Assembly: GCA_016933955.1 (NCBI GenBank) | Contig: JAFGTT010000001.1 | Span: 1-63,371, forward strand | Reading direction: 5' to 3' | Length of the DNA: 63,371 bases | Source of the DNA: Candidatus Zixiibacteriota bacterium | GTDB lineage: Bacteria; Zixibacteria; MSB-5A5; GN15; PGXB01 | Shown here: positions 1-63,371 of the stretch, in pieces | How positions within the stretch are numbered: position 1 is the first letter of the stretch | Layout: each line of letters starts with the position of its first letter | Notes under the pieces: generated by a model | The model's database searches: none | The model's input: only the letters and a program-made list of their open reading frames with translations | What the model was told of the DNA's origin: nothing | Program-made: the position numbers and the translations under genes

Positions 1-55
1 ATAGAGCATCTGCCTTCTAAGCAGAGGGTAGCAGGTTCGAGTCCTGCCGGGGGTA
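1..55 (+). tRNA. tRNA-Arg (anticodon TCT), 5' end cut by window edge
   Basis: The anticodon stem TCTGC/GCAGA (9-13 and 21-25) encloses the loop CTTCTAA with anticodon TCT at 16-18, so the tRNA reads AGA (Arg). The T arm GCAGG-TTCGAGT-CCTGC (31-47) and the 3' acceptor strand CGGGGGT plus discriminator A (48-55) are present. The acceptor 5' strand and most of the D arm lie outside the window. CCA is not encoded. An imperfect direct repeat begins at its 3' end. Confidence 0.9.
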
Positions 56-145
56 TTTTAATTATTATCATTTACAAGATTATCCTACAATAGCATATTC
101 ATAAAAAAATAGTCGAAACCGCAAGCGTTGTAGTCTGCCATGACT
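52..145 (+). repeat. Imperfect direct repeat, copy 1 (starts at tRNA-Arg 3' end)
   Basis: About 93 bp that recur at 536-628. The shared order is GGTATTT, ATTATTATCATT, a CAATAGCATATTC block, an A-run, TAGTCGAAAC and TGCCATGACT. By eye roughly 80% of positions match. The segment includes a degenerate REP-like arm at 112-134 and runs into the stop codon of the small minus-strand ORF at 144. Confidence 0.75.
112..134 (+). repeat. Degenerate REP-like element, copy 1
   Basis: The first 12 bases (GTCGAAACCGCA) match the REP palindrome found beside the RAYT gene at 62848-62870, read on the opposite strand there. The second arm has decayed, so the palindrome is no longer intact. Confidence 0.5.
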
Positions 146-377
146 ACATGATGTGATAATGGTAATCGAAACTGAGAATTCGGCAATCCCCATGCCAGTG
201 CCCATTATTGAAACTGTCAGAACAAGAAACCTTGACGTTATTTGTTCCGTATTGTGTTCTCAGAGCTTCCCGTACGGCTTTTGTAATTCGCTTCTCGCTT
301 AATTGAATTAACGGTTTATTCTTACCAAGCCCAGCGAGTATTGTGGAATAGCCATTATTGACTATAAGAATCGTCAT
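144..377 (-). CDS. Small hypothetical protein (77 aa)
   Basis: I do not recognise this protein. The reading is supported by a good ribosome binding site: on the minus strand GGAGG lies 8 nt before the ATG at 377. The product is soluble, has no signal peptide or membrane segment, and ends His/Tyr-rich (YHYHIM). It sits between the two copies of the 93-bp direct repeat, and its stop codon (144-146) overlaps the end of copy 1. It may therefore be cargo of a small inserted unit. A spurious ORF is possible because nothing else supports it. Confidence 0.45.
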   Translation of the reverse strand: MTILIVNNGYSTILAGLGKNKPLIQLSEKRITKAVREALRTQYGTNNVKVSCSDSFNNGHWHGDCRILSFDYHYHIM

Positions 378-415
378 TCTCGATACCTCCGAATAACATT
401 ATCCAAATCTACAAA

Positions 416-556
416 ATATTTTGGAGAATCAACAAGAAAAAATTGGGTCTCTCGCAGCTTGCTGTGGGAAAATTAATTAAGGTTCAAGGGCTTAAAAATC
501 CAAACATAACGGTTCGCGAATTGTACCACTCGGGTGGTATTTATTATTATCATTGA
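416..556 (+). pseudogene. Possible remnant of a small HTH-like coding frame
   Basis: This plus-strand frame is open from about 371 to a TGA at 554-556 and encodes a stretch beginning NKKKLGLSQLAVGKLIK that reads like the first two helices of a DNA-binding domain. There is no ATG and no ribosome binding site, and the frame ends inside copy 2 of the direct repeat. It could be a gene end left by an insertion, or chance. Confidence 0.25.
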
Positions 557-581
557 CAATATTGTCCCACAATAGCATATT
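553..581 (+). promoter_or_regulatory. Candidate sigma-70-type promoter
   Basis: TTGACA (553-558), a 17-bp spacer, then CATATT (576-581), 76 bp before the ATG at 657. The equivalent place in repeat copy 1 reads TTTACA-N17-CATATT, so the promoter-like sequence was duplicated along with the repeat. Confidence 0.4.
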
Positions 582-594
582 CTTAAAAAAAATA

Positions 595-617
595 GTCGAA
601 ACTGCAGGGGTTTCAAC
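595..617 (+). repeat. REP-like palindrome, copy 2
   Basis: Reads GTCGAAAC-TGCAGGG-GTTTCAAC. It matches the reverse complement of the element at 62848-62870 at 21 of 23 positions. The arms GAAAC/GTTTC can pair. Confidence 0.6.
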
Positions 618-656
618 CTGCCATGACTCAGGATGGATAAGATTCGGGGAGGAATT

Positions 657-1610
657 ATGAAAACGCATAGTACCAAATATGGAATATATATTTTATCGGC
701 CTTTGTTATTCTTATGGCGGGTGCCAATAGGTCATTTGGTTACAGGCAGGACCCGAAGTATTCTATAAAGTGGATTGATTATGACAGCACCGGTGTTTTT
801 TCAGCGGAGTTTTACGATGAATCGGGTCAGTCCGCGGAAGTGCGAAGGAAACCTCAGCTTTTTATTTCGCCCAAAGAGGTTCCCTATGATAAAAAAGACC
901 TTTCATCGGTTTCGTACAACGATATTACAATTGCCGATAAATCAAAGGACACAATGGGAGGTATATATAAACCTGCCGCCGAATGCCAGACTTACCCATT
1001 CATCGACAAAAGCGCTTTCAATCAATTTATTGCATATGACTCATGCTATTTTATAATCTGTCCGGCGCCTGCGATACTATCCGGTTATGATAACGAGTTG
1101 CATAAAAATTGTACCAAATCGGCGAAATTCAAATGGTATGATTATTTACAGACATTGGTAAATTACGCTGATAATCAGGCTTCCTTTTTCTATATCGAAA
1201 TCAAAGACGGTACGACAATGGAGCCAATAGAAAAATCGGAAATCAAGATTAAACCGGTTGATACAAGCACAGAGAAATTTCTGGATACCATATGCAATTA
1301 TCTGAACATGCAACTGAGTGAGAATATTCGGAATCGGGGTTTCCTTGAAAAGCTAAAGGAATATTATCTTAAAAAGACAGTTTTAGATAAAAAGGTAAAG
1401 GTTCGGGATTCCACAAGGATATGGTTACCTTGTGTTCTGGATGAAAGTATGAATTCCGTAGCCACCGATTACAATATGAAAATTGACGCTCATGGATTTA
1501 AAGGTTGCACGGTCGCTCTTAAAGTAAATCCCAATATTGAAAAAGTAATAGTCATTCTGGAAAAAAATGTTGTCCCCCGGGTAGAGATTATAGAAAAACG
1601 AAGCAATTGA
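657..1610 (+). CDS. Exported protein of unknown function
   Basis: The start at ATG 657 is chosen over an in-frame ATG at 633 because GGGGAGG lies directly upstream (about 5-6 nt spacing) and the product then begins with a normal signal peptide: MKTHS, a hydrophobic run ILSAFVILMAGA, and likely cleavage near residue 28. The mature part (about 290 aa) is mixed alpha/beta in composition with scattered cysteines, and no known domain is evident. Transcription may start from the promoter-like pair inside repeat copy 2. No terminator follows; the next gene is 175 bp away. Confidence 0.75.
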   Translation: MKTHSTKYGIYILSAFVILMAGANRSFGYRQDPKYSIKWIDYDSTGVFSAEFYDESGQSAEVRRKPQLFISPKEVPYDKKDLSSVSYNDITIADKSKDTMGGIYKPAAECQTYPFIDKSAFNQFIAYDSCYFIICPAPAILSGYDNELHKNCTKSAKFKWYDYLQTLVNYADNQASFFYIEIKDGTTMEPIEKSEIKIKPVDTSTEKFLDTICNYLNMQLSENIRNRGFLEKLKEYYLKKTVLDKKVKVRDSTRIWLPCVLDESMNSVATDYNMKIDAHGFKGCTVALKVNPNIEKVIVILEKNVVPRVEIIEKRSN

Positions 1611-1645
1611 ATATTTTATTAATAATGAAATTCAAATTTAACGGT

Positions 1646-1674
1646 TTGCAAATTATCTCAACAGGTGCTATATT
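1646..1674 (+). promoter_or_regulatory. Candidate promoter upstream of the FKBP gene
   Basis: TTGCAA (1646-1651), 17-bp spacer, TATATT (1669-1674). It lies about 110 bp before the ATG at 1786, whose ribosome binding site is AGGAG with about 6 nt spacing. Confidence 0.35.
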
Positions 1675-1785
1675 GAGCGGATCCGTATTCATTCAGGTCT
1701 TATCATGGTGATATTGCCGCCAAACTGGATATGGATGCCGAAAGCTGAATGATAATTGTGAGATTAATGTAAACAGGAGAATTAC

Positions 1786-2214
1786 ATGGATCAGGCCAAA
1801 GACGGAAACACCGTGAAAGTCCATTATACCGGTAAACTGGAAGACGGAACCGTGTTCGACAGTTCCCATAATCGGGAGCCGCTGTCATTCACCCTCGGAC
1901 AGGGAGGGGTTATCCCGGGTTTCGAAAACGGGGTGCGGGGAATGAAAACCGGCGAATCTAAGACGGTGACGATCCCGTGCGAGGATGCCTATGGCCGGCA
2001 TCGTAACGAGATGATGGTCGATGTCAGCAAGAAAGATTTTCCGCCGGATATAACCCCCGAGGTCGGTTTGAAATTAACCATGCAACGCGGCGACGGGCAG
2101 AATATCAATGTTACCATTGCCAAAATTGAAGATGAAACGGTAACGCTGGATGCCAACCACCCACTGTGCGATAAAACCCTGATATTCGAGATCGAATTGC
2201 TTGAAGTGGCATGA
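1786..2214 (+). CDS. FKBP-type peptidyl-prolyl isomerase, SlyD/SlpA-like
   Basis: A 142-aa cytoplasmic prolyl isomerase and chaperone. The FKBP half is clear: VHYTGKLEDGTVFDSS near residues 12-28 and GGVIPGFENGVRGM near 40-53. It is interrupted by an insert-in-flap domain (about 68-120), and the fold closes with DANHPLCDKTLIFEIEL (about 121-137), a SlyD-family signature. The metal-binding His/Cys-rich tail of E. coli SlyD is absent, which is closer to SlpA (FkpB) in length. It is monocistronic: its own promoter candidate lies upstream and a hairpin terminator follows at 2248. Confidence 0.93.
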   Translation: MDQAKDGNTVKVHYTGKLEDGTVFDSSHNREPLSFTLGQGGVIPGFENGVRGMKTGESKTVTIPCEDAYGRHRNEMMVDVSKKDFPPDITPEVGLKLTMQRGDGQNINVTIAKIEDETVTLDANHPLCDKTLIFEIELLEVA

Positions 2215-2247
2215 TCCGCCATAGCGGGATAAATTCCTTTGATTCAA

Positions 2248-2279
2248 AAAGGCAGATTGTATGAAAATCTGTCTTTTTT
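2248..2279 (+). terminator. Rho-independent terminator after the FKBP gene
   Basis: Arms AAAGGCAGATT (2248-2258) and AATCTGTCTTT (2266-2276) pair over 11 bp with one G-U pair, a 7-nt loop, and the T-run continues to 2279. Confidence 0.8.
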
Positions 2280-2397
2280 ATTGGCCGTTTCCTTTGGTCC
2301 GATAAGGTTGAATATTTCGGCCTAGGGGCGGTATAGCTGTTGATTAGGCAGTGTCGACCGATTAAATTATGGTTATCCAAAGGTAAAGAGGTGAGCT

Positions 2398-2814
2398 ATG
2401 CCATTTTGTCCCAGGTGCCGATATGAATACCGGGAAGGAATTATAAAATGTCCCGATTGTGGTGAGAAACTGGTGGATTCCTTGCCGGTTGAAAGCAAGA
2501 GCGATTCCGATTATGAAAACGATTTGGATGATTATCCCGATTACTATGAATGGATACCGCTGGCCAGCCTGTCATCGCAATATTATGCCGAAATGTTTAT
2601 TGAGACCCTGAGAGCCAAAGGAATCCCGGCCGTTTTAAAATCCAGTCTGGGGCATTTCGGAGTAACCGGTCAGATGGGTCTTTCATCGTACCGTCCGGTC
2701 GGCGGCGCCTATACGATTATGGTGGAAAGCCGGTATATTGCCGATGCCGACCGGGAAGGCCAGGTGATGTTCGGTGAAGACTGGCCCAAATACCGGCTGG
2801 TGGAATTGTCCTGA
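2398..2814 (+). CDS. Zinc-ribbon protein with DUF2007-like domain
   Basis: A 138-aa soluble protein. The N terminus holds a zinc ribbon with two CxxC knuckles (CPRC at 4-7, CPDC at 18-21). An acidic linker follows, then an alpha/beta segment (about 50-130) of the form IPLASLSSQYYAEMFIETL...AGIP-like, matching the DUF2007 'putative signal transducing protein' pattern. Function is unknown. GAGG lies about 5 nt before the ATG. It stands alone between the FKBP terminator and a convergent minus-strand gene. Confidence 0.75.
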   Translation: MPFCPRCRYEYREGIIKCPDCGEKLVDSLPVESKSDSDYENDLDDYPDYYEWIPLASLSSQYYAEMFIETLRAKGIPAVLKSSLGHFGVTGQMGLSSYRPVGGAYTIMVESRYIADADREGQVMFGEDWPKYRLVELS

Positions 2815-2865
2815 AATTACGAATCCTTGATATTTTGGTGATATATAAACAAGACAACGACTATT

Positions 2866-3540
2866 TTATTTTTCCACCGAATGTCCTTTTGTTCTTATTT
2901 CGCCGCCCAGCAGGAGGCTCAGGCCGATGGTAAAATCCGGTCCGCTGTAATTCTCTCGATTGCCTATATTTTCAGAAAAGTTCGAGACCAAGTTATAACC
3001 GACATCGGCATCGAGCATGAACAACCGGCTTAATTGTAAATCTATTCCGCCCCCGAGACGGCATCCGGGCACGGATTGAGATGTGCTTTTTATGACAACA
3101 TCGTTGCCTATTTTGATTTGATTTTGAATGCCGTAATACGGCCCGACGGCAAGGGATAAGTACGGATGCCAGTCCTCTCCGCTGAAATAATACCGGCCGC
3201 CCATGAGAAAGGTAATGACACTGGTATGGCTGGTGGATGTTTGCAAGAAACCAACCCGGTAGTCCAGGCCAACACTCAGCGTTGATATCGCGATGGTCAC
3301 CGCCCATTTTTCGTTGATCCAGTGGCCGCAACCGAAACCGGCGACAAGGCCGTTATCGGGTAATGAAACCGACACGAGGTCGCCTGAGCTATTATCTTCG
3401 GCGGCATAAGTCGGTGACCAGCCTCCGACCTTGAAGTCTATCCGGTATCGTTTGCTGAGTTCTGCGGATTGAGTTGTTGTCGAGACAGCAATAATGATGA
3501 GTAGTAATATAAATCCGGAATACCTGATGCCTTTACTCAT
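2866..3540 (-). CDS. Outer membrane beta-barrel-like protein
   Basis: The start at 3540 (internal to a longer open frame reaching 3669) gives a signal peptide MSKGIRYSGFILLLIIIAVS ending near TTQSA, and has GGAAG about 7 nt upstream; the longer N terminus would bury this signal. The mature 200 aa consists of alternating amphipathic strands with turns such as GGWSPTY, GGRYYFSGEDWHPYLSLAVG and GGGIDLQLSRLFMLDADVGYNL, typical of 8-strand OmpA/OmpW-type barrels. Divergent from the ECF sigma gene. Confidence 0.75.
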   Translation of the reverse strand: MSKGIRYSGFILLLIIIAVSTTTQSAELSKRYRIDFKVGGWSPTYAAEDNSSGDLVSVSLPDNGLVAGFGCGHWINEKWAVTIAISTLSVGLDYRVGFLQTSTSHTSVITFLMGGRYYFSGEDWHPYLSLAVGPYYGIQNQIKIGNDVVIKSTSQSVPGCRLGGGIDLQLSRLFMLDADVGYNLVSNFSENIGNRENYSGPDFTIGLSLLLGGEIRTKGHSVEK

Positions 3541-3742
3541 TTTTTCTTCCAGTCTGATTTTTGAAATCCCGCCAATCCCGAATTGAAGCACAGGATCGGC
3601 AATGGCTAACCTCTCGCATGAAGATACGGTTTTATCCGGTATATGTTCCGAGTATACGCAATTTTGCAATTGGAAGTCTACCGTTTTAACGGGAATATAA
3701 TATATTGTGTTACCTTTATGGATATGAATTGTCTAATGGTTG

Positions 3743-4321
3743 ATGAACATGAATAGGGACCTGTTCTGGAGTCTGGTCGAACCGGAACACCGACGAGCCC
3801 GGGCCTTTTGCCGCAAACTGACAGGTAATCGTGACGATGGTGATGACCTTTATCAGAGCAGTTTGGTCAAAGCGTTGACCGGCTTATCCGGCCTGCGAGA
3901 CCGAACGGTTTTCCGAACCTGGTTTTACCGGATAATGATCAATACGTTTAAGAATCATCTCCGCAACCGGGAATACCGGCGATCGGAAACCATCAATCGA
4001 CCGTTTGAGGAAAACCTTGCCGGAGACAATCCTCGAAACCGCTACGCGGCCCGGTATCGACTGGAAAAAGCCTTTAGGGTTTTGGGTGCGGAAGACAGAG
4101 GACTGATTACTCTCTTTGAACTGGAGGGCTGGAGAATAGCCGAGCTGGCGGCTCTCCTGGGCCGGAGAGAGGGAGCGGTCAAAGTCAGATTATCGCGGAT
4201 CCGGGGCAGAATGCGAGCGGCTCTGGCCGAGGGTCTGGTGCCGCCCGATCCGGAAGAGATCATCAAAATGTTGACAGGAGAGAATAAGACATGCGTTGCC
4301 GCAAAATCAGAGAAAAACTGA
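3743..4321 (+). CDS. ECF-family RNA polymerase sigma factor
   Basis: A 192-193 aa sigma-70 family ECF factor. Region 2 lies at about 15-85: ARAFCRKLTGNRDDGDDLYQ, then TWFYRIMINTFKNHLR. Region 4 is at about 110-165: RLEKAFRVLGAEDRGLITLFELEG...AELAALLGRREGAVKVRLSR, the helix-turn-helix for -35 recognition. Possible starts are TTG 3740, ATG 3743 and ATG 3749; no strong ribosome binding site separates them. It overlaps the next gene by 31 bp, the usual arrangement for a sigma/anti-sigma pair. The C-terminal tail after region 4 is about 25 aa. Confidence 0.9.
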   Translation: MNMNRDLFWSLVEPEHRRARAFCRKLTGNRDDGDDLYQSSLVKALTGLSGLRDRTVFRTWFYRIMINTFKNHLRNREYRRSETINRPFEENLAGDNPRNRYAARYRLEKAFRVLGAEDRGLITLFELEGWRIAELAALLGRREGAVKVRLSRIRGRMRAALAEGLVPPDPEEIIKMLTGENKTCVAAKSEKN

Positions 4322-5979
4322 CCGAGGTCGCCCGGGCGGGGGTTGTTTTCAATCCTGATACTGAATTGCTGGTTCATCTGCAGAATTGTCCCGAATGCGC
4401 CCGACAGGCATATGCGGCCGGATTGTTGAAAAGAGATCTGGAACTGGCAGGAATCGATGATGACGTGGAAACAGTGTCACTGGAGACGCTCAGGTCCCGG
4501 GTTGAGTCGCTTGCCATAGTAACAGAGCAGAATATCAAAAAGGAGTTATCGATTATGTCTATATTGGTGAATCAAGTCAAAAGACGGCCCCGATTCAGTA
4601 TCGGCTTGGCCGGAATACTGGTGGCGGTTTTATTATCCCTGCTGATTCCGATCAGATACGATCGGACGGTGGGATACGAAGTGGCCTTTGCAGGGGTGGA
4701 TAAAAACCTGGCTATGGATACCGCCCGGATAAACGGCCTTCTGGAAAAACTGGGGGTGGCGGAGGCGGCGGTGGATATTTCCGACTGCGAAGAAACGTGC
4801 AAATTGGTCATATCCAATCTGAAAAGCAGCGATGATGCCCGGCTGGTAGTCGCGGCCTTTTCCGATATCGATAAGGTTAATTTAACGAAGGATATAACTC
4901 CGGTGAAAGTGGATGTCAGCGGAAATATTCTTAGCTTAGCCGCCGATAAAATAACACTGATATTTATGGACGAAAAAGACAGTCTCGGGTTGCATGAAAT
5001 TGTCATCAATAAATTAGGCGATGAAGAAGCCCTGCGAAATATCATCTGGATTGTCGATGATTCTATTCCAGAAGGGGAAGCCAGTTTCAATATTGCCATT
5101 GCCAATTGCGATTCCGTGGGCGGAATAACAACCATATATAGTAAAAATGGCCTGCAGGGGACAACCAGTAAAGGGCTGAGCGTGGTCGCCGTTGAAAGCG
5201 AAGATACATTCATCACAGACGGGAATGATAGAAAATATGATCACCTAATGATTGCCTCTTTTGATTCGGCCGGGTCGAAAAACCTTGTCTGGGTAGCTAA
5301 TGATACCAGTGGACAGATTCCATGTATTGTCCGCCTGGACAGCATACCCGATGAATATCTGTACCTCGGTATGAAAGATGTGGACTCAGCAACCGATGAA
5401 TGGCTTCGTTCGAAGGGTATTATAATGGAAGCGGCCAATAAAGAAAGCGGCAAGTGTCTTATTCTGAAGCCGGGCGAATCGGACGATGGGGATTATCAGT
5501 ATATCCAGGTTCCCCAGTCAACCGGAGTGGTGTTCCTTATCGACGGCGAGGAACTCGATGATGCTGTCAGGAAGAAATTGGAAGAGAAAGGTCTTCTTAT
5601 GAAATACGATGATAGGCAGGGTATCAATCTTTCGCCCGATAGACCAATGGAAATCAAGAAAGACCCGATGCAATCCGATAAAGATGGTAATGTCCTGCTC
5701 GAGGGGTATCGGCTTTCACAGAATTTCCCCAATCCCTTTAATCCGATCACCAGGATTGAATATTCGATTCCATCCAGCGAGCATGTCAGGATAGATATTG
5801 TCAATATAAACGGTCAGAAGATCCGAACTCTGGTCAATCAAACCATGGGACCGGGAGATTATTCGGTCGAGTGGGATGCTACCGACGATGATGGTGTAGA
5901 AGTGGCAACCGGTGTTTATTTCTATCGTTTTAATGCCGGTAAGGCCAGCCGGACCATGAAAATGACCTATATGAAGTAA
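4291..5979 (+). CDS. Membrane anti-sigma factor with a C-terminal FlgD-like Ig (T9SS-type) domain
   Basis: A 562-aa protein. The N terminus carries a zinc anti-sigma motif HxxxCxxC (H29, C33, C36 within HLQNCPEC). A single membrane segment follows at about 103-121 (FSIGLAGILVAVLLSLLIPI). The remaining ~440 aa should be outside the cytoplasm: several repeating alpha/beta segments, then a FlgD-like Ig domain at about 470-562 with QNFPNPFNP and a final YFYRFNAGKASRTMKMTYMK. It overlaps the sigma gene by 31 bp, so the two are probably translationally coupled. A sorting-type domain on an anti-sigma factor is unusual. The extracytoplasmic region may be the sensor; this is inference. Confidence 0.8.
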   Translation: MRCRKIREKLTEVARAGVVFNPDTELLVHLQNCPECARQAYAAGLLKRDLELAGIDDDVETVSLETLRSRVESLAIVTEQNIKKELSIMSILVNQVKRRPRFSIGLAGILVAVLLSLLIPIRYDRTVGYEVAFAGVDKNLAMDTARINGLLEKLGVAEAAVDISDCEETCKLVISNLKSSDDARLVVAAFSDIDKVNLTKDITPVKVDVSGNILSLAADKITLIFMDEKDSLGLHEIVINKLGDEEALRNIIWIVDDSIPEGEASFNIAIANCDSVGGITTIYSKNGLQGTTSKGLSVVAVESEDTFITDGNDRKYDHLMIASFDSAGSKNLVWVANDTSGQIPCIVRLDSIPDEYLYLGMKDVDSATDEWLRSKGIIMEAANKESGKCLILKPGESDDGDYQYIQVPQSTGVVFLIDGEELDDAVRKKLEEKGLLMKYDDRQGINLSPDRPMEIKKDPMQSDKDGNVLLEGYRLSQNFPNPFNPITRIEYSIPSSEHVRIDIVNINGQKIRTLVNQTMGPGDYSVEWDATDDDGVEVATGVYFYRFNAGKASRTMKMTYMK

Positions 5980-6005
5980 TTTCGGAATTCGATAATAGGC
6001 GTGTT

Positions 6006-6043
6006 AAAGCGGAAATGATAGTTTCCGCTTTCGTTATTTTTAG
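6006..6043 (+). terminator. Rho-independent terminator after the sigma/anti-sigma operon
   Basis: Perfect 10-bp stem AAAGCGGAAA (6006-6015) / TTTCCGCTTT (6022-6031), 6-nt loop, followed by CGTTATTTTT. Confidence 0.85.
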
Positions 6044-6137
6044 GCGTATTATTTTCCATTTATTGCCAGAATGTGATTGCTTCATTTCAACAAACCTGTT
6101 ATTATAGCCGCGTTTTATAAATGGTTATGGAGTAGAT

Positions 6138-6359
6138 ATGGCAGAAAAGAAGCAGCCACAGAAGATACAGCCTAAGCTACCGGACCTGGAGTGGAAAACG
6201 GCCGTATGCGAGGTATGCGGCGAGATTTTTGAATATTTCGCCAAGAAAAAACCGCATACATGTAAAAATGGCGAATGCCGTTACCGCTTTGATCATAAAA
6301 TAAATCCGCACACCTGGGCCAGCTATCAGCCGACCCTGTTTGATGTATCCAATAAATAG
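6138..6359 (+). CDS. Small zinc-finger-like protein (73 aa)
   Basis: A 73-aa cytoplasmic protein with CEVC (about 25-28) and, about 18 residues on, HTCKNGECRYRF, giving a CxxC...CxxxxC set of ligands plus nearby His. This suggests one zinc site. The N terminus is Lys/Gln/Pro-rich. GGAG lies 8 nt upstream of the ATG. I cannot name the family. It precedes the rRNA methyltransferase gene by 82 bp on the same strand, so co-transcription is possible. Confidence 0.65.
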   Translation: MAEKKQPQKIQPKLPDLEWKTAVCEVCGEIFEYFAKKKPHTCKNGECRYRFDHKINPHTWASYQPTLFDVSNK

Positions 6360-6441
6360 CATTTGTGTATCATCCGGTGTCTTTGAAAGATTAACCTCCC
6401 GCCGGTGACTAACGACCTTGTATTAAAAACGGGAAGCCGCC

Positions 6442-7608
6442 ATGAAAAACGAATTTCGAATGATCGCCAAGACGCTGTACGGACTGGAGGAAATCCTGGC
6501 CGGTGAAATAAAGGATCTGGGCGGCGGCAGAATTCGGGTTATGGTTCGTTCGGTGGAATTTTGGGGCGGGCCGGAACTGCTTTATCGGGCCAATCTCTGG
6601 AGCCGGACAGCCACCAGAATTCTGGTTCCATTACGGTCTTTCAGGGTGGAGGATGACCGCCAGTTATATAAGGCTGTCGGGGATTTAAACTGGCAGGAAT
6701 ATCTCGATCCGGATGCGACTCTGGCGATCGATCCGGTGGTGAGTCATTCGGTTTTTAATAATTCGCAATATGTCGCTCAGAAAACCAAAGATGCCATAGT
6801 CGATCAGATTCGTAATCGATCCGGCCGCCGCCCATCGGTCGATCTCGAGAATCCCGATATCCGGATAAATATTCATATCCATCAGAATCGGGCGACTCTT
6901 TCCCTGGATTCCTCGGGAGAGCCGCTTCATCGCCGCGGGTATCGCACGGTGGGCGGTCAGGCACCGCTTAACGAATCACTGGCGGCCGGGATAATAGCCC
7001 TGACCGGATGGGATGGGGAGATACCGTTTGTCGATATCATGTGCGGATCGGGGACATTTGTTATCGAGGCGGCCTTGATAGCCCGCCGGATTGCTCCCGG
7101 CCTGTTGCGATCGGATTTTGGATTCATGCGCTGGAAGAACTTCGACAAGTCACTTTTCCTTACAATCAAAGAGGAAGCCCGAAAACGAATCCGACCAGGG
7201 ACTGAATACCCTGTTTTCGGGTCGGATCAAAGCCGGGCTGTTATCAAAGAGGCCGGAGCTAATGCCCGGAGGGCCGGTGTCGAGAAGGATATCGAATTCA
7301 AGGTATGTCCTTTGTCCGATCCGGTTTCCGCCCCATCGCCGGGGGTGCTGGTTATTAATCCGCCTTACGGGGAACGGATGGGGGTTGAAGATATTAATGG
7401 TCTTTATCGAATGATCGGGGATACCCTCAAACACCGGTTCGATGGCTATGAGGCCTGGATTTTCACGGGAAATATGGAAGCCGCCGGTAATATTGGATTG
7501 AGGGCCTCGAAGAGGATAAAGCTATACAACGGACCTCTGGAATGCCGCTTGTTGAAATACCAGATGTATCAAGGCAGCAGGAAGACCAAACATAAAGAGA
7601 TACCGTGA
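6442..7608 (+). CDS. rlmL: 23S rRNA guanine-N2 methyltransferase, RlmL N-half type (THUMP domain)
   Basis: A 388-aa class I methyltransferase of the RlmL/YpsC type that would methylate guanine N2 in 23S rRNA. N-terminal ferredoxin-like and THUMP part (about 1-160): FRMIAKTLYGLEEILAGEI at the start and INIHIHQNRATLSLDSSGEPLHRRGYR before the catalytic domain. SAM motif I is FVDIMCGSGTFVIEAA (about 194-209), and the catalytic NPPY motif is VINPPYGERMG (about 303-313). The E. coli enzyme is a two-domain RlmKL fusion; here only the RlmL half is present. Substrate G2445 is inferred from the family. Confidence 0.88.
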   Translation: MKNEFRMIAKTLYGLEEILAGEIKDLGGGRIRVMVRSVEFWGGPELLYRANLWSRTATRILVPLRSFRVEDDRQLYKAVGDLNWQEYLDPDATLAIDPVVSHSVFNNSQYVAQKTKDAIVDQIRNRSGRRPSVDLENPDIRINIHIHQNRATLSLDSSGEPLHRRGYRTVGGQAPLNESLAAGIIALTGWDGEIPFVDIMCGSGTFVIEAALIARRIAPGLLRSDFGFMRWKNFDKSLFLTIKEEARKRIRPGTEYPVFGSDQSRAVIKEAGANARRAGVEKDIEFKVCPLSDPVSAPSPGVLVINPPYGERMGVEDINGLYRMIGDTLKHRFDGYEAWIFTGNMEAAGNIGLRASKRIKLYNGPLECRLLKYQMYQGSRKTKHKEIP

Positions 7609-7624
7609 GATACGGGGTCAATTA

Positions 7625-7656
7625 AAAAAAGCCGGATCGTGTTCGATCCGGCTTTT
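7625..7656. terminator. Bidirectional terminator between rlmL and the dockerin gene
   Basis: Perfect stem GCCGGATCG (7631-7639) / CGATCCGGC (7644-7652), 4-nt loop, with an A-run before and a T-run after. It serves rlmL on plus and the gene ending at 7690 on minus. Confidence 0.9.
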
Positions 7657-7689
7657 GCATATATATGTGGCCATACCACCCGAGAAAAG

Positions 7690-9237
7690 CTATTGAGGTA
7701 ATTCACATCCTTCCACCGGCGGTGTCGCACCAAGGTACAGGTATTTAATTAGGTGAGTAATATCCAGGATATTGCATTTGCAGTCGCCGTTAACATCGGA
7801 CTGCTTTACCGATGGCGGGGGAGGGCCGCCTTTATAAAGATAGTTGAGTAAATAGGTAACATCCAGGATATTCACGTTGCAGTCATCATTGGTATCCCCC
7901 GGAGGCGGCGCATTGGATATAACCGTGAAACCGGTTTTCCAAATCAGGTAGGTGTTGCCGTCGCCTTTTTCGGGATTACCCTCCGAACGGGTCACATAGC
8001 AAGCTCCCGAATACCAGGCCGGGAAGATGGTTTCACCGTTGAATGAATCAAAGAGGAAAGTCGATCGATAAGTATAGAAATCCCATTGCCCGATCGAGCC
8101 GTGCGGGATAACTTCCCTGACCATAGACCAGTTGACGCCATCGGCACTAACATATAAATATTGTCCGGTATTATCCATAGAAGTCGTGTTTTTGCCGTTG
8201 ATGGTCGCCAGCATATAAAAATTGCCGTCTTTGGGCGATGGCCTGATTTTCAAATGCCAGATCTGCTTATTGGGGGCAGGAGGGGTAATCAGGCAGGTAT
8301 CGATCATAACCGGCGGCATACCCAGACCGGGGAGAAGCATCCTTATTACCTGGGTCCCGCGCTCCAGCCCGATTTTATCAACAAACCAGAGGTAATAGTA
8401 ACCGCCACCGAAATAACAAAGGGTTGGCGATAAGTAACTCCAGGCCGCATAGGGATCGGACTGATTCGGGTCAGCGGTGGCTATGAAAATGGTATCGCTT
8501 TTATTCCAGGTAATACCGTCGGGGGAATTCAGGGCGATTATCTGGATTCTCCTGAAATCGAGGTAGTTGGATAGAAAGGCCACCATGATAATTCTGTCGT
8601 CGGGATCGCGAATGAATTCGGGGTCGGCATTGTGGCCGTTGATGCCCGTTGTTACCAACCCGAGTTTGAGATACTCATTCCAGATCGTATCAGGGTCGAT
8701 AATTGATCCTGATTTATATATCCCGAAATCCGAGATCGGGTCCTCGACCCAGATAGTATCAATCATATCGCTGCTGTCGGACGGGTCATCGCCGATGGCA
8801 AATGGCCGGATCCAATCCCGATCCATAAAGGAACTGACCCGTATGGTCGGATCCTCATAAGCCGCAAGACCATAAGGGTAGGGTGTAAAAGCCATCCAGT
8901 AACGCCATCTGGGGGTGTCCGTCGATGCAATCAGTGTATCGAGATGCCTTTCCCGGTTAAGACCGATGACGGAATTTCCACCGGAAGGACCGAATCCGTC
9001 GGGAAAATCGACAATATCGGGATGCATTCCCTGGTTGTCGACCGTATCGCCGCCGAACCAGAGGTCGAGATTTAATGGTTCGAGAGCGCCGGGTCCGTAA
9101 TAGCAGGTCAACCCGGTCAGGAAATCGCCGTCTTCGCCAACCTGAGACGGTGTCGGTGTTTCCGCGGAAAGAACAGAAAATCCCAGCCCCAACATCATCG
9201 TCATCGAGGCCGCCAGGACCCTGACTGATGACTGCAT
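7690..9237 (-). CDS. Secreted protein with tandem C-terminal dockerin repeats; GH43/sialidase-like propeller body
   Basis: A 515-aa exported protein. Signal peptide at 1-25 (MQSSVRVLAASMTMMLGLGFSVLSA). The body has repeated 'SPDGITWNKSD', 'YLYVSADGVNWSMV' and 'YYYLWFVDK' segments separated by record-like loops, as in five-bladed glycoside-hydrolase or sialidase-like propellers; no catalytic set could be assigned. The C terminus (about 440-515) has two dockerin type I repeats: DTNDDCNVNILDVTYLLNYL and DVNGDCKCNILDITHLIKYL, with Ca2+-loop residues at 1, 3, 5 and 12. GGGAG precedes the ATG by 7 nt and a promoter candidate lies at 9299-9326. Confidence 0.8.
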   Translation of the reverse strand: MQSSVRVLAASMTMMLGLGFSVLSAETPTPSQVGEDGDFLTGLTCYYGPGALEPLNLDLWFGGDTVDNQGMHPDIVDFPDGFGPSGGNSVIGLNRERHLDTLIASTDTPRWRYWMAFTPYPYGLAAYEDPTIRVSSFMDRDWIRPFAIGDDPSDSSDMIDTIWVEDPISDFGIYKSGSIIDPDTIWNEYLKLGLVTTGINGHNADPEFIRDPDDRIIMVAFLSNYLDFRRIQIIALNSPDGITWNKSDTIFIATADPNQSDPYAAWSYLSPTLCYFGGGYYYLWFVDKIGLERGTQVIRMLLPGLGMPPVMIDTCLITPPAPNKQIWHLKIRPSPKDGNFYMLATINGKNTTSMDNTGQYLYVSADGVNWSMVREVIPHGSIGQWDFYTYRSTFLFDSFNGETIFPAWYSGACYVTRSEGNPEKGDGNTYLIWKTGFTVISNAPPPGDTNDDCNVNILDVTYLLNYLYKGGPPPPSVKQSDVNGDCKCNILDITHLIKYLYLGATPPVEGCELPQ

Positions 9238-9298
9238 ATTTTTTCTCCCGCCGGTTATAGGATTCGGTTTTAGGGGGGGATATGTTAATAGTAATATA

Positions 9299-9326
9299 AA
9301 TATATGGACTTTTTTATTTCTGTCAA
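9299..9326 (-). promoter_or_regulatory. Candidate promoter for the dockerin gene ending at 9237
   Basis: On the minus strand TTGACA (9326-9321), 16-bp spacer, TATATT (9304-9299), about 62 bp before the ATG at 9237. Confidence 0.45.
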
Positions 9327-9643
9327 GAGGGATAATGATGTCCAGTTAAAAATTCGCGTGGTGCAACGGTCACCTATGCGGTCAATAATAGTACATAATG
9401 GTCTTGTTCTAATGGTAAAATTGACCATTAAGTCCATGGGATACAACAGGCGGCGGGCAAAAAAGAGAATTGGTCCGTCAGGGTGGCCGCCGGATACAAT
9501 TTTCGGGTAGTCTTCTGGTCGTTCCCGGTAGTCTTAAGGGCGAAGTAATCTCCTTAAGTGGGGGGCGGTTTTTTGACGGTCATTGGCCGGAAAGTCGTCC
9601 CCTTATTTTTTCCTGCCGGTATTGTTTTTTTCGCGTTTTAAAA
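9327..9643. other. Intergenic stretch without a convincing gene
   Basis: Short open frames here lack ribosome binding sites and recognisable content. It contains a repeated GGTAGTCTT (two copies near 9507 and 9530) and an inverted pair CTTAAGG/CCTTAAG near 9533-9560. Nothing functional can be assigned. Confidence 0.4.
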
Positions 9644-9705
9644 AATACAGGCGGGTAAACCGCCTGTATTATACGGCAAACCGGCCTCCGGGCAGAGGCC
9701 GGTTT
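9636..9705 (-). terminator. Tandem hairpins ending the beta-helix/dockerin gene
   Basis: Two perfect stems lie downstream of the minus-strand gene that ends at 9726: AAACCGGCCTC/GAGGCCGGTTT (9678-9705) and AATACAGGCGG/CCGCCTGTATT (9644-9670). On the minus strand the second is followed by a T-run. Confidence 0.8.
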
Positions 9706-9725
9706 ATCAGGGGGATCGAAAGAGA

Positions 9726-11447
9726 TTACGGACAGCAGTCCGGTGCCGGTCCGCTCTTATAGAGGTAGTTTATCAGGTAGGTTGCATCGAGAATATTAAC
9801 GCCGCCGGAGTGGTTGACATCGCCAATAACCTGCCAGGGTTTCGGGGCCGGTCCACTCTTATAAAGGTAGGTAATAATGTAGGTGGCGTCGAGAATGTTA
9901 ACTCCGCCGCTGGCATTGGCATCGCCGCACTTCATCCCGGGGACGATACCTTTTTCGGCCAGGTAGGTCCAGCGACCGAGCCAAAAATCGCAGGGATTGG
10001 ATGAATAAAGGTCAAAGGCGCCCTTGTAATCAACCGTGGTGAAGAACGGGTCGGACGGATAGGAATCCATGGCGCCGCCTTTGGCCGGGCTGCCGGTCTG
10101 GAGACGCGGGTCGAGTTCGCCGTGATTGCCGTCTCTCCAGCTCAAGCTGACAAGCATCGGGTCAATCCCGAAATCATTGGTCGGGCCGGTTTCGTTGGCG
10201 CTACCGGAAGCATAATCGCCGACGCCGTTGAAATAATCGAGAACGTGCTGATAATCGACTTTGGGTGGGGCCGGATTGACATAATCGGCCATGACAGAGC
10301 CATGACCATACCACATGTTATAACCAAATTTAATATCTCCGGTGCGAAGGCGCTGTTCGGAATCAACCACTGAAGGATTGGAATAACCGGCATCCAGGTT
10401 TTCGATTTCAAAAATACCATAGCAGGAGGCTTCGGTGAAGATCGAGTTGTGGTATTCGCCGCCCCAGTTATCACGGATATGGAAGGTGGAAGTGGCACCG
10501 TTGCAAAGATCAGGATTGGATCCGCGACCGATAAAAGTGGCGTTATAAACGACCGGATGGGCATAAGGCAGACCGGATTCGGGATCGGTGCCGCCATCGT
10601 GTTCACCGTTTTTATCGCCGGCCGAGTCGGTATACATGGCAAAGAGGAACTGGAAATTGCCGCGAATGCCTTCATCCATATCGAAGCAATCATCGCCAGT
10701 GTAAGCGGCGATCAGGTGGCTGCAGTTCATATTACCGCCAAACCATTCGTAGCCGTCATCATAATTGGCGAAAACTTCAAGATGATCGCAAACCGTCTTG
10801 GAGCCGATCGCGCCGAAGGTAAAGCCGTTAATTTCATTGGCGTCGCCGATTTCATGACCGCCGTGACGGAGCGAGATATACTGCAAAACACCGGAACTGT
10901 CTTCATCATTGGGGATATCGGATCCGTAGTCAGCGCGTGGTTCACCGACAGGAATCCCTTCAATATGACCCGTTGAATCGGCGGTGTTGATATCGGCGTA
11001 GCCGAGGATTATAATGCCGCCCCAGAGCTGACGGTCGTTGTAGCCAAAATCATCCGGATCACAGACATCGTCACCGACGGCCGTGAAAATGATAGGATCA
11101 TCCACGGTTCCCTCAGCATCGATAATTCCGCCGCGGGCGATTATCAGAGCGCCCGGGTTAAGGGTGTCAGGTCCGTAGGTCGGGTCTTCCGGGTTAGTGC
11201 CCCAGATAACGGTTCCAGGCTCGATGGTTATTTTACAGCCTTCTTCAACGTAAACATGACCGACCAGGACATAGAGGTTGTTGGCCGTCAGGGTCAAATT
11301 AGTATTGATCGGGCCGCCATTGTAACCATTGTGAACGTCATAGTCACGAACAACGATGGTATCATCGAACTGGCAATTGTCGGGATAACCGAAAGCAAAA
11401 GCCGGTATCAGCATGATACAGACGAGAGTTAAAAGTTTTTGAAACAT
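9726..11447 (-). CDS. Secreted right-handed beta-helix-like protein with tandem dockerin repeats
   Basis: A 573-aa exported protein. Signal peptide about 1-20 (MFQKLLTLVCIMLIPAFAFG). The body has the stacked pattern of a family I recognise from other bacteria, commonly next to TonB receptors: YVEEGCKITIEPGTVIWG, GALIIARGGIIDAEGT, WGGIIILGYADIN, SSGVLQYISLRHGG, EINGFTFGAIG, YEWFGGNMNCSHL, DDCFDMDEG. Two dockerin repeats close it (about 505-570), each with GG(V)NILDATYxIxYLYKSGPAP. AAGGAGG lies about 7 nt before the ATG. It is downstream of the TonB-dependent receptor but separated by a terminator (11764-11799), so it probably has its own promoter. Confidence 0.82.
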   Translation of the reverse strand: MFQKLLTLVCIMLIPAFAFGYPDNCQFDDTIVVRDYDVHNGYNGGPINTNLTLTANNLYVLVGHVYVEEGCKITIEPGTVIWGTNPEDPTYGPDTLNPGALIIARGGIIDAEGTVDDPIIFTAVGDDVCDPDDFGYNDRQLWGGIIILGYADINTADSTGHIEGIPVGEPRADYGSDIPNDEDSSGVLQYISLRHGGHEIGDANEINGFTFGAIGSKTVCDHLEVFANYDDGYEWFGGNMNCSHLIAAYTGDDCFDMDEGIRGNFQFLFAMYTDSAGDKNGEHDGGTDPESGLPYAHPVVYNATFIGRGSNPDLCNGATSTFHIRDNWGGEYHNSIFTEASCYGIFEIENLDAGYSNPSVVDSEQRLRTGDIKFGYNMWYGHGSVMADYVNPAPPKVDYQHVLDYFNGVGDYASGSANETGPTNDFGIDPMLVSLSWRDGNHGELDPRLQTGSPAKGGAMDSYPSDPFFTTVDYKGAFDLYSSNPCDFWLGRWTYLAEKGIVPGMKCGDANASGGVNILDATYIITYLYKSGPAPKPWQVIGDVNHSGGVNILDATYLINYLYKSGPAPDCCP

Positions 11448-11763
11448 CAGGTTCCTCCTTAAGAAACTATTGCATGTCAGGTTCTTTTCATTTGCCGATA
11501 AAATTTCAAATTAGCTTAATTCAGAATTTTAGATTCTCTCACCTCCGGGGTTTTATCAGCTTTTTTCGATTTCGAATCAGGTCTTTCCCGGAAGATGCCT
11601 CACCATTCAACCTCGGGTGGCTCCCTGAATAATCGGGCATCTCCCACACACATCTTTTTGCAGAGATCAACATTACGAGGGCAAGAATAGAAATCGTGTA
11701 TTTATCTATTATGATGACAATGTTAGAAATGTATTTCTCTACCAATCGAAGCCTGCGGGACGG
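11448..11763. other. Intergenic stretch between beta-helix gene and receptor terminator
   Basis: A 99-aa open frame here on the minus strand begins inside the receptor stop region, crosses the terminator hairpin and has no ribosome binding site, so it is not called. The stretch should hold the promoter of the beta-helix gene, but no convincing -35/-10 pair was found. Confidence 0.35.
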
Positions 11764-11799
11764 AAAAAAGAGAAGGCCCGTTATAGAATGGGTCTTCTC
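11764..11799 (-). terminator. Terminator of the TonB-dependent receptor gene
   Basis: Stem GAGAAGGCCC (11770-11779) / GGGTCTTCTC (11790-11799) with one G-U pair; on the minus strand it is followed by a 6-T run. Confidence 0.8.
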
Positions 11800-11834
11800 G
11801 GGAAAACGATAATCCGTTGAGGGACGAATTAGAA

Positions 11835-14800
11835 TCATATTTTATAGGACAGACCGACAGATATTGATCGGCCGGATGAATATTCCCTGAAAATATACTC
11901 GGTTCCCTTATAATCGATTACCTTGCTTACCTTTTCATCAAGCAGATTCTTGGCCGCGAGTTTGAACTGCAGACCGGAAATAATCCCTTTGGAAAAAGTA
12001 AAATCCAGCATCGGGCGTGGTTTTTCATAGATATCAGGCATCCCGCCGCGGCTGACTTCGGACAGGCGGCGTCCGAAAACGTTGAACAGGAGACTGGCCG
12101 CGGTCTTTGATTTGAAATTCTCGTATGATAATCCGACATTGATAATATAAGGCGACTGACCCTGGAGCGGTCTGGTATTCGAAGCCAGAGAATCAAAATA
12201 AAGCCGGTTGGCCATTTCCGTTTCCGGAATAGTTATTTTGGAATGCGTCAATGTCAGATTGCCTTCGAATTTAAAATCGTCCAGTTTTGACCAAAGGCAA
12301 CCCAATCCTTTACGAAGTTCAAATTCGGCCCCGATCACCTGGGCCCGATCGACATTCAGATAAATAATGTCATTATTATTACCCCAGAGAGCCCGTTCGA
12401 TCGGATCTTTGAACCGTTTATAATAACCGCTGATGGCCAGCAATTCCCCCGGATTGGGGAACCATTCCCAGCGAATATCATAGTTATTGATCAGAGTTCG
12501 TTTTAAATCGGGATTGCCGTTGAAAACCAGTCCCTGCATGAATTCATAAGAAATCGAGCGGCTTTTCTCTTTCATAGTCGGGCGCGCCAGGGTTCGACCA
12601 TAAGCCAGGCGAAGGTTCATATCCGGCTTCAAGAGGTAAGTCAAGCTGGCCGATGGTAACCAGTCGGTAGCGTCGATCAACCCTTCGTCTTCTGCAATGA
12701 CGGCACTTTTGATAGTCATATCGGTGTTTTCCATCCGGGTCCCGCCGACGAAATTCATCCTTGACGTTATCGGCGCCTCGACCATCCAGTACAGGGCGAA
12801 GATATCCTGCTCGCCGGTGTAATTATTATTCCCTTTGGTCAGGGAACTTTCGTCGATCCATTTGTAATAGGCGAAACGATAGGAGGTGTCGGCGGTGAGA
12901 GTGTCCCATTGGATGGTATCGACCCCGACAGTATCATAAAACCAAAAGCCGGGAAAGACTTCAAGCGAGTCGATGATATATTGCAAAACTGAGTCGATTT
13001 CGGCGTCAATCAGCATCCGGCTGTGATCCCAGTCGATACCCATGACATCGGCGTCCACGAAATTGTCGGGGTTACCGTCATAGTATACCGGCTCGTTGAA
13101 GTCTATTTCGAAACGTCGTTCGCTGTTGATTCGATCGGTGGCCAGTATCGAGGTCCCGGTCGATAGCTTTAGTTCCCGGCCGTACCGTTTCATTAAGGGC
13201 ACCGAGAGATTCAATTGAAACTCATTGTTTTTTTCATCTATCTCCCGGAAGAAATGGACCGGGTGATATGTTCCCCCGGTGGAGCTCATGTAGTATGAGG
13301 TGTCGTAACCAAGAGTGTCACCGGATATTTCGTCCAGAATCGGATGGAGTACGAAGGCGTTGCTGAAATAGCGGACATCCGGTTCATTCCGGTTCGATTT
13401 GCTGAAGGAGGCCTTCCAGTCCAGACGAAACGGTTTGAAATAATGATCTCCGTCGACCTGAAGGCTTTGCACATACTGCTCGGCATAAATAATCGAGCGG
13501 GTTTGATACATACCGTTGGTACTGCCGTTGTCTTCGCCGACAATATAGCGGACCTCATTCTCGCCCTGGCGATTGTAAACGAACTGAGTGGATATTTTGT
13601 GGTGAGGGTGGAAGACATAACTGGAATGGAACAGGCCGCCCCAGAGGACCTCTTCTTTGCCCTTTTCATCCGGCATGGAATACTCGACATCGAGAAAAGG
13701 AGCATTTTGATCGAAAAGAACGTAGCGGGAAACGGTTCCATCGTTGTAGTAAGAATAGCTGTGGCTGTAAGTCAGGCTGGCCAAAATTCCCAGCGGTTGT
13801 TCACCCAGCAGGTAACTGTTTCCGAAAGAAAAGGCATAGCTTTGGCCGAGCGGCGCCCGCCGTCTGGTCGGGGCCATGTCCGAGGAAAAGGCCTTCATTA
13901 TTTCATCGGAGGCCTGGCCCTCTTCAAGAGTCCCGGTTCGCGGCCGGTTCTGGGTCGCTTTGGAGTCCAGAAGCTCCCCCGGCAAGGAGCGGTAGCCGTT
14001 ATCATAACCCAGCCAGTCCAGACTGCCGCGCGATGATGACAGAAAGTCGCTCTCCCCGGTGGTAATGGAATTATATTTCAAGGATGAAGAGAAAGAAAGA
14101 CTGAGCGCTTCCGGCATGTCCCTGGTTTGCAAATCGACACTTCCGCCGGAGAAATTCCCCGGCTTATCCGGCGTGAAAGTTTTCTCCACCGTCACATTAT
14201 CAAGCAATCCGGTTGGAAAGAGGTCCATCTGAACGGCCTGATTATCCGGATCGGCATTGGGAATGGCCGTACCATTCAGCCGGGCATTACTGTAACGGCC
14301 CCCCAGACCGCGGACGAAAACATATTTCCCTCCGACCACGGAAGCCCCGGTTACCCGGGTCATGGCCTCAGCGGCATCACCGCTGCCGGATTTGGAAATG
14401 GCCTCGGAACTGATGGCATCACTGATGGTCGGGGATTTCTGTCGCTGGCGCAGAAGGTTAGCTTCGGTATTTTTCAGGGCCGTCGCCGTGACCACAATTT
14501 TTTTGCCCATTATATTTTTCGGATCCAGCGTACAATTAAGAGCTGTCGGAGTATCTTCTTCTACCACAACCTGTTCAATGGTTATCCCGGCATATCCGAT
14601 GGAGGAGACAGCCAGAATATAGGTGCCCGGAGGGACCAGTTTGACTATAAAATTGCCGTCCAGATCACTGGCCGCGCCCATTCTGGTATCCTTTATATAG
14701 ACGCTGGCGCCGATTATGGGATTGCCTGTTTCCGAATCGACTATCTGACCTGTAATCGAACCGCTTTTTGCCGCCATTGCTATCGTAACGGGGTAAAGCG

Positions 14801-14867
14801 ATATGGCCGTCAACAATAAAAGCGCGGTTAAAATGTTGATGGTTTTGGTCTTAGCGTTACCAATCAT
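11835..14867 (-). CDS. TonB-dependent outer membrane receptor with N-terminal carboxypeptidase-like domain
   Basis: A 1010-aa outer membrane active-transport receptor. Signal peptide about 1-33; carboxypeptidase-D regulatory-like domain about 36-101 (GSITGQIVDSETGNPIIGAS...). Plug domain about 150-255, with SGSGDAAEAMTRVTGASVVG, the FVRGLGGRYSNARLNG motif and GNFSGGSVDLQTRD. The remaining ~750 aa is a 22-strand-type barrel ending SISVGLSYKI. Substrate is unknown. GAGG lies 8 nt before the ATG. The nearest partner gene is the secreted beta-helix/dockerin protein downstream. Confidence 0.92.
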   Translation of the reverse strand: MIGNAKTKTINILTALLLLTAISLYPVTIAMAAKSGSITGQIVDSETGNPIIGASVYIKDTRMGAASDLDGNFIVKLVPPGTYILAVSSIGYAGITIEQVVVEEDTPTALNCTLDPKNIMGKKIVVTATALKNTEANLLRQRQKSPTISDAISSEAISKSGSGDAAEAMTRVTGASVVGGKYVFVRGLGGRYSNARLNGTAIPNADPDNQAVQMDLFPTGLLDNVTVEKTFTPDKPGNFSGGSVDLQTRDMPEALSLSFSSSLKYNSITTGESDFLSSSRGSLDWLGYDNGYRSLPGELLDSKATQNRPRTGTLEEGQASDEIMKAFSSDMAPTRRRAPLGQSYAFSFGNSYLLGEQPLGILASLTYSHSYSYYNDGTVSRYVLFDQNAPFLDVEYSMPDEKGKEEVLWGGLFHSSYVFHPHHKISTQFVYNRQGENEVRYIVGEDNGSTNGMYQTRSIIYAEQYVQSLQVDGDHYFKPFRLDWKASFSKSNRNEPDVRYFSNAFVLHPILDEISGDTLGYDTSYYMSSTGGTYHPVHFFREIDEKNNEFQLNLSVPLMKRYGRELKLSTGTSILATDRINSERRFEIDFNEPVYYDGNPDNFVDADVMGIDWDHSRMLIDAEIDSVLQYIIDSLEVFPGFWFYDTVGVDTIQWDTLTADTSYRFAYYKWIDESSLTKGNNNYTGEQDIFALYWMVEAPITSRMNFVGGTRMENTDMTIKSAVIAEDEGLIDATDWLPSASLTYLLKPDMNLRLAYGRTLARPTMKEKSRSISYEFMQGLVFNGNPDLKRTLINNYDIRWEWFPNPGELLAISGYYKRFKDPIERALWGNNNDIIYLNVDRAQVIGAEFELRKGLGCLWSKLDDFKFEGNLTLTHSKITIPETEMANRLYFDSLASNTRPLQGQSPYIINVGLSYENFKSKTAASLLFNVFGRRLSEVSRGGMPDIYEKPRPMLDFTFSKGIISGLQFKLAAKNLLDEKVSKVIDYKGTEYIFREYSSGRSISVGLSYKI

Positions 14868-15030
14868 TGTCTTTTCCTCTTTTTTGGTTTTTTGATCCCA
14901 GAGCCTGATAATACATCCCTGTAATTGCCGTCAGGATTAACGGCATGGGCTGTTAGGAAATTATGAGAGGCATATTAGATTTTTAAGGAAATTTAAAAAA
15001 GACTCGAGCCTTGTTATTGGGATGGACAAG

Positions 15031-15055
15031 AAAACGGGGAATCGATTGATTCCCC
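15031..15055 (-). terminator. Terminator of the YceI gene
   Basis: Perfect stem GGGGAATC (15036-15043) / GATTCCCC (15048-15055) with a 4-nt loop; on the minus strand GTTTTCTTG follows. Confidence 0.65.
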
Positions 15056-15090
15056 ATTCATTCAAAGATTTCCGCCAAAATATCGGCAAT

Positions 15091-15678
15091 CTATTTTTTT
15101 ACTGCTTCCACCTGTAAATCAATGATAACATCATCACCCACTGTCAGGCCGCCATTATCAAGAACCTTATTCCAGGTGATATTAAAATCTTTGCGATTGA
15201 TTTTTGTTTGTCCCTCGAATCCGATTCGCTCATTACCCCAAGGATCTTTGAGCTTTCCATTAAATGAAAACGGGATAGAAACTTCTTTGATTACTCCCGT
15301 CATAGCTAGATTACCATGTAAAATAAGGCCATCGGCGGTTTTCTCCACCCGGGTGGCGGAAAAAGTTATTTCCGGGTATTTCTCAACATTAAAGAAGTCA
15401 GCGCTTCTGAGATGTTTATCCCGGTCGGTATTATCGGTGTTGATAGAGGCCGCATCGATTTTAACGTTGACCGATGATTTGGCTATATCGTTTTCGTCGA
15501 ACTTGATAGTTCCGTCAAACCCATTAAAGTTGCCAGAAACCTTGCTTAACACCATGTGGCTAACCTTAAAGCCGATATGCGAATGGGCTTTGTCGAAAAT
15601 GTATTCATCGGCGGCGAAGGCGGGATAGGACATGGCCAATAACGCCAGTCCAATGGCAATCATACTTTTAAGAATCAT
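15091..15678 (-). CDS. YceI family periplasmic lipid-binding-like protein
   Basis: The start at 15678 is preferred over the in-frame ATG at 15702, because the ribosome binding site AGGAGA lies inside the longer version, 6 nt before this ATG, and the product then starts with a clean signal peptide (MILKSMIAIGLALLAMSYPAFA). The mature part is a lipocalin-like YceI barrel: DKAHSHIGFKVSHMVLSKV, SVNVKIDAASINTDNTDRD, LRSADFFNVEKYPEITFSA, LAMTGVIKEVSIPF. The family binds long isoprenoid or fatty chains in the periplasm; the ligand here is unknown. It follows the usher gene by about 147 bp and could be read through from it. Confidence 0.92.
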   Translation of the reverse strand: MILKSMIAIGLALLAMSYPAFAADEYIFDKAHSHIGFKVSHMVLSKVSGNFNGFDGTIKFDENDIAKSSVNVKIDAASINTDNTDRDKHLRSADFFNVEKYPEITFSATRVEKTADGLILHGNLAMTGVIKEVSIPFSFNGKLKDPWGNERIGFEGQTKINRKDFNITWNKVLDNGGLTVGDDVIIDLQVEAVKK

Positions 15679-15824
15679 TTTAAATCTCCTGTCTTTTCCC
15701 AATAATTTTTTGCTGAATAAATAATGCCCGGAATTTCATTTTCCTGTTAAACCATGGGCAGGAGAAATTGTTCCCGCAGAGTTGATATTGGTGATGGCGT
15801 GAATTTCTGAATGATAGTTTGAAA

Positions 15825-18398
15825 TCAGTTTTCAGGACGAATAATAAAATTCAGATTATCCACCGAATCGCCACCTTCGATGGTTTTTATCTGGAAGGAC
15901 AGCGACGGCGGATCGGAGACATAGCCATATTTGGTCAATTGATCGGGATCGATGAATGCCTTGTACATGCCGGGAACCAGACCGAGGTGAAAATATTCAC
16001 CATCATTGAAGGTCGTGATATTATCTTCTTTTCCGGTGACTTCATTGATTACCATTATACGGATACCACCGACCCCGACAGTCTCCCCCTGCACGACTCT
16101 TTCCACCTTACCGGTAATTTCACCGGCCGTGACGATAGGGACATTGATGCTGGTGACGGTGTTGGGATTTATGGTTACCCGGAAATTTTCATGGGCCGGG
16201 CGAAGCATGGGATTGTCCAGGCTGTACTGGTCGATTTTCACGACATAATCATCGTAAGGTTTCAGACCATCATAGTAATATATATTTTCCTTGCCGCCGC
16301 GAACCGCCCGGGCTCCGCCGATACTGGCTTTCAATTCTGTCAGGAAGGGTTCGCCGATATCGTGAAGGCCGTTATAGTTTTCATCGAGAAACGGCCAGAC
16401 TACGGCCGTTCCCTGACCGACGCCGTTGCGCCGATCGAAGCGGAACGAGCCAGTTTCCTGATCAAAACGCACTGAGCCTCGCTGTGATTGGGTAACGATG
16501 GTCTGGGTCGGGGTGATATTGGCCCGGGAGGTCAGATTGGCGAAGCCGTTAAAGATATTGAAACTTATCATGACCATACCGTTTCCGGTCAGGGCGTTGT
16601 GCTCATAGCTGAGGGCCAGCTGGCCGGTTTTGAAAACCCGCTTCTGGAAATAGATACCGTATTTGGTGATTTGATTCGCGGTATGGCTGTAATCGATTTT
16701 AAACTGGGGGCGCAGCCATTTGACAAAGGCCGTCGAAAAAAACAACTGGCTGTTCAGATCTTTTTCCGACCGGGTCATATACTTCGAAATCTTGTAGTTG
16801 CCGAGATAATTAAGGTGCATTTTGTAAAGCGGCAATTTCAGCCCGTAATTCATATTAGTGATTTTATAGGTGTCGTAATTGTCAATGGAAAGCCGATAAC
16901 GGAGACCCAGGTAGCTTTTTCTGACCTTCAACGGGGACGATATCGACAGGGATATGTTGTTTTTCTGGTTAAGAGCATTCCAGAAATCGTTTTCCGAATA
17001 GTCAATATATCCGAAATTGATATTAACCAGTTCCGGATTGCTGTAATTAAGGCTGTACTCGGTTTTGTTGTCGGGTGAAAAAGAGCCGTTTAAAAGCAAA
17101 TTCCCCAGGAGCTGATAAGTCAAATCTCCCGCCATAATCATCTCTTCGCCCTCTTCGGGATTAAGCGGCACATCGGCGTTTACCCCCATTGTCAGGGAGG
17201 TGAAGAGGCCGTAATAAGTGTTGGCCTGGGCATAATTTTTATCCCCGTTCCTGGTCGTCATGGATCCGCCCGCCACTTCATATTCGAGACTTCCCTTGGG
17301 GATAAGATTGAAGGGAACCCGGATATACTGCTCCTCGGTCCGCACCTCGCCATCCGGGCCGTACATTTTTAGCAAGACCCGTGATGATCCGTAATAAACA
17401 TCAGTCAGGAAATGATAATCACCTTTCTGATCGGTATAGGCATAGTCGGTCAGGCGATTGTTAACATACAATTCGACTTCCCAGCCCTCGCCGGCATTAC
17501 CTGAAACATTGATTGTCTGGAAATACTTCCTCTGAATCTGGGGACGGTTGGTCAGCAGAACACCCTTAAGGTTGCGGTTCAACGAGCCGCTTGAGTTGAT
17601 TTCGCCCAGTTCCAGCTGAGTGAAGTAGCGGCTATTGTCGATAAAATAGTGCCAGCGGTAGAGCAACTGGCCGGGGTCGAAACCACTGATGCTGTTGACC
17701 GATCCATTCACCTCGATATCGCCGCCGAAAACCATGCCGCCCAATCCAAGGCTGAAATACTGCCCGGCGTTTTTGATGGGACTGACAGTCAATGACCAGT
17801 CGGCCACACCGCCCTTAAGCGTTTCCCGCTTATAGGGGATTTCATAAATGTCACGCGACAGGAGCCGCTCTTCTTTGAGTTTGTCATGGGCCGCCCGGCG
17901 TTTCATTCTCAGATAGGCAGGGAATTCACGGTCGAGAGGCAGATATACTTTCAATTCCGAAAAATTGAAATACATCATCAAATTGAAAATTTTCTGAAAC
18001 AGATCGATTTTAAGGAAGATTTCACGGTCCCCAAGATAAAAATCGCTATTTTCCAGGTCGGTCATTTTACCGAAACAGCGGATTTTCCGGTCGGATATAT
18101 TGATTTCAAGTTTATTATCTGATCTTAGAAATTCACCCTCAATTCGTCCCTTCTCGAAATTGGCATCCAGATTGATTTCCAGGAGGCCAAAAATTTCGAT
18201 AACCGGAATATAAATATTGGCGCCATCAAACTGCGCGACAATATCCTTATTGATAAGTTTGGGAACTTCAAACTTGACAATAATTTCCTCGAATTCCGCC
18301 GCCCGGATCGAGCCAGCCACGCCGCCCATTATCAGGCAGGCCAGCAGACCGGCAGTTATTCCAAGGGATATCGGTTTTCCTGAGCGCGCCCCTATCAT
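15825..18398 (-). CDS. Usher-like outer membrane assembly protein (chaperone-usher type)
   Basis: An 857-aa outer membrane protein, the length of PapC-type ushers. Signal peptide about 1-34. N-terminal region about 35-190 (EFEEIIVKFEVPKLINKD...) has the role expected of an usher N domain. A beta-barrel follows, with a plug-like Ig insertion marked by FQTINVSGNAGEGWEVELYV and YVNNRLTDYAYTDQKGDYHF, then RVPFNLIPKGSLEYEVAGG, which matches the usher pattern of vyvNG..i...dy.f...LIPkG..eYe.aaG. Ig/SdrD-like C-terminal segments (about 680-740 and 755-857) include FLDENYNGLHDIGEPF and GEITGKVERVVQGE. It lies 43 bp downstream of the PapD-like chaperone gene, which supports the call. It is divergent from proteobacterial ushers, so exact domain limits are uncertain. 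Confidence 0.75.
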   Translation of the reverse strand: MIGARSGKPISLGITAGLLACLIMGGVAGSIRAAEFEEIIVKFEVPKLINKDIVAQFDGANIYIPVIEIFGLLEINLDANFEKGRIEGEFLRSDNKLEINISDRKIRCFGKMTDLENSDFYLGDREIFLKIDLFQKIFNLMMYFNFSELKVYLPLDREFPAYLRMKRRAAHDKLKEERLLSRDIYEIPYKRETLKGGVADWSLTVSPIKNAGQYFSLGLGGMVFGGDIEVNGSVNSISGFDPGQLLYRWHYFIDNSRYFTQLELGEINSSGSLNRNLKGVLLTNRPQIQRKYFQTINVSGNAGEGWEVELYVNNRLTDYAYTDQKGDYHFLTDVYYGSSRVLLKMYGPDGEVRTEEQYIRVPFNLIPKGSLEYEVAGGSMTTRNGDKNYAQANTYYGLFTSLTMGVNADVPLNPEEGEEMIMAGDLTYQLLGNLLLNGSFSPDNKTEYSLNYSNPELVNINFGYIDYSENDFWNALNQKNNISLSISSPLKVRKSYLGLRYRLSIDNYDTYKITNMNYGLKLPLYKMHLNYLGNYKISKYMTRSEKDLNSQLFFSTAFVKWLRPQFKIDYSHTANQITKYGIYFQKRVFKTGQLALSYEHNALTGNGMVMISFNIFNGFANLTSRANITPTQTIVTQSQRGSVRFDQETGSFRFDRRNGVGQGTAVVWPFLDENYNGLHDIGEPFLTELKASIGGARAVRGGKENIYYYDGLKPYDDYVVKIDQYSLDNPMLRPAHENFRVTINPNTVTSINVPIVTAGEITGKVERVVQGETVGVGGIRIMVINEVTGKEDNITTFNDGEYFHLGLVPGMYKAFIDPDQLTKYGYVSDPPSLSFQIKTIEGGDSVDNLNFIIRPEN

Positions 18399-18441
18399 TT
18401 TCGTACCCGGCTAGTTATATCATATTCCTATCTTTTGGTCC

Positions 18442-19314
18442 TCAATGGACCGGTTCGGTTAAGGCGATACTGTTGCCCATAATCAATTCATCGGACGGGA
18501 TATCGGACCGGCCTTCGGTCCCGATGGCAACCTCGACTTTGAACGGTCTTTCGAAATTCCCCGGTTTGACCGGAAGATTAAGTCGACGCAGGAGACTATG
18601 GTACACGGCCAGGTCAATGGTGAGATCGGAAACCAATCGTCCCCGGTTGTCGATAAGTTTGCAATTGAGTAAGCCGACGTAAGAAACATTACCCCGATTG
18701 ACCATATCTAGGTAAATTTCGATGGTTGAATCCAGATCTCTGGCTTCGGTTCTAACCACTTCCAGTTTGGATATGAGATTACCGGTCCGATATTTCAGAT
18801 TGACGGCGGTTTGCATAATCATGTTCAGTTTAGTGGTGATCCGGTCGTCCTGACCGGCAACGGGGATTGAAGTTTGTCCTTCCTGGGATTTAACCATAAT
18901 CCGGGCCCAGTATTCGCCGTCGGCCAGATCCGCCGGCGGTTTGGCCAGGAATCTGACCACCTGGGTCGAATCGGGTTGAAGGATGAATTTCCGGGGATAG
19001 GCTTTAATCCATTCGGCCGCCGAGCGCGGGCCACTTACGGCTTCATCATCAATTCGCACCTTAACATTACCCAGACTGTCCGATTCCGGCAGGCCGAAAC
19101 TGAAATCGATAGATATTTCCTTTGGTTTATCGGTGGGGTTCTGGATGGTTAGTCTCCCGGTTTTCTTGGTATCCGAGAGAATCACTGATGTCGGGGCTAC
19201 CAGGACTCCGGCCGAGATGGTCGTGACCAGGACAGGAAAGAATACAATAAAAAAAGCAATCCCCCGCCATCCCGGGAAACCGGCAAAACGGGGGAGAAAT
19301 TTCTTGCGATCCAT
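18442..19314 (-). CDS. PapD-like periplasmic pilus chaperone
   Basis: A 290-aa exported protein (signal peptide with hydrophobic run AFFIVFFPVLVTTISAGV). The first Ig domain follows the PapD plan: VLVAPTSVILSDTKKTGRLTI, NPTDKPKEISIDF, then PRKFILQPDSTQVVRFLAKPPADLADGEYWARIMV. A second Ig domain covers about 165-285. Such chaperones hold pilin subunits until handed to the usher by donor-strand complementation. GAGG lies about 6 nt before the ATG. It sits between the DUF4402 pilin-like genes (upstream) and the usher (downstream). Two short inverted repeats in the 108-bp leader (near 19347 and 19372) may separate pilin and chaperone expression. Confidence 0.82.
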   Translation of the reverse strand: MDRKKFLPRFAGFPGWRGIAFFIVFFPVLVTTISAGVLVAPTSVILSDTKKTGRLTIQNPTDKPKEISIDFSFGLPESDSLGNVKVRIDDEAVSGPRSAAEWIKAYPRKFILQPDSTQVVRFLAKPPADLADGEYWARIMVKSQEGQTSIPVAGQDDRITTKLNMIMQTAVNLKYRTGNLISKLEVVRTEARDLDSTIEIYLDMVNRGNVSYVGLLNCKLIDNRGRLVSDLTIDLAVYHSLLRRLNLPVKPGNFERPFKVEVAIGTEGRSDIPSDELIMGNSIALTEPVH

Positions 19315-19422
19315 GTTAACCTCATCCTATGCGATTCCAGAGCTCCCATTCATGGAGCCCGTTACTATTTTCCTCCCAACAAGGAGGCCTTAAATCTCCA
19401 AAAAGTCAATTTCATTCTTTCG

Positions 19423-19980
19423 TCAGTTACCGGTATAAGCCACCGTTAAAATAATATCAGCCTCGTAGGCATCGGCCCGCTGATCGACAGTCGGATAAAC
19501 CGTGCCACCCATAAAGATCTGAAGGATATTATCGGTGGCGCCCAGATTATTGTCGGACAGGTTGTGCGGATCCTGATCGACAATGGCGCCCAGACCGTGA
19601 GCCGCCGGAGTCCCGGCCGCGGTGGTATCGAGATCAGCGTCGGTACTGCTGAAAGCGATCACCAGACGATCGGTATTGGTCGAATTCCAGAGGTAATCCG
19701 GCAGCTGGAGATGCATCGAGATTTCTTTGCCTCCGGCACCGGTAATCTGGAAAACGCCGGCCTCGGCAATAACGGTTTTATCCGCAGTTTTCGGAACCCC
19801 CTGAAGAACATCTCCAAAGGCCAGATCATGAGTGGCGGTTACAACCAGAACCGCCAGAACGTTGGCCGTGGCATTTCCGGTGGCGACATCCTGCGCCAGT
19901 GATGATCCGATAAAGACAAGAACCATCAATAATGTGAGTATTACTCCTGACGCTATTCGTATGTGTCTTACGTAGCGCAT
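19423..19980 (-). CDS. DUF4402 pilin-like protein A
   Basis: The start at ATG 19980 (one codon inside a TTG-initiated reading) has AAGGGAG 7 nt upstream. The 185-aa product has a signal peptide ending near SSLAQ, then the DUF4402 pattern: an alternating hydrophobic segment ATANVLAVLVV, LAFGDVLQGV, GVFQITGAGGKEISMHLQLP, NILQIFMGGT and the C-terminal LTVAYTGN. DUF4402 proteins are small Ig-like, pilin-like proteins. It lies 18 bp downstream of its close paralogue B and directly upstream of the chaperone gene, so a role as an assembled fibre subunit is inferred. Confidence 0.85.
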   Translation of the reverse strand: MRYVRHIRIASGVILTLLMVLVFIGSSLAQDVATGNATANVLAVLVVTATHDLAFGDVLQGVPKTADKTVIAEAGVFQITGAGGKEISMHLQLPDYLWNSTNTDRLVIAFSSTDADLDTTAAGTPAAHGLGAIVDQDPHNLSDNNLGATDNILQIFMGGTVYPTVDQRADAYEADIILTVAYTGN

Positions 19981-19998
19981 CAAATCACTCCCTTGATA

Positions 19999-20559
19999 TT
20001 AGTTGCCGGTGTAAGCCACTGTCAGGACGATATCGGCGGCATAAGCGTCGGCCCGCTGATCGACAGTCGGGTAAACGGTGCCACCCATGAAAATCTGCAG
20101 AATATTGTCGGCTCCGCCCAGGGGCGTATCCGGCAGATTATGCGGGTCCTGGTCAACAACGGCACCGCCGCCATGGGCCGCCGGGGTACCGGCCGCGGTA
20201 GTGTCGAGATCAGCATCGGTGTTGCTGAAGGCGATCACCAGACGATCGGTATTGGTCGAGTTCCAGAGGTAATCCGGCAACTGGAGGTACATCGAGATTT
20301 CCTTGGTACCTTCACCGGTTATCTGGAAAACGCCGGCATTGGCAATGACGGTTTTATCCGCGATTGCCGGGACACCCTGAAGAACATCGCCAAAGGCAAG
20401 GTCATGGGTTGCCGAAACGGCCAGAACGGCCAGAACATTAGCGGTGGCCTGACCGACGGCCACATCTTGAGCATTGGCTGTGACGGGGCCGAAAATCGCA
20501 AACAGCGCGATTAGTGCAATAAGCCCTGATAACTGTTTCATCCTTGAATTGAGATGCAT
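19999..20559 (-). CDS. DUF4402 pilin-like protein B
   Basis: A 186-aa exported protein; AGGAG lies about 7 nt before the ATG at 20559. The mature sequence differs from protein A at only about 18 of 147 positions by eye, including identical blocks PDYLWNSTNTDRLVIAF and TVYPTVDQRADAY, whereas the signal peptides are unrelated. It ends LTVAYTGN like its three paralogues. The pair looks like a recent tandem duplication. It probably heads a two-gene transcript with A. Confidence 0.85.
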   Translation of the reverse strand: MHLNSRMKQLSGLIALIALFAIFGPVTANAQDVAVGQATANVLAVLAVSATHDLAFGDVLQGVPAIADKTVIANAGVFQITGEGTKEISMYLQLPDYLWNSTNTDRLVIAFSNTDADLDTTAAGTPAAHGGGAVVDQDPHNLPDTPLGGADNILQIFMGGTVYPTVDQRADAYAADIVLTVAYTGN

Positions 20560-20893
20560 AGCCTTCTCCTTTTATGAGCTAAACATTTTGTTGTCTCAGT
20601 CCGCTACTATTGTTTCATATGGGAATAATCGACATCCGGCGACGTTTCTTAACGGTTTGAGACAAAAAAATAATGCAAAATGCCATAAATTTTGGCTGGC
20701 TATGGGAATGACCCAATAATCCCCAGCCTCGACTTATTTAGTGTTTTATTCTATTGGTATACAACAGATTATGTTATTACGGGAGAGAAATTAATTTTAT
20801 TCTGCGGAATCCGGTGTGGTGGCCGGGGGTGGCAGGATTTCTGCTGACAGGAAAAATTTCGTTAAGAAAATACGCCTAAAGCAAAAGACAGGC
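20560..20893. other. Intergenic stretch between DUF4402 genes B and C
   Basis: AT-rich, with no credible gene on either strand. It must carry the promoter for the B/A pair. No clear -35/-10 pair, riboswitch-like fold or strong terminator was recognised. Confidence 0.4.
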
Positions 20894-21367
20894 TCAATTA
20901 CCGGTATAGGCTACGGTCAGGACAATTGCCGCCGTGTAACTTCCTTTTTGCTGACGAAGTTTGGGGACAACCTGCCCTCCCAGCCAGATAACAAGGCCAT
21001 TGGAACCGAGGCGGTAGGTGATGGTATGCCAGGGATTGAGATCGTCATGACCAGGGCTGGTTTGATCCGGAGTGGCGCTGGAGTCCATGGAGCAATCATC
21101 ACTGCGAAAGATAAGCTGCATATTCCAGCCGCTGTAATTCATGTAAGTCGGTAATGTGAAATCTATGGAAATCTCGGAACCGGCTGTTCCGGTGACCAGA
21201 AATTCCGCGGCGGCTCCGGGAGTATATTTGGTTATTTGTTTGGGTATTCCCGGAAAGACATCGCCGAAGACAAGATAATTATTGATTGTGATAGTCTGCC
21301 CCGAGACGGGGATAACGAACATAGCCATGATAATAAAAAGTACGGGTATGATAATTGTTTTTCGCAT
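20894..21367 (-). CDS. DUF4402 pilin-like protein C (short form)
   Basis: A 157-aa exported protein; GAGG lies 6 nt before the ATG. Signal peptide about 1-23 (ending PVSGQ). It keeps the DUF4402 layout in shortened form: YLVFGDVFPGIPKQITKY, EFLVTGTAGSEISIDFTLP, LGSNGLVIWLGGQVVP, and the shared end LTVAYTGN. It is the most divergent of the four and lacks the long N-terminal alternating segment of A, B and D, so it may be a cap, tip or anchor subunit; this is inference. Confidence 0.82.
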   Translation of the reverse strand: MRKTIIIPVLFIIMAMFVIPVSGQTITINNYLVFGDVFPGIPKQITKYTPGAAAEFLVTGTAGSEISIDFTLPTYMNYSGWNMQLIFRSDDCSMDSSATPDQTSPGHDDLNPWHTITYRLGSNGLVIWLGGQVVPKLRQQKGSYTAAIVLTVAYTGN

Positions 21368-21463
21368 AATCGACCTCAGTAAAAGCTATCGAATATTTCA
21401 CGGCGAGTCAATATTGAAATTGGATGGGCTCGACGGACTGAGACCGTAACCTGAATCGATGTA

Positions 21464-21490
21464 AAAAGAAACCCCGGGGAACCCGGGGTT
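21464..21490 (-). terminator. Terminator after DUF4402 gene D
   Basis: Perfect stem AACCCCGGG (21470-21478) / CCCGGGGTT (21482-21490), 3-nt loop; TCTTTTTAC follows on the minus strand. It separates D from C transcriptionally, at least in part. Confidence 0.75.
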
Positions 21491-21532
21491 ATAGGACGAA
21501 ACGGAATATAATAATAAATCAAGGGAGGGATT

Positions 21533-22063
21533 TTAATTGCCCGTGTATGCCACCGTCAGGGTGACATCGGAAGCATAATCACCGCCGGTTTGAGAAATAG
21601 TCGGGCGAACCGTGCCTCCGATCCAAACCGTCATCTCTCCGGTGACTCCCAGATCGAGCGTTACCGGCCCATTGGGATTGATATCATCGACCGGACTGGT
21701 CTGTCCGCCTCCGGAGCCATCATCATACGAGGCGTCAGTATTGTTAAAATCGATAATCATGGTGGCCACCGAATCTTCGTGCATTAACCTATCCGGCAGG
21801 GCAAAATCCAGAGTGATTTCGGCACTGTTATCACCTCGGATCAGCCATTCGCCGGCGAAGCCGACATCGGCCTTATCGACCGTTTTATCTATTCCGAGTA
21901 AAACGGTTCCGAAGATGAGATCGTGTTCACCGGTAATTAAAATACCCGCAATGACGGTGGCGGTGGCCTGGATAGTCCCCGATTCCTGGGCCTGAAGATC
22001 GGCTGAAAGGTTCAGGATCAAGGTTATTGTAAAGACCGTTAAAAGCAGTTTTCTGGCAGACAT
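21533..22063 (-). CDS. DUF4402 pilin-like protein D
   Basis: The start at 22063 is preferred over an in-frame ATG at 22111: GGGGGAG lies 5 nt upstream and the 176-aa product then begins with a signal peptide (MSARKLLLTVFTITLILNLS, cleavage near LQAQ). Mature features: TIQATATVIAGILITGEHDLIFGTVLLGID, a central AEITLDFALPDRL, VTGEMTVWIGGTVRPT, and the C-terminal LTVAYTGN. First gene of the DUF4402/chaperone/usher cluster, followed by its own terminator, which would let it be made in excess as a major subunit. Confidence 0.85.
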   Translation of the reverse strand: MSARKLLLTVFTITLILNLSADLQAQESGTIQATATVIAGILITGEHDLIFGTVLLGIDKTVDKADVGFAGEWLIRGDNSAEITLDFALPDRLMHEDSVATMIIDFNNTDASYDDGSGGGQTSPVDDINPNGPVTLDLGVTGEMTVWIGGTVRPTISQTGGDYASDVTLTVAYTGN

Positions 22064-22111
22064 TTTATCTCCCCCGATAAATATTTTTTTTCCTGACAAT
22101 CCCTTTTGCAA

Positions 22112-22481
22112 TCGTGATGCCGAATTTCTTGCGGTGGCGCATGTTGTTGGTAGATAAGCGATTATTGGTTTATTGGTTTGCGGACAGGCCTTTTGACACC
22201 GGTCGGTTGTGGGATTTGCCCCATAGTCTCAGCTATTAAATCGTTACGGGACAATTTCTTGGAAGAATCCAACTGGTTTCTAATGAAATCGCTAACGGGT
22301 TTGGATGGCCTTTTTCAATTTTTCACCCCGCTAACGGCTTACCGGTCAGATAATAGGCCGTCATCACCGGTAAAAATAATTTATCCGATGGCTAAAGTGG
22401 TATGGGGAATATCCGATACCAATACCGGAAGCCGCTGTTCAAATTTTTAACAGCAACTTTCGATTTTATGGAGTGAGTGAG
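22112..22481. other. Divergent intergenic region between DUF4402 gene D and the propeller gene
   Basis: No gene is seen. It must hold promoters for both directions. A short tandem ATTGGTTT pair occurs near 22164. I found no convincing promoter pair or regulatory fold. Confidence 0.35.
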
Positions 22482-23966
22482 ATGATATCTCGAAGTGCAT
22501 GGAGCAATTACATCTTTATGGCCTTAATTTGCCTGGTCGTTTCGACGGGCCATGCGCAGGATCTTGTCTGGCAACATCACCACGGCGGTGTCTATAATGA
22601 AAACGGGTATGCCGGACTGGAGACAGGCGAAGGCGGCTATTTAATCCTTGGAAACACCTATTCATATGGGGCGGGTGGATTCGATCTGTATCTGCTGAAA
22701 ATATCCGCGGCCGGTGATACCCTCTGGACGCGGACCATCGGGGGGATCGATACTGATTACGGTTATGATGTCGTTTCATCCGGCAACGACGGCTATGTTT
22801 TGGTCGGTTCCACCCGATCTTTTGGAAGCGGTAAAAAAGATGTCTATCTTGTTTGTACCGATTCGCTGGGTTCTATCGTTTGGTCGAAAACCTACGGGGG
22901 AAGTGAGGATGATGAGGGGCGATCGGTCCGGCGGACGGGGGACCACGGTTATATAATATGTGGAACCAGTAATTCCTGGGGAGCCGGTTATTCCGACATT
23001 TATCTGGTGAAAACCGACTCGCTGGGAAATCTGGTCTGGTCGGAGACATTCGGCGGGACCGGCGGCGAGACCGGATATGCCGTTCGCCAGACAATCGATG
23101 GGGGTTATATCGCGGTCGGAGCCACGGGATCGTTCGGGACCGGTTACAGCAGTGTTTATGCGGTTCGGGCAAACGCCTCGGGAGACTCCCTCTGGGCCAC
23201 TACTTATGGTGGCAGTGGGGCCGATCTGGCCTATTCGGTCGAGATTGCCGGTGACCAGGGGTATCTTATTATCGGCGCCACCTCATCGTCGGGTTCCGGG
23301 TATACCGATGGTTATCTGATTAAAACCGATGCGAACGGAGTAGTTTTATGGGAAAAAACGTACGGCGGAACCGGTGATGACAGACTCTATCATCTTTGCC
23401 GGGCTCTGGACGGCACCTACCTGTTAACCGGAACGACCGATTCATACGGCGCCGGGAAAATCGATATTTATCTGGTCAGGACTGATCCGGCGGGTGATAC
23501 TATCTGGACTGAGACTGTCGGAGGCTCCAATTCAGATTATGGGCGTATGGTTTTTCAGGATCAACTCAACGATTACCTGGTTATCGGGGAAAGCTACTCA
23601 TATTCGGCAGGGGGGACCGATGTATTTATCGTCAAAGTCGGAGGTGAGACTACGCCGGTGCTTGACGATGATCCGGGGAATTTGCCATCCGGATATAAAC
23701 TGGTCCAGAATTATCCCAATCCCTTCAACTCCACGACCTCGATCGAGTATGCCTTACCGCGCCATGCCGATATCTCACTGACCATTTTCAATCTTCTCGG
23801 CCAGGTAGTTAGGGAGTATCGCCTTGACCGGCAGAGAGCCGGAGTCCATATTATCCAATGGAATGGAACCGACCAGGATGGTTATGAAGTGGCTTCGGGA
23901 ATCTATTTTTATCGTCTGTCGGCAGGCGAATATACCGAAACCAGAAAGATGCTGATAATCAAATAA
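22482..23966 (+). CDS. Secreted repeat (propeller-like) protein with FlgD-like C-terminal domain
   Basis: The start at ATG 22482 has GGAG 8 nt upstream; a GTG at 22473 would place the ribosome binding site inside the gene. Signal peptide to about residue 26 (STGHAQ). Seven repeats of about 50 aa follow, each of the form GGYIxxGxTxSFGxGxxDxYLVKTDxxGxxxWxxTxGG, as in bacterial beta-propellers. A FlgD-like Ig domain closes it (about 410-494), with QNYPNPFNS and ASGIYFYRLSAGEYTETRKM. Likely a surface or secreted binding protein; ligand unknown. Divergent from the DUF4402 cluster. Confidence 0.82.
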   Translation: MISRSAWSNYIFMALICLVVSTGHAQDLVWQHHHGGVYNENGYAGLETGEGGYLILGNTYSYGAGGFDLYLLKISAAGDTLWTRTIGGIDTDYGYDVVSSGNDGYVLVGSTRSFGSGKKDVYLVCTDSLGSIVWSKTYGGSEDDEGRSVRRTGDHGYIICGTSNSWGAGYSDIYLVKTDSLGNLVWSETFGGTGGETGYAVRQTIDGGYIAVGATGSFGTGYSSVYAVRANASGDSLWATTYGGSGADLAYSVEIAGDQGYLIIGATSSSGSGYTDGYLIKTDANGVVLWEKTYGGTGDDRLYHLCRALDGTYLLTGTTDSYGAGKIDIYLVRTDPAGDTIWTETVGGSNSDYGRMVFQDQLNDYLVIGESYSYSAGGTDVFIVKVGGETTPVLDDDPGNLPSGYKLVQNYPNPFNSTTSIEYALPRHADISLTIFNLLGQVVREYRLDRQRAGVHIIQWNGTDQDGYEVASGIYFYRLSAGEYTETRKMLIIK

Positions 23967-24003
23967 TCCAAAAATTCCGACACCGCCATCATATCGGGCG
24001 GAA

Positions 24004-24240
24004 TTAATGTCCAAAAAGCGAGTAATTCTTAATACAGGGTGCGGGTCGCCCCAGCATTAACGGCAGTTCGGCCAGAGATGGGCAGCATTTCTTTATTATT
24101 GCGATAGATTCAACCGGGGCATCCGCCGCTGACCCCGATTCGGATGCAAATGCCATAGCCATCATCGTCAGACAGGGACTGGCGCACATTATCAAATACA
24201 GCACCATGATGCAAAAAATGACGATAGCGATCCTGAGCAT
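24004..24240 (-). CDS. Small exported or membrane protein (78 aa)
   Basis: I do not recognise it. GGGAG lies 6 nt before the ATG, and the N terminus is a strongly hydrophobic run (LRIAIVIFCIMVLYLIMCAS) that could be a signal or membrane anchor. The rest contains CCPSLAELPLMLG and four further Cys. It lies convergent to the propeller gene. Small size makes a chance ORF possible. Confidence 0.45.
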   Translation of the reverse strand: MLRIAIVIFCIMVLYLIMCASPCLTMMAMAFASESGSAADAPVESIAIIKKCCPSLAELPLMLGRPAPCIKNYSLFGH

Positions 24241-24537
24241 TTTGGCTCCCTTCTCATGATCCGGTCTGTTTAATCAGGCTGTCGGCTCACCGATTTGAGG
24301 CAGACAGTATGGCGGGCCCGATTAATTATGTCCGGCACCATGAAACCTATTGCCAGATATATTTATGAAGAATTATGATACAAACATTGTGCCAATACGC
24401 CTGGTCGATCAAATCGGCAGTGTAAGTCGTTGTCCGGCAAGATAATTATAATTGGCAATGGTCTTTCAGCCGGATTCGTTCGTAGTTTTTTACGAAAAAA
24501 CGATACCCTGATACAATTACTGCGATATGATTCATGC
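24241..24537. other. Intergenic stretch upstream of the small membrane protein gene
   Basis: No gene or regulatory structure could be supported apart from the terminator at its edge (24538-24563). Confidence 0.35.
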
Positions 24538-24563
24538 GAAAAGAGCCGTCATTGCGACGGCTC
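24538..24563 (-). terminator. Terminator of the large subtilase gene
   Basis: Perfect stem GAGCCGTC (24543-24550) / GACGGCTC (24556-24563), 5-nt loop; TTTTCGC follows on the minus strand. Confidence 0.8.
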
Positions 24564-24604
24564 CTGTCAGTGATTGTTTTCGGGAATAATATGTGATGAT
24601 TCGG

Positions 24605-27600
24605 CTATTTGAGTAAAATCATTTTTCTGGTTTCGCTATGCTTTCCAGTTTTAAGGCGATAAAGATATATCCCCGATCCCGCCTTGGTGCCGTCGTCTGC
24701 CGTACCATCCCAGGTAACACGATAATTCCCCGGGCCTTTTGTATCATCAACCAGGGTGGCCACTTTCCGGCCAATAATATTATAAACTTCAATTGAAACC
24801 GGCGATCGTTGTGGAAGTGAGTATTCAATCGTGGTTATCGGATTAAACGGATTGGGTACATTCTGCGAGAGTCGGCAAGTCTCAGGCAAGATATCGGCTT
24901 CATGATCCTCGACAGCGGTCGAGTGACAGAGTGAAGGGAGCCGCCCGATATTATTCATTCGCCGGTTGACACGCCAGAATGGGACCGGGAAGGAGCATTC
25001 GTCATATTCAGCCCCAGGATAATTGACGAAAATCTGATTGCTATCGGGTGTGGTGATAACCAGATCGACATGACCATCGCGGTTGATATCGCCCAGCGAT
25101 GGCGTGAACCGGTCACTGGTATAGACATCGCGGACGGTGATCAGTGGAAATCCGGGGATTTGAGCTCCGTCGGCATCCCAGGCATAAATCCTTTGGGCGT
25201 TATAGGTGTCAAACATATCGTTATTGGCGCAGGCCACCACATCGATGCGGGAATCGCCGTTTATATCTCCCAGAAGGAGCATATTCATAACACTCGGTTC
25301 CGGAGTGGTGGCGAACAGGCCGTTGTGGCTGTTGGGAATATACGAGGAGCCGTCGAGATTCCAGGCCAGAACATAGCTTGTGCTGATATCGAAAAAGGTC
25401 GAGAAATACTCAGCCTCGCCGTCATCGTCAATATCGCCGAAAATCGGCACGCTCGGCACGACATAGGTATCGACTCCCATTTCATGAGGCCAACCGGGAA
25501 GCAGATTGAGCCCGCCATCAAAGGCATATATCCAGTAGTTATAATCGAGATAATAGCCATACATAATCAGTTCCTGGACATCATCGTTGTCAATATCATA
25601 AGCCGAAAAACCGGCGATATTAAAATCGCTTCCGTTCATCTGGATCAAAAGACTGTCAATGGTTTGACCCGTGACGGCATCAATTTGACGAAGCAGGCAA
25701 TAGGAGAGATTACAGGCGTAAAATTCATCGAGTCCATCGTTGTCCAGATCAACCGAGAGGATATCATAAAAATAATTAAAGACATACAACAGGGAACCAT
25801 CCGGGCGGAAAATAAATGTTTTCGATAAATCCCCGTCATAAATATAGACAAAGATTTCATCGAGACCATCACTATCGATATCTTTCAGGAATACTTTGGG
25901 GAATTCGCTTTCGGTGCGGTAGTAATTCCCGACCGGAGGGGTAATTCCCAGATAGTTTTCAATTCGCTCGCCGCCCGATGGGAAAATATATACTTTGGGA
26001 GGATCATACCCCACCGCGACAATATCATCGATCCCATCACCATTGATTTCCCCAATGGCAGGCGGGATCATGTAATTATTGCGCGGGAAAAAGGGCAACC
26101 CGTCGGTTTTGGCCGTGCCATCGGGATTGAAAGCCATCATCCCGGCCGATGTTCCCAGGAGTATTTCATTCACCCCATCGTTGTCGTGGTCACAATAGGT
26201 GGTTATAATGGCCGGATAGCCATTGACGGGTGCTTTCCAGGCCTGGTCGGTGCCAAACATGGATTGGATATAAACCGAAATCGTATCGGCTTTAAGGAGG
26301 CTGTCGAAAGAATAAAGCGACAAACGTAAATCATAAGGACTCTCGGGAATTTCTTCGAGAAACCACCCTTCGATTGCTTCATCATATAGCGGCCACGATA
26401 CACTGGCGATTTCCTCCCAACCGCTGTCGGCCGAGGCCGGTTTGTACTCCAGAATTGAATATCCGAATTCCGGTGAGTAGGCTCTTCCCAAAACCTGAAT
26501 AAAATCGGAGATGGTCTCGCCGTCGATCGGTGACGTAATTTCGACCACGGTATCATTGGCAATATAGACAGAGGTATAATAAACATTATCATCGCCGCAT
26601 GAAAGGCGAAGAGTATAACGGCCGTTGAGTCCGTCTTGAGAGGTGTTCCAGACAGCCAGGTTTTCATCGGTTACGGGGGTATTGGAATTGATAATATTAT
26701 ACCAGCTTTCCGGGTCGGCGCCGGGGCCGTAATCAAGACTGTATTCCGTAAAATCGTTACCGTCGGCAAGGCCAATAATATCAACCATTCCGGAAACGAT
26801 TTCGTTCGGTCGGGGAGATTCTATCATCGCCCTGACTTCCGGAATGAGTGATAATGCTCCGTCCAGGTTCAACCGCCCGTATCCGCAGTAATTGTCGAAT
26901 CCCGGATAATTCCATCCTACTCCATAGGGATCGACAATATCGACCGCCGATTGCTCGAGAATCTGCCTTGTTTTTTCGGGGGTAAGGCCGGGGGAGGCCG
27001 CCTGCAGGACGGCCGCGGCTCCAACCCCATGGGGACAGGACATGCTGGTTCCCGAGGCCAGATAGTAAATAGTATCGATAATATGGACTTTACGTTCGTA
27101 TGGCCACTCCGAACCATACATATCGGTATTGCCGGCCCGCAGGGAAAGAATCATGTACCCCGGTGCAACCACGCTCAGATGATCACCATATGTCGAAAAC
27201 GAGGTGACCTGATCAGAATCGTTGGACGCCCCGATGGCGATCGTGGCGGCATAAGCGGCGGGGAAATTATAAGAGAAGGCGCCATCGTTTCCGGATGCGG
27301 CGCACAGGATGACACCTTTATCGTGGGCATAGTTGATAGCTTCTTCGATCAGGTCGCTTCGGAAATTGAGACCGAAACTCATATTGACCACTTTGGCGCC
27401 GTTATCGGCGGCATAAATGATGGCCCGGGCGATCCGGGTCACCAATGGCAGGGGATCAAACTTCAGAGCCATAATCCTGCAATTGGTCGCAATTCCGGCG
27501 ATCCCGACGGCGTTATCGGTTACCGCGGCGACAATCCCGGCGCAATGCGTGCCGTGCCCCTCGGTATCGGTCGGATCATTATCGCCCAGATCGAGGGCAT

Positions 27601-28342
27601 CGATACTCGAGGCAAAGTCCCAGCCATGCATATCATCGATATAACCATTATGGTCATCATCAAGACCGTTATCGGGGATTTCCCCGGGATTTACCCAGAT
27701 GTTGGCGGCCAGGTCGGGATGGACCATGTCTACTCCGGTATCGATTATGGCCACCACCACGGTGGTCTGATCAGGAATTGTTCCATAGACCTGACCGGCT
27801 CCGATATCGGCTCCCGGAATTCCGGCGGTTAATATTAACTCATCATTTGATGTTCCCCAGTTACTCAGAACATGATAATGTTCCTGGCCATTATTTTCGA
27901 GATTCCATTGAAACTGGTACAGAGGATCATCGGGAGTATCATAAAATTCTACCGTATAATCCGGTTCGGCATAAATAATCCCCGGTATGGTTTTAAATTC
28001 ATTTTTAAAAGCCTCGATATCGATGCCCGGGGCTGTTTCGAATATATAGACATTGCGAAATCTATTACCGGCTTTAATCGAGGCTGTTTTGGAAAGCAGG
28101 GATTTTAAATTCCGGACCTCATACTTATTATTGAGCCGATCAATATCCGATTGACCGGTTTTGGCCAGACCTTTTTCAGGCGAAATCATAAGCGGCACTC
28201 GGCTGTTATCGAATTTGACAATCAACCGAGTAGGCTGATAGGAATCATTCGTCACCAATCCGTCATAATAAATGCCCAGGGCATCCGCCGCAGGTAGAAA
28301 AAGGATAGCCGCCAATAATGAATAAAATATTATCTGTCTCAT
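24605..28342 (-). CDS. Secreted S8 (subtilisin-like) serine protease with FG-GAP repeats and FlgD-like C-terminal domain
   Basis: A 1245-aa exported protease. Signal peptide 1-22; I9-type propeptide about 38-133 ending AEPDYTVEFY. Catalytic triad visible: D201 (AIIDTGVDMVHPD), H263 (GHGTHCAG), S433 (ASGTSMSCPH), with oxyanion N352 (SGND). Ig-like segments follow the protease domain, then FG-GAP/VCBS repeats with Asp-rich calcium loops (DIDSDGLDEIF, DLDNDGLDEFY, DIDDDGEAEYF, DINGDSRIDV). It ends in a FlgD-like domain with QNVPNPFNP and ETRKMILLK. It is expected to be secreted and kept at the cell surface or released by a T9SS-like route. Confidence 0.93.
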   Translation of the reverse strand: MRQIIFYSLLAAILFLPAADALGIYYDGLVTNDSYQPTRLIVKFDNSRVPLMISPEKGLAKTGQSDIDRLNNKYEVRNLKSLLSKTASIKAGNRFRNVYIFETAPGIDIEAFKNEFKTIPGIIYAEPDYTVEFYDTPDDPLYQFQWNLENNGQEHYHVLSNWGTSNDELILTAGIPGADIGAGQVYGTIPDQTTVVVAIIDTGVDMVHPDLAANIWVNPGEIPDNGLDDDHNGYIDDMHGWDFASSIDALDLGDNDPTDTEGHGTHCAGIVAAVTDNAVGIAGIATNCRIMALKFDPLPLVTRIARAIIYAADNGAKVVNMSFGLNFRSDLIEEAINYAHDKGVILCAASGNDGAFSYNFPAAYAATIAIGASNDSDQVTSFSTYGDHLSVVAPGYMILSLRAGNTDMYGSEWPYERKVHIIDTIYYLASGTSMSCPHGVGAAAVLQAASPGLTPEKTRQILEQSAVDIVDPYGVGWNYPGFDNYCGYGRLNLDGALSLIPEVRAMIESPRPNEIVSGMVDIIGLADGNDFTEYSLDYGPGADPESWYNIINSNTPVTDENLAVWNTSQDGLNGRYTLRLSCGDDNVYYTSVYIANDTVVEITSPIDGETISDFIQVLGRAYSPEFGYSILEYKPASADSGWEEIASVSWPLYDEAIEGWFLEEIPESPYDLRLSLYSFDSLLKADTISVYIQSMFGTDQAWKAPVNGYPAIITTYCDHDNDGVNEILLGTSAGMMAFNPDGTAKTDGLPFFPRNNYMIPPAIGEINGDGIDDIVAVGYDPPKVYIFPSGGERIENYLGITPPVGNYYRTESEFPKVFLKDIDSDGLDEIFVYIYDGDLSKTFIFRPDGSLLYVFNYFYDILSVDLDNDGLDEFYACNLSYCLLRQIDAVTGQTIDSLLIQMNGSDFNIAGFSAYDIDNDDVQELIMYGYYLDYNYWIYAFDGGLNLLPGWPHEMGVDTYVVPSVPIFGDIDDDGEAEYFSTFFDISTSYVLAWNLDGSSYIPNSHNGLFATTPEPSVMNMLLLGDINGDSRIDVVACANNDMFDTYNAQRIYAWDADGAQIPGFPLITVRDVYTSDRFTPSLGDINRDGHVDLVITTPDSNQIFVNYPGAEYDECSFPVPFWRVNRRMNNIGRLPSLCHSTAVEDHEADILPETCRLSQNVPNPFNPITTIEYSLPQRSPVSIEVYNIIGRKVATLVDDTKGPGNYRVTWDGTADDGTKAGSGIYLYRLKTGKHSETRKMILLK

Positions 28343-28532
28343 ATATTTTCCCGTGTTCCTTTCTGAGCTACTTCCAAATCTACGGATATTTTATTAATCA
28401 TTTTATAATTGCAATTTATGGCAATCCGGTCAGTATCAAAGTTATTGTCTTATTTAAAATTACGAAAAAAGATGATTTTCGCAAGGATTCTTTTAGGCGG
28501 ATCGGATGGTCTTTTCATGAGATACGATAAGA

Positions 28533-30038
28533 TTAAAAATCATCAGGATCGTAGCGATCGTCGATCCCCGGCTGATAAATATTCCGGGTAAAACCGGAAT
28601 CCACCCGACACTCGAACGTGGTATCGCTACGGGCAAAGATATTTATATTGTCGATACTATGAAGCAGGGTGAAACCCGACAAAGCCGGGACATTATTGCC
28701 GGTGACGATATGGCTGACATAATCGGGTGAATCCGGCGGATTGATTCCATAGTAAAGCGGAACGTCACGGTGCAGGTAATAATATCCGCCGCTTCGAAAC
28801 CACAGATCCGAAGCATCATAAACCCCCGCCATATTTTTTTCATGGTTCAGGAATTTATAGGCTTCCAGCCTGGGATCGGAATAGAAAATCGTGCGATTAT
28901 AGACTTTAAAAATTCTCTGGCTGTAGACTTTATACTGACCAGGAAGAAGGGCCATTGCTCCCAGGATTGAAATCACCAGAAATATCCCGATCTGAAGCAT
29001 TCGGGATTTTCCCTTCAATCCGAATTTTTGATTTAATTCCGCCAAAATCATGCCGCCGAGAATCATTATCAGGGGAATTATCAGATAAATGTAACGATAG
29101 TCGAACTCATGTTTTTTAGCCGGGATAAGCAGATGAGAAATCAGTATCAAGCCGATTAAGATCAAAATTCTCCAGTTTTTTTTCACGATCAGCAGACCCG
29201 CCACGGGAATCAGCCAGTGGAAGTAAAACGATGCATACCCCAGGAAAAAAAGACAGTCAAAACTGAGAGTCGAACCGAAGGCTCCAGCCATAAAAAACGA
29301 TTTGTCGATGATATATATATTATGATATGATATAAAAGGGCATCCGAGAGTAAGTATATCGAATATCGCCACCAGGACGATTCCGACCGCGATAGAAAAC
29401 AAGTATAATCGGCGTTTTCCAGATGAGTACTCAATCGAAAAAAATACTATCATCGCCAGGACAACGGGGATGTAGTTGATACGAATGGCGGCCGCCAGAA
29501 CCGCCATTATTCCGGATAGGATGATATTTCGATTATGGTTTTCGGATAAAGCCAGGGCCAGAGAAACCATAAAGATATTTGCCGCCCAGACATCACTGAG
29601 CGGCCGGATGGAAAAATAAATGATTTCATACCACAGAGCGCAGAAAAAAGCCGCCCACAGACCGGCCTTAACCGAGTACCATCTTTCACCAATACGATAG
29701 GCGGCCCAAACCGCGCCGATTGAAATCAATGAGAGGATGACTTTGATGGCCGGGATATAGAATGATGGATTATCGAGCCGGAACCATTTGAACGGATAAA
29801 GAAGGGCTGTCATGAAACCGGGAACCAGCCATGAACGCGCCGAATAGCGGAACTCCCAGGGAATAAAACCATATCCGAAAACAATCCGATGAGCCTGTTC
29901 GAGAATCTGAAAATTCTCATCGGGGTGGTTGAAATTGTCCGAAATCAGGGCTGTTATGACTCTGGCTATCAAAGCCAGGGCGATAATCGCCATGAAAACA
30001 TGCGCGGATCGGTTGGAGTTTTCTGTCTGTCCCGCCAC
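28533..30038 (-). CDS. GT22-like polytopic mannosyltransferase (PIG-B/ALG family-like)
   Basis: A 501-aa membrane protein with about ten hydrophobic segments between residues 12 and 385. The first loop has HPDENFQILEQAHRIVFGYG followed by PWEFRYSARSW, which matches the conserved first-loop motif of GT22 enzymes (HPDE.FQ..E.aH...fG.g..tWE), where the acidic pair is catalytic. These enzymes transfer mannose from a polyprenyl-phosphate sugar on the outer face of the membrane. A hydrophilic C-terminal part (about 390-501) would face outside. Last gene of the smpB-amidase-murI-peptidase-lipoprotein run (11 bp from the preceding gene). Substrate unknown. Confidence 0.75.
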   Translation of the reverse strand: MAGQTENSNRSAHVFMAIIALALIARVITALISDNFNHPDENFQILEQAHRIVFGYGFIPWEFRYSARSWLVPGFMTALLYPFKWFRLDNPSFYIPAIKVILSLISIGAVWAAYRIGERWYSVKAGLWAAFFCALWYEIIYFSIRPLSDVWAANIFMVSLALALSENHNRNIILSGIMAVLAAAIRINYIPVVLAMIVFFSIEYSSGKRRLYLFSIAVGIVLVAIFDILTLGCPFISYHNIYIIDKSFFMAGAFGSTLSFDCLFFLGYASFYFHWLIPVAGLLIVKKNWRILILIGLILISHLLIPAKKHEFDYRYIYLIIPLIMILGGMILAELNQKFGLKGKSRMLQIGIFLVISILGAMALLPGQYKVYSQRIFKVYNRTIFYSDPRLEAYKFLNHEKNMAGVYDASDLWFRSGGYYYLHRDVPLYYGINPPDSPDYVSHIVTGNNVPALSGFTLLHSIDNINIFARSDTTFECRVDSGFTRNIYQPGIDDRYDPDDF

Positions 30039-30049
30039 CTGGTTGTCTT

Positions 30050-30910
30050 CTAAAAGCGCATCAGATCTTTAATTGTCTGATAAATATATTTTATCCTCAG
30101 GATCCGTTCCCGATCCTGTCCCCTAATATCCTCTATCCGAAGCATGACATAATTGCCGTCGGCGGTCCGGGCCAGATATGATTCGCCGAGCATAATCGGC
30201 ATTTTTTCAACGGCCGGGATATCCAATTCCAAATGGTTGTACTGATAAATATCTTTTGTCTTTCCCAGGGAATAAAATTCAGTCTGTCGCAGAAAACCGT
30301 TGAGGCGATGCGGCGAGGCGATATAATCGACGCCGTCCTTACTGAAAAAATACAGGTCGTTCAATTCCCCATCGGCCCGGACATAATTGCCCAGCTTGAA
30401 GGAAAAACCATCGGTGGTGTCGCTGTAGCGAAAAGCCAGGGAGAATTCCCCTTCGGGTCGGGGAATAACAGCCACTTCATTCGATGATTTCGAAACCGAG
30501 CCATCGGGAAAGACCGTTCTGACGGAGACAAAATACTCCTCGCCATTGTTCGCATCCTCAATAATCATGGTCTCGAATTCATTGTCGGGATCGGTATCAC
30601 CCGGATAGGGGTTTTCATTATAAGGTTTAATGGATCGGGGGAGACCGGCCGAACCATAGCGCTCGAAAATCGATTTTGGCCGCAGGTAAATGTTATAGCC
30701 TGAAATCATAATACTGTCATCACAATTGGGGTCCCACATCAAGGTCATTTTGCCGCTTTCCGGTTTTATTGTCAGATTTTCCGGATAGCAATCCGGCCGA
30801 ATTACTTCTCCGCCCGGACGAGGAGCCTTTCCACACCCTGCGAGCATAATAATACCGGCTATAAGTAATAACCACTTTATATAACAATCAAATCGATTTG
30901 TCTTGGACAT
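30050..30910 (-). CDS. Lipoprotein with fibronectin type III-like domain
   Basis: A 286-aa lipoprotein with lipobox LAGC (C26). An FN3-like domain covers about 42-150 (YPENLTIKPESGKMTLMWDP, YNIYLRPKS, NGEEYFVSVRTVFPDGSVSKSSNEV). The last ~135 aa has no recognised domain. GGGAGG lies 9 nt before the ATG. It overlaps the end of the M24 peptidase gene by 34 bp, so it belongs to the same transcript. Function unknown. Confidence 0.75.
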   Translation of the reverse strand: MSKTNRFDCYIKWLLLIAGIIMLAGCGKAPRPGGEVIRPDCYPENLTIKPESGKMTLMWDPNCDDSIMISGYNIYLRPKSIFERYGSAGLPRSIKPYNENPYPGDTDPDNEFETMIIEDANNGEEYFVSVRTVFPDGSVSKSSNEVAVIPRPEGEFSLAFRYSDTTDGFSFKLGNYVRADGELNDLYFFSKDGVDYIASPHRLNGFLRQTEFYSLGKTKDIYQYNHLELDIPAVEKMPIMLGESYLARTADGNYVMLRIEDIRGQDRERILRIKYIYQTIKDLMRF

Positions 30911-32046
30911 AAAAATTTGCCTCCCTTATCTGTCACTACCAGATCTTCCTCAAGCCCGGCATAACCGATACCCTTGAGTTCGATCCCCAGTTCCACTGTA
31001 AATGTATTACCCTTTTCAAGAGGGATGGTGGGTGTATTGCCGTACCTTTTCCAGCGGGGTCCGACAATAGCGGCACCGTCGTGAACCGAGCGGCCGATTT
31101 GATGCCCCAGGGCATGCTGATATTCCGGGTATCCTGACCCTTGGAGTATTTTTCGCGCTTCAGCATCGATAATGTATCCCTTTTTCCCGGGTCGATACAT
31201 TTCCGAGGTAACATCGATTACCTCGCGGACTTTGTTAAAGGCTCCCAGCAGTCGGGTCGGGGCCGTTTTTTCTCCGGGGCGGCGGAAATAAGCCAGGCGC
31301 TGAATGTCGGAGCAGTAATTTTCGACAACGGCGCCAAAATCGACATGGAGTAAATCGCCCGGCTCCAGGATAGCCTCGGTCGGATGACCATGCCCGGCGG
31401 TCGATTTGACACCGGCATTGACGATAGTGTCGAATGAATTACGCCCGCCCAGTTTCTCAATATTGGTATCGATTATACGGGCTATCTCTCGCTCGGTCAA
31501 ACCGGGTCGGATTTCCTCCAGAGATTTTTGCCAGCAGTCAGATGCCATGAAAGCCGCCGCTGAAATAAGTCTAATCTCCTCGGCCGTTTTTCGACCGCGA
31601 ACCAGCGAAACAATCCCCTCGGCCGAAACAAATCGCTCGATATATGGCGTTCCTTTTAAATATTCCTTTAGTAATTGGAACATGCCGTACGTCAGACCGT
31701 CGGAGGCGATATCATTGGTTGAATAATTCAGGGCGATGGTACGGGGATCAAGTTTTTTTACCGCCCGGCGAATTTCCCGGCCGCAGTCTTCGACATAGGG
31801 AATAACTCTGTCAAACCGGCCGGAACGCTCGAAATCGGGAGCGTCGAAATTTCCCACCAGGGCAATTGTCTCGCCGTCTCTGGCGATCAAAAAAGCCGAC
31901 TGCCAGACAACCTTATGACCGATTACAAGAGGTACGGCGGGGTCGGCCATCATGTCGGATTCTCTGACAAAAATCAGCCAGAGATCGATATCCAATTCCT
32001 TGAGAATCTCTATGGCCTGTTCTATTTTGATTCGATACAGGTCCAT
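30877..32046 (-). CDS. M24 family metallopeptidase (Xaa-Pro aminopeptidase-like)
   Basis: A 389-aa cytoplasmic metallopeptidase with a creatinase-like N-terminal domain (about 1-150) and a pita-bread catalytic domain. The five metal ligands can be read: D236 (HVDFGA), D247 (CSDIQR), H315 (HALGHQIG), E352 (TVELGI) and E366/E367 (GLEEDLVV). The family removes N-terminal residues preceding proline; the exact specificity is uncertain. It starts one base after the murI stop codon. Confidence 0.88.
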   Translation of the reverse strand: MDLYRIKIEQAIEILKELDIDLWLIFVRESDMMADPAVPLVIGHKVVWQSAFLIARDGETIALVGNFDAPDFERSGRFDRVIPYVEDCGREIRRAVKKLDPRTIALNYSTNDIASDGLTYGMFQLLKEYLKGTPYIERFVSAEGIVSLVRGRKTAEEIRLISAAAFMASDCWQKSLEEIRPGLTEREIARIIDTNIEKLGGRNSFDTIVNAGVKSTAGHGHPTEAILEPGDLLHVDFGAVVENYCSDIQRLAYFRRPGEKTAPTRLLGAFNKVREVIDVTSEMYRPGKKGYIIDAEARKILQGSGYPEYQHALGHQIGRSVHDGAAIVGPRWKRYGNTPTIPLEKGNTFTVELGIELKGIGYAGLEEDLVVTDKGGKFLCPRQIDLIVI

Positions 32047-32047
32047 T

Positions 32048-32869
32048 TCAATACCTGGTTATATCCACCCGGGTGATATTATTGATATTTCTTCCCAAAA
32101 AACGCTCCGTTATCTGGGTGAATTTATCGGGAACATCGGAGACATAGAATTTATGATTAATTTCCCCTCCGGACGGGCGCATCAGATTCTTTACCGAGAG
32201 CAGGGCCGCCACCTCGCGGGCGGTTTCTTCGGCCGAATCGACCAGGCGGACATTATCACCCATCACTTTGCCGATGACTTCCTTCAACAGGGGATAGTGG
32301 GTGCAACCCAGGACGAGGGTGTCGATATCCAAATCGATCAGGGTTTTGAGATAATCATAGGCAATCAGGCGGGTCGCCTCGCGGTCGATATAACCTTCCT
32401 CGGCCAGCGGTACAAACAGGGGGCAGGCCAGTGAAAAAACCTTGATATCGGGATTTCTTTTCTGCATGGCATGAGCATAGCTGTCGGATCCGATCGTGGC
32501 TTTGGTACCGATGATCCCGACCCGGCCATTGCGGGTATAATGGACCGCGGCCTTGGCCCCGGGTTCGATCACACCCAGGATGTCAATATCATATTCATCC
32601 TTGATAGTATTCAGGGCCACCGCTGAGGCGGTATTGCAGGCGGCCACAATAAATTTCACTTTATGCTCCAGCAGGAAATTAATATCCTGGCGGGTGAACT
32701 GAGTGATGATTTCCTTGGATCGCCCGCCATAGGGTGACCGGCCGACATCACCGAAATAGACGATATTTTCTTCCGGTAGTAATTTGAAAATCTCGGCTAC
32801 CACGGTCAGGCCGCCGACGCCGGAGTCAAAAATACCGACAGGTCTTTTCTGGATATTATTGGGACTCAT
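32048..32869 (-). CDS. murI: Glutamate racemase
   Basis: A 273-aa enzyme making D-glutamate for peptidoglycan. Signature FDSGVGGLTV near 14-23, the two catalytic cysteines C78 (VAACNTAS) and C189 (VLGCTHYPLL), and DVGRSPYG near 41-48. Its start overlaps the stop of the amidase gene by 4 bp (ATGA), so the two cell-wall genes are translationally coupled. Confidence 0.96.
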   Translation of the reverse strand: MSPNNIQKRPVGIFDSGVGGLTVVAEIFKLLPEENIVYFGDVGRSPYGGRSKEIITQFTRQDINFLLEHKVKFIVAACNTASAVALNTIKDEYDIDILGVIEPGAKAAVHYTRNGRVGIIGTKATIGSDSYAHAMQKRNPDIKVFSLACPLFVPLAEEGYIDREATRLIAYDYLKTLIDLDIDTLVLGCTHYPLLKEVIGKVMGDNVRLVDSAEETAREVAALLSVKNLMRPSGGEINHKFYVSDVPDKFTQITERFLGRNINNITRVDITRY

Positions 32870-34347
32870 TGACGATTCTCATATTTGGCTTTAAACCTTT
32901 TCAATCCGGCATAAATAGCTTCAGCCACTTCCTGCCGGTATTTTTTATCGTTGAGTAAATCCTCATCACTCTTATTGGTCAGGAAGGCCGACTCCACCAA
33001 TATAGAAGGCATATAGACCTGATTCAAGACAATAAAGGCCGCCTGGTCGATCCCTCTCGATCCGGTTTTCTTGCTTAGATTTTTGCGGAATTCACGATCA
33101 GACATGGCCGCCAGATCGGCCGATTCGACCTGGAATTCAGTCTGAATCATATCGCTGATTATCAGACTTAAATCATCGATTTTATCCCCCATCGCTTCGC
33201 TTTTTTCGGCAAGGAACGGGGCGTTTTCCAACTGGGCGGCGGCCCGGGCTTCATCATTTTTGGCCGGGGCCAGGAAGAACACCTGGAACCCCCGAGCGGA
33301 ACGGTTAGTCGAGGCGTTGGCATGGATGGATACGAAAATGTCGCCCTTGTTTTTATTGGCGATATTGGCCCGCTCTTCCAGCGAAACATACTCGTCCTTT
33401 TCGCGCGTCATAATTGCCTGGAAGATTTTTTCATCACGAATCAGTTTGGCCAGTCTTTTGGCGATATCAAGGACGATTTTTTTCTCGCGCGTATTATCCA
33501 GACCAATGGCCCCGTAGTCTTTGCCGCCGTGACCGGCATCGATTATAATTCGGTCAATCCGATCATCAGGCCCGACCTTTTCAACCGTGGTCGATACCGG
33601 GACGACCGTGGTATCGCGCAGAGATATCTGGATCCGCGGCGGACCGGCCTGGAATTTATGCGTAAATGATCCGATGTTCTGTTTCAGTCGAAAAGAAACC
33701 TGCGCCGAACCCTCGAACTGAAAGGCATTGATATCGCGCAGGAATTTGTTAGATTTGCGGCTCAACACCTGACGGATATTGACGGTTCCTCCCGGAATGG
33801 TAACATTGATCCAGTTGCCTTCCGAGATATATATTTCATAGCTGCGCGGTTCGGTTAAGAAAATTTCAATCAGCAGGCCATTGGCTTTTGAATCCAGGGC
33901 GACATCAGTGATATTGTACCATTCCGAATTAACCCGGATAACTTTCGACCGTTCATCCCAGCTGATCTGTTCCGGGCGTATCAAATCGAACAGGGGAATG
34001 AAAGCGGCAGCCGGCAAATAGAGATTGCCATCCCGAGAATCAACCGGATGAGTAATATTTTTTACCGTATCATCGATACTGATGTACGGTGAGTTCATAT
34101 AAAATACAGCCCGATGTCCCTCGGCTTTATATTTGGCCGAAAAGCCAATAATATCCCAGGAAATTCTTTCACCAAACAGCTCCACGAACTGCGATAGAGA
34201 AAAATAAGTTATATCGTTATTATCAAAGGAACCGATTTTCTCCAGGCCGCCCGATAACTGCACCGTCACATCACCGGCCAGGGCGATGCCGGGGAGAAAA
34301 ATGGCCGCCAGTATTATCGATACAATCAGGATCTTTGGATTATTCAT
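32866..34347 (-). CDS. N-acetylmuramoyl-L-alanine amidase (Amidase_3) with N-terminal accessory domains
   Basis: A 493-aa exported zinc amidase that cleaves the peptide stem from MurNAc. Signal peptide 1-25. Residues about 27-140 resemble a copper-amine-oxidase N-like/SLAP fold (YFSLSQFVELFGERISWD, LYLPAAAFIPLFDL), and about 145-250 resembles an AMIN-type beta domain. The catalytic domain starts near 265 with zinc ligands H273 (IIDAGHGGKD), E288 (TREKK) and H342 (SIHANAS), and VESAFLTN near the end holds the catalytic Glu. It overlaps smpB by 8 bp and murI by 4 bp. Confidence 0.92.
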   Translation of the reverse strand: MNNPKILIVSIILAAIFLPGIALAGDVTVQLSGGLEKIGSFDNNDITYFSLSQFVELFGERISWDIIGFSAKYKAEGHRAVFYMNSPYISIDDTVKNITHPVDSRDGNLYLPAAAFIPLFDLIRPEQISWDERSKVIRVNSEWYNITDVALDSKANGLLIEIFLTEPRSYEIYISEGNWINVTIPGGTVNIRQVLSRKSNKFLRDINAFQFEGSAQVSFRLKQNIGSFTHKFQAGPPRIQISLRDTTVVPVSTTVEKVGPDDRIDRIIIDAGHGGKDYGAIGLDNTREKKIVLDIAKRLAKLIRDEKIFQAIMTREKDEYVSLEERANIANKNKGDIFVSIHANASTNRSARGFQVFFLAPAKNDEARAAAQLENAPFLAEKSEAMGDKIDDLSLIISDMIQTEFQVESADLAAMSDREFRKNLSKKTGSRGIDQAAFIVLNQVYMPSILVESAFLTNKSDEDLLNDKKYRQEVAEAIYAGLKRFKAKYENRQ

Positions 34348-34825
34348 GGTTTTTGTTTTTCATACTCCGGCGATGGGCCTTCTCGATGGATCGGTCCGCC
34401 TCACGTTTGGCAATCTTGTCCCGTTTGTCATACATTTTACGTCCCCGGGCGGTGGCCAGTTCAATTTTTACATAGGGGCCTTTGAAGTATATCCGAAGGG
34501 GAATGAGAGTGAATCCTTTTTCGTTGGTGGCCCCGAATAACCTTCGGATTTCCTTTTTATGTAACAACAACCGGCGCGGTCGGGTCGGCTGATGGCTCTC
34601 ATGACCGGAAAACTCATACGGTGAAATGTGCAGATTAAAGAGAAATACCTGACCGCCATCGATGGCGGCATAACTGTCGGCCAGATTTACTTTCCCGGCC
34701 CGGAGCGATTTTACCTCGCTTCCCAGCAGTTCGATACCGACCTCCCGTTTTTCTATTATGTCATAATCCCGCAAGGCCTTACGGTTTGTGACAATATTCC
34801 TTATGCGAGGTATGGCGTCATTCAT
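34340..34825 (-). CDS. smpB: SsrA-binding protein SmpB
   Basis: A 161-aa trans-translation factor that delivers tmRNA to stalled ribosomes. Start at ATG 34825; a TTG at 34861 would add 12 atypical residues. Family signatures: NRKALRDYDIIEKREVGIEL, LGSEVKSLRAGKVNLADSYA, LFNLHISPYE, RPRRLLLHKKEIRRL, and the basic tail KMYDKRDKIAKREADR. First gene of the six-gene minus-strand run. The ribosome binding site is weak (GGGG close to the ATG). Confidence 0.95.
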   Translation of the reverse strand: MNDAIPRIRNIVTNRKALRDYDIIEKREVGIELLGSEVKSLRAGKVNLADSYAAIDGGQVFLFNLHISPYEFSGHESHQPTRPRRLLLHKKEIRRLFGATNEKGFTLIPLRIYFKGPYVKIELATARGRKMYDKRDKIAKREADRSIEKAHRRSMKNKNHE

Positions 34826-34915
34826 GGCCCCTAATATAGAGGTATCAGTGAGGGGTTGCAATTGTTTTATTGATTTGATAACTTACCCATCGATGAATAT
34901 TATCGGGAGTCAATG

Positions 34916-35698
34916 ATGAGGGTTGCCCTGTATCAGAATAATCCGATTTTTGGAGAAACAGAAAAAAATGTTATCTCCGTTCTGGCCGCTGTTGAGAATG
35001 AAGCTTTCGATCTTCTGGTTATACCGGAACTTTTCGCGACCGGCTACCAGTTTAAAAATCGCCAGGAGTTGAAATCATTAGCCGATCAAGTCGGGGATGG
35101 ATATACTTTCAATCGGCTTAAGGACCTTGCGCGATATAAACAGGCTCTGATAGTCTATGGTTTCCCGGAAAGGGATAATGATTACCTGTATAATTCCGCC
35201 TTGGCCATTGCCCCGGATGGGCATTATCATCTCTATCGCAAAACCCATTTATTCGATACCGAGAAAAATGTTTTCGATCCCGGCGATACCGGTTTCAAGG
35301 TATTTCAATATCGAAAATATCGAATCGGAATGATGATCTGTTTTGATTGGCGTTTTCCCGAATCCGCCCGACGGTTGGCTCTGGATGGAGCCCAAATAAT
35401 CTGTCATCCCTCCAACCTGGTACTGCCCCATTGCCCTGATGCCATGATTACCCGCGCCCTGGAAAATAATGTTTTTACCATAACCTGTGATCGGGTCGGT
35501 AGTGAATCTCACTCCGGCACGAAATTGACATTTATTGGCAAATCGCGAATTATTGGCCCCGATGGCCGGATTCTGGGTGAATTGGGAGATACCGAGACCG
35601 CCTTTTTAGCCGCCGGGATTGATCCACAACTCGCTGATAATAAATCGATTACACCTCATAATGAGATATTTGCCGACCGCCGGCCGGAGTATTATTAA
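34916..35698 (+). CDS. Carbon-nitrogen hydrolase (nitrilase superfamily amidase)
   Basis: A 260-aa enzyme with the Glu-Lys-Cys triad: Glu in VIPELFATGY, Lys in YRKTHLFD, Cys in MICFDWRFPE. GGGAG lies 6 nt before the ATG at 34916; ATG 34913 is also possible. Members hydrolyse small amides such as omega-amidase substrates, or deaminated glutathione. It is divergent from smpB, with under 100 bp between the two starts, so the promoters must overlap. Confidence 0.88.
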   Translation: MRVALYQNNPIFGETEKNVISVLAAVENEAFDLLVIPELFATGYQFKNRQELKSLADQVGDGYTFNRLKDLARYKQALIVYGFPERDNDYLYNSALAIAPDGHYHLYRKTHLFDTEKNVFDPGDTGFKVFQYRKYRIGMMICFDWRFPESARRLALDGAQIICHPSNLVLPHCPDAMITRALENNVFTITCDRVGSESHSGTKLTFIGKSRIIGPDGRILGELGDTETAFLAAGIDPQLADNKSITPHNEIFADRRPEYY

Positions 35699-35838
35699 AA
35701 TATCGCCGCCCCGGATTACGAATCCTGTCCGTAATAAGTGTGATTCCCGAAATGTATTTTGATCCTGCCAAATATTTATTAATTAAAATTTCGTGATGCC
35801 GATAACTAATTTAGATGAATTTGCTCTAAAGGCGAAAG

Positions 35839-36240
35839 ATGAGTCTGATGGAAAAGGTAAAAGCGGCCAAAATTCTGGTTATCGATGATGAGCCTCAGGT
35901 GACGGAAATTATCGATGCTTTTCTTACCAATGCCGGACACCAGGTTGTGGTTGATAATATTGCCTCGGCCGGGCTGAAAAAAGCCAGGGCTCTGAAGCCC
36001 GACATCATTCTCCTGGATATCATGATGCCGGATTCCGATGGCTATAGTATTTGTAACGAGCTTAAGCACGATCCCGAAACTTCCCGTATCCCGGTGGTTT
36101 TCCTGACCGGCAAGGATCGCAGCGACGACATGGGCCGCTCTTTCAAAGTCGGCGGCGATATGTTTATCAAGAAGCCGTTTTCCTGCGAGCGTCTGCTGGA
36201 AATCGTCAATATCATTCTGATGTCAACCGGGAAACACTGA
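35839..36240 (+). CDS. Single-domain response regulator
   Basis: A 133-aa CheY-like receiver with no output domain. Acidic pocket DDE (about 17-19), phospho-acceptor Asp in IILLDIMMPDSDG (about 59), Thr in VVFLTGKD and conserved Lys in MFIKKPFS. AAAGG precedes the ATG. No histidine kinase is nearby, so it is an orphan in this window. A hairpin terminator follows at 36320. Confidence 0.92.
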   Translation: MSLMEKVKAAKILVIDDEPQVTEIIDAFLTNAGHQVVVDNIASAGLKKARALKPDIILLDIMMPDSDGYSICNELKHDPETSRIPVVFLTGKDRSDDMGRSFKVGGDMFIKKPFSCERLLEIVNIILMSTGKH

Positions 36241-36319
36241 TCCGATATTTTTCAAACCCAAAATTAAATTTAAAGAGGGCTTGAGAAATCGGTATACCGG
36301 TTTAGTTTTGGCATTGTAT

Positions 36320-36343
36320 CCGCCGCCTTTTGGCGGTTTTTTT
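36320..36343 (+). terminator. Terminator after the response regulator
   Basis: CCGCC (36323-36327), TTTT loop, GGCGG (36332-36336) and a 7-T run. Confidence 0.75.
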
Positions 36344-36472
36344 ATTGGCCTTTTTAATCTATGATGGTTATATAAAACCTACCCGGGGCGGGAATAGGGA
36401 ACCCTATCCCGGATGTTTTTGTAGAAAATATAAATTACGATTCACTAATAATAATTTAAGGAGGGTAGCGCC

Positions 36473-36820
36473 ATGTCCATTTTGAAAAACACTTTCCTGG
36501 CATCGGTTGGTATTTTCAACCTGACCCGGAAAAAGGCCGAGGAAATTATCGATGCCTTGATCAAGGCCGGCGAAATTCCCAAATCCGAACGCAAAGAGGC
36601 GGTCCTGGAATTACTTGATCGGGCGGAAAAAAACTCGGCCAGGTTGAAGGACAAACTTATCAAAGAAAGCGGGACCATACAAACGGAAATGAAAAAAGTC
36701 GGTGGTAAAATCAAAGAAGCCGCTGATAAACTGTCTCAGAAGAAAATTATGGATGAACTGGAGCGCCTGAATAAGAAGATTGATAGTCTGGCGCGAAAGA
36801 TTGAGAAAAAAAACGGCTGA
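36473..36820 (+). CDS. Phasin-like coiled-coil protein
   Basis: A 115-aa, highly charged, almost fully helical protein. The opening LASVGIFNLTRKKAEEIIDALIKAGEI and following heptad-like KDKLIKESG... and ELERLNKKIDSLARKIEKK resemble PhaF/phasin-type granule-associated proteins. AAGGAGG lies 8 nt before the ATG. No polyhydroxyalkanoate synthase is in the window, so a granule role is unproven; a general helical stabiliser is an alternative. Confidence 0.7.
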   Translation: MSILKNTFLASVGIFNLTRKKAEEIIDALIKAGEIPKSERKEAVLELLDRAEKNSARLKDKLIKESGTIQTEMKKVGGKIKEAADKLSQKKIMDELERLNKKIDSLARKIEKKNG

Positions 36821-36935
36821 TAGAAAATCTTGATTTTAATAAAACGGCAGTCTGTTTCCCATTTTTATAATTGTAAATCATTTGCTCTTATAAATTCCTG
36901 TTGGTTAAGAATGATCCCGGTTTTAAATTAGGACA

Positions 36936-37988
36936 ATGGACAAAGTTAATCTGCTGGGTCTGACCGCCGAACAGTTTGAAACGCTGATGATCGAACAGGA
37001 TGAGAAGGCCTTCAAAGGCCGTCAGCTTTTCAAATGGGTTTATAATGAAGCCGAATTCGATTTCGACCGGATGACCGACCTATCCGTAAAACTGCGGAAA
37101 AAACTGCGGGACAACTTCAGGATTGCAGGACCCAAGACCGAAAAAATATCGCGCTCAACTGATGGCACCGAAAAACTTCTTTTCCGGCTGGTCGATAATC
37201 GTTTTATCGAGACTGTTGTCATTCCCGACCGTGATAAAAAAACCGTGTGCATTTCCAGTCAGGTTGGTTGTCCGCTGGGGTGTCGTTTTTGCGCCACCGG
37301 TCAAATGGGCTTTGAACGTAATCTTTCCATCGGTGAAATAGTCGGGCAATTGCTGTTTTTGCGTCAAAGGGATGGCCGGGACGCTTTCCACAACATCGTT
37401 TTCATGGGAATGGGGGAACCCCTGTTGAATTATGAAAATGTCATCGACGCCATCGGAATAATCGCTTCAGAATTGGGCCTGTCTTTCTCCGCCAAAAGAA
37501 TCACTGTCTCCACGGTGGGTATTGTTCCGCAGATCTATTCGCTGGCCGATTCCGACCTCAAGGTCAAGCTGGCCATTTCGCTTCATGCCGCGTCAGATGC
37601 GAAACGCCGGACCCTAATGCCGGTGGCCAAGAAGTATAATCTGGATCAATTGATGAAAGCGGCCAAATATTTCGCGGAGAAAAAGAAGAAGCGCATCACA
37701 TTTGAATATATTCTTTTCAGAGGATTTAACGACAGCCGGGAAGACGCCCTGTCGCTTTCCCGGTTGATTCAAGGAATCCCTTGCAAAATCAATATTCTTG
37801 CATATAATCCGGTAGGTGATTTACCGTATTCACGGCCAGATGATGATGAGGTGGATGAATTCGGGAAAATATTATATCCCCGTGCTCCGGCCGTGACAGT
37901 AAGAAAAAGCCGCGGTCTTGATATTGGGGCGGCCTGCGGCCAGCTGGCAGTGAATGAAAAGAGACAAAACAGGGAGAATAAAGGATGA
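36936..37988 (+). CDS. rlmN: 23S rRNA/tRNA adenine-C2 methyltransferase RlmN (radical SAM)
   Basis: A 350-aa radical SAM enzyme methylating C2 of A2503 in 23S rRNA and A37 in some tRNAs. The CxxxCxxC cluster motif is C112, C116, C119 in GCPLGCRFCATGQMG; the methyl-carrying cysteine is C334 in DIGAACGQL. NIVFMGMGEPLLNY is also typical. Its stop overlaps the start of the next gene by 4 bp (ATGA). Confidence 0.96.
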   Translation: MDKVNLLGLTAEQFETLMIEQDEKAFKGRQLFKWVYNEAEFDFDRMTDLSVKLRKKLRDNFRIAGPKTEKISRSTDGTEKLLFRLVDNRFIETVVIPDRDKKTVCISSQVGCPLGCRFCATGQMGFERNLSIGEIVGQLLFLRQRDGRDAFHNIVFMGMGEPLLNYENVIDAIGIIASELGLSFSAKRITVSTVGIVPQIYSLADSDLKVKLAISLHAASDAKRRTLMPVAKKYNLDQLMKAAKYFAEKKKKRITFEYILFRGFNDSREDALSLSRLIQGIPCKINILAYNPVGDLPYSRPDDDEVDEFGKILYPRAPAVTVRKSRGLDIGAACGQLAVNEKRQNRENKG

Positions 37989-39385
37989 AATCGTTGGGGT
38001 TGGTTTTGCTGGTGATGGTATCGGTTCTTTGCTTTATGGATTTGGCTATCGGCAAGGATTTCGAAGTCGGCCAGGCCGAAATTACCGCAACCGGTTGGGG
38101 GAAACAAAGCCTGGTGGTTGATGTCACCAATCTTGCCCCGGAATATAAATTTATTGTAGCCGAATGCGAACTGAGTTTTGACGATCCCGGGAATCCATCG
38201 GCCCGGTATATAAATAGATCGTTTATAATTGAACCGGGCGGGCCATTCCGGATCGAAGTGCCAATAGAAATACCGGGGAATTTCGGCCAGGGGCTCATTT
38301 ATTTAAACCTGTATGATGTTATCGATACACTTGACCAGCCGCTGGCATCGCAGAAATTCTATTCCCGGGATTTTCAGATTAATATCCCCATCCCGCAGTC
38401 GATACAGCCGATTGTTGAGGCTGGAATACAAATTCCGCCGCTGGCCGATTTGAATGAGATGATCGACAATCAATTTTCGAGGATACTGATTTTATTGCTG
38501 CACCAGGGGAAAACACCAATTCAGATCGCCAAGTTATGCGGCGTCGATGATTACTATGTCAAATATTATATCAGTCAGCTTCAGAGAGAAGGATTTATTA
38601 AGGCCGATGGCAATACCTTTAAACCCGCATTCTCCGTCCTCGACTCGGCCGGTGTGGCTCAAATGATGCCTTATATCAATGAAACCGTCGATGGGCTTTA
38701 CCGGGTGATTTCAGGCAATCTTAGGATTTATGACAGCACCGTGGAAGCCATGGCCCGACAGGGAAGAATAACCTCGGATCATCATAACCTGCTTGAGAGC
38801 GGTTCGGTGCTGTATCACCATCACCCGGTCGTCGAGGGACTTCTGTTATGGGATCTCCTGGGCCGGGATTTTGTCAATGATGGCATCAGGTATATCCTTT
38901 TCAAGAATCCCAATGTCTGGCGGGCCAATATGGGCGAGTTCATGTATCTTGTCCAGGCACCGAAAAATGCCGTGGGCCGGACTTTTTATTATTACCCCGA
39001 TGAGGATAATGGCGAAAGGTTTTTCTGCGGGAAAATCGATCCCGGATTTAAATTCGAAAAAGATCTTCAGGCCCGCCATTACCTGTCACTCAACATGGTA
39101 TTCAATAATAGTTATCCGCCGGTCTATTATTCATATGAAGATATAATCGACCAGGTGCCGCTATCGCTTTTGATGAATGGAGTTACCGATTATGCCGTCA
39201 AACTGAAAAAGGAGATCGACAGGATTTTCCCGCCCGCCGACAGGGATAATACAAGTATGAAGGGGGCTCGTCTCTGGTGCTGGGATATGGTGGTAACCGG
39301 AGTGATGAATCGCCTGGAGGAAAATAATATTCTCAAGCCCGAGGGCTCGGGTATATATATTTTCCAGAATATGGGATCGCAATGA
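37985..39385 (+). CDS. Exported protein with an internal winged-helix-like segment, function unknown
   Basis: A 466-aa protein, translationally coupled to rlmN by a 4-bp overlap. Signal peptide about 1-23 (MKSLGLVLLVMVSVLCFMDLAIG). Residues about 24-140 read as a beta-sandwich. Residues about 155-220 read as a winged helix: FSRILILLLHQGKTPIQIAK, then LCGVDDYYVKYYISQLQREG and FIKADGNTFKP. The rest is alpha/beta with VLYHHHPVVEGLL and many aromatics. A DNA-binding-type fold in an exported protein is unexpected; the helix-turn-helix may serve another purpose or the signal peptide may be a membrane anchor. I cannot assign a family. Confidence 0.7.
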   Translation: MKSLGLVLLVMVSVLCFMDLAIGKDFEVGQAEITATGWGKQSLVVDVTNLAPEYKFIVAECELSFDDPGNPSARYINRSFIIEPGGPFRIEVPIEIPGNFGQGLIYLNLYDVIDTLDQPLASQKFYSRDFQINIPIPQSIQPIVEAGIQIPPLADLNEMIDNQFSRILILLLHQGKTPIQIAKLCGVDDYYVKYYISQLQREGFIKADGNTFKPAFSVLDSAGVAQMMPYINETVDGLYRVISGNLRIYDSTVEAMARQGRITSDHHNLLESGSVLYHHHPVVEGLLLWDLLGRDFVNDGIRYILFKNPNVWRANMGEFMYLVQAPKNAVGRTFYYYPDEDNGERFFCGKIDPGFKFEKDLQARHYLSLNMVFNNSYPPVYYSYEDIIDQVPLSLLMNGVTDYAVKLKKEIDRIFPPADRDNTSMKGARLWCWDMVVTGVMNRLEENNILKPEGSGIYIFQNMGSQ

Positions 39386-39401
39386 TGTGAGGAAAAAAGC
39401 C

Positions 39402-40199
39402 GTGGATAACACCTTAACGACCAAGTCCAAATGGGAGGCCATATGGATGGGTGCCAAATTACCGGTCGTCCAGAAGCCCTTATATGACATTCAAAATAAA
39501 CTCCAGACTCATCTTCCGCATACCCCTGAGCATTCATTAATAGAGATTGGTTGCGCCCCTGGCGGCTGGATGGCGTATTTCCATAAATGCTTTGGCTATC
39601 GCGTGGCGGGTCTGGAGTACGCCGAGGGGGCGGCGGAAGCGACTAAAACCAACATGAAATTGCTTGATATAGAAGCCAGCGTATTTGTACAGGATTTCTT
39701 CACATACGACTGTGAAAAAAACAAATACGACATTGTATTTTCTGCCGGATTTCTTGAGCACTTCCGTGATATGTCCGTCGTCATGAATAGGATCTGCGCG
39801 CTGTCCCGGAAATATGTCGTTACAATGGTACCAAACGTTTTTGGTATTAATGGATTTATCAGCAAGACAATCCGGCCCAGAGTCTATGCCGAACATAATA
39901 CAATTGATATTCCCATATTGAAGACTCTCCATATGGACTGCGGTATGAAAACCTTGTTCTGTGATTATGCGGGAGGAATGAGATTCATCATGCCCGGGGC
40001 GCACCATGAGTATTTTACAAAACATAAGTGTGTGGCAAAAGCCATGAATACTCCGGTGAAAATCGTCAACTATTTATCCGGGCGTCTGAGTCGAATCCAT
40101 GTTTTTACCCCAAGAAGCAAATTGCTTTCGGAGAGTATTCTTTATATAGGAGAAAAGGTAACCGATGGCTTATCCAAAACCGCGGATGAGACACAGTGA
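39402..40199 (+). CDS. Class I SAM-dependent methyltransferase
   Basis: About 265 aa. GTG 39402 is chosen because GAGG lies 9 nt upstream; GTG 39387 is the other option. SAM motif I is LIEIGCAPGGWMAYFHK, motif II LEYAEGA, and motif IV YDIVFSAGFLEHFRD, as in Methyltransf_11/25 enzymes. The substrate is unknown; C-terminal residues with several Cys and His could bind it. It follows the exported protein by 16 bp and likely shares its transcript. Confidence 0.82.
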   Translation: MDNTLTTKSKWEAIWMGAKLPVVQKPLYDIQNKLQTHLPHTPEHSLIEIGCAPGGWMAYFHKCFGYRVAGLEYAEGAAEATKTNMKLLDIEASVFVQDFFTYDCEKNKYDIVFSAGFLEHFRDMSVVMNRICALSRKYVVTMVPNVFGINGFISKTIRPRVYAEHNTIDIPILKTLHMDCGMKTLFCDYAGGMRFIMPGAHHEYFTKHKCVAKAMNTPVKIVNYLSGRLSRIHVFTPRSKLLSESILYIGEKVTDGLSKTADETQ

Positions 40200-40308
40200 A
40201 ATTGCGGGATAATTACTGCGGGGAATTGTCGGCGACAGGGAATTATGGCCGCTTAAAGGAATAATTGACGTAAGGTTCACCGGCAAGACCTGGGTTTTTA
40301 AATAAGAC

Positions 40309-40330
40309 ATCTCTGAAGAGGAGATTTTTT
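40309..40330 (+). promoter_or_regulatory. Short hairpin overlapping the ribosome binding site of the lipoprotein gene
   Basis: ATCTC (40309-40313) can pair with GAGAT (40321-40325), hiding the GAGGAG ribosome binding site (40318-40323) of the gene at 40334; six Ts follow. It could be a weak terminator/attenuator or simply chance. Confidence 0.3.
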
Positions 40331-40333
40331 AAG

Positions 40334-40750
40334 ATGACAAGAATGAGGAAATTGACTGCCTGTCTGATCGTTTTTATCCTGCAAATGGCGATATTTACAG
40401 CCTGCACGGAAAAAAATCCGCCCCGGGATGAAATACCCCGGATCAAAAATACACTGGAACGGTTAAGCCAGGCCATAAAAGACCGTAACCGGGAGGCAAT
40501 TGATTCTCTTCTGATCGTACAGGCCTTGGATCTGGGGTACAGTTCCGAAAAAATTCTTGATGATGTCTATCCGATGACAGATAGCGGCACTTTCTACGCC
40601 TTCGGCAGTAAAAGCTTCATGTACACCAAAGATGTGGGGCGGGTCGATTGCACCATAATGGCCGACAGTACCGATCGAGGGCGGCCGCTGGAAATAACCC
40701 TCGTAAAATTGGGTGAGCAGTGGTATGTGAAGAGGTTCGATCTGAAATAA
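40334..40750 (+). CDS. Small lipoprotein
   Basis: A 138-aa lipoprotein with lipobox FTAC (C24). The mature part begins with a charged helix (IPRIKNTLERLSQAIKDRN) and continues with strands ending LVKLGEQWYVKRFDL, the layout of a cone-shaped NTF2/SnoaL-like or DUF4878-like fold. Function unknown. A shared terminator separates it from the convergent S41 peptidase gene. Confidence 0.7.
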   Translation: MTRMRKLTACLIVFILQMAIFTACTEKNPPRDEIPRIKNTLERLSQAIKDRNREAIDSLLIVQALDLGYSSEKILDDVYPMTDSGTFYAFGSKSFMYTKDVGRVDCTIMADSTDRGRPLEITLVKLGEQWYVKRFDLK

Positions 40751-40777
40751 AAAAGGCGCCCTGCGGGGCGCCCTTTT
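40751..40777. terminator. Bidirectional terminator
   Basis: Stem GGCGCCC (40755-40761) / GGGCGCC (40766-40772) with an A-run before and CTTTT after, between convergent genes. Confidence 0.8.
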
Positions 40778-40789
40778 AAGCTGTTTGGG

Positions 40790-42625
40790 TTATTTAATAA
40801 GGACCGAGCGGTCTTTCGACATGCCCTCGGAAAGAGCCTTGGAATATTCATCCTTGTTCTGAAGAAGCTTGATGGCCTGCAAAACCGAAGGATCGGTTTT
40901 AATAATGATTTCTTCATAAACGCCGCGCTGGCCGTCAATCTTGGCGACAATCTCACGCTTGATGGCCCGTTTGATGTAGTCAAGAGAGTTGTTGAAATCG
41001 GCCTCTTTTTCCTTTTCCACCAGCAATTCAAAATTTTCAAGGGCCGACATGAAGAGGGAATCTTTCTTTTCCTCTTCAACGATTTCTTTCATCTTATCCA
41101 GCGATACCTCAAGGGCCGTCTTATATGTGAAATCTTTTTCTTTAAGGAATTTCCTGAAATCATCCACCATTTTATCAGTTACCTGAAAATCACGGTTAAC
41201 CTCGGGATGACCGGCAAAATACTTGACCGCATAATCAAAAAACATCGATTTGCGTTCAAGGTTAATCTCAATCGGTTCCATAAGCCGCGGCTCATCGACC
41301 TCGATATCCGGTAAAATTCCACCGCCGCCATAGACAATCCGGCCGCCATTGGTGTAATACACTTCTTTTTCAGTTACCTTCATGGTATCGGTACCGGTCG
41401 TATCGGCGGTTTCTTCATCCAGTTCGGCCATTTCATCGTTGACATCCGGTTTTTTCTGGACTTCAGGTTTCTGAATGCAGCGCCCCGAGGGAATATAGTA
41501 TTTGGCCGTGGTCAGCTTCAGGTTGACATCATCTTCGGCCCCGATCGAAAAAATCTGCTGTACCAGTCCTTTTCCGTAAGTTGGATGTCCCATGATTATT
41601 CCGCGGTCCCAATCCTGAATGGCCCCGGCCACGATTTCTGATGCGGAGGCGGTACCCTCGTCAACCAGAATAACCAGCGGTTTATCGGGCAAAAGCGGCA
41701 TACGACGGGAATACAGGCGCCGTTCGCTATCGGAGAATTGGCCGCGTGTGTAAACCACAAGTTTTCCCTCGCCCAGAAACAACTCGGCCGTCTGGACCGC
41801 CTGCTGAAGTAGTCCGCCGCCATTGGAGCGAAGGTCAAAAATCAAAGATTCTATATTGCGGGATTTAAGTTCATTAATTGCGTCGGTCAGTTCGTTGGTG
41901 GTTTCTTCCGCAAAACGGGAGAGACGGATATAGCCGATATTGCTACCGTCGATCACTCCATAATAATTAACCGATTTCAGCTCGATAACAGCCCGTTCAA
42001 CATCAAAATCAAGCGGCTCGGCCAAACCCTCACGATTGATGGTTAAGCTGACCGAGGTTCCGGCCGTGCCCCGCATCAGCTTGGCGGCATCGGAAGTGGT
42101 CATTTTGTATGTCGATTTGCCATCAATGGCAATAATCTGGTCACCGGAACGAAGTCCTTTTTTATAGGCCGGAGTACCCTCCATGGGCGTAACCACGGTA
42201 ATATAGTCATCCCGGGAATCGATTTCCATCCCCAGACCTTCGTACTTCCCCTGGGTACTCTCCATAAGTCGATCATATGACTGGCGTTCCATTAAAACCG
42301 AGAAGCGGTCGAGTTTCTGGAGCATGCCCTTTATGCCGGCATTGATCAACTCCCTGGTATCGATTTCTTCCATATAGCGGTTTTTAATATCATAGACCGT
42401 TTGGTTGAATTTCTTTATTTCCTTGAACAGGGTTTCTCTTGATTCCGTCTGGTCGGTTTCGCCGGCAGTCGCTTCGGAAGGTTCCTCGAGGTTAATATGA
42501 ACGGTATCGGCCAGATAGATGACCTGTGATTCCGGTCGCTCGACGGCTTCACCGGAGCCGACCGCCCAGATAAGACCCATTAAGAAAGCCGTCAGGGAAA
42601 GTATCATCAGTGTGAAGGATCTCAT
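40790..42625 (-). CDS. S41 family C-terminal processing peptidase (Ctp/Prc-like)
   Basis: A 611-aa exported or membrane-anchored protease. Signal/anchor at 1-25; PDZ domain about 125-205 (YEGLGMEIDSRDDYITVVTP, KKGLRSGDQIIAIDGK). Catalytic domain about 210-360 with S327 (DEGTASASEIVAGA) and K352 (HPTYGKGLVQ), exactly 25 residues apart as in CtpA proteases. A long C-terminal helical region (about 450-611), rich in Lys/Glu, is larger than in minimal Ctp enzymes. AGGAGG lies about 8 nt before the ATG; promoter candidate at 42659-42686. Confidence 0.93.
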   Translation of the reverse strand: MRSFTLMILSLTAFLMGLIWAVGSGEAVERPESQVIYLADTVHINLEEPSEATAGETDQTESRETLFKEIKKFNQTVYDIKNRYMEEIDTRELINAGIKGMLQKLDRFSVLMERQSYDRLMESTQGKYEGLGMEIDSRDDYITVVTPMEGTPAYKKGLRSGDQIIAIDGKSTYKMTTSDAAKLMRGTAGTSVSLTINREGLAEPLDFDVERAVIELKSVNYYGVIDGSNIGYIRLSRFAEETTNELTDAINELKSRNIESLIFDLRSNGGGLLQQAVQTAELFLGEGKLVVYTRGQFSDSERRLYSRRMPLLPDKPLVILVDEGTASASEIVAGAIQDWDRGIIMGHPTYGKGLVQQIFSIGAEDDVNLKLTTAKYYIPSGRCIQKPEVQKKPDVNDEMAELDEETADTTGTDTMKVTEKEVYYTNGGRIVYGGGGILPDIEVDEPRLMEPIEINLERKSMFFDYAVKYFAGHPEVNRDFQVTDKMVDDFRKFLKEKDFTYKTALEVSLDKMKEIVEEEKKDSLFMSALENFELLVEKEKEADFNNSLDYIKRAIKREIVAKIDGQRGVYEEIIIKTDPSVLQAIKLLQNKDEYSKALSEGMSKDRSVLIK

Positions 42626-42658
42626 TATTATGCCCTCCTAAGCATATGTCAAAAAGAT

Positions 42659-42686
42659 AATCTATTCTATTTACATCCATTGTCAA
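42659..42686 (-). promoter_or_regulatory. Candidate promoter for the S41 peptidase gene
   Basis: On the minus strand TTGACA (42686-42681), 16-bp spacer, TAGATT (42664-42659), about 35 bp before the ATG at 42625. Confidence 0.4.
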
Positions 42687-43034
42687 GCAAGTTAAGAACC
42701 GGACAATACTCTCACCTGCCGGTTTTTAAACAGTAATTGACCAATTAAGGTTTCAATTTACCCTTCAGCAGTTTTACGCAAATCATAACTGACTGGCCTA
42801 TAAATAATTATATAATCGGCAAGAAAATTAGCTGACCGCTGACAACCATGATTAATAATAAGATTCCCCATCCTGCCGTAACTCGATGTAGGTTACTATA
42901 AAGCGATGTAATATGCAGTGTTGTGCAGGTTTTTTGTTCATGTTTCATACACGATGGCATCATTATATTGGCTTCCAAAGTTGACTTTGGTTGATATGAG
43001 GGCTATCTTGGCAATTCCATTGGTTCGGCAGATT
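42687..43034. other. AT-rich divergent intergenic region
   Basis: Apart from the promoter candidates no gene is supported. An open frame joined to the HAD gene (from 42918) adds 39 residues unlike any HAD protein and is not used. Confidence 0.4.
42789..42816 (+). promoter_or_regulatory. Candidate promoter upstream of the HAD-ogt-aminopeptidase operon
   Basis: CTGACT (42789-42794), 16-bp spacer, perfect TATAAT (42811-42816). It implies a leader of about 210 nt if it drives the gene at 43035. Confidence 0.35.
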
Positions 43035-43709
43035 ATGAATAATGAGGTACAATCCTTGACATTTGGTTGCATAAAAAACCTGATTTTTGACCTTGATGGA
43101 ACCCTGATTGATTCCTCCCGCGGGGTTGTGGAAGCCACCAATTATGCCTTGGAGCAAATAGGCGCTCAACGCCGTTCCCCGGAGGAAATCATACCTTTTA
43201 TAGGCTATCCGCTGGAAACCATGTTTCGGAAATTCTCGCATAAATCATTTTCGGAATTCTGGCGATATTTCCAGGAAAAGGCCCGGCGAGTGATTGTGGA
43301 ATCGACTGTACCTCTTGATGGAGCCGACCGGACAGTCAGGGAACTATATAAACAAGGTTACCGGATGTCTATTGGAACCACCAAAATTAGAGTCCATATT
43401 GAGAAAATTTTGAATAAATTAAACTGGCGGGAATATTTCATCTGCTATGCCGGAGCCGATGATGTTACCTCGGTCAAACCTGCCCCCGAAGTCTTTATCA
43501 AATTACTGGATTTAATGAAAGCCGAAACGGATAACACTCTGGTGATCGGCGATACGGCCAACGATGTTATTGCGGCTCGCCGGGCATCATTGCCGGTGGT
43601 GGCGGTAAAATCGTTATTCGGCCGCGATGGCGAACTTGAGGTCAGCAAACCGGATATGATAATTTCACGAGTCGATGATATTCTGGAAATACTTGACAGA
43701 CAGGAATGA
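43035..43709 (+). CDS. HAD-superfamily phosphatase (phosphoglycolate phosphatase-like)
   Basis: About 224 aa. Motif I FDLDGTLID, with Asp nucleophile and acid/base Asp; motif II Ser/Thr in SIGTTKIR; motif III Lys in SVKPAPEVF; motif IV VIGDTANDVIAARRA. A helical cap lies between motifs I and II. ATG 43035 has a weak ribosome binding site; TTG 43056, preceded by GAGG at 8 nt, is a real alternative start. It begins a three-gene run with ogt (13-bp gap) and the M29 aminopeptidase. Confidence 0.87.
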   Translation: MNNEVQSLTFGCIKNLIFDLDGTLIDSSRGVVEATNYALEQIGAQRRSPEEIIPFIGYPLETMFRKFSHKSFSEFWRYFQEKARRVIVESTVPLDGADRTVRELYKQGYRMSIGTTKIRVHIEKILNKLNWREYFICYAGADDVTSVKPAPEVFIKLLDLMKAETDNTLVIGDTANDVIAARRASLPVVAVKSLFGRDGELEVSKPDMIISRVDDILEILDRQE

Positions 43710-43722
43710 GGTTGGCTGAGGC

Positions 43723-44226
43723 ATGAAAGAATTGTATGTGCATGAATTCAATTCGGCGATTGGATGGATTTATCTGGGGGCGACCGCAAAAGGCCTGGCG
43801 ATAATCGCTCTTGGAAATAATGGCCAATCGGCTTTTAAAGCCCGGTTAAAAAGAGATTATGATAAGTATGAAATCATTCCCGGCGGTTCGGAGAATTTGA
43901 AGGCGGAAAAACAGATAAGCCTGTATCTGGGCGGCCAACTGAGGAAATTCGATCTGGAGCTTGATTTAAATGGAACGCCCTTTCAGCTAAAGGTCCTTAA
44001 AAGGGTGGCGGCCATTCCCTATGGCAGCCTGGCAACCTATGGCCAGATAGCCGCCGCCATTGGTAATCCGGGGGCGTCAAGGGCGGTTGGTTCGGCCAAT
44101 GCCCGAAACCGATTACCTCTTGTTATTCCCTGTCATCGAGTGGTAGCCTCGAATGGTCCGGGAGGGTACGGTGGGGGATTAGAGCTAAAACGCCGCCTGC
44201 TTGAAATCGAAGGTATTCAAATTTAG
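43723..44226 (+). CDS. ogt: Methylated-DNA--protein-cysteine methyltransferase
   Basis: A 167-aa suicide repair enzyme that removes alkyl groups from O6-guanine. Active-site motif IPCHRVV with C137; the helix-turn-helix region PYGSLATYGQIAAAIGNPGASRAVGSANARN is typical. An N-terminal alpha/beta domain (about 1-80) precedes it, as in Ogt. It lies in an apparent operon with the HAD and M29 genes. Confidence 0.95.
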   Translation: MKELYVHEFNSAIGWIYLGATAKGLAIIALGNNGQSAFKARLKRDYDKYEIIPGGSENLKAEKQISLYLGGQLRKFDLELDLNGTPFQLKVLKRVAAIPYGSLATYGQIAAAIGNPGASRAVGSANARNRLPLVIPCHRVVASNGPGGYGGGLELKRRLLEIEGIQI

Positions 44227-44241
44227 CAGAAGGAGAATATA

Positions 44242-45342
44242 ATGGATAAACGTCTGGAAAGCTTGGCCCGGGTGATGGTACATTACTCGCTGGAATTGAA
44301 AAAAGGCCAGCTGTTTAAAATTTCGGGAGAACCTGTTGCGGCTCCTCTTATCAAGGCGGTTTACCTTGAGGCTCTCAAGACGGGAGCGAATACTTACATT
44401 GATATGCAATTAATTGATCTTGCGGAGGCTTTTTTCAAATTCGGTAGCGACCAGCAGTTGCAATATATTTCGCCCCTGAAAGAACTGGAGATGGAAAAGA
44501 TCGATGCTTATCTTGGAATCTGGGCCACCACCAATACCAAATTCCTAAGCGGTGTTGATCCCAAACGCCAGCAGCTTCATAGTAAAGCCAAGGAACCGCT
44601 GATGAACAGATTTTTCCAGCGGGCTTCCGAGGGGGCACTTCACTGGACCGGAACCCAGTATCCCACTGAAGCCCATGCACAGGATGCCGAAATGTCATTG
44701 ACCGATTATGAGGATTTTGTGTATCGGGCAGGGCATCTGCATGAGGATGATCCGGTAGCATACTGGCGCGAGGTTCAAAAAGAGCAACAACGCCTTGTTG
44801 ATATCCTTAACAATGTGGAAATGATTCATTTGAAAGCCCAGGATACCGATTTGAATGTGAATGTCAAAGGACGCAAGTGGATCAACTGTTGCGGCAAGGA
44901 AAACTTCCCGGACGGGGAAATCTTCACCTCCCCGATTGAAAATGGGGTTGACGGAACAATAAGATATTCTTTCCCGGCTTTTTATGCCGGCCGGGAAGCC
45001 GATGGTGTCAGATTAACTTTCAAGGGTGGTCGGGTGATTGAGGCCAAAGCCACGAAAAATGAGGAATTCCTAACGGCTATGCTGGATACCGATGAAGGAG
45101 CCCGGCGGTTGGGAGAATTCGCTGTCGGCACTAATTATGAGATCACCAAATTTACCCGCAATACTCTCTTTGATGAGAAAATCGGCGGCACCTGTCACCT
45201 TGCGGTCGGGGCGGCCTACCCTGAAACCGGCGGAGTCAATCGCTCCGGCATTCACTGGGATATGGTCTGCGATCTGAAAAACGGGGGAGAAATTATGGCC
45301 GATGGTAAGGTAATATATAAAGATGGTCGCTTCCTGATTTAG
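44242..45342 (+). CDS. M29 family aminopeptidase (aminopeptidase T-like)
   Basis: A 366-aa metallo-aminopeptidase. The M29 ligand region is readable: FPDGEIFTSP, RLGEFAVGTN, IGGTCHLAVGAAYPETGG and HWDMVCDL, which provide the Glu, Glu, His and Asp metal ligands. AGGAG lies about 7 nt before the ATG. Last gene of the operon; a strong bidirectional terminator follows. Confidence 0.93.
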   Translation: MDKRLESLARVMVHYSLELKKGQLFKISGEPVAAPLIKAVYLEALKTGANTYIDMQLIDLAEAFFKFGSDQQLQYISPLKELEMEKIDAYLGIWATTNTKFLSGVDPKRQQLHSKAKEPLMNRFFQRASEGALHWTGTQYPTEAHAQDAEMSLTDYEDFVYRAGHLHEDDPVAYWREVQKEQQRLVDILNNVEMIHLKAQDTDLNVNVKGRKWINCCGKENFPDGEIFTSPIENGVDGTIRYSFPAFYAGREADGVRLTFKGGRVIEAKATKNEEFLTAMLDTDEGARRLGEFAVGTNYEITKFTRNTLFDEKIGGTCHLAVGAAYPETGGVNRSGIHWDMVCDLKNGGEIMADGKVIYKDGRFLI

Positions 45343-45360
45343 GCATTAATACCAGGATAA

Positions 45361-45396
45361 AAAATAAGCCCCGCTACTTTAGTGGGGCTTATTTTT
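45361..45396. terminator. Bidirectional terminator between M29 gene and dockerin subtilase
   Basis: Long stem AATAAGCCCC.CTA / TAG.GGGGCTTATT spanning about 45363-45394, flanked by A-run and T-run. Confidence 0.88.
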
Positions 45397-45408
45397 ATTT
45401 TGCCGGAA

Positions 45409-47775
45409 TTATTCGGCCGGGGGTGGTCCGCCCCGGTAAAGGTAGGCTATCAAATAAGTGGCGTCGAGGATGTTAATACCGCCGCTTGAATCGGCATCTC
45501 CGGCCCGAATCGTTAGAGGTGCCGGTCCGCCCCGGTACAGGTAATTAACGATATAAGTGACATCGAGAATATTAATGCCTCCGGAATTGTCGGCATCTCC
45601 GCGCATGGTCGATTGAACAACCAACTGACCCGCATTTACGGCCGGAGTGTAATTTATTCTGGAATTCGATATATCCAATTCATAACCGTTGATCTCAATG
45701 GCATTCACACCGGCATAATCACCGGCTTCGGCTGTACCCCCGACAGCGAAAAACAACCGGGCGATTTCACCTGTTCCGGGCTGTAATTCTCCGGTCCCGC
45801 CGCCATTGTCGGCAATCAGTTCATACACTAATTGATGGGCATCATTATCCCGATACAATTCATTTGTCGCCTCGAAATCAATAGTTCTGGTTCCGGCGGA
45901 TATCGAATCAAGGATGACTTCCATCGAGGCCGGATATTTCACGGGAAGAACAATCCGATTCAATTCCTGGGAATTGGTCAAGTTAACCGACATTATGGCC
46001 GTTTCTCCGGCAAAACCTGCGGTTTCCGCAAATGTCAGGGTGTCGGCAAGAACCACGATCAGATCTTTTTTGAGGCGGGTCAGGGCTCCTTCCGATGATT
46101 CAATAACCAGGGTGACATCATATGAACCGGGGGTAGAATAAGTGTGGGATGGATTCTGAATTTCCGAGGAATCGCCATCACCGAAATGCCATTTCCATGA
46201 TGTTGCCGGAGGAGTTGAACTGTCGGTGAAATTGACGGTCAGGTCATCCCACCCGAAAGCGGTATCGATCGTGAAATTGGCTCCCCAGTTGAAAGCATCG
46301 AGAACATTTATCACTCCCCACCCATAGGTATTGTCCGGGCTGGCGGCATTATTGGCGGTTTCCATAAAAGCCGCCCGTACCTGCCAGGGTGTCAAGGTCG
46401 GATTAGCCGATAGAAGCAGGGCGGCCGCTCCGCCGACCAACGGTGTCGAAAGCGAAGTCCCGTTTTTAATGGTGTAAAAATTATTGCCGGCTCCATCGGC
46501 GCAATGGGTGCTGACTCCCATGGCGCATACTTCGGGTTTGGTTCGTCCATCATAGGTCGGGCCTCTTGAAGAAAAGGATGCGATGGATTCGTACTGATCA
46601 ACCGCCCCGCAGGCAAGAATATCGAAAGCATCAGCCGGAGCGGAGAGAGTCCCGGCCGAGGGTCCCTCGTTGCCGGCCGAATTACAGATGATAATTCCCA
46701 GCCCGGCGGCAGTATTGGCCGCTACGGTGGTCACGGCCGTATTGCCATCGAAATCTTCATAGCTGTACCATTCGGAGTATCCCAGTGAAGTGGAAATCAC
46801 ATCGGCTCCGAGCGAGTCGGCCCATTCCATACCGGCCACCCAGTTGTATTCCTCGACAATGGTCTCACTTCGAACATCTTCAGTTTTGGCCAGCAGAAAA
46901 GAAGCATCATAAGCCGGTCCGATGACATAACCGGGGGCATAACCGCCCAGAGTGGACCAGCAATAGGTGCCGTGATTGTGTTGCGAAGCATTATCCTCGG
47001 TTTCATTCTGGGTTTCGCTGTCATCAAAGATAAAATCGTACTCGGCCAGAACCCGGTTATCAGCGAACGCAGAATCAAAGGCATTATGAGATTTACGATA
47101 GCCGGTATCCAGCATGGCCACCACGACCCCGGAGCCATTGTATCCGAGATTATGCATGGCCGGGACATTTATCATCTGAACCTGGTTGTAAGACGTGCCA
47201 TAATCGAGAGCGTCAGTATCGGTTGGAGATATTTTCAGGTCTTCGGGCGGGACAGGAGATTCTTCCATTTCAGACGGAGCGGGACTGATATACTGCGCCA
47301 CCGGAACGATCTTGTTAACAAAGGAAAATTCCGGTATTAAATTGATTTTTTCGCGATCGATTTCAAAGGCGGCCGCATTCAGCCAGCGTGACGCCCGAAG
47401 CATACGGCCCCCGATATCGGTGATGCGATCAATATAGTCTTGAACCACCGGCAAATCGGCGAAAACAACTTCATTAAGGCCCATTTTGGCCCGTCTTTGT
47501 GCGGCTTTATCATTTATTTCGATTTTACGCGCGGCCCGGTCAAAATCCTGTGAGTTAAAGACGCCTTTATCATTATAAAAGACCCAGATTTTTACCTTTT
47601 CCCCGGTTTGATTGTTTAGATATTCGCGAGCTTTCTCAGAAAGCATGGTATTCGGTTTTTCCAGAACAATTGGATCTTGCTTTAAAATATCAGGACCGGC
47701 GCTGATGCCTGCTGAAGGTATTAATGATAACAATAGCAACAGCTTGGAAATCTTAATTGCAATAATGTTTCGCAT
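45409..47775 (-). CDS. Secreted S8 protease with PKD, cohesin-like and tandem dockerin domains
   Basis: A 788-aa exported protease. Signal peptide about 1-26; propeptide-like part about 40-165. Catalytic residues D223 (AMLDTGYRKSH), H268 (HNHGTYC), S441 (NGTSLSTPLVGG), with N369 (NSAGNEG). A PKD domain lies about 505-580 (WKWHFGDGDSSEIQNPSHTYS). A cohesin-like beta-sandwich follows at about 585-715 (LTFAETAGFAGETAIMSVNL, GTGEIARLFFAV). Two dockerin repeats (about 722-785) carry GDADNSGGINILDVTYIVNY and GDADSSGGINILDATYLIAY. A promoter candidate lies at 47829-47856. Having a cohesin-like and a dockerin module in one chain is notable. Confidence 0.9.
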   Translation of the reverse strand: MRNIIAIKISKLLLLLSLIPSAGISAGPDILKQDPIVLEKPNTMLSEKAREYLNNQTGEKVKIWVFYNDKGVFNSQDFDRAARKIEINDKAAQRRAKMGLNEVVFADLPVVQDYIDRITDIGGRMLRASRWLNAAAFEIDREKINLIPEFSFVNKIVPVAQYISPAPSEMEESPVPPEDLKISPTDTDALDYGTSYNQVQMINVPAMHNLGYNGSGVVVAMLDTGYRKSHNAFDSAFADNRVLAEYDFIFDDSETQNETEDNASQHNHGTYCWSTLGGYAPGYVIGPAYDASFLLAKTEDVRSETIVEEYNWVAGMEWADSLGADVISTSLGYSEWYSYEDFDGNTAVTTVAANTAAGLGIIICNSAGNEGPSAGTLSAPADAFDILACGAVDQYESIASFSSRGPTYDGRTKPEVCAMGVSTHCADGAGNNFYTIKNGTSLSTPLVGGAAALLLSANPTLTPWQVRAAFMETANNAASPDNTYGWGVINVLDAFNWGANFTIDTAFGWDDLTVNFTDSSTPPATSWKWHFGDGDSSEIQNPSHTYSTPGSYDVTLVIESSEGALTRLKKDLIVVLADTLTFAETAGFAGETAIMSVNLTNSQELNRIVLPVKYPASMEVILDSISAGTRTIDFEATNELYRDNDAHQLVYELIADNGGGTGELQPGTGEIARLFFAVGGTAEAGDYAGVNAIEINGYELDISNSRINYTPAVNAGQLVVQSTMRGDADNSGGINILDVTYIVNYLYRGGPAPLTIRAGDADSSGGINILDATYLIAYLYRGGPPPAE

Positions 47776-47828
47776 CCAAATTCCTTTCCATGGTCGGTGA
47801 AAAAGGAGGTAACTGACTTATATAGAAC

Positions 47829-47856
47829 AATTTACATTATTATCCGCGTTTGTCAA
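47829..47856 (-). promoter_or_regulatory. Candidate promoter for the dockerin subtilase gene
   Basis: On the minus strand TTGACA (47856-47851), 16-bp spacer, TAAATT (47834-47829), about 54 bp before the ATG at 47775. The rest of the 47776-48083 gap shows no gene. Confidence 0.4.
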
Positions 47857-48083
47857 CCACTTGTTGGCGAATCTCTATTTCTATAGGCAATCCCCAATAC
47901 TTTATCAATAGATAACAGTCAATTCCAAATGCGGGTTCCCTTGTCTTATGTTCTTTTTCCATCAGATAACTCATTATCGGCCAATCGACTGAATAAATAC
48001 ACCAGTCCCGGAGTAAATTTTTCCGCGAAAGGCATTATTTATGCAAAAGCTTTCGGTCAAAGATTCAAGAGAGAGTGAATATT

Positions 48084-48593
48084 ATGAAAAAGATATTTGG
48101 ACATCGGGGAATAACGATTCTGGAACTGCTGAGTACAGTTGTTATTATTGGCATAGTCGCGGCCATGGCCGTTCCTCAATTCGATAAAAGTATTAAGCGA
48201 ATTCAGTTTCGCGGCAAGGCCAAAGATGTTGTTTCTTACCTTCGACTGGCCCGGTCAATGGCCATTTCGGAGAAAAATCCGTATGGGTTATATTTTGATT
48301 CAGACGCCAAGACCGTCAGTATATTTAGGGATATCGCCAATCTTACTGCTGAAACTTATGATGCGGGTGGGGATTCTGTTATTCAGGTTGATACTCTTCC
48401 GGTCAATTTCACTTATCTGGCAACGACTTTTGCCAACTCATCAATCGTTTTTCGGCCCAATGGCTCGGCTTCAGGTTCGGGAAATATCGATATCCAGTCT
48501 CAGTGTGACGCCGACAATGTCTATAACTCCGGTCAAATCAGCGTCTTAGCCGCAACCGGCAAATCCCGGTTGGAGTATATCAATAATTATTAG
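48084..48593 (+). CDS. Type IV pilin-like/pseudopilin protein (GspH/FimT type)
   Basis: A 169-aa protein with a class III prepilin leader: MKKIFGHRG, then ITILELLSTVVIIGIVAAMAVPQ. Cleavage after Gly9 leaves Ile rather than Phe at +1, with the conserved Glu at +5. The rest resembles GspH/FimT minor pilins (SYLRLARSMAISEKNPYGLYF...ISVLAATGKSRLEY). ATG 48084 is chosen over GTG 48075, since AGAGAG precedes it. It is followed by a terminator and, 242 bp later, by pilMNOPQ. Confidence 0.9.
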   Translation: MKKIFGHRGITILELLSTVVIIGIVAAMAVPQFDKSIKRIQFRGKAKDVVSYLRLARSMAISEKNPYGLYFDSDAKTVSIFRDIANLTAETYDAGGDSVIQVDTLPVNFTYLATTFANSSIVFRPNGSASGSGNIDIQSQCDADNVYNSGQISVLAATGKSRLEYINNY

Positions 48594-48623
48594 CCAACTC
48601 CCTCTTTCTCATCCTCCGGTAAG

Positions 48624-48650
48624 CCCCTTCGCTTCGGCGTAGGGGTTTTT
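48624..48650 (+). terminator. Terminator after the pseudopilin gene
   Basis: CCCCT-T-CGC / GCG-T-AGGGG hairpin with a TTCG loop, then a 6-T run. A second stem GGGGTTG/CAACCCC lies at 48718-48734. Confidence 0.8.
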
Positions 48651-48834
48651 TATTATAAAGAAAGACATTAATTTGTCATGCCAATCATCCGATAAGATTT
48701 ACAAGATATTAAAAAACGGGGTTGGGACAACCCCATGCTTTTAAAAAATGAGGTCGTGGTTGAGGTTAATTTTGAGTGGTATTTGACGATAAGATACTAA
48801 GATGAACCAAAAGAGATATTTATAAGAGACGCTT

Positions 48835-49887
48835 ATGTTATTTTCACGAGGCAGCAAAAGCACGGTTGGACTCGATGTCGGTGCCAATTCCATCAAGCTT
48901 GTCAAGCTGGAGAGGAACAAGGATAGTCACTCGGTCACGGCTCTGGGAATTCGCGAACTTCCTCCGGAGGCGATTGTATCCGATGAGATTAAGGACCGCG
49001 AAGCCGTCATCTACAATATCCAATCTTTGATAGACGAAATCGATCCCAAAATCAAAAATGTGGTCGTTTCCATATCCGGGTATGGAGTCATCACCGATAA
49101 ATTCGTGATTGACAAGAAATCCGGTTCGGAAATGGAACAAGCCATTTTGTTTGAAGCCGAGCAGCGATCACCTTTTGATGTTGAAGACGTATCTCTGGAT
49201 CATCATATAATCCGGGTCGATGAGGAAACCAAAAAATCCGAGGTTCTTCTGGTCGCCGCCCGGAACGAGTTTTTGAATTCTTATATAGAATTGATTCTTG
49301 ATGCCGGCCTCCAACCGGTCGTTGTCGATGTCGATGCTTTTGCGATTCTCAATGCCTACGCGTTCAATTACGAAATTGATCCGACCCGGACCACGGTCCT
49401 GGTTAACATGGGCTACGATGTTACCAACGTCTTATATCTCTACGAAGGTTTGTATCATTCCACCAGGGATATTTCCGCCGGAACCCGTGAAATTTACAAC
49501 GCCATCCAGAAGGAATTCCGATTGAATGCGGAATTGGCCACCAAGGCTATCAAGGGCGAAATGAAAGATTCCATTGATCAGGATATGCTCAAGGCAACCA
49601 TCGTTTCCTCGACCGATGAATTGCTTTCGGGACTGGAACTGGCTTTCTCGTATTTTAAAACCCAAGCCAAGCTGGAAAAGATCGACTGGATGGTTCTTTC
49701 CGGAGGAGGAGCGCTGGTTCCATACCTGCCGGAATATCTCCAGTCCAAGCTCAATATCCCGTTGGAAATTCTCAATCCGCTGCGGAATATAGACTATGAT
49801 CCGGAAATGTTCCAGTATCTGGAACCGGAGAAAATCGCCCCGCTGCTGACAGTGCCTATCGGATTAGCGATGAGAAAGGTAAGGTAA
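48835..49887 (+). CDS. pilM: Type IV pilus assembly ATPase-fold protein PilM
   Basis: A 350-aa actin/FtsA-fold protein of the inner-membrane pilus platform. Phosphate loop near the start (VGLDVGANSIKLVKL), EAEQRSPFDVEDV, a second nucleotide-site segment VLVNMGYDVTNVL, and GGGALVPYLPEYL near the end. It binds the cytoplasmic tail of PilN. First gene of pilMNOPQ, whose members are separated by 4 to 16 bp. Confidence 0.95.
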   Translation: MLFSRGSKSTVGLDVGANSIKLVKLERNKDSHSVTALGIRELPPEAIVSDEIKDREAVIYNIQSLIDEIDPKIKNVVVSISGYGVITDKFVIDKKSGSEMEQAILFEAEQRSPFDVEDVSLDHHIIRVDEETKKSEVLLVAARNEFLNSYIELILDAGLQPVVVDVDAFAILNAYAFNYEIDPTRTTVLVNMGYDVTNVLYLYEGLYHSTRDISAGTREIYNAIQKEFRLNAELATKAIKGEMKDSIDQDMLKATIVSSTDELLSGLELAFSYFKTQAKLEKIDWMVLSGGGALVPYLPEYLQSKLNIPLEILNPLRNIDYDPEMFQYLEPEKIAPLLTVPIGLAMRKVR

Positions 49888-49891
49888 GACC

Positions 49892-50578
49892 ATGGCGATG
49901 ATAAATATAAACCTTTTGCCCAAACAGTATATGAAGCGGTCCGGGGGCTTCTCCCTGGGCAAACAGGGTATCTATGCAGTCATCGCGGCCGCGGGCGTTA
50001 TACTGATGTTTGGGGCAATTACCGGCTGGCAGTTATACAAAATCAACGAGTTGAATGGACAGATGGCGATTGCCAGAGCCCGTACCCTTCAACTTGAAAA
50101 GGATATCAAACTGGTCGATGCTTTGATGGATATCAAAGCCAAGATTACCGATCGCCTGGAAGCCGTCGAGCGTCTGGACCGGCATCGCAGCGCCTGGGTC
50201 AGAATTCTGGAAGATCTTTCATCCGATGTTCCCGATTTTGTCTGGCTTTCGAAATTTAACGAAGCCAAGAAACAGGCTCCGGTCAAGAAGGACAAGAATG
50301 ACACTACTTCCGTGCAACCCGCAACAAATCTCGCGGTCATACCGGCCGAGATCGAGGGTTTCACTTTTACTCTTAATGCTCTGGCCTCATTTATGATCAA
50401 ACTGATGAGATCGGATTATTTCGATGAGGTCGATCTGGTAAACACCGAAGAGATCGTTTTCGGCAAACAAAAGGCCTATAATTTTAAATTAAGCTGCAAT
50501 GTGCATTATTTATCCGATGAAGAACTGGAAAAACTCGCTGTCCAGCAGGCCGCCGGTTCCGAATCGAAAATAAACTAG
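49892..50578 (+). CDS. pilN: Type IV pilus inner-membrane protein PilN
   Basis: A 228-aa bitopic protein with the hallmark PilM-binding N terminus ININLLPKQ, one membrane segment (about 27-47), a coiled coil (about 50-95) and a periplasmic ferredoxin-like domain. Residues about 125-150 are a Lys/Asp/Thr-rich insertion. It lies 4 bp after pilM. Confidence 0.92.
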   Translation: MAMININLLPKQYMKRSGGFSLGKQGIYAVIAAAGVILMFGAITGWQLYKINELNGQMAIARARTLQLEKDIKLVDALMDIKAKITDRLEAVERLDRHRSAWVRILEDLSSDVPDFVWLSKFNEAKKQAPVKKDKNDTTSVQPATNLAVIPAEIEGFTFTLNALASFMIKLMRSDYFDEVDLVNTEEIVFGKQKAYNFKLSCNVHYLSDEELEKLAVQQAAGSESKIN

Positions 50579-50587
50579 CGAGGCACC

Positions 50588-51205
50588 ATGGATTTCAGAG
50601 ATCCCAAAAATCAAAAAATAATGATGGGTGTGGCAGCCTTCCTAATTGTTGCCTATTTCTGGTACTCTAAACTGTACACCGGTTATGATGAGCGATTGAC
50701 CAAAATGAATCAGGAATATTCGACTATGATTACGAATTTGAAGAACGTCGAAATGAAATCGAAATCCCTGGATGCGCTCACTCTGGAATATGAAGACCTT
50801 CTGGCCCGCTACCGGGAAATCGAAATGCTGCTGCCCGAAGTCAGGCAGATTCCATCATTTTTGGTTCAACTTCACACCGCGTCATCTTTGACCGGAACCA
50901 AAATCGTGAAGATTGAACCTTTGCCGATCAAACCGGAAAACTTTTATAATGTGGCCGGATTTGAAATCGAAATGACCGGAACCTACCATAATTTCGGAAA
51001 ATTTATTGGTTATGTGGCCAATTTCCCCTTCATCGCCAATTTATCAGAAGTTGAGTTGACAACGACTTCGATTGCCAACACGGCCGGTTCGGCCTCGGAA
51101 AGCGAAGACTCCGGAATCAATCAAAAGACAACCATGAACGTGAAATTTGTCCTCTCCACCTATTTTGTAAGGGCTGAGGAGAGATTACAGGAACTGGTTC
51201 TGTAG
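50588..51205 (+). CDS. pilO: Type IV pilus inner-membrane protein PilO
   Basis: A 205-aa bitopic protein: membrane segment about 11-27 (MMGVAAFLIVAYFWYSKLY), coiled coil about 32-80, then a periplasmic ferredoxin-like fold with LLPEVRQIPSFLVQLHTAS and the typical TYHNFGKFIGYVANFPFIANLSEVEL. It partners PilN. Confidence 0.93.
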   Translation: MDFRDPKNQKIMMGVAAFLIVAYFWYSKLYTGYDERLTKMNQEYSTMITNLKNVEMKSKSLDALTLEYEDLLARYREIEMLLPEVRQIPSFLVQLHTASSLTGTKIVKIEPLPIKPENFYNVAGFEIEMTGTYHNFGKFIGYVANFPFIANLSEVELTTTSIANTAGSASESEDSGINQKTTMNVKFVLSTYFVRAEERLQELVL

Positions 51206-51224
51206 AGGCGGGAGGAAATTGAAG

Positions 51225-52676
51225 ATGAAATATATTATCAGCATGATATGTTTAATGTTACTGGCGGTGCCGGTCGTTATGGCCGATGCCGATGTGGATG
51301 AACTGCAATTGTTCTGGAAAAATGGTGAAATGGTCCTCAAGATCAACGCTGCCGGTTCATACCAGTTCTCTCATCAGATTGAGGAAGCCAAAGACGGTAA
51401 GAATTTCCGTATAATTGTGGATATCTTTCCTGCCATCCACATGCTGGGTCAGAAAGCATTTCATGAATTACCGGCTTCAATTGTTCAATCGATTCGAACC
51501 AGTCAATATTCCATAGAACCGACAAAAACGGTCAGAGTTGTAATGGATTTGGACAGGGAATCCGTGTATAGAATTGAAAAAGCGGGTAATTCTGTATTTG
51601 TTTATATTCCCGAAAATGAAATTTCCAGCTTTCCGGCCTGGTCCAGCAATGGCCAGACTCATATTACACCGGGTCAACCAGAAGTTCGCCCGGAACCCGA
51701 ACCGGTCCGAGCCGAAAAATCGGTTCCGGCACTTCAAAAAAGTCCGGCTCCGGTCAATTTACCGGATAATCAGACACAAGAAATAGAGACAACCGAAGTG
51801 GCCTCATGGGAGCCGGAAACGACTTATTATCAGGCCCGGCAATCGAATTTGATGGATCGGGAAATGAGTCGGCCGAGCCCGTCAGCGACAACAATTCCTG
51901 ATGAATTGCCTTTGTTGGCGGTTTCCGATGAACCGGAAGCAAACCCGAAAACGGCTCAGCCGGAACCGGTTAAAGACGAGCCAGTTCAAAAAAAGAAACA
52001 GCCGTCCCCCAAACCGGTTGATCGCGACAGCGTGGAAAAAAGCCCGGTTGCCAAAGACAAAACGGTCCTTGCCGAGAAACTACAACCAAAAGATAATCCT
52101 CCTGCACCAGCTCCAAAAGTGGTGAATAAACCGGCCGAAAAGGAACCGGTTGATACCCCGCAACAGGGGACTCCGGAGGCTAATGTCTCAACCGAGCCGC
52201 CGGCGACTAAACCGCTGGTTCTGAACGACGACGACGAAGCTGTAAGAACCGAACCGACCAGGGAAGAAGTGACCCGGAAACCGACCTCCCGCTTTCGACG
52301 CGAGCCGGCTATTCCGGCCAAGCTCAAAGGGACTATTGTCGCCGAATTTCCCAAGCGGATGGTAATTAAATACACTCCCGGAAATTCTCGTGATCCCTTT
52401 GCCTCATTAATTGACGAAACCAAAAAGACCGATGGGCCGCTATTCAAGAAATTACCGGATGTTGAAACCGCCAAACTGGTGGGTATTCTGGAATCAACCG
52501 ATGGTCAGAACCGGGCCCTGCTTGAAGATATTGATGGTTATGGTTTCATTCTGAAACCCGGTGATAAAGTCAAGAAAGGATATGTCTCCCAAATATACAC
52601 CAATAAAGCTCTCTTTCAACTCTTTGAGTACGGCTGGAGCAGAACGGTGGCGCTTAATCTCGAAGATGGCGAATGA
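51225..52676 (+). CDS. pilP: PilP-type pilus protein with an added N-terminal AMIN domain
   Basis: ATG 51225 has GGAGG 9 nt upstream. The ~483-aa protein has a signal peptide (about 1-21) and an AMIN domain (about 27-130: LQLFWKNGEMVLKINAAGSY, RIIVDIFPAIH, SIRTSQYSIEPTKTVRVVMD). A ~230-aa Pro/Glu/Lys/Thr-rich linker precedes a C-terminal PilP-like beta domain (about 380-483: NSRDPFASLID, VETAKLVGILES, ALLEDIDGYGFILKPGD). No lipobox is seen. AMIN domains are normally at the N terminus of PilQ; here PilQ lacks them. The linker could span the periplasm so that AMIN binds peptidoglycan while PilP contacts the secretin. Confidence 0.85.
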   Translation: MKYIISMICLMLLAVPVVMADADVDELQLFWKNGEMVLKINAAGSYQFSHQIEEAKDGKNFRIIVDIFPAIHMLGQKAFHELPASIVQSIRTSQYSIEPTKTVRVVMDLDRESVYRIEKAGNSVFVYIPENEISSFPAWSSNGQTHITPGQPEVRPEPEPVRAEKSVPALQKSPAPVNLPDNQTQEIETTEVASWEPETTYYQARQSNLMDREMSRPSPSATTIPDELPLLAVSDEPEANPKTAQPEPVKDEPVQKKKQPSPKPVDRDSVEKSPVAKDKTVLAEKLQPKDNPPAPAPKVVNKPAEKEPVDTPQQGTPEANVSTEPPATKPLVLNDDDEAVRTEPTREEVTRKPTSRFRREPAIPAKLKGTIVAEFPKRMVIKYTPGNSRDPFASLIDETKKTDGPLFKKLPDVETAKLVGILESTDGQNRALLEDIDGYGFILKPGDKVKKGYVSQIYTNKALFQLFEYGWSRTVALNLEDGE

Positions 52677-52691
52677 AAGGCAGGTTAGTCG

Positions 52692-53987
52692 ATGAAATTA
52701 GCACGAATTTACAAATACCTTTTGATTTTCCTGGTTGTAGTCTTCAGTGCCGGTTTGTTCGGGCCGGCATTGGCCCAGGAGCAGAATCCGACTCAGCCGA
52801 TTGAGAATCTTTCATTCCAGGCGGCCGAGATCAGATCGGTCATCAGGTTTCTAGCCGATTATGGCGGCGTTAATGTCGTTGTCGCCCCCGATGTTCAAGG
52901 GAGCGTTACCATAAACCTTAGAGGTGTCAGCTGGCAACAGGCTCTGGAAATCATCGGACAGACTTATAACCTGGCCGTGGTTTTCGAGGAAGCCGGTTAT
53001 ATTCGGGTCCTTCCGGCCGATGCCTATCGTAACCAGCAAACAGCTTCGGAACAACACAAATTACAGCAGGAAACGCTGGTGCGACTGGATGTCAAGATTG
53101 TTCGTTTAAACAACACCTCATCCGAGGACATTGTCGAGTCGGTTAAATCCCTCATGTCCGACCGCGGCAAGGTGGATGCCGATAAACATACCAATTCCCT
53201 GATCCTGCAGGAAGTTCCCGACAACTTGCCCCGTGTTGAAGAATTTATCCGGGAACTGGATAAGCCGGCCCGGCAGATAAAAATTTCCGCTCAGCTTCTT
53301 GAAATTTATGATAATGTCAATAATGAACTGGGCGTGGATTGGTCGGTCACCGGATCAACCACCCAGAGTGGTGATCGGGTTATCACGCAGACCGGGGCCC
53401 AGACAGGCAATCGGGTAACCGACAAGGCTATCGATTATACGCTCAGTGTTGATGCCCCATCCCAGGGCTGGAGCCTTGATGCGGCGGTATCAGCGATTAT
53501 CACCAAAGGCAAGGGTAAAATTATCGCCCACCCGGAAATAACCACCATTGAGAATAAGGAAGCCCGGATTCAGATGGGGCAAAAGGTTCCTGTTAAACAA
53601 TTCGATGAATCCGGAAATGTCGTCATAAAATTCGAACAGGTCGGAACCATGCTCAAAGTAACGCCGACCATAACGGCTGACAATCAGATTCTTATGCATT
53701 TGATGCCGGAGAGATCAACTCTTGAACCGGATGCATCATCGGGAATCATTATCAATACCAATAATGCCGAAACCAATGTGGTCGTGAATAATGGCCAGAC
53801 CGCCGTAATCGGCGGGTTGACCACCCAGGATGAGGTCGAGACAGTCACCGGAATCCCAATTCTCAAAGACATCCCGCTTCTGGGTGCTCTTTTCCGTTAT
53901 TCTCAGAAGAAGATTGAAAATCGTGATCTGGTCATTTTCGTCACTCCGACGGTGGTGGAAAACGATCTGGCCGACACGGGGCCATAA
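52692..53987 (+). CDS. pilQ: Type IV pilus secretin PilQ, short form without AMIN domains
   Basis: A 431-aa outer membrane secretin. Signal peptide about 1-29; STN/N0-like domain about 36-102 (NLSFQAAEIRSVIRFLADYG, VTINLRGVSWQQALEII); N1-type domain about 128-200 (RLNNTSSEDIVESVKSLMSD). The secretin core is about 210-425 (GKGKIIAHPEITTIENKEA, QMGQKVPVK, GGLTTQDEVETVTGIPILKDIPLLGALFR, LVIFVTPTVVE). Proteobacterial PilQ is about 700 aa with N-terminal AMIN domains; this one starts directly at STN. Confidence 0.95.
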   Translation: MKLARIYKYLLIFLVVVFSAGLFGPALAQEQNPTQPIENLSFQAAEIRSVIRFLADYGGVNVVVAPDVQGSVTINLRGVSWQQALEIIGQTYNLAVVFEEAGYIRVLPADAYRNQQTASEQHKLQQETLVRLDVKIVRLNNTSSEDIVESVKSLMSDRGKVDADKHTNSLILQEVPDNLPRVEEFIRELDKPARQIKISAQLLEIYDNVNNELGVDWSVTGSTTQSGDRVITQTGAQTGNRVTDKAIDYTLSVDAPSQGWSLDAAVSAIITKGKGKIIAHPEITTIENKEARIQMGQKVPVKQFDESGNVVIKFEQVGTMLKVTPTITADNQILMHLMPERSTLEPDASSGIIINTNNAETNVVVNNGQTAVIGGLTTQDEVETVTGIPILKDIPLLGALFRYSQKKIENRDLVIFVTPTVVENDLADTGP

Positions 53988-54010
53988 GATATTTAAATTT
54001 ACAAAAAAAA

Positions 54011-54032
54011 CCCGCCAATAGGCGGGTTTTTT
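54011..54032 (+). terminator. Terminator of the pilMNOPQ operon
   Basis: CCCGCC (54011-54016), AATA, GGCGGG (54021-54026), then 6 Ts, with an A-run before. Confidence 0.88.
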
Positions 54033-54128
54033 GTCTTAAAAAGGCGGCCGATCTACCGATAATAATATCAGAATCATGAATTCAAAATTAAACAGGAAAT
54101 AATAATCAAAATCAGATAGGGAGTTCTA

Positions 54129-56300
54129 ATGAAGAGCAAAAAGTCATCAATAATGATGCTATTTTTGATGGGGTTGGCAGTTATTCCGGCCTTTATTTTG
54201 GGCGGCTGCGATTCCTCGTCAAGCGACTCCGATTCCAACAGCGCTCTCCAGGTTGAATCGGTGACGGCCTCTCCATCAGCCGTTGAGGTTGGAGATGAGG
54301 CAATTGTGGAAGCCTTTGTGTCCGATGGGACCAACCCGCTTCCCAACCGCGTGGTTATGTTCACCGTTGATACCGGGGGTTCCTGCAATCCTTCAATCGA
54401 CACCACCGATGAGGACGGTTACGCGGCGACGGTATTCCACGGCACTGATGCCGGGATAACCACCATCACCGCCTGGCTGTCGGATGAAATTTATGCGACG
54501 GTCAATGTCATGGTGGCGTCAACGGGTGACGATGATGACACCACCGGCACCGGTCCCGATACCACCACGGTAAGTTCGGATAATGTTACTATCGCGGCTA
54601 ATCCAAGGAGGCTGGAGGCGGACGGCAGTTCCACTTCCGAAGTCGTTATTATCATTACCGATGGTGATGGTAATCCGGCACCCGAATCAACCATGGTCCG
54701 CCTTGCGGCCGGAGAAAAATTTCTTGATAACGACGGTGACGGGTATTTCACCGGCGGCGGAGTCGATGCCCTGGTTATCGATGCCATCTCCAACGGTGCC
54801 TGGGATCCGGTGGGATGGATCGATACGGTGGCCTATGTCGAAGGCGATACTGGAACCGTGGTTGTCACTTATACCGCCGGATATGATCCGATTGCGGTCT
54901 ATGTCCGGGCCACGGTCGATGATGATGAAATCGATGGTTTTGCCCAAATAACCATACAGCTCAACCCCAACTCCGAAGTCGGCAGTATCGCCTTGTCGGC
55001 CGACTCTATCCACCTGGCTGTTGTCGGAACAGGCGGTTATGAAAACGGCATGCTCTATGCCACTGTTTATGATCCTTTTGGCAACACGGCCCCGGCCGGA
55101 ACGTCAGTGTATTTCATTATTACCGATGGACCGGGCGGCGGCGAAGACCTGGGCGGCACGGGCACAGGCGGTCCCTATGTCGACCTGACCAACTCTGCCG
55201 GGGTGGCCGTTTGTCCGATATCATCGGGCACCATATCGGGGACCATTCGAGTCAGGGCCTACAATGAAGGGGCCACGATCATGTCGGAAGCGACCCAGAT
55301 TATGGTTCATGCCGGACCACCGGCCGAGATTATTGTGGGGGCGGAAATATGCAACACTCAGTACTGGGGCTGGATTAACAAACGGGTAGAAATTACCGCT
55401 CTGCTTTCCGATGTTTATCATAATCCCTGCCCGGATTCCACAGTCGTTTATTTCTCCTGCGATGAGGGAACGATACTCGCTCATGAGAGACGGACCGAAA
55501 GTGAAGAGGGTATTGCCATGTCATGGTGGCTCTCGGGTTATGATGATCCGACCGCCGATGGTATCGTGGAAATATATGCTTCCACCAATGGCGGGACACT
55601 GGCCGATACCGGCTATTTTATCAACAGCTGGATTCCGGATACCCTCTGGTTCGTGACCGATCCGGCCTCGGGTTTGACCCTGTTTCCGACCCATGTTAAT
55701 GCTGATGGCCAGACAATGAGATTTTTCTATGTCGAAGTTCGCGACCTGAATCGCAACTTCGTCGTCGATCAAACCGATATTTTCCTCAGCAGTGACTATC
55801 TTGAGGTGGCCTCCAGCGTTGTGCAGGATGGCTGTCATGCCTCCAGGGTCAAGACTTACCTGACCTCGGTGGTTCTTGATTATGACTATTCGTTGAATGG
55901 CGTGGCCGATGACGGTATCGGCGCTATTGATGTCGTTCGATCCAATTATGGCAGTATTGTCGAAACCACCGTGCCCTGCACGCTTTTAACCGGACCGGCT
56001 TACTACAGCGGTTGTAATCTGGATATTGAATCCAGTGTCGGTTTCAGTTCCGCGGTGCCCTTCACGGTGACTATCGAAGACCGCTGGGGCAATCCTCTTG
56101 GTGATCACACTATCGTGGCCACCGTCAGCGGAGGCGGTTCGGTCAGCAATGGAACCCAGAAGACCAACCTTTATGGAGAAGCTTCCGGATTCATATTGAA
56201 CACCCCCGCGTCCGGGACGACCGAATCGGTTACCATCAGGGCTCAGGATATCGATCCCCGGGGTAATATAACTCTGACTCATACAGTGACTTTGAACTGA
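54129..56300 (+). CDS. Large lipoprotein with repeated bacterial Ig-like (Big_1/invasin-type) domains
   Basis: A 723-aa lipoprotein with lipobox LGGC (C27) followed by a Ser/Asp linker. At least four or five Ig-like Big_1-type domains follow, each with a pattern such as VTASPSAVEVGDEAIVEAFV...DEDGYAATVFHGTDAG, VTIAANPRRLEADGSSTSEV and VPFTVTIEDRWGNPLGDHTI...TNLYGEASGF. A Thr/Asp spacer (DDDDTTGTGPDTTT) separates the first two. It comes 142 bp after pilQ, beyond a terminator, so it is a separate unit. A surface adhesin or pilus-linked role is inference from position. Confidence 0.85.
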   Translation: MKSKKSSIMMLFLMGLAVIPAFILGGCDSSSSDSDSNSALQVESVTASPSAVEVGDEAIVEAFVSDGTNPLPNRVVMFTVDTGGSCNPSIDTTDEDGYAATVFHGTDAGITTITAWLSDEIYATVNVMVASTGDDDDTTGTGPDTTTVSSDNVTIAANPRRLEADGSSTSEVVIIITDGDGNPAPESTMVRLAAGEKFLDNDGDGYFTGGGVDALVIDAISNGAWDPVGWIDTVAYVEGDTGTVVVTYTAGYDPIAVYVRATVDDDEIDGFAQITIQLNPNSEVGSIALSADSIHLAVVGTGGYENGMLYATVYDPFGNTAPAGTSVYFIITDGPGGGEDLGGTGTGGPYVDLTNSAGVAVCPISSGTISGTIRVRAYNEGATIMSEATQIMVHAGPPAEIIVGAEICNTQYWGWINKRVEITALLSDVYHNPCPDSTVVYFSCDEGTILAHERRTESEEGIAMSWWLSGYDDPTADGIVEIYASTNGGTLADTGYFINSWIPDTLWFVTDPASGLTLFPTHVNADGQTMRFFYVEVRDLNRNFVVDQTDIFLSSDYLEVASSVVQDGCHASRVKTYLTSVVLDYDYSLNGVADDGIGAIDVVRSNYGSIVETTVPCTLLTGPAYYSGCNLDIESSVGFSSAVPFTVTIEDRWGNPLGDHTIVATVSGGGSVSNGTQKTNLYGEASGFILNTPASGTTESVTIRAQDIDPRGNITLTHTVTLN

Positions 56301-56329
56301 TAAATCGCCACTTCTGTTTTGTTTCGAGA

Positions 56330-56368
56330 GGGTCATTCGCCAGTCCGGCGGGTGGCCCTTAATTTTTA
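56330..56368 (+). terminator. Terminator of the Ig-like lipoprotein gene
   Basis: A 12-bp stem (56330-56341 with 56347-56358, three G-T pairs) followed by TTAATTTTT. Confidence 0.75.
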
Positions 56369-56416
56369 TACGCGAAAGCAATTGCGGATTCGACCTGTCC
56401 TGATTAAATTATCCGC

Positions 56417-58102
56417 ATGCGTCAGCAGGAAATTGAAATCCCCCCGATCTCGCGTTCTGTTCACGGGGCCATATTCCGAAGTTGCCAGAAATTTCCGGAT
56501 AAGACCGCCCTGGTCGGAAATGGCGGGCGCGCGCCATGTTTCAGTTACAGGGAACTGGAAAACGCCGTCAGCCGTCTGGCCGGGGGCCTTAAGGCTCTTG
56601 GTGTCGGGCAGGGAGACCGGGTCGGGATTCTATCGGAGAACTGCCCCGAGTGGGCTGTCGCCTACCTGGGGATACTGACTGCAGGGGCGATGGTGGTGCC
56701 GATCGACGCCTCGTTGACGTCAAACGAATTGACCAGATTTTTTCGGGTGGCCGATCTTAAAGTTCTTTTCTGTTCGCCGCGATGGTTCCAGCCGGTGAGC
56801 GATCTTATTATCCTTAACGCTCTGGGATTCGAGTTATTCAATCTGATCGGCGAGGGGACCGGGACACTTCGGGGGTTATCAGGTAAATCAGAAAATTTCG
56901 AAGTTGAAATACAATCCTCGGATCCTGCGGTCCTGATTTTTACCTCGGGAACGACCGGTGATCCCAAAGGAGTTATTCTGACTCATCAAAATCTGCTGGG
57001 GAACCTCAATTCCATGGTGCGGACTCTGCCGCTTTATGAAGATGATATTTTTCTTTCGGTTTTGCCGATGCATCACACGTTCGAGGCCACCTGCGGATTT
57101 CTTCTGCCCCTTTTTGCCGGGTTGACGATTGTCTATGCGCGGTCGCTCAAATCCCGCGATATTCTGGGTGATATTGCCGCCAATAAGGTCACCTGCCTGA
57201 TCGGGGTGCCGCTCCTGTTCGAGAAGATTTACAATGCCATCAGGAGGAAGATCGAAGAATTGCCGCCGTTGAAACGCGTGACCCTGAAAGCCTTTTATGA
57301 AACCAGCCGGATGGGCTGGAAAATTGGCAGAAAGCCGGGGACAATCCTGTTTAAAAACCTTCGGCGAAAAGCCGGACTGGGGAGTATCCGGTTGCTGGTC
57401 AGCGGCGGCGCGCCTCTTCCGGCGAGAGTGGCCGAATGGTTCAATATGATCGGTTTCAACTTCCTGCCCGGGTATGGGTTGACCGAATGCTCGCCGGTGG
57501 TTTCGGTTAACCGCGCCAATGATATCCAGTTCGGGTCGGTTGGGCCGCCCCTGCCTGGCATCGAGGTGGAAGTGGACGACCCATCGGCTGACGGTGTCGG
57601 CGAGATCAAAGTCCGCGGGCCCCAGAACACTCCCGGTTATATCAACAATCCCAAAGCCACCTCGGAACTGCTCCGTGAAGGGTGGCTGTTTACCGGTGAT
57701 TTGGGCAAGATCGAGGATGGTCATATTTATATTACCGGCCGGAAGAAAAATCTGATCGTCAGCGGCGGCGGCAAGAATATATATCCCGAGGAAATCGAAT
57801 CGGAACTTAACCTCTCGGAAAATGTCCTCGAATCGCTGGTTATGGGTCGCAATAAAAGCGCCAAAATCGGCGAGGAAATCTGGGCCGTGGTGGTGCCGGA
57901 TCTGGAACAGATCAAACTGGCCACCCAGAATGATATCTCGGGTGACCCGGGACCGGAACAGGTCCGCGATATTATCGCCCGCGAGGTGAACCTGGTCAAC
58001 AGCCGCCTGGCCGCGCACAAACGGATCGCCCGGTTCGAAATCCGTTTGGAAGAACTGGAAAAGACGACCACCAAAAAGATAAAAAGAAACCTGTATATTT
58101 AA
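56417..58102 (+). CDS. AMP-forming acyl-CoA synthetase (long-chain fatty acid-CoA ligase-like)
   Basis: A 561-aa ANL-superfamily ligase. P-loop-like motif LIFTSGTTGDPKGVILTH (about 170-187); A5-type motif GYGLTECSPVVS; A7 GWLFTGDLG; hinge GRKKNLIVSGGGKNIYPEEIE; and catalytic C-terminal Lys in TTTKKIKRNLYI. It activates a carboxylic acid with ATP and CoA; long-chain fatty acids are the likely substrate. No clear ribosome binding site precedes ATG 56417. The next gene starts 3 bp after its stop. Confidence 0.92.
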   Translation: MRQQEIEIPPISRSVHGAIFRSCQKFPDKTALVGNGGRAPCFSYRELENAVSRLAGGLKALGVGQGDRVGILSENCPEWAVAYLGILTAGAMVVPIDASLTSNELTRFFRVADLKVLFCSPRWFQPVSDLIILNALGFELFNLIGEGTGTLRGLSGKSENFEVEIQSSDPAVLIFTSGTTGDPKGVILTHQNLLGNLNSMVRTLPLYEDDIFLSVLPMHHTFEATCGFLLPLFAGLTIVYARSLKSRDILGDIAANKVTCLIGVPLLFEKIYNAIRRKIEELPPLKRVTLKAFYETSRMGWKIGRKPGTILFKNLRRKAGLGSIRLLVSGGAPLPARVAEWFNMIGFNFLPGYGLTECSPVVSVNRANDIQFGSVGPPLPGIEVEVDDPSADGVGEIKVRGPQNTPGYINNPKATSELLREGWLFTGDLGKIEDGHIYITGRKKNLIVSGGGKNIYPEEIESELNLSENVLESLVMGRNKSAKIGEEIWAVVVPDLEQIKLATQNDISGDPGPEQVRDIIAREVNLVNSRLAAHKRIARFEIRLEELEKTTTKKIKRNLYI

Positions 58103-58105
58103 CTC

Positions 58106-58522
58106 ATGGTTATCACCGAGGAAATAGAATTCGACTCCCAGGGGTACTGCCATGTGGTCGATATCACCAATGAAATCCGTCAGAAAGTGGAGAAATCCGG
58201 GATCAAGTCCGGGATTGTCACCGTTTTTACCCCCTCGGCCACATCGGGTCTGACCACGATCGAGTACGAGCCGGGTCTTCTGGAGGATTTGCCCGAGTTT
58301 TTCGAGAAAATCCTGCCCTCGGATAAGGCCTACAATCATGATCGGACCTGGCATGACGGCAACGGGTTTTCGCATATGCGCTCGGCCCTGATCGGGCCGG
58401 ATATAACCGTGCCATTCACCGATGGCCATCTGCACCTGGGGACATGGCAAAATATTGTCTTCCTCGATTTCGATAATCGCAACCGCCGCCGCCGGCTGGT
58501 GGTCCAGATAATTGGAGAATAA
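58106..58522 (+). CDS. YjbQ/UPF0047 family protein (secondary thiamine-phosphate synthase-type)
   Basis: A 138-aa single-domain protein with the family pattern GIVTVFTPSATSGLTTIEYE, then HDGNGFSHMRSALIGPD (typically N-G-x-x-H-x-R/xxxG) and VPFTDGHLHLGTWQNIVFLD. The family rescues thiamine-phosphate synthase mutants in E. coli at low level, but its true role is not settled. It lies 3 bp from each neighbour, so it is co-transcribed with the acyl-CoA synthetase and mtnA. Confidence 0.93.
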   Translation: MVITEEIEFDSQGYCHVVDITNEIRQKVEKSGIKSGIVTVFTPSATSGLTTIEYEPGLLEDLPEFFEKILPSDKAYNHDRTWHDGNGFSHMRSALIGPDITVPFTDGHLHLGTWQNIVFLDFDNRNRRRRLVVQIIGE

Positions 58523-58525
58523 GCA

Positions 58526-59542
58526 ATGAATTTTACCGTTATCGAACGGGCCGGAAAAAGGGTAAGAATCCTCGATCAAACCCAATTGCCGACCAGACTG
58601 GTGTACCATGAGTACGACGACTACCGCGATATAATCGCCGCCATCAAGAAACTGGAAATCCGCGGGGCGCCGGCGATCGGGATTGCGGGGGCGTTCGCGG
58701 TGGCGGCGGCGGCCGAGGTCGAGGTGGCTATGAAGGTGGAGCAGTACAAAGGGGTCCTGGGCAGTCTGGCGGGTGAGATCAAGAAGGCCCGTCCGACCGC
58801 GGTCAACCTGGGCTGGGGGGTGGACCGGGTGATGAAGGTGATCCGGGAATTTCCGGGCGAGGATAAGGGGGCGTTCCGGGAAGCCATCTGGGCCGAGGCG
58901 CAGGCGATTCTCGACGAGGATAAGGCTCTCTGCGAGGCGATCGGCCGCAACGGGGTGGAGCTGATCAAGGACGGCGATACGATCCTGACCCACTGCAACG
59001 CCGGGGCGCTGGCCACCGGCGGAAGCGGGACGGCCCTGGCGGTGATTTATGCCGCCCGGAAAGACGGTAAAAGAGTCCGTGTTTATGCCGATGAAACCCG
59101 GCCGCTTCTCCAGGGCGCCCGGCTGACCTCGTGGGAGCTGATGCAGGAGGGAGTCGAGGTGACCCTGATCTGCGACAATATGGCCGGGATGGTCATGCGG
59201 CAAGGGAAGATCGACCTGGTTATTGTCGGCGCCGACCGGGTGGCCAAAAACGGCGATGCGGCCAACAAGATCGGCACCTATTCGGTGGCGGTCCTGGCCA
59301 GAGAGCACGGAATCCCGTTTTACGTGGCCCTGCCGTATTCGACCTTCGATAATGAGATCGCGACCGGCGATGATATCCCGATCGAGGAACGTTCGCCGCT
59401 GGAGATAACCAACTGGGGCGGGGTGCAAACGGCGCCGGAAGGAGTCAGGACTTATTCTCCGGCGTTCGATATCACGCCGAGAGAGCTGGTGACGGCGTAT
59501 ATCACGGAAAAGGGTATCACCCCCGGCGGCCGGGCGGAGTGA
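58526..59542 (+). CDS. mtnA: S-methyl-5-thioribose-1-phosphate isomerase
   Basis: A 338-aa eIF2B-like isomerase of the methionine salvage pathway, converting methylthioribose-1-P to methylthioribulose-1-P. Typical KKLEIRGAPAIGIAGAFAVA, catalytic Cys in ILTHCNAGALATGG and catalytic Asp in GADRVAKNGDAANKIGTY. Composition is notably GC-rich (GCG/GGG runs) compared with genes to the left. No other salvage gene is adjacent. It is the last ordinary chromosomal gene before the AT-rich patch. Confidence 0.95.
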   Translation: MNFTVIERAGKRVRILDQTQLPTRLVYHEYDDYRDIIAAIKKLEIRGAPAIGIAGAFAVAAAAEVEVAMKVEQYKGVLGSLAGEIKKARPTAVNLGWGVDRVMKVIREFPGEDKGAFREAIWAEAQAILDEDKALCEAIGRNGVELIKDGDTILTHCNAGALATGGSGTALAVIYAARKDGKRVRVYADETRPLLQGARLTSWELMQEGVEVTLICDNMAGMVMRQGKIDLVIVGADRVAKNGDAANKIGTYSVAVLAREHGIPFYVALPYSTFDNEIATGDDIPIEERSPLEITNWGGVQTAPEGVRTYSPAFDITPRELVTAYITEKGITPGGRAE

Positions 59543-59581
59543 TGGATCAGGTAACATGTTGTAGTTGTCCGGCTTATATTT

Positions 59582-59692
59582 AAAATGGGTTCGTTTCATC
59601 CTCCGGATATTTTTTTAAAAATGGGTTCGTTTCCTCAGTAAAAAGTTTTTCGATAAAATGGGTTCGTTTTGTCAGTAAAAAGATTTTTTGCC
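59582..59692 (+). repeat. Three tandem units with a 15-bp core, period 36-37 bp
   Basis: AAAATGGGTTCGTTT occurs at 59582-59596, 59618-59632 and 59655-59669. The second and third units also share CAGTAAAAAG after the core. It fills part of the gene-free 59543-59841 stretch, at the boundary between the GC-rich mtnA and the AT-rich helicase gene. No cas genes are near, so it is not a CRISPR array. Confidence 0.8.
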
Positions 59693-59841
59693 GGATGTTT
59701 TGGGGCGCAGGGGTTTTCATACAAATCGGGGTGGGGAATGGATTAAGGGCGGTTTGGTGGGGAAAATGGCGGGGGCGTGGTAACTTAGGAAACGCGACTA
59801 AAGTTAAACCACTCGGCCATATTGATAAATTTAACTTTTAG

Positions 59842-62615
59842 CTACTTATTCGGCTCTACTGACTTTGACGGCAAATCTTTTTTAATTTTATCTAAAATCT
59901 TTTCTATTACAAAATTAGATTTTGTAATTATCTGATGATTTGGAAATCTTATTACTTCCCACCCTTCTTTATCTTTTAAATACTCGTCTCTCTCAATATC
60001 TTCAATCACTGGTAATCCATCAACAATATTATGATTTCTAAACCCATCGCATTCAACATCTAACTTCTTTTTTCCGACTAATGCAAAATCCAAAGTATAT
60101 CTTTTTGTAATAAATTTCGGAATGAGTTTATAACCAAATGAGTCAAAATCAACCCCTTGTAATTTTTGATAAAGTAAAAGTTCTGTTGGTGAATCAAATT
60201 TAACAGAAAAATATTGTTCTTCAAGTTTTTCTTGTTTTTTAATTTGTTCATAAGTTTTTGCAATTTTTTTTAGAATTCCATTTCTTGTAAAACAAAATTG
60301 TTTATCTCCAACAATGTATAATAAATATTTTGCTCGTGATAATGCAACATTTAGTATTTGAGGGTGAGCATTAGACCAACGATCATTATTTCCATTTCCT
60401 TTTGAGGATAGAACCATAGAAAAAATCATAATGTCTTTTTCAGAGCCCTGAAACTTATGAGCAGTAAGCACTTTAACATTATGTTTTTCCATAATATCTT
60501 GTGGTGTTGTTTTAGTAATTATACGATAAATTTCATTTTGTTGTTGTGAATATGGAGTTACGATTCCTATCGATAAGTTTGAATTTTTAATTTCTTTTAT
60601 AATTTTCTGAAAAACATCATTTACTTTTAACGCCTCATCTTTGTTAATTCTGCTACCACTCGGTGGCCTTATCACTGTTCCGCTACAATCTTCCCATTGA
60701 ATCCCCAAAGGTAAACTATTTGGCCAATTCGCATGGTTAAGATTTGAAGAAACGCTCAATTTCCCGCTGTAAAACACTTGATTACATAAATCAATTATTT
60801 GATCTTCCGAACGATAATGTTTAGCAAGTAAAATAGGTGGCTTGCTTAAACAAGATTCAGCGCAACGATAAAGCGAAACATCATAATATCTTATTTTTGA
60901 TGGATACAAGTTTTCTTGGTCTTGCAGGCTATATGCTTTTGCAATTTCTTTATCTAAATCTTTAGTGATTCCAGCAATATGGGAAAGTTGCATAGGATCT
61001 CCTACTACCACAACATTTTTAGCTCTATAAAGAGCCGGAGCGGCAGACGGTAAATCTATCTGTGAAGCTTCATCAAAAATTACATAATCAAAAATACCAG
61101 CAGTAAGAGGAAATGTTCTATTCAGAGATTTGAGTGTTGATGACCAGATTTTCAGTACATCAAGAGCTTTAACAAAGGAACTATCACTTATATCTTCGTG
61201 AAATCTTGTAGTTTCAACCTCATGTAAAAAGTCTTTTACCTTATTAGATGCTCCCCACTTCTTAAATATTTTTCTTGTATAAATGGACTTTACATATTCT
61301 CTTGATGATCTGAAAAAATCTTTTTCTATTCTTTTTATCTCCTTTTCTACATTTATTTTTCGAGGTATTCTTTGAAGCTTCCACAAATAATATTTTATTT
61401 TAAAGAATAAAATTATACTTTTTTTAATTTTTTGTAATTCATATAATTCATTTACCTTTTCTTCAAGTTCATCAATCTTCAAGAGCAGTTTTTTATTACT
61501 TACGATATTATCCCAAAGAAGATTTATTCTCTTGAGTGATATTGCGGCGCTATTTGTCTTTTTCTGAGAATCCAAAGAAAGCTCATTAAATTTTCTCGTT
61601 AAGTCTTGCCTGAACTCTTTTTTACCAGTACGAAAAAGTAGATTTTGAAAATCGCTATTTATCTTTTCATTAACTACATCGACGGCTTCATTTGTATGAC
61701 ATACAAATAAAACTTTTTTATCGTTTAGAAATAAATTTATAAGCAAGTTCATTATAAATTGACTTTTCCCTGTGCCGGGTGGTCCGGTAATGACAGATAC
61801 TTTATTTTCAAATACACCTTTAAGTACACTTATTTGATAGTCATTTAATGAAAATGGCAACACCAATGATTTATTAAAGTTGATAGCATTATCAATGTGT
61901 TTGATTTCGTTCGTTATAAAAGAAAGTGCTGTTCCTTCTATGTCCATTTTTGTTTTTAAATTCATTAAGTCTTCAATGAGACTCATATTATAACCCGTGT
62001 CCTGGCCAACAAAAATGAGACTTTTATTGTATAACCCAATGCTCATTGTTTTAGAAAGCTTATGGGTGTTTGTCAATTCTTGAGGATTTATTTCTTCATT
62101 GATCGAAAAATTAGTTTCTTCAAGGAGAATATCTATACATTTTTGAACAAGTATTTTGGGGTTGGAAATATCTCCTTTAAATATTTTTTCAAATTCTTGA
62201 TTTACTTCTGCAATTTCTTCCGTTCGCAATCCTATTTTACTTAATGCCTGTATTCCACAATTTGGAACTGGATCATCTTTAGATAAAAAAATGCTTTGTC
62301 CATCCTTGCTAAAGTTTATTTTCGTGACAAAAAGCGGAGCTACATAATTTTTTTTTGTCGGTTCATCAAAATAAAACAAGAGAGGATAACCATAATAGAG
62401 TTCCTCATTTTGAGTATTAGAACGCTTTATTAGGTCGATTATTCTATCGTCGGCAATAGATATCTTGTTCTCTAATCTACTAAAAATAAAAGGATCGTGC
62501 TGAAAAGGATAAAGTACGGCTTTGTGCGCACGTTTATAGAAATGTCCTTTGCTAAAATATCTTCATGCTTAATGCAATCAAGCCAATATCCAATAATTTT
62601 ATTTATTACATTCAT
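59842..62615 (-). CDS. SF1 (Upf1/Dna2-like) helicase with C-terminal DUF559/Vsr-like nuclease domain, frameshifted near its 5' end
   Basis: The main open frame (59842-62379, 845 aa from a TTG) has Walker A GPPGTGKS (199-206), Walker B IFDEASQ (about 434-440), GDPMQL (460-465) and LNVALSRAK motif VI. The last ~115 aa form a DUF559-type PD-(D/E)xK nuclease with D764 (TLDFAL) and E776 (VECDG), ending GWEVIRFP. The frame stays open and protein-like upstream of 62379 to a stop at 62563-62565 but has no start codon. A second frame starts at ATG 62615, two bases after the XRE gene stop, and ends at 62472. Joining them needs a -1 shift near 62520. This is therefore a frameshifted or decaying gene, a recoded one, or a sequence error. 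It is very AT-rich compared with neighbours, suggesting transfer. Resembles helicase-nuclease anti-phage genes. Confidence 0.8.
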
Positions 62616-62617
62616 AA

Positions 62618-62827
62618 TTACTTCATTAAATCGTCAATGCTAACGCCTAAAGCGTCGGCTATTATTTTAACGGTTTCAATTCTTGGGTCTAGTGTGGCAC
62701 CTGACTCAATTTTTGTAATAGTATGAAAAGTCATACCGGCAAGTTTAGAAAGCTTATCTTGTGATATTCCTAGCTTTTGGCGGTATTTCTTGATATTTTT
62801 CCCCATTGTGGATTTTTCTTTTGACAT
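62618..62827 (-). CDS. XRE-family helix-turn-helix regulator
   Basis: A ~69-aa DNA-binding protein: MGKNIKKYRQKLGISQDKLSKLAGMTFHTITKIESG, then IETVKIIADALGVSIDDLMK, a complete Cro/C1-type HTH. The open frame reaches 62881, but the first 18 codons are the REP palindrome read as protein (MSKPQGF...), so the start is placed at ATG 62827; ATG 62806 is also possible. It lies 2 bp upstream of the helicase-nuclease frame and is its likely regulator. Confidence 0.85.
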   Translation of the reverse strand: MSKEKSTMGKNIKKYRQKLGISQDKLSKLAGMTFHTITKIESGATLDPRIETVKIIADALGVSIDDLMK

Positions 62828-62847
62828 TTTAGTCCAGAGTCCAGTAG

Positions 62848-62870
62848 GTCGAAACCCCTGCGGTTTCGAC
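62848..62870 (-). repeat. REP-like palindrome beside the RAYT gene
   Basis: Perfect inverted repeat GTCGAAACC / GGTTTCGAC around the 5-nt loop CCTGC. It starts 7 nt past the RAYT stop codon. Related copies lie at 595-617 (21/23 matches, opposite orientation) and 112-134 (one arm kept). Confidence 0.85.
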
Positions 62871-62877
62871 ATTTTAA

Positions 62878-63369
62878 TCATTCACCATAATCACCAATAA
62901 TATCTATCGGCGTCCGTGTACCCCAATCCCTTTGATAATATCCCTGTTGATAATATTTATGAATTGACGAAAACGCCCATTCAAACGGGCTTCTTGAATA
63001 CCCATGTTTGACAGGATTATAATGAATATAATCAATATGATTATTTAAATCATCCTGATTTCGAATGATATGATCCCAGAAACGATACTGCCACGCCCGC
63101 CCGAAGGAATGGTCTATACGCTTTCGGTAATGCGCTGAAAAAGATAGCTTTATTCTCCTGAATAGGTTTGACAAATTATTACCATGACCCTCAATAATGC
63201 AATGGAAGTGATCAGGAAGTATAACCCATGCTATCAAAGAATGCTCATATTGAGACAAAATCGTAATCAATAAATCACCATGCTCCAAAAGAATAGGGCG
63301 GCGTTGACAGGTAATATGAGATGTGAACACGATATTGCTATCGCCAAAATGGCGGCGGATATTGGTCAT
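62878..63369 (-). CDS. REP-associated tyrosine transposase (RAYT, IS200/IS605-like Y1 HUH protein)
   Basis: A 163-aa Y1-type HUH endonuclease. The HUH pair is H54/H56 in VILPDHFHCIIEG. FGRAWQYRFWDHIIRN is the RAYT signature, and the catalytic Tyr lies in HIDYIHYNPVKHG (Y114 or Y117). The N terminus MTNIRRHFGDSNIVFTSHIT fits the usual RAYT start, so the gene is probably complete although only 2 bp remain before the window edge. These domesticated transposases nick single-stranded REP sequences and spread them; a matching palindrome lies just downstream. Confidence 0.92.
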   Translation of the reverse strand: MTNIRRHFGDSNIVFTSHITCQRRPILLEHGDLLITILSQYEHSLIAWVILPDHFHCIIEGHGNNLSNLFRRIKLSFSAHYRKRIDHSFGRAWQYRFWDHIIRNQDDLNNHIDYIHYNPVKHGYSRSPFEWAFSSIHKYYQQGYYQRDWGTRTPIDIIGDYGE

Positions 63370-63371
63370 AT

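Follow-up and report, generated by a model that had tools for sequence, protein, structure and literature searches.

A predicted chaperone-usher fibre locus with DUF4402-family subunits in Zixibacteria

Gene organization and conservation of the locus

The window analysed here, a stretch of 63,371 nucleotides (contig JAFGTT010000001.1) from Candidatus Zixiibacteriota bacterium, an organism known here from metagenome assemblies only, carries six genes between positions 15825 and 22063, all on the minus strand. Read in the direction of transcription, these are four subunit genes, s4 (21533-22063), s3 (20894-21367), s2 (19999-20559) and s1 (19423-19980), followed by the genes for a PapD-like periplasmic chaperone of 290 aa (18442-19314) and for an 857-aa protein (15825-18398) that, judging from its predicted fold, is an usher. 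This order confirms the first-pass annotation, which had described four DUF4402 pilin-like genes, a PapD-like chaperone and an 857-aa usher-like barrel on one strand. The s4 gene starts with an ATG at 22063, preceded by a Shine-Dalgarno-like GGGGGAG stretch. The s1 and s2 proteins are 78% identical to each other. Searching the host genome with our own subunit alignment recovered exactly these four subunits, and the genome holds exactly one such locus, with four subunits, one chaperone and one usher; a Pfam DUF4402 search of the same genome at an E-value of 0.001 gave no match. Two secreted proteins are encoded nearby. One (22473-23966) matches FlgD_ig, Por_Secre_tail and CHU_C, a type IX secretion-like tail; the other (24605-28342) is subtilase-like by eye and similar to the first at its C-terminal end.

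The 857-aa protein is encoded in 60 of the 98 relatives searched, representing 41 of 66 genera, mostly at 40-60% identity. Some 45 Zixibacterial loci keep the order s4, s3, s2/s1-type genes (one to three), chaperone and usher, within the limits of their contigs. Recurrence on this scale, at such levels of usher identity, argues that the arrangement in the window is not due to chance. Exceptions were found in locus L049, with an altered usher frame and no chaperone detected next to it; in L066, which has extra subunit genes downstream of the usher; and in L035 and L046, each with one subunit gene on the opposite strand. Three related genomes (L068-L070) each carry s3 in two tandem copies. Phylum names are those of the metagenome assembly titles, and some seem to be wrong: the loci of L037 ("Calditrichota"), L074 ("Ignavibacterium") and L080 ("Calditrichaeota") are typical of Zixibacteria.

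A strong hairpin resembling an intrinsic terminator (21470-21490, minus strand) lies between s4 and s3. Its stem is 9 bp long, 7 of the pairs being GC, and its tail is T-rich; the 76-nt stretch tested has a folding z-score of -2.3. In relatives (L034-L080), a hairpin of this type is found behind the first s2-type gene, as at L051:5352-5379. The window, whose s2/s1-type genes number only two, carries its hairpin after s4 instead. Overall, such structures were found in 24 of 53 gaps between subunit genes, against 0.2 expected from a simple two-base block shuffle, and in none of 37 subunit-chaperone gaps or 26 chaperone-usher gaps. Their presence among the subunit genes, and never ahead of the chaperone or usher gene, suggests that the output of subunits may exceed that of chaperone and usher.

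In most loci with a long gap between s4 and s3, among them L047 (3670-4125), L051 (3606-4046) and L076 (3615-4037), the gap holds an additional small secreted ORF of about 110-165 aa, which is absent from the window. Its product has a signal peptide, an extension-like start (SASIQATA.V), an unrelated-looking body and a subunit-like end (VTVIY..N). Possible identities are a degenerate subunit and an assembly terminator.

Components of the system and their relation to known classes

None of the window subunits reaches the Pfam cut-off for DUF4402 (PF14352; 25.2 bits). The best score is that of s3 (21.6 bits), followed by s4 (19.0 bits) and s2 (14.1 bits); s1 gives no match. With hhalign, however, s1, s2 and s4 align to a profile of proteobacterial DUF4402 subunits with P=97.6%, and s3 with P=93.8%; two Polaromonas members of that profile pass the Pfam cut-off when scanned. 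Membership of the window subunits in DUF4402 is thus clear only at the level of the family, by profile comparison. No Pfam match to spore coat U was obtained with the window subunits. Their profile shows a remote similarity to archaic pilins (P=96.6%).

The chaperone scores 21.3 bits with PapD_N, just under the cut-off of 23, and PapD_N matches at E<=0.1 were obtained for 21 of 27 aligned members of its family (best, 4.7e-6). It aligns to archaic chaperones with P=93.2%. Chaperone profiles from Zixibacterial and proteobacterial DUF4402 systems are nearest the archaic type, whereas the Bacteroidetes ones score slightly higher to the classical. Neither position of the basic anchor pair of classical chaperones (Arg8 and Lys112 in PapD) is basic in the window protein. 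In the archaic chaperone CsuC the subunit carboxylate is anchored by Arg89, Tyr196 and Arg174. The domain-2 Tyr of this anchor aligns with a conserved Tyr in the DUF4402 chaperones; an Arg in strand F1 aligns with the archaic anchor in Zixibacteria and is shifted in other DUF4402 chaperones.

An AlphaFold2 model of the 857-aa protein, built from 47 sequences (pLDDT 89.9, pTM 0.73), comprises a signal peptide, an N-terminal domain, a barrel with a plug and two C-terminal Ig-like domains. In a Foldseek search of the PDB, ranks 1 to 18 were all occupied by FimD or PapC (best E-value 3.5e-27), after which values dropped to 4e-9. VIA-align gave a Z of 19.7 over 608 residues at 9.9 A, and a Z of 16.0 over 354 residues at 3.7 A with the translocation (pore) domain of FimD (3ohn); these structural alignments leave out the N-terminal domain. 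The barrel (model residues 161-613; 16461-17819, minus strand), delimited from DSSP and the 3ohn alignment, has 24 or 25 strands by DSSP count. The plug (residues ~253-316; 17352-17543, minus strand) is the best-conserved part of the family alignment and, from the strand order in the model, is inserted between barrel strands 6 and 7. In known ushers, the plug likewise follows the sixth barrel strand. The protein is, as far as the model tells, an usher: a lack of structural resemblance to ushers had been named as grounds for abandoning the initial proposal, and the resemblance to FimD and PapC is instead extensive.

Current annotation misnames this usher family. The sole Pfam match of the window usher is a weak one to a carboxypeptidase-regulatory family, close to the C-terminus, and on annotated plasmids (see below) the homologues are mostly called "carboxypeptidase regulatory-like", otherwise "SdrD B-like" or hypothetical. 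The last usher domain (residues 724-824; 15828-16127) resembles the CnaB/SdrD B domains of Gram-positive surface proteins (Z ~11), and this likeness accounts for the misleading names. The Pfam usher family, PF00577, had no match in any scanned family member. Surveys of chaperone-usher systems based on PF00577 would therefore miss these loci: by Pfam, 0 of the 98 relatives score (the E. coli control being positive), against the 60 that encode the usher. PDB sequence searches with usher, chaperone and their profiles returned nothing relevant.

For comparison with known classes, small multi-sequence profiles were used because hhalign against single reference sequences gave weak results; the reference ushers were four classical, three alternative and six archaic. 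Zixibacterial, Bacteroidetes and proteobacterial ushers align mutually over ~800 columns with P=100 and E-values from 1e-60 to 1e-86, pairwise values that carry no database correction. Proteobacterial DUF4402 ushers match archaic ushers at 98.7% (E 4e-16), classical at 95.8% and alternative at 91.7%; the Zixibacterial ones match them at 94.0, 93.1 and 0.4%, respectively. Single values in this matrix should not be over-read because it is uneven (the alternative profile, at 0.4% with Zixibacterial ushers, reaches 75% with Bacteroidetes ones) and because a TonB-receptor control scored 50% against the proteobacterial profile via a shared carboxypeptidase-regulatory domain. In an unrooted maximum-likelihood tree of 39 ushers, which draws on 781 columns of low identity and includes six archaic sequences, the DUF4402 ushers form one clade (bootstrap 99), archaic and classical ushers group together (100) and EcpC-type ushers stand apart (100).

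On this sampling, the results suggest a system akin to the three known classes but belonging to none of them. The distinct class proposed in the first-pass annotation gains support from the lack of PF00577 matches in 98 genomes, the separate clade and the profile matrix. With the archaic (sigma) systems, such as Csu, the locus shares a single cluster of subunits, one PapD-type chaperone and an usher. It differs from them in having DUF4402 subunits in place of spore coat U subunits, in an usher outside both PF00577 and the archaic clade, and in a predicted one-domain tip, where the archaic loci read end with a second spore coat U gene of ~310 aa. An ordinary archaic system that diverged beyond the reach of Pfam, with no separate branch, would explain why chaperone and subunit profiles lie nearest the archaic type (P 93-98%) and why the anchor Tyr is shared. 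We consider this unlikely, as the sampled archaic ushers side with the classical ones in the tree, leaving the DUF4402 ushers outside, and are far closer to them (E 9e-43) than to any DUF4402 usher (E 4e-16 at best).

Classical systems (type 1 Fim, P pili) have the usher fold in common with the locus, and provide the best structural matches, but identity in the structural alignment is ~11% and both the PF00577 match and the classical chaperone anchor pair are missing here. The alternative (alpha) class is represented by the E. coli common pilus Ecp. The C-terminal usher region resembles EcpC (P=65%), but the DUF4402 ushers form a separate clade. No Pfam match to CooC_C/TcfC was found in the window or in Zixibacterial ushers; one weak CooC_C match occurs in the distant locus L092 (E 0.035).

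N-terminal extensions and predicted fibre assembly

Ahead of strand A, the s1, s2 and s4 subunits carry an extension of ~15 residues with alternating small hydrophobic residues (ATATV). These predicted donor strands, all encoded on the minus strand, are QDVATGNATANVLAV in s1 (19849-19893), QDVAVGQATANVLAV in s2 (20425-20469) and QESGTIQATATVIAG in s4 (21944-21988), the latter two identified from extension lengths and the subunit alignment. The s1 extension is kept in the other subunits of the s1/s2/s4 types. In the alignment, s3 begins at strand A and the extension block is missing as a unit. From predicted cleavage, placed by heuristic calls, to the FG motif, the median distance is 11 residues in 36 s3 orthologues, compared with 25 for the other 133 subunits. 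Five of these 133 have fewer than 24 residues, and one s3 has as many as 22. Subunits without extension also occur in Polaromonas and in L086, L089 and L092.

The subunits end directly after their last strand. In a model in which s1 and the chaperone were joined as a pseudo-fusion, intergenic stops being read as residues, chaperone domain 1 was unfolded (pLDDT ~30); the matches listed for this model against the PDB were generic Ig-like domains, with chaperone-usher proteins absent among them. The s1 body alone reached a pLDDT of ~80, with its first 16 residues disordered. Subunits with closed, complete Ig folds had been named beforehand as an observation that would count against the initial proposal; they were not seen, the modelled N-terminus being disordered and the chain ending at the last strand, and the open groove itself is a prediction. 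The pLDDT of the isolated body is what might be expected if a real usher exported complete monomeric DUF4402 proteins, or built some other surface layer, in either case without donor-strand exchange. We hold this to be very improbable: besides ending at the last strand and resembling archaic pilins by profile, the subunits keep in three of four types an extension that is disordered in the model and is missing as a unit in the fourth.

Most likely, the cluster is a fibre locus with all the chaperone-usher parts, from a fourth, unnamed branch that would assemble its fibres by donor-strand exchange with s3 at the tip. Counting against this reading are the Pfam scores of the window's subunits and chaperone, which stay under the cut-offs, and the lack of conservation of the two-residue carboxylate anchor of classical chaperones. 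Subunits would leave the cytoplasm by means of their signal peptides and fold as Ig-like domains ending at the last strand. Each open subunit would be lent a strand by the PapD-like chaperone in the periplasm, and the chaperone-subunit pair would dock on the usher. The N-terminal extension of each incoming subunit could then displace the chaperone strand from the preceding one, the fibre being extended through the pore. With s3 entering first, s1, s2 and s4 would polymerise behind it. A surface fibre made in this way might have a role in adhesion or biofilm formation. The scheme proposes a function for DUF4402, a family that went without mention in the open-access literature searched, a body that leaves most subscription papers and all bioRxiv preprints outside.

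The position of s3 is predicted from the absence of its extension: such a subunit can accept a strand and cannot donate one, and would therefore go first and cap the tip. The minor subunits AggB and AafB of AAF pili, which belong to a classical system, are single-domain caps that, like s3, have no N-terminal extension (PMC5029526). There is some chance, though a low one, that the fibre forms as proposed and that s3 is a regulator, a basal assembly stop or a bystander. Its single domain, in which a Pfam scan recognised no binding module, and the tandem s3 copies of L068-L070 would fit such a role. Against it, s3 still has in the alignment a signal peptide, the core of a subunit and its C-terminal strand, a subunit with no donor strand cannot join behind another, and the AAF caps provide a precedent. 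The lack of an extension in s3 makes subunit order in the fibre testable from sequence alone.

Spread across phyla

A pattern scan detected relatives in records from Saprospiraceae and Bacteroidales, Alpha- and Gammaproteobacteria, Bdellovibrionaceae, Latescibacterota and Fibrobacter, and tblastn detected them on plasmids of Polaromonas, Sphingopyxis, Novosphingobium and Pseudoalteromonas. A DUF4402 gene, a chaperone and an unrecognised usher occur together in Bacteroidetes, Alpha-, Beta- and Gammaproteobacteria and Bdellovibrio, and annotated DUF4402 genes adjoin the usher in three of the four plasmid regions read. These records set a lower bound on how far the family extends beyond Zixibacteria. 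The locus had originally been presented as belonging to a non-proteobacterial, FCB-type bacterium; this holds for the host, a member of Zixibacteria, but not for the class, which also resides on proteobacterial plasmids and contigs and extends beyond the FCB group.

On balance, it seems probable that DUF4402 systems constitute a fourth, ancient class that extends over the FCB group, Proteobacteria and Bdellovibrio and has as its hallmark a tip subunit of one domain, without extension. The class would have been overlooked because its usher escapes PF00577 and is annotated as carboxypeptidase-regulatory, so that an entire branch of bacterial pili seems to have gone unnoticed. A search of the open-access literature (most subscription papers and all bioRxiv preprints falling outside it) for chaperone-usher systems together with Zixibacteria, Bacteroidota or the carboxypeptidase-regulatory name returned nothing relevant. 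Archaic chaperone-usher systems are already known from Cyanobacteria and Deinococcus-Thermus (PMC4654587). Separately, a Sphingomonas daechungensis plasmid (L105:1793-7264) was found to carry pieces of a TcfC/CS1-type usher split over two annotated genes, with a chaperone adjoining; their alphaproteobacterial location contrasts with the description of the alternative class as limited to beta- and gammaproteobacteria.
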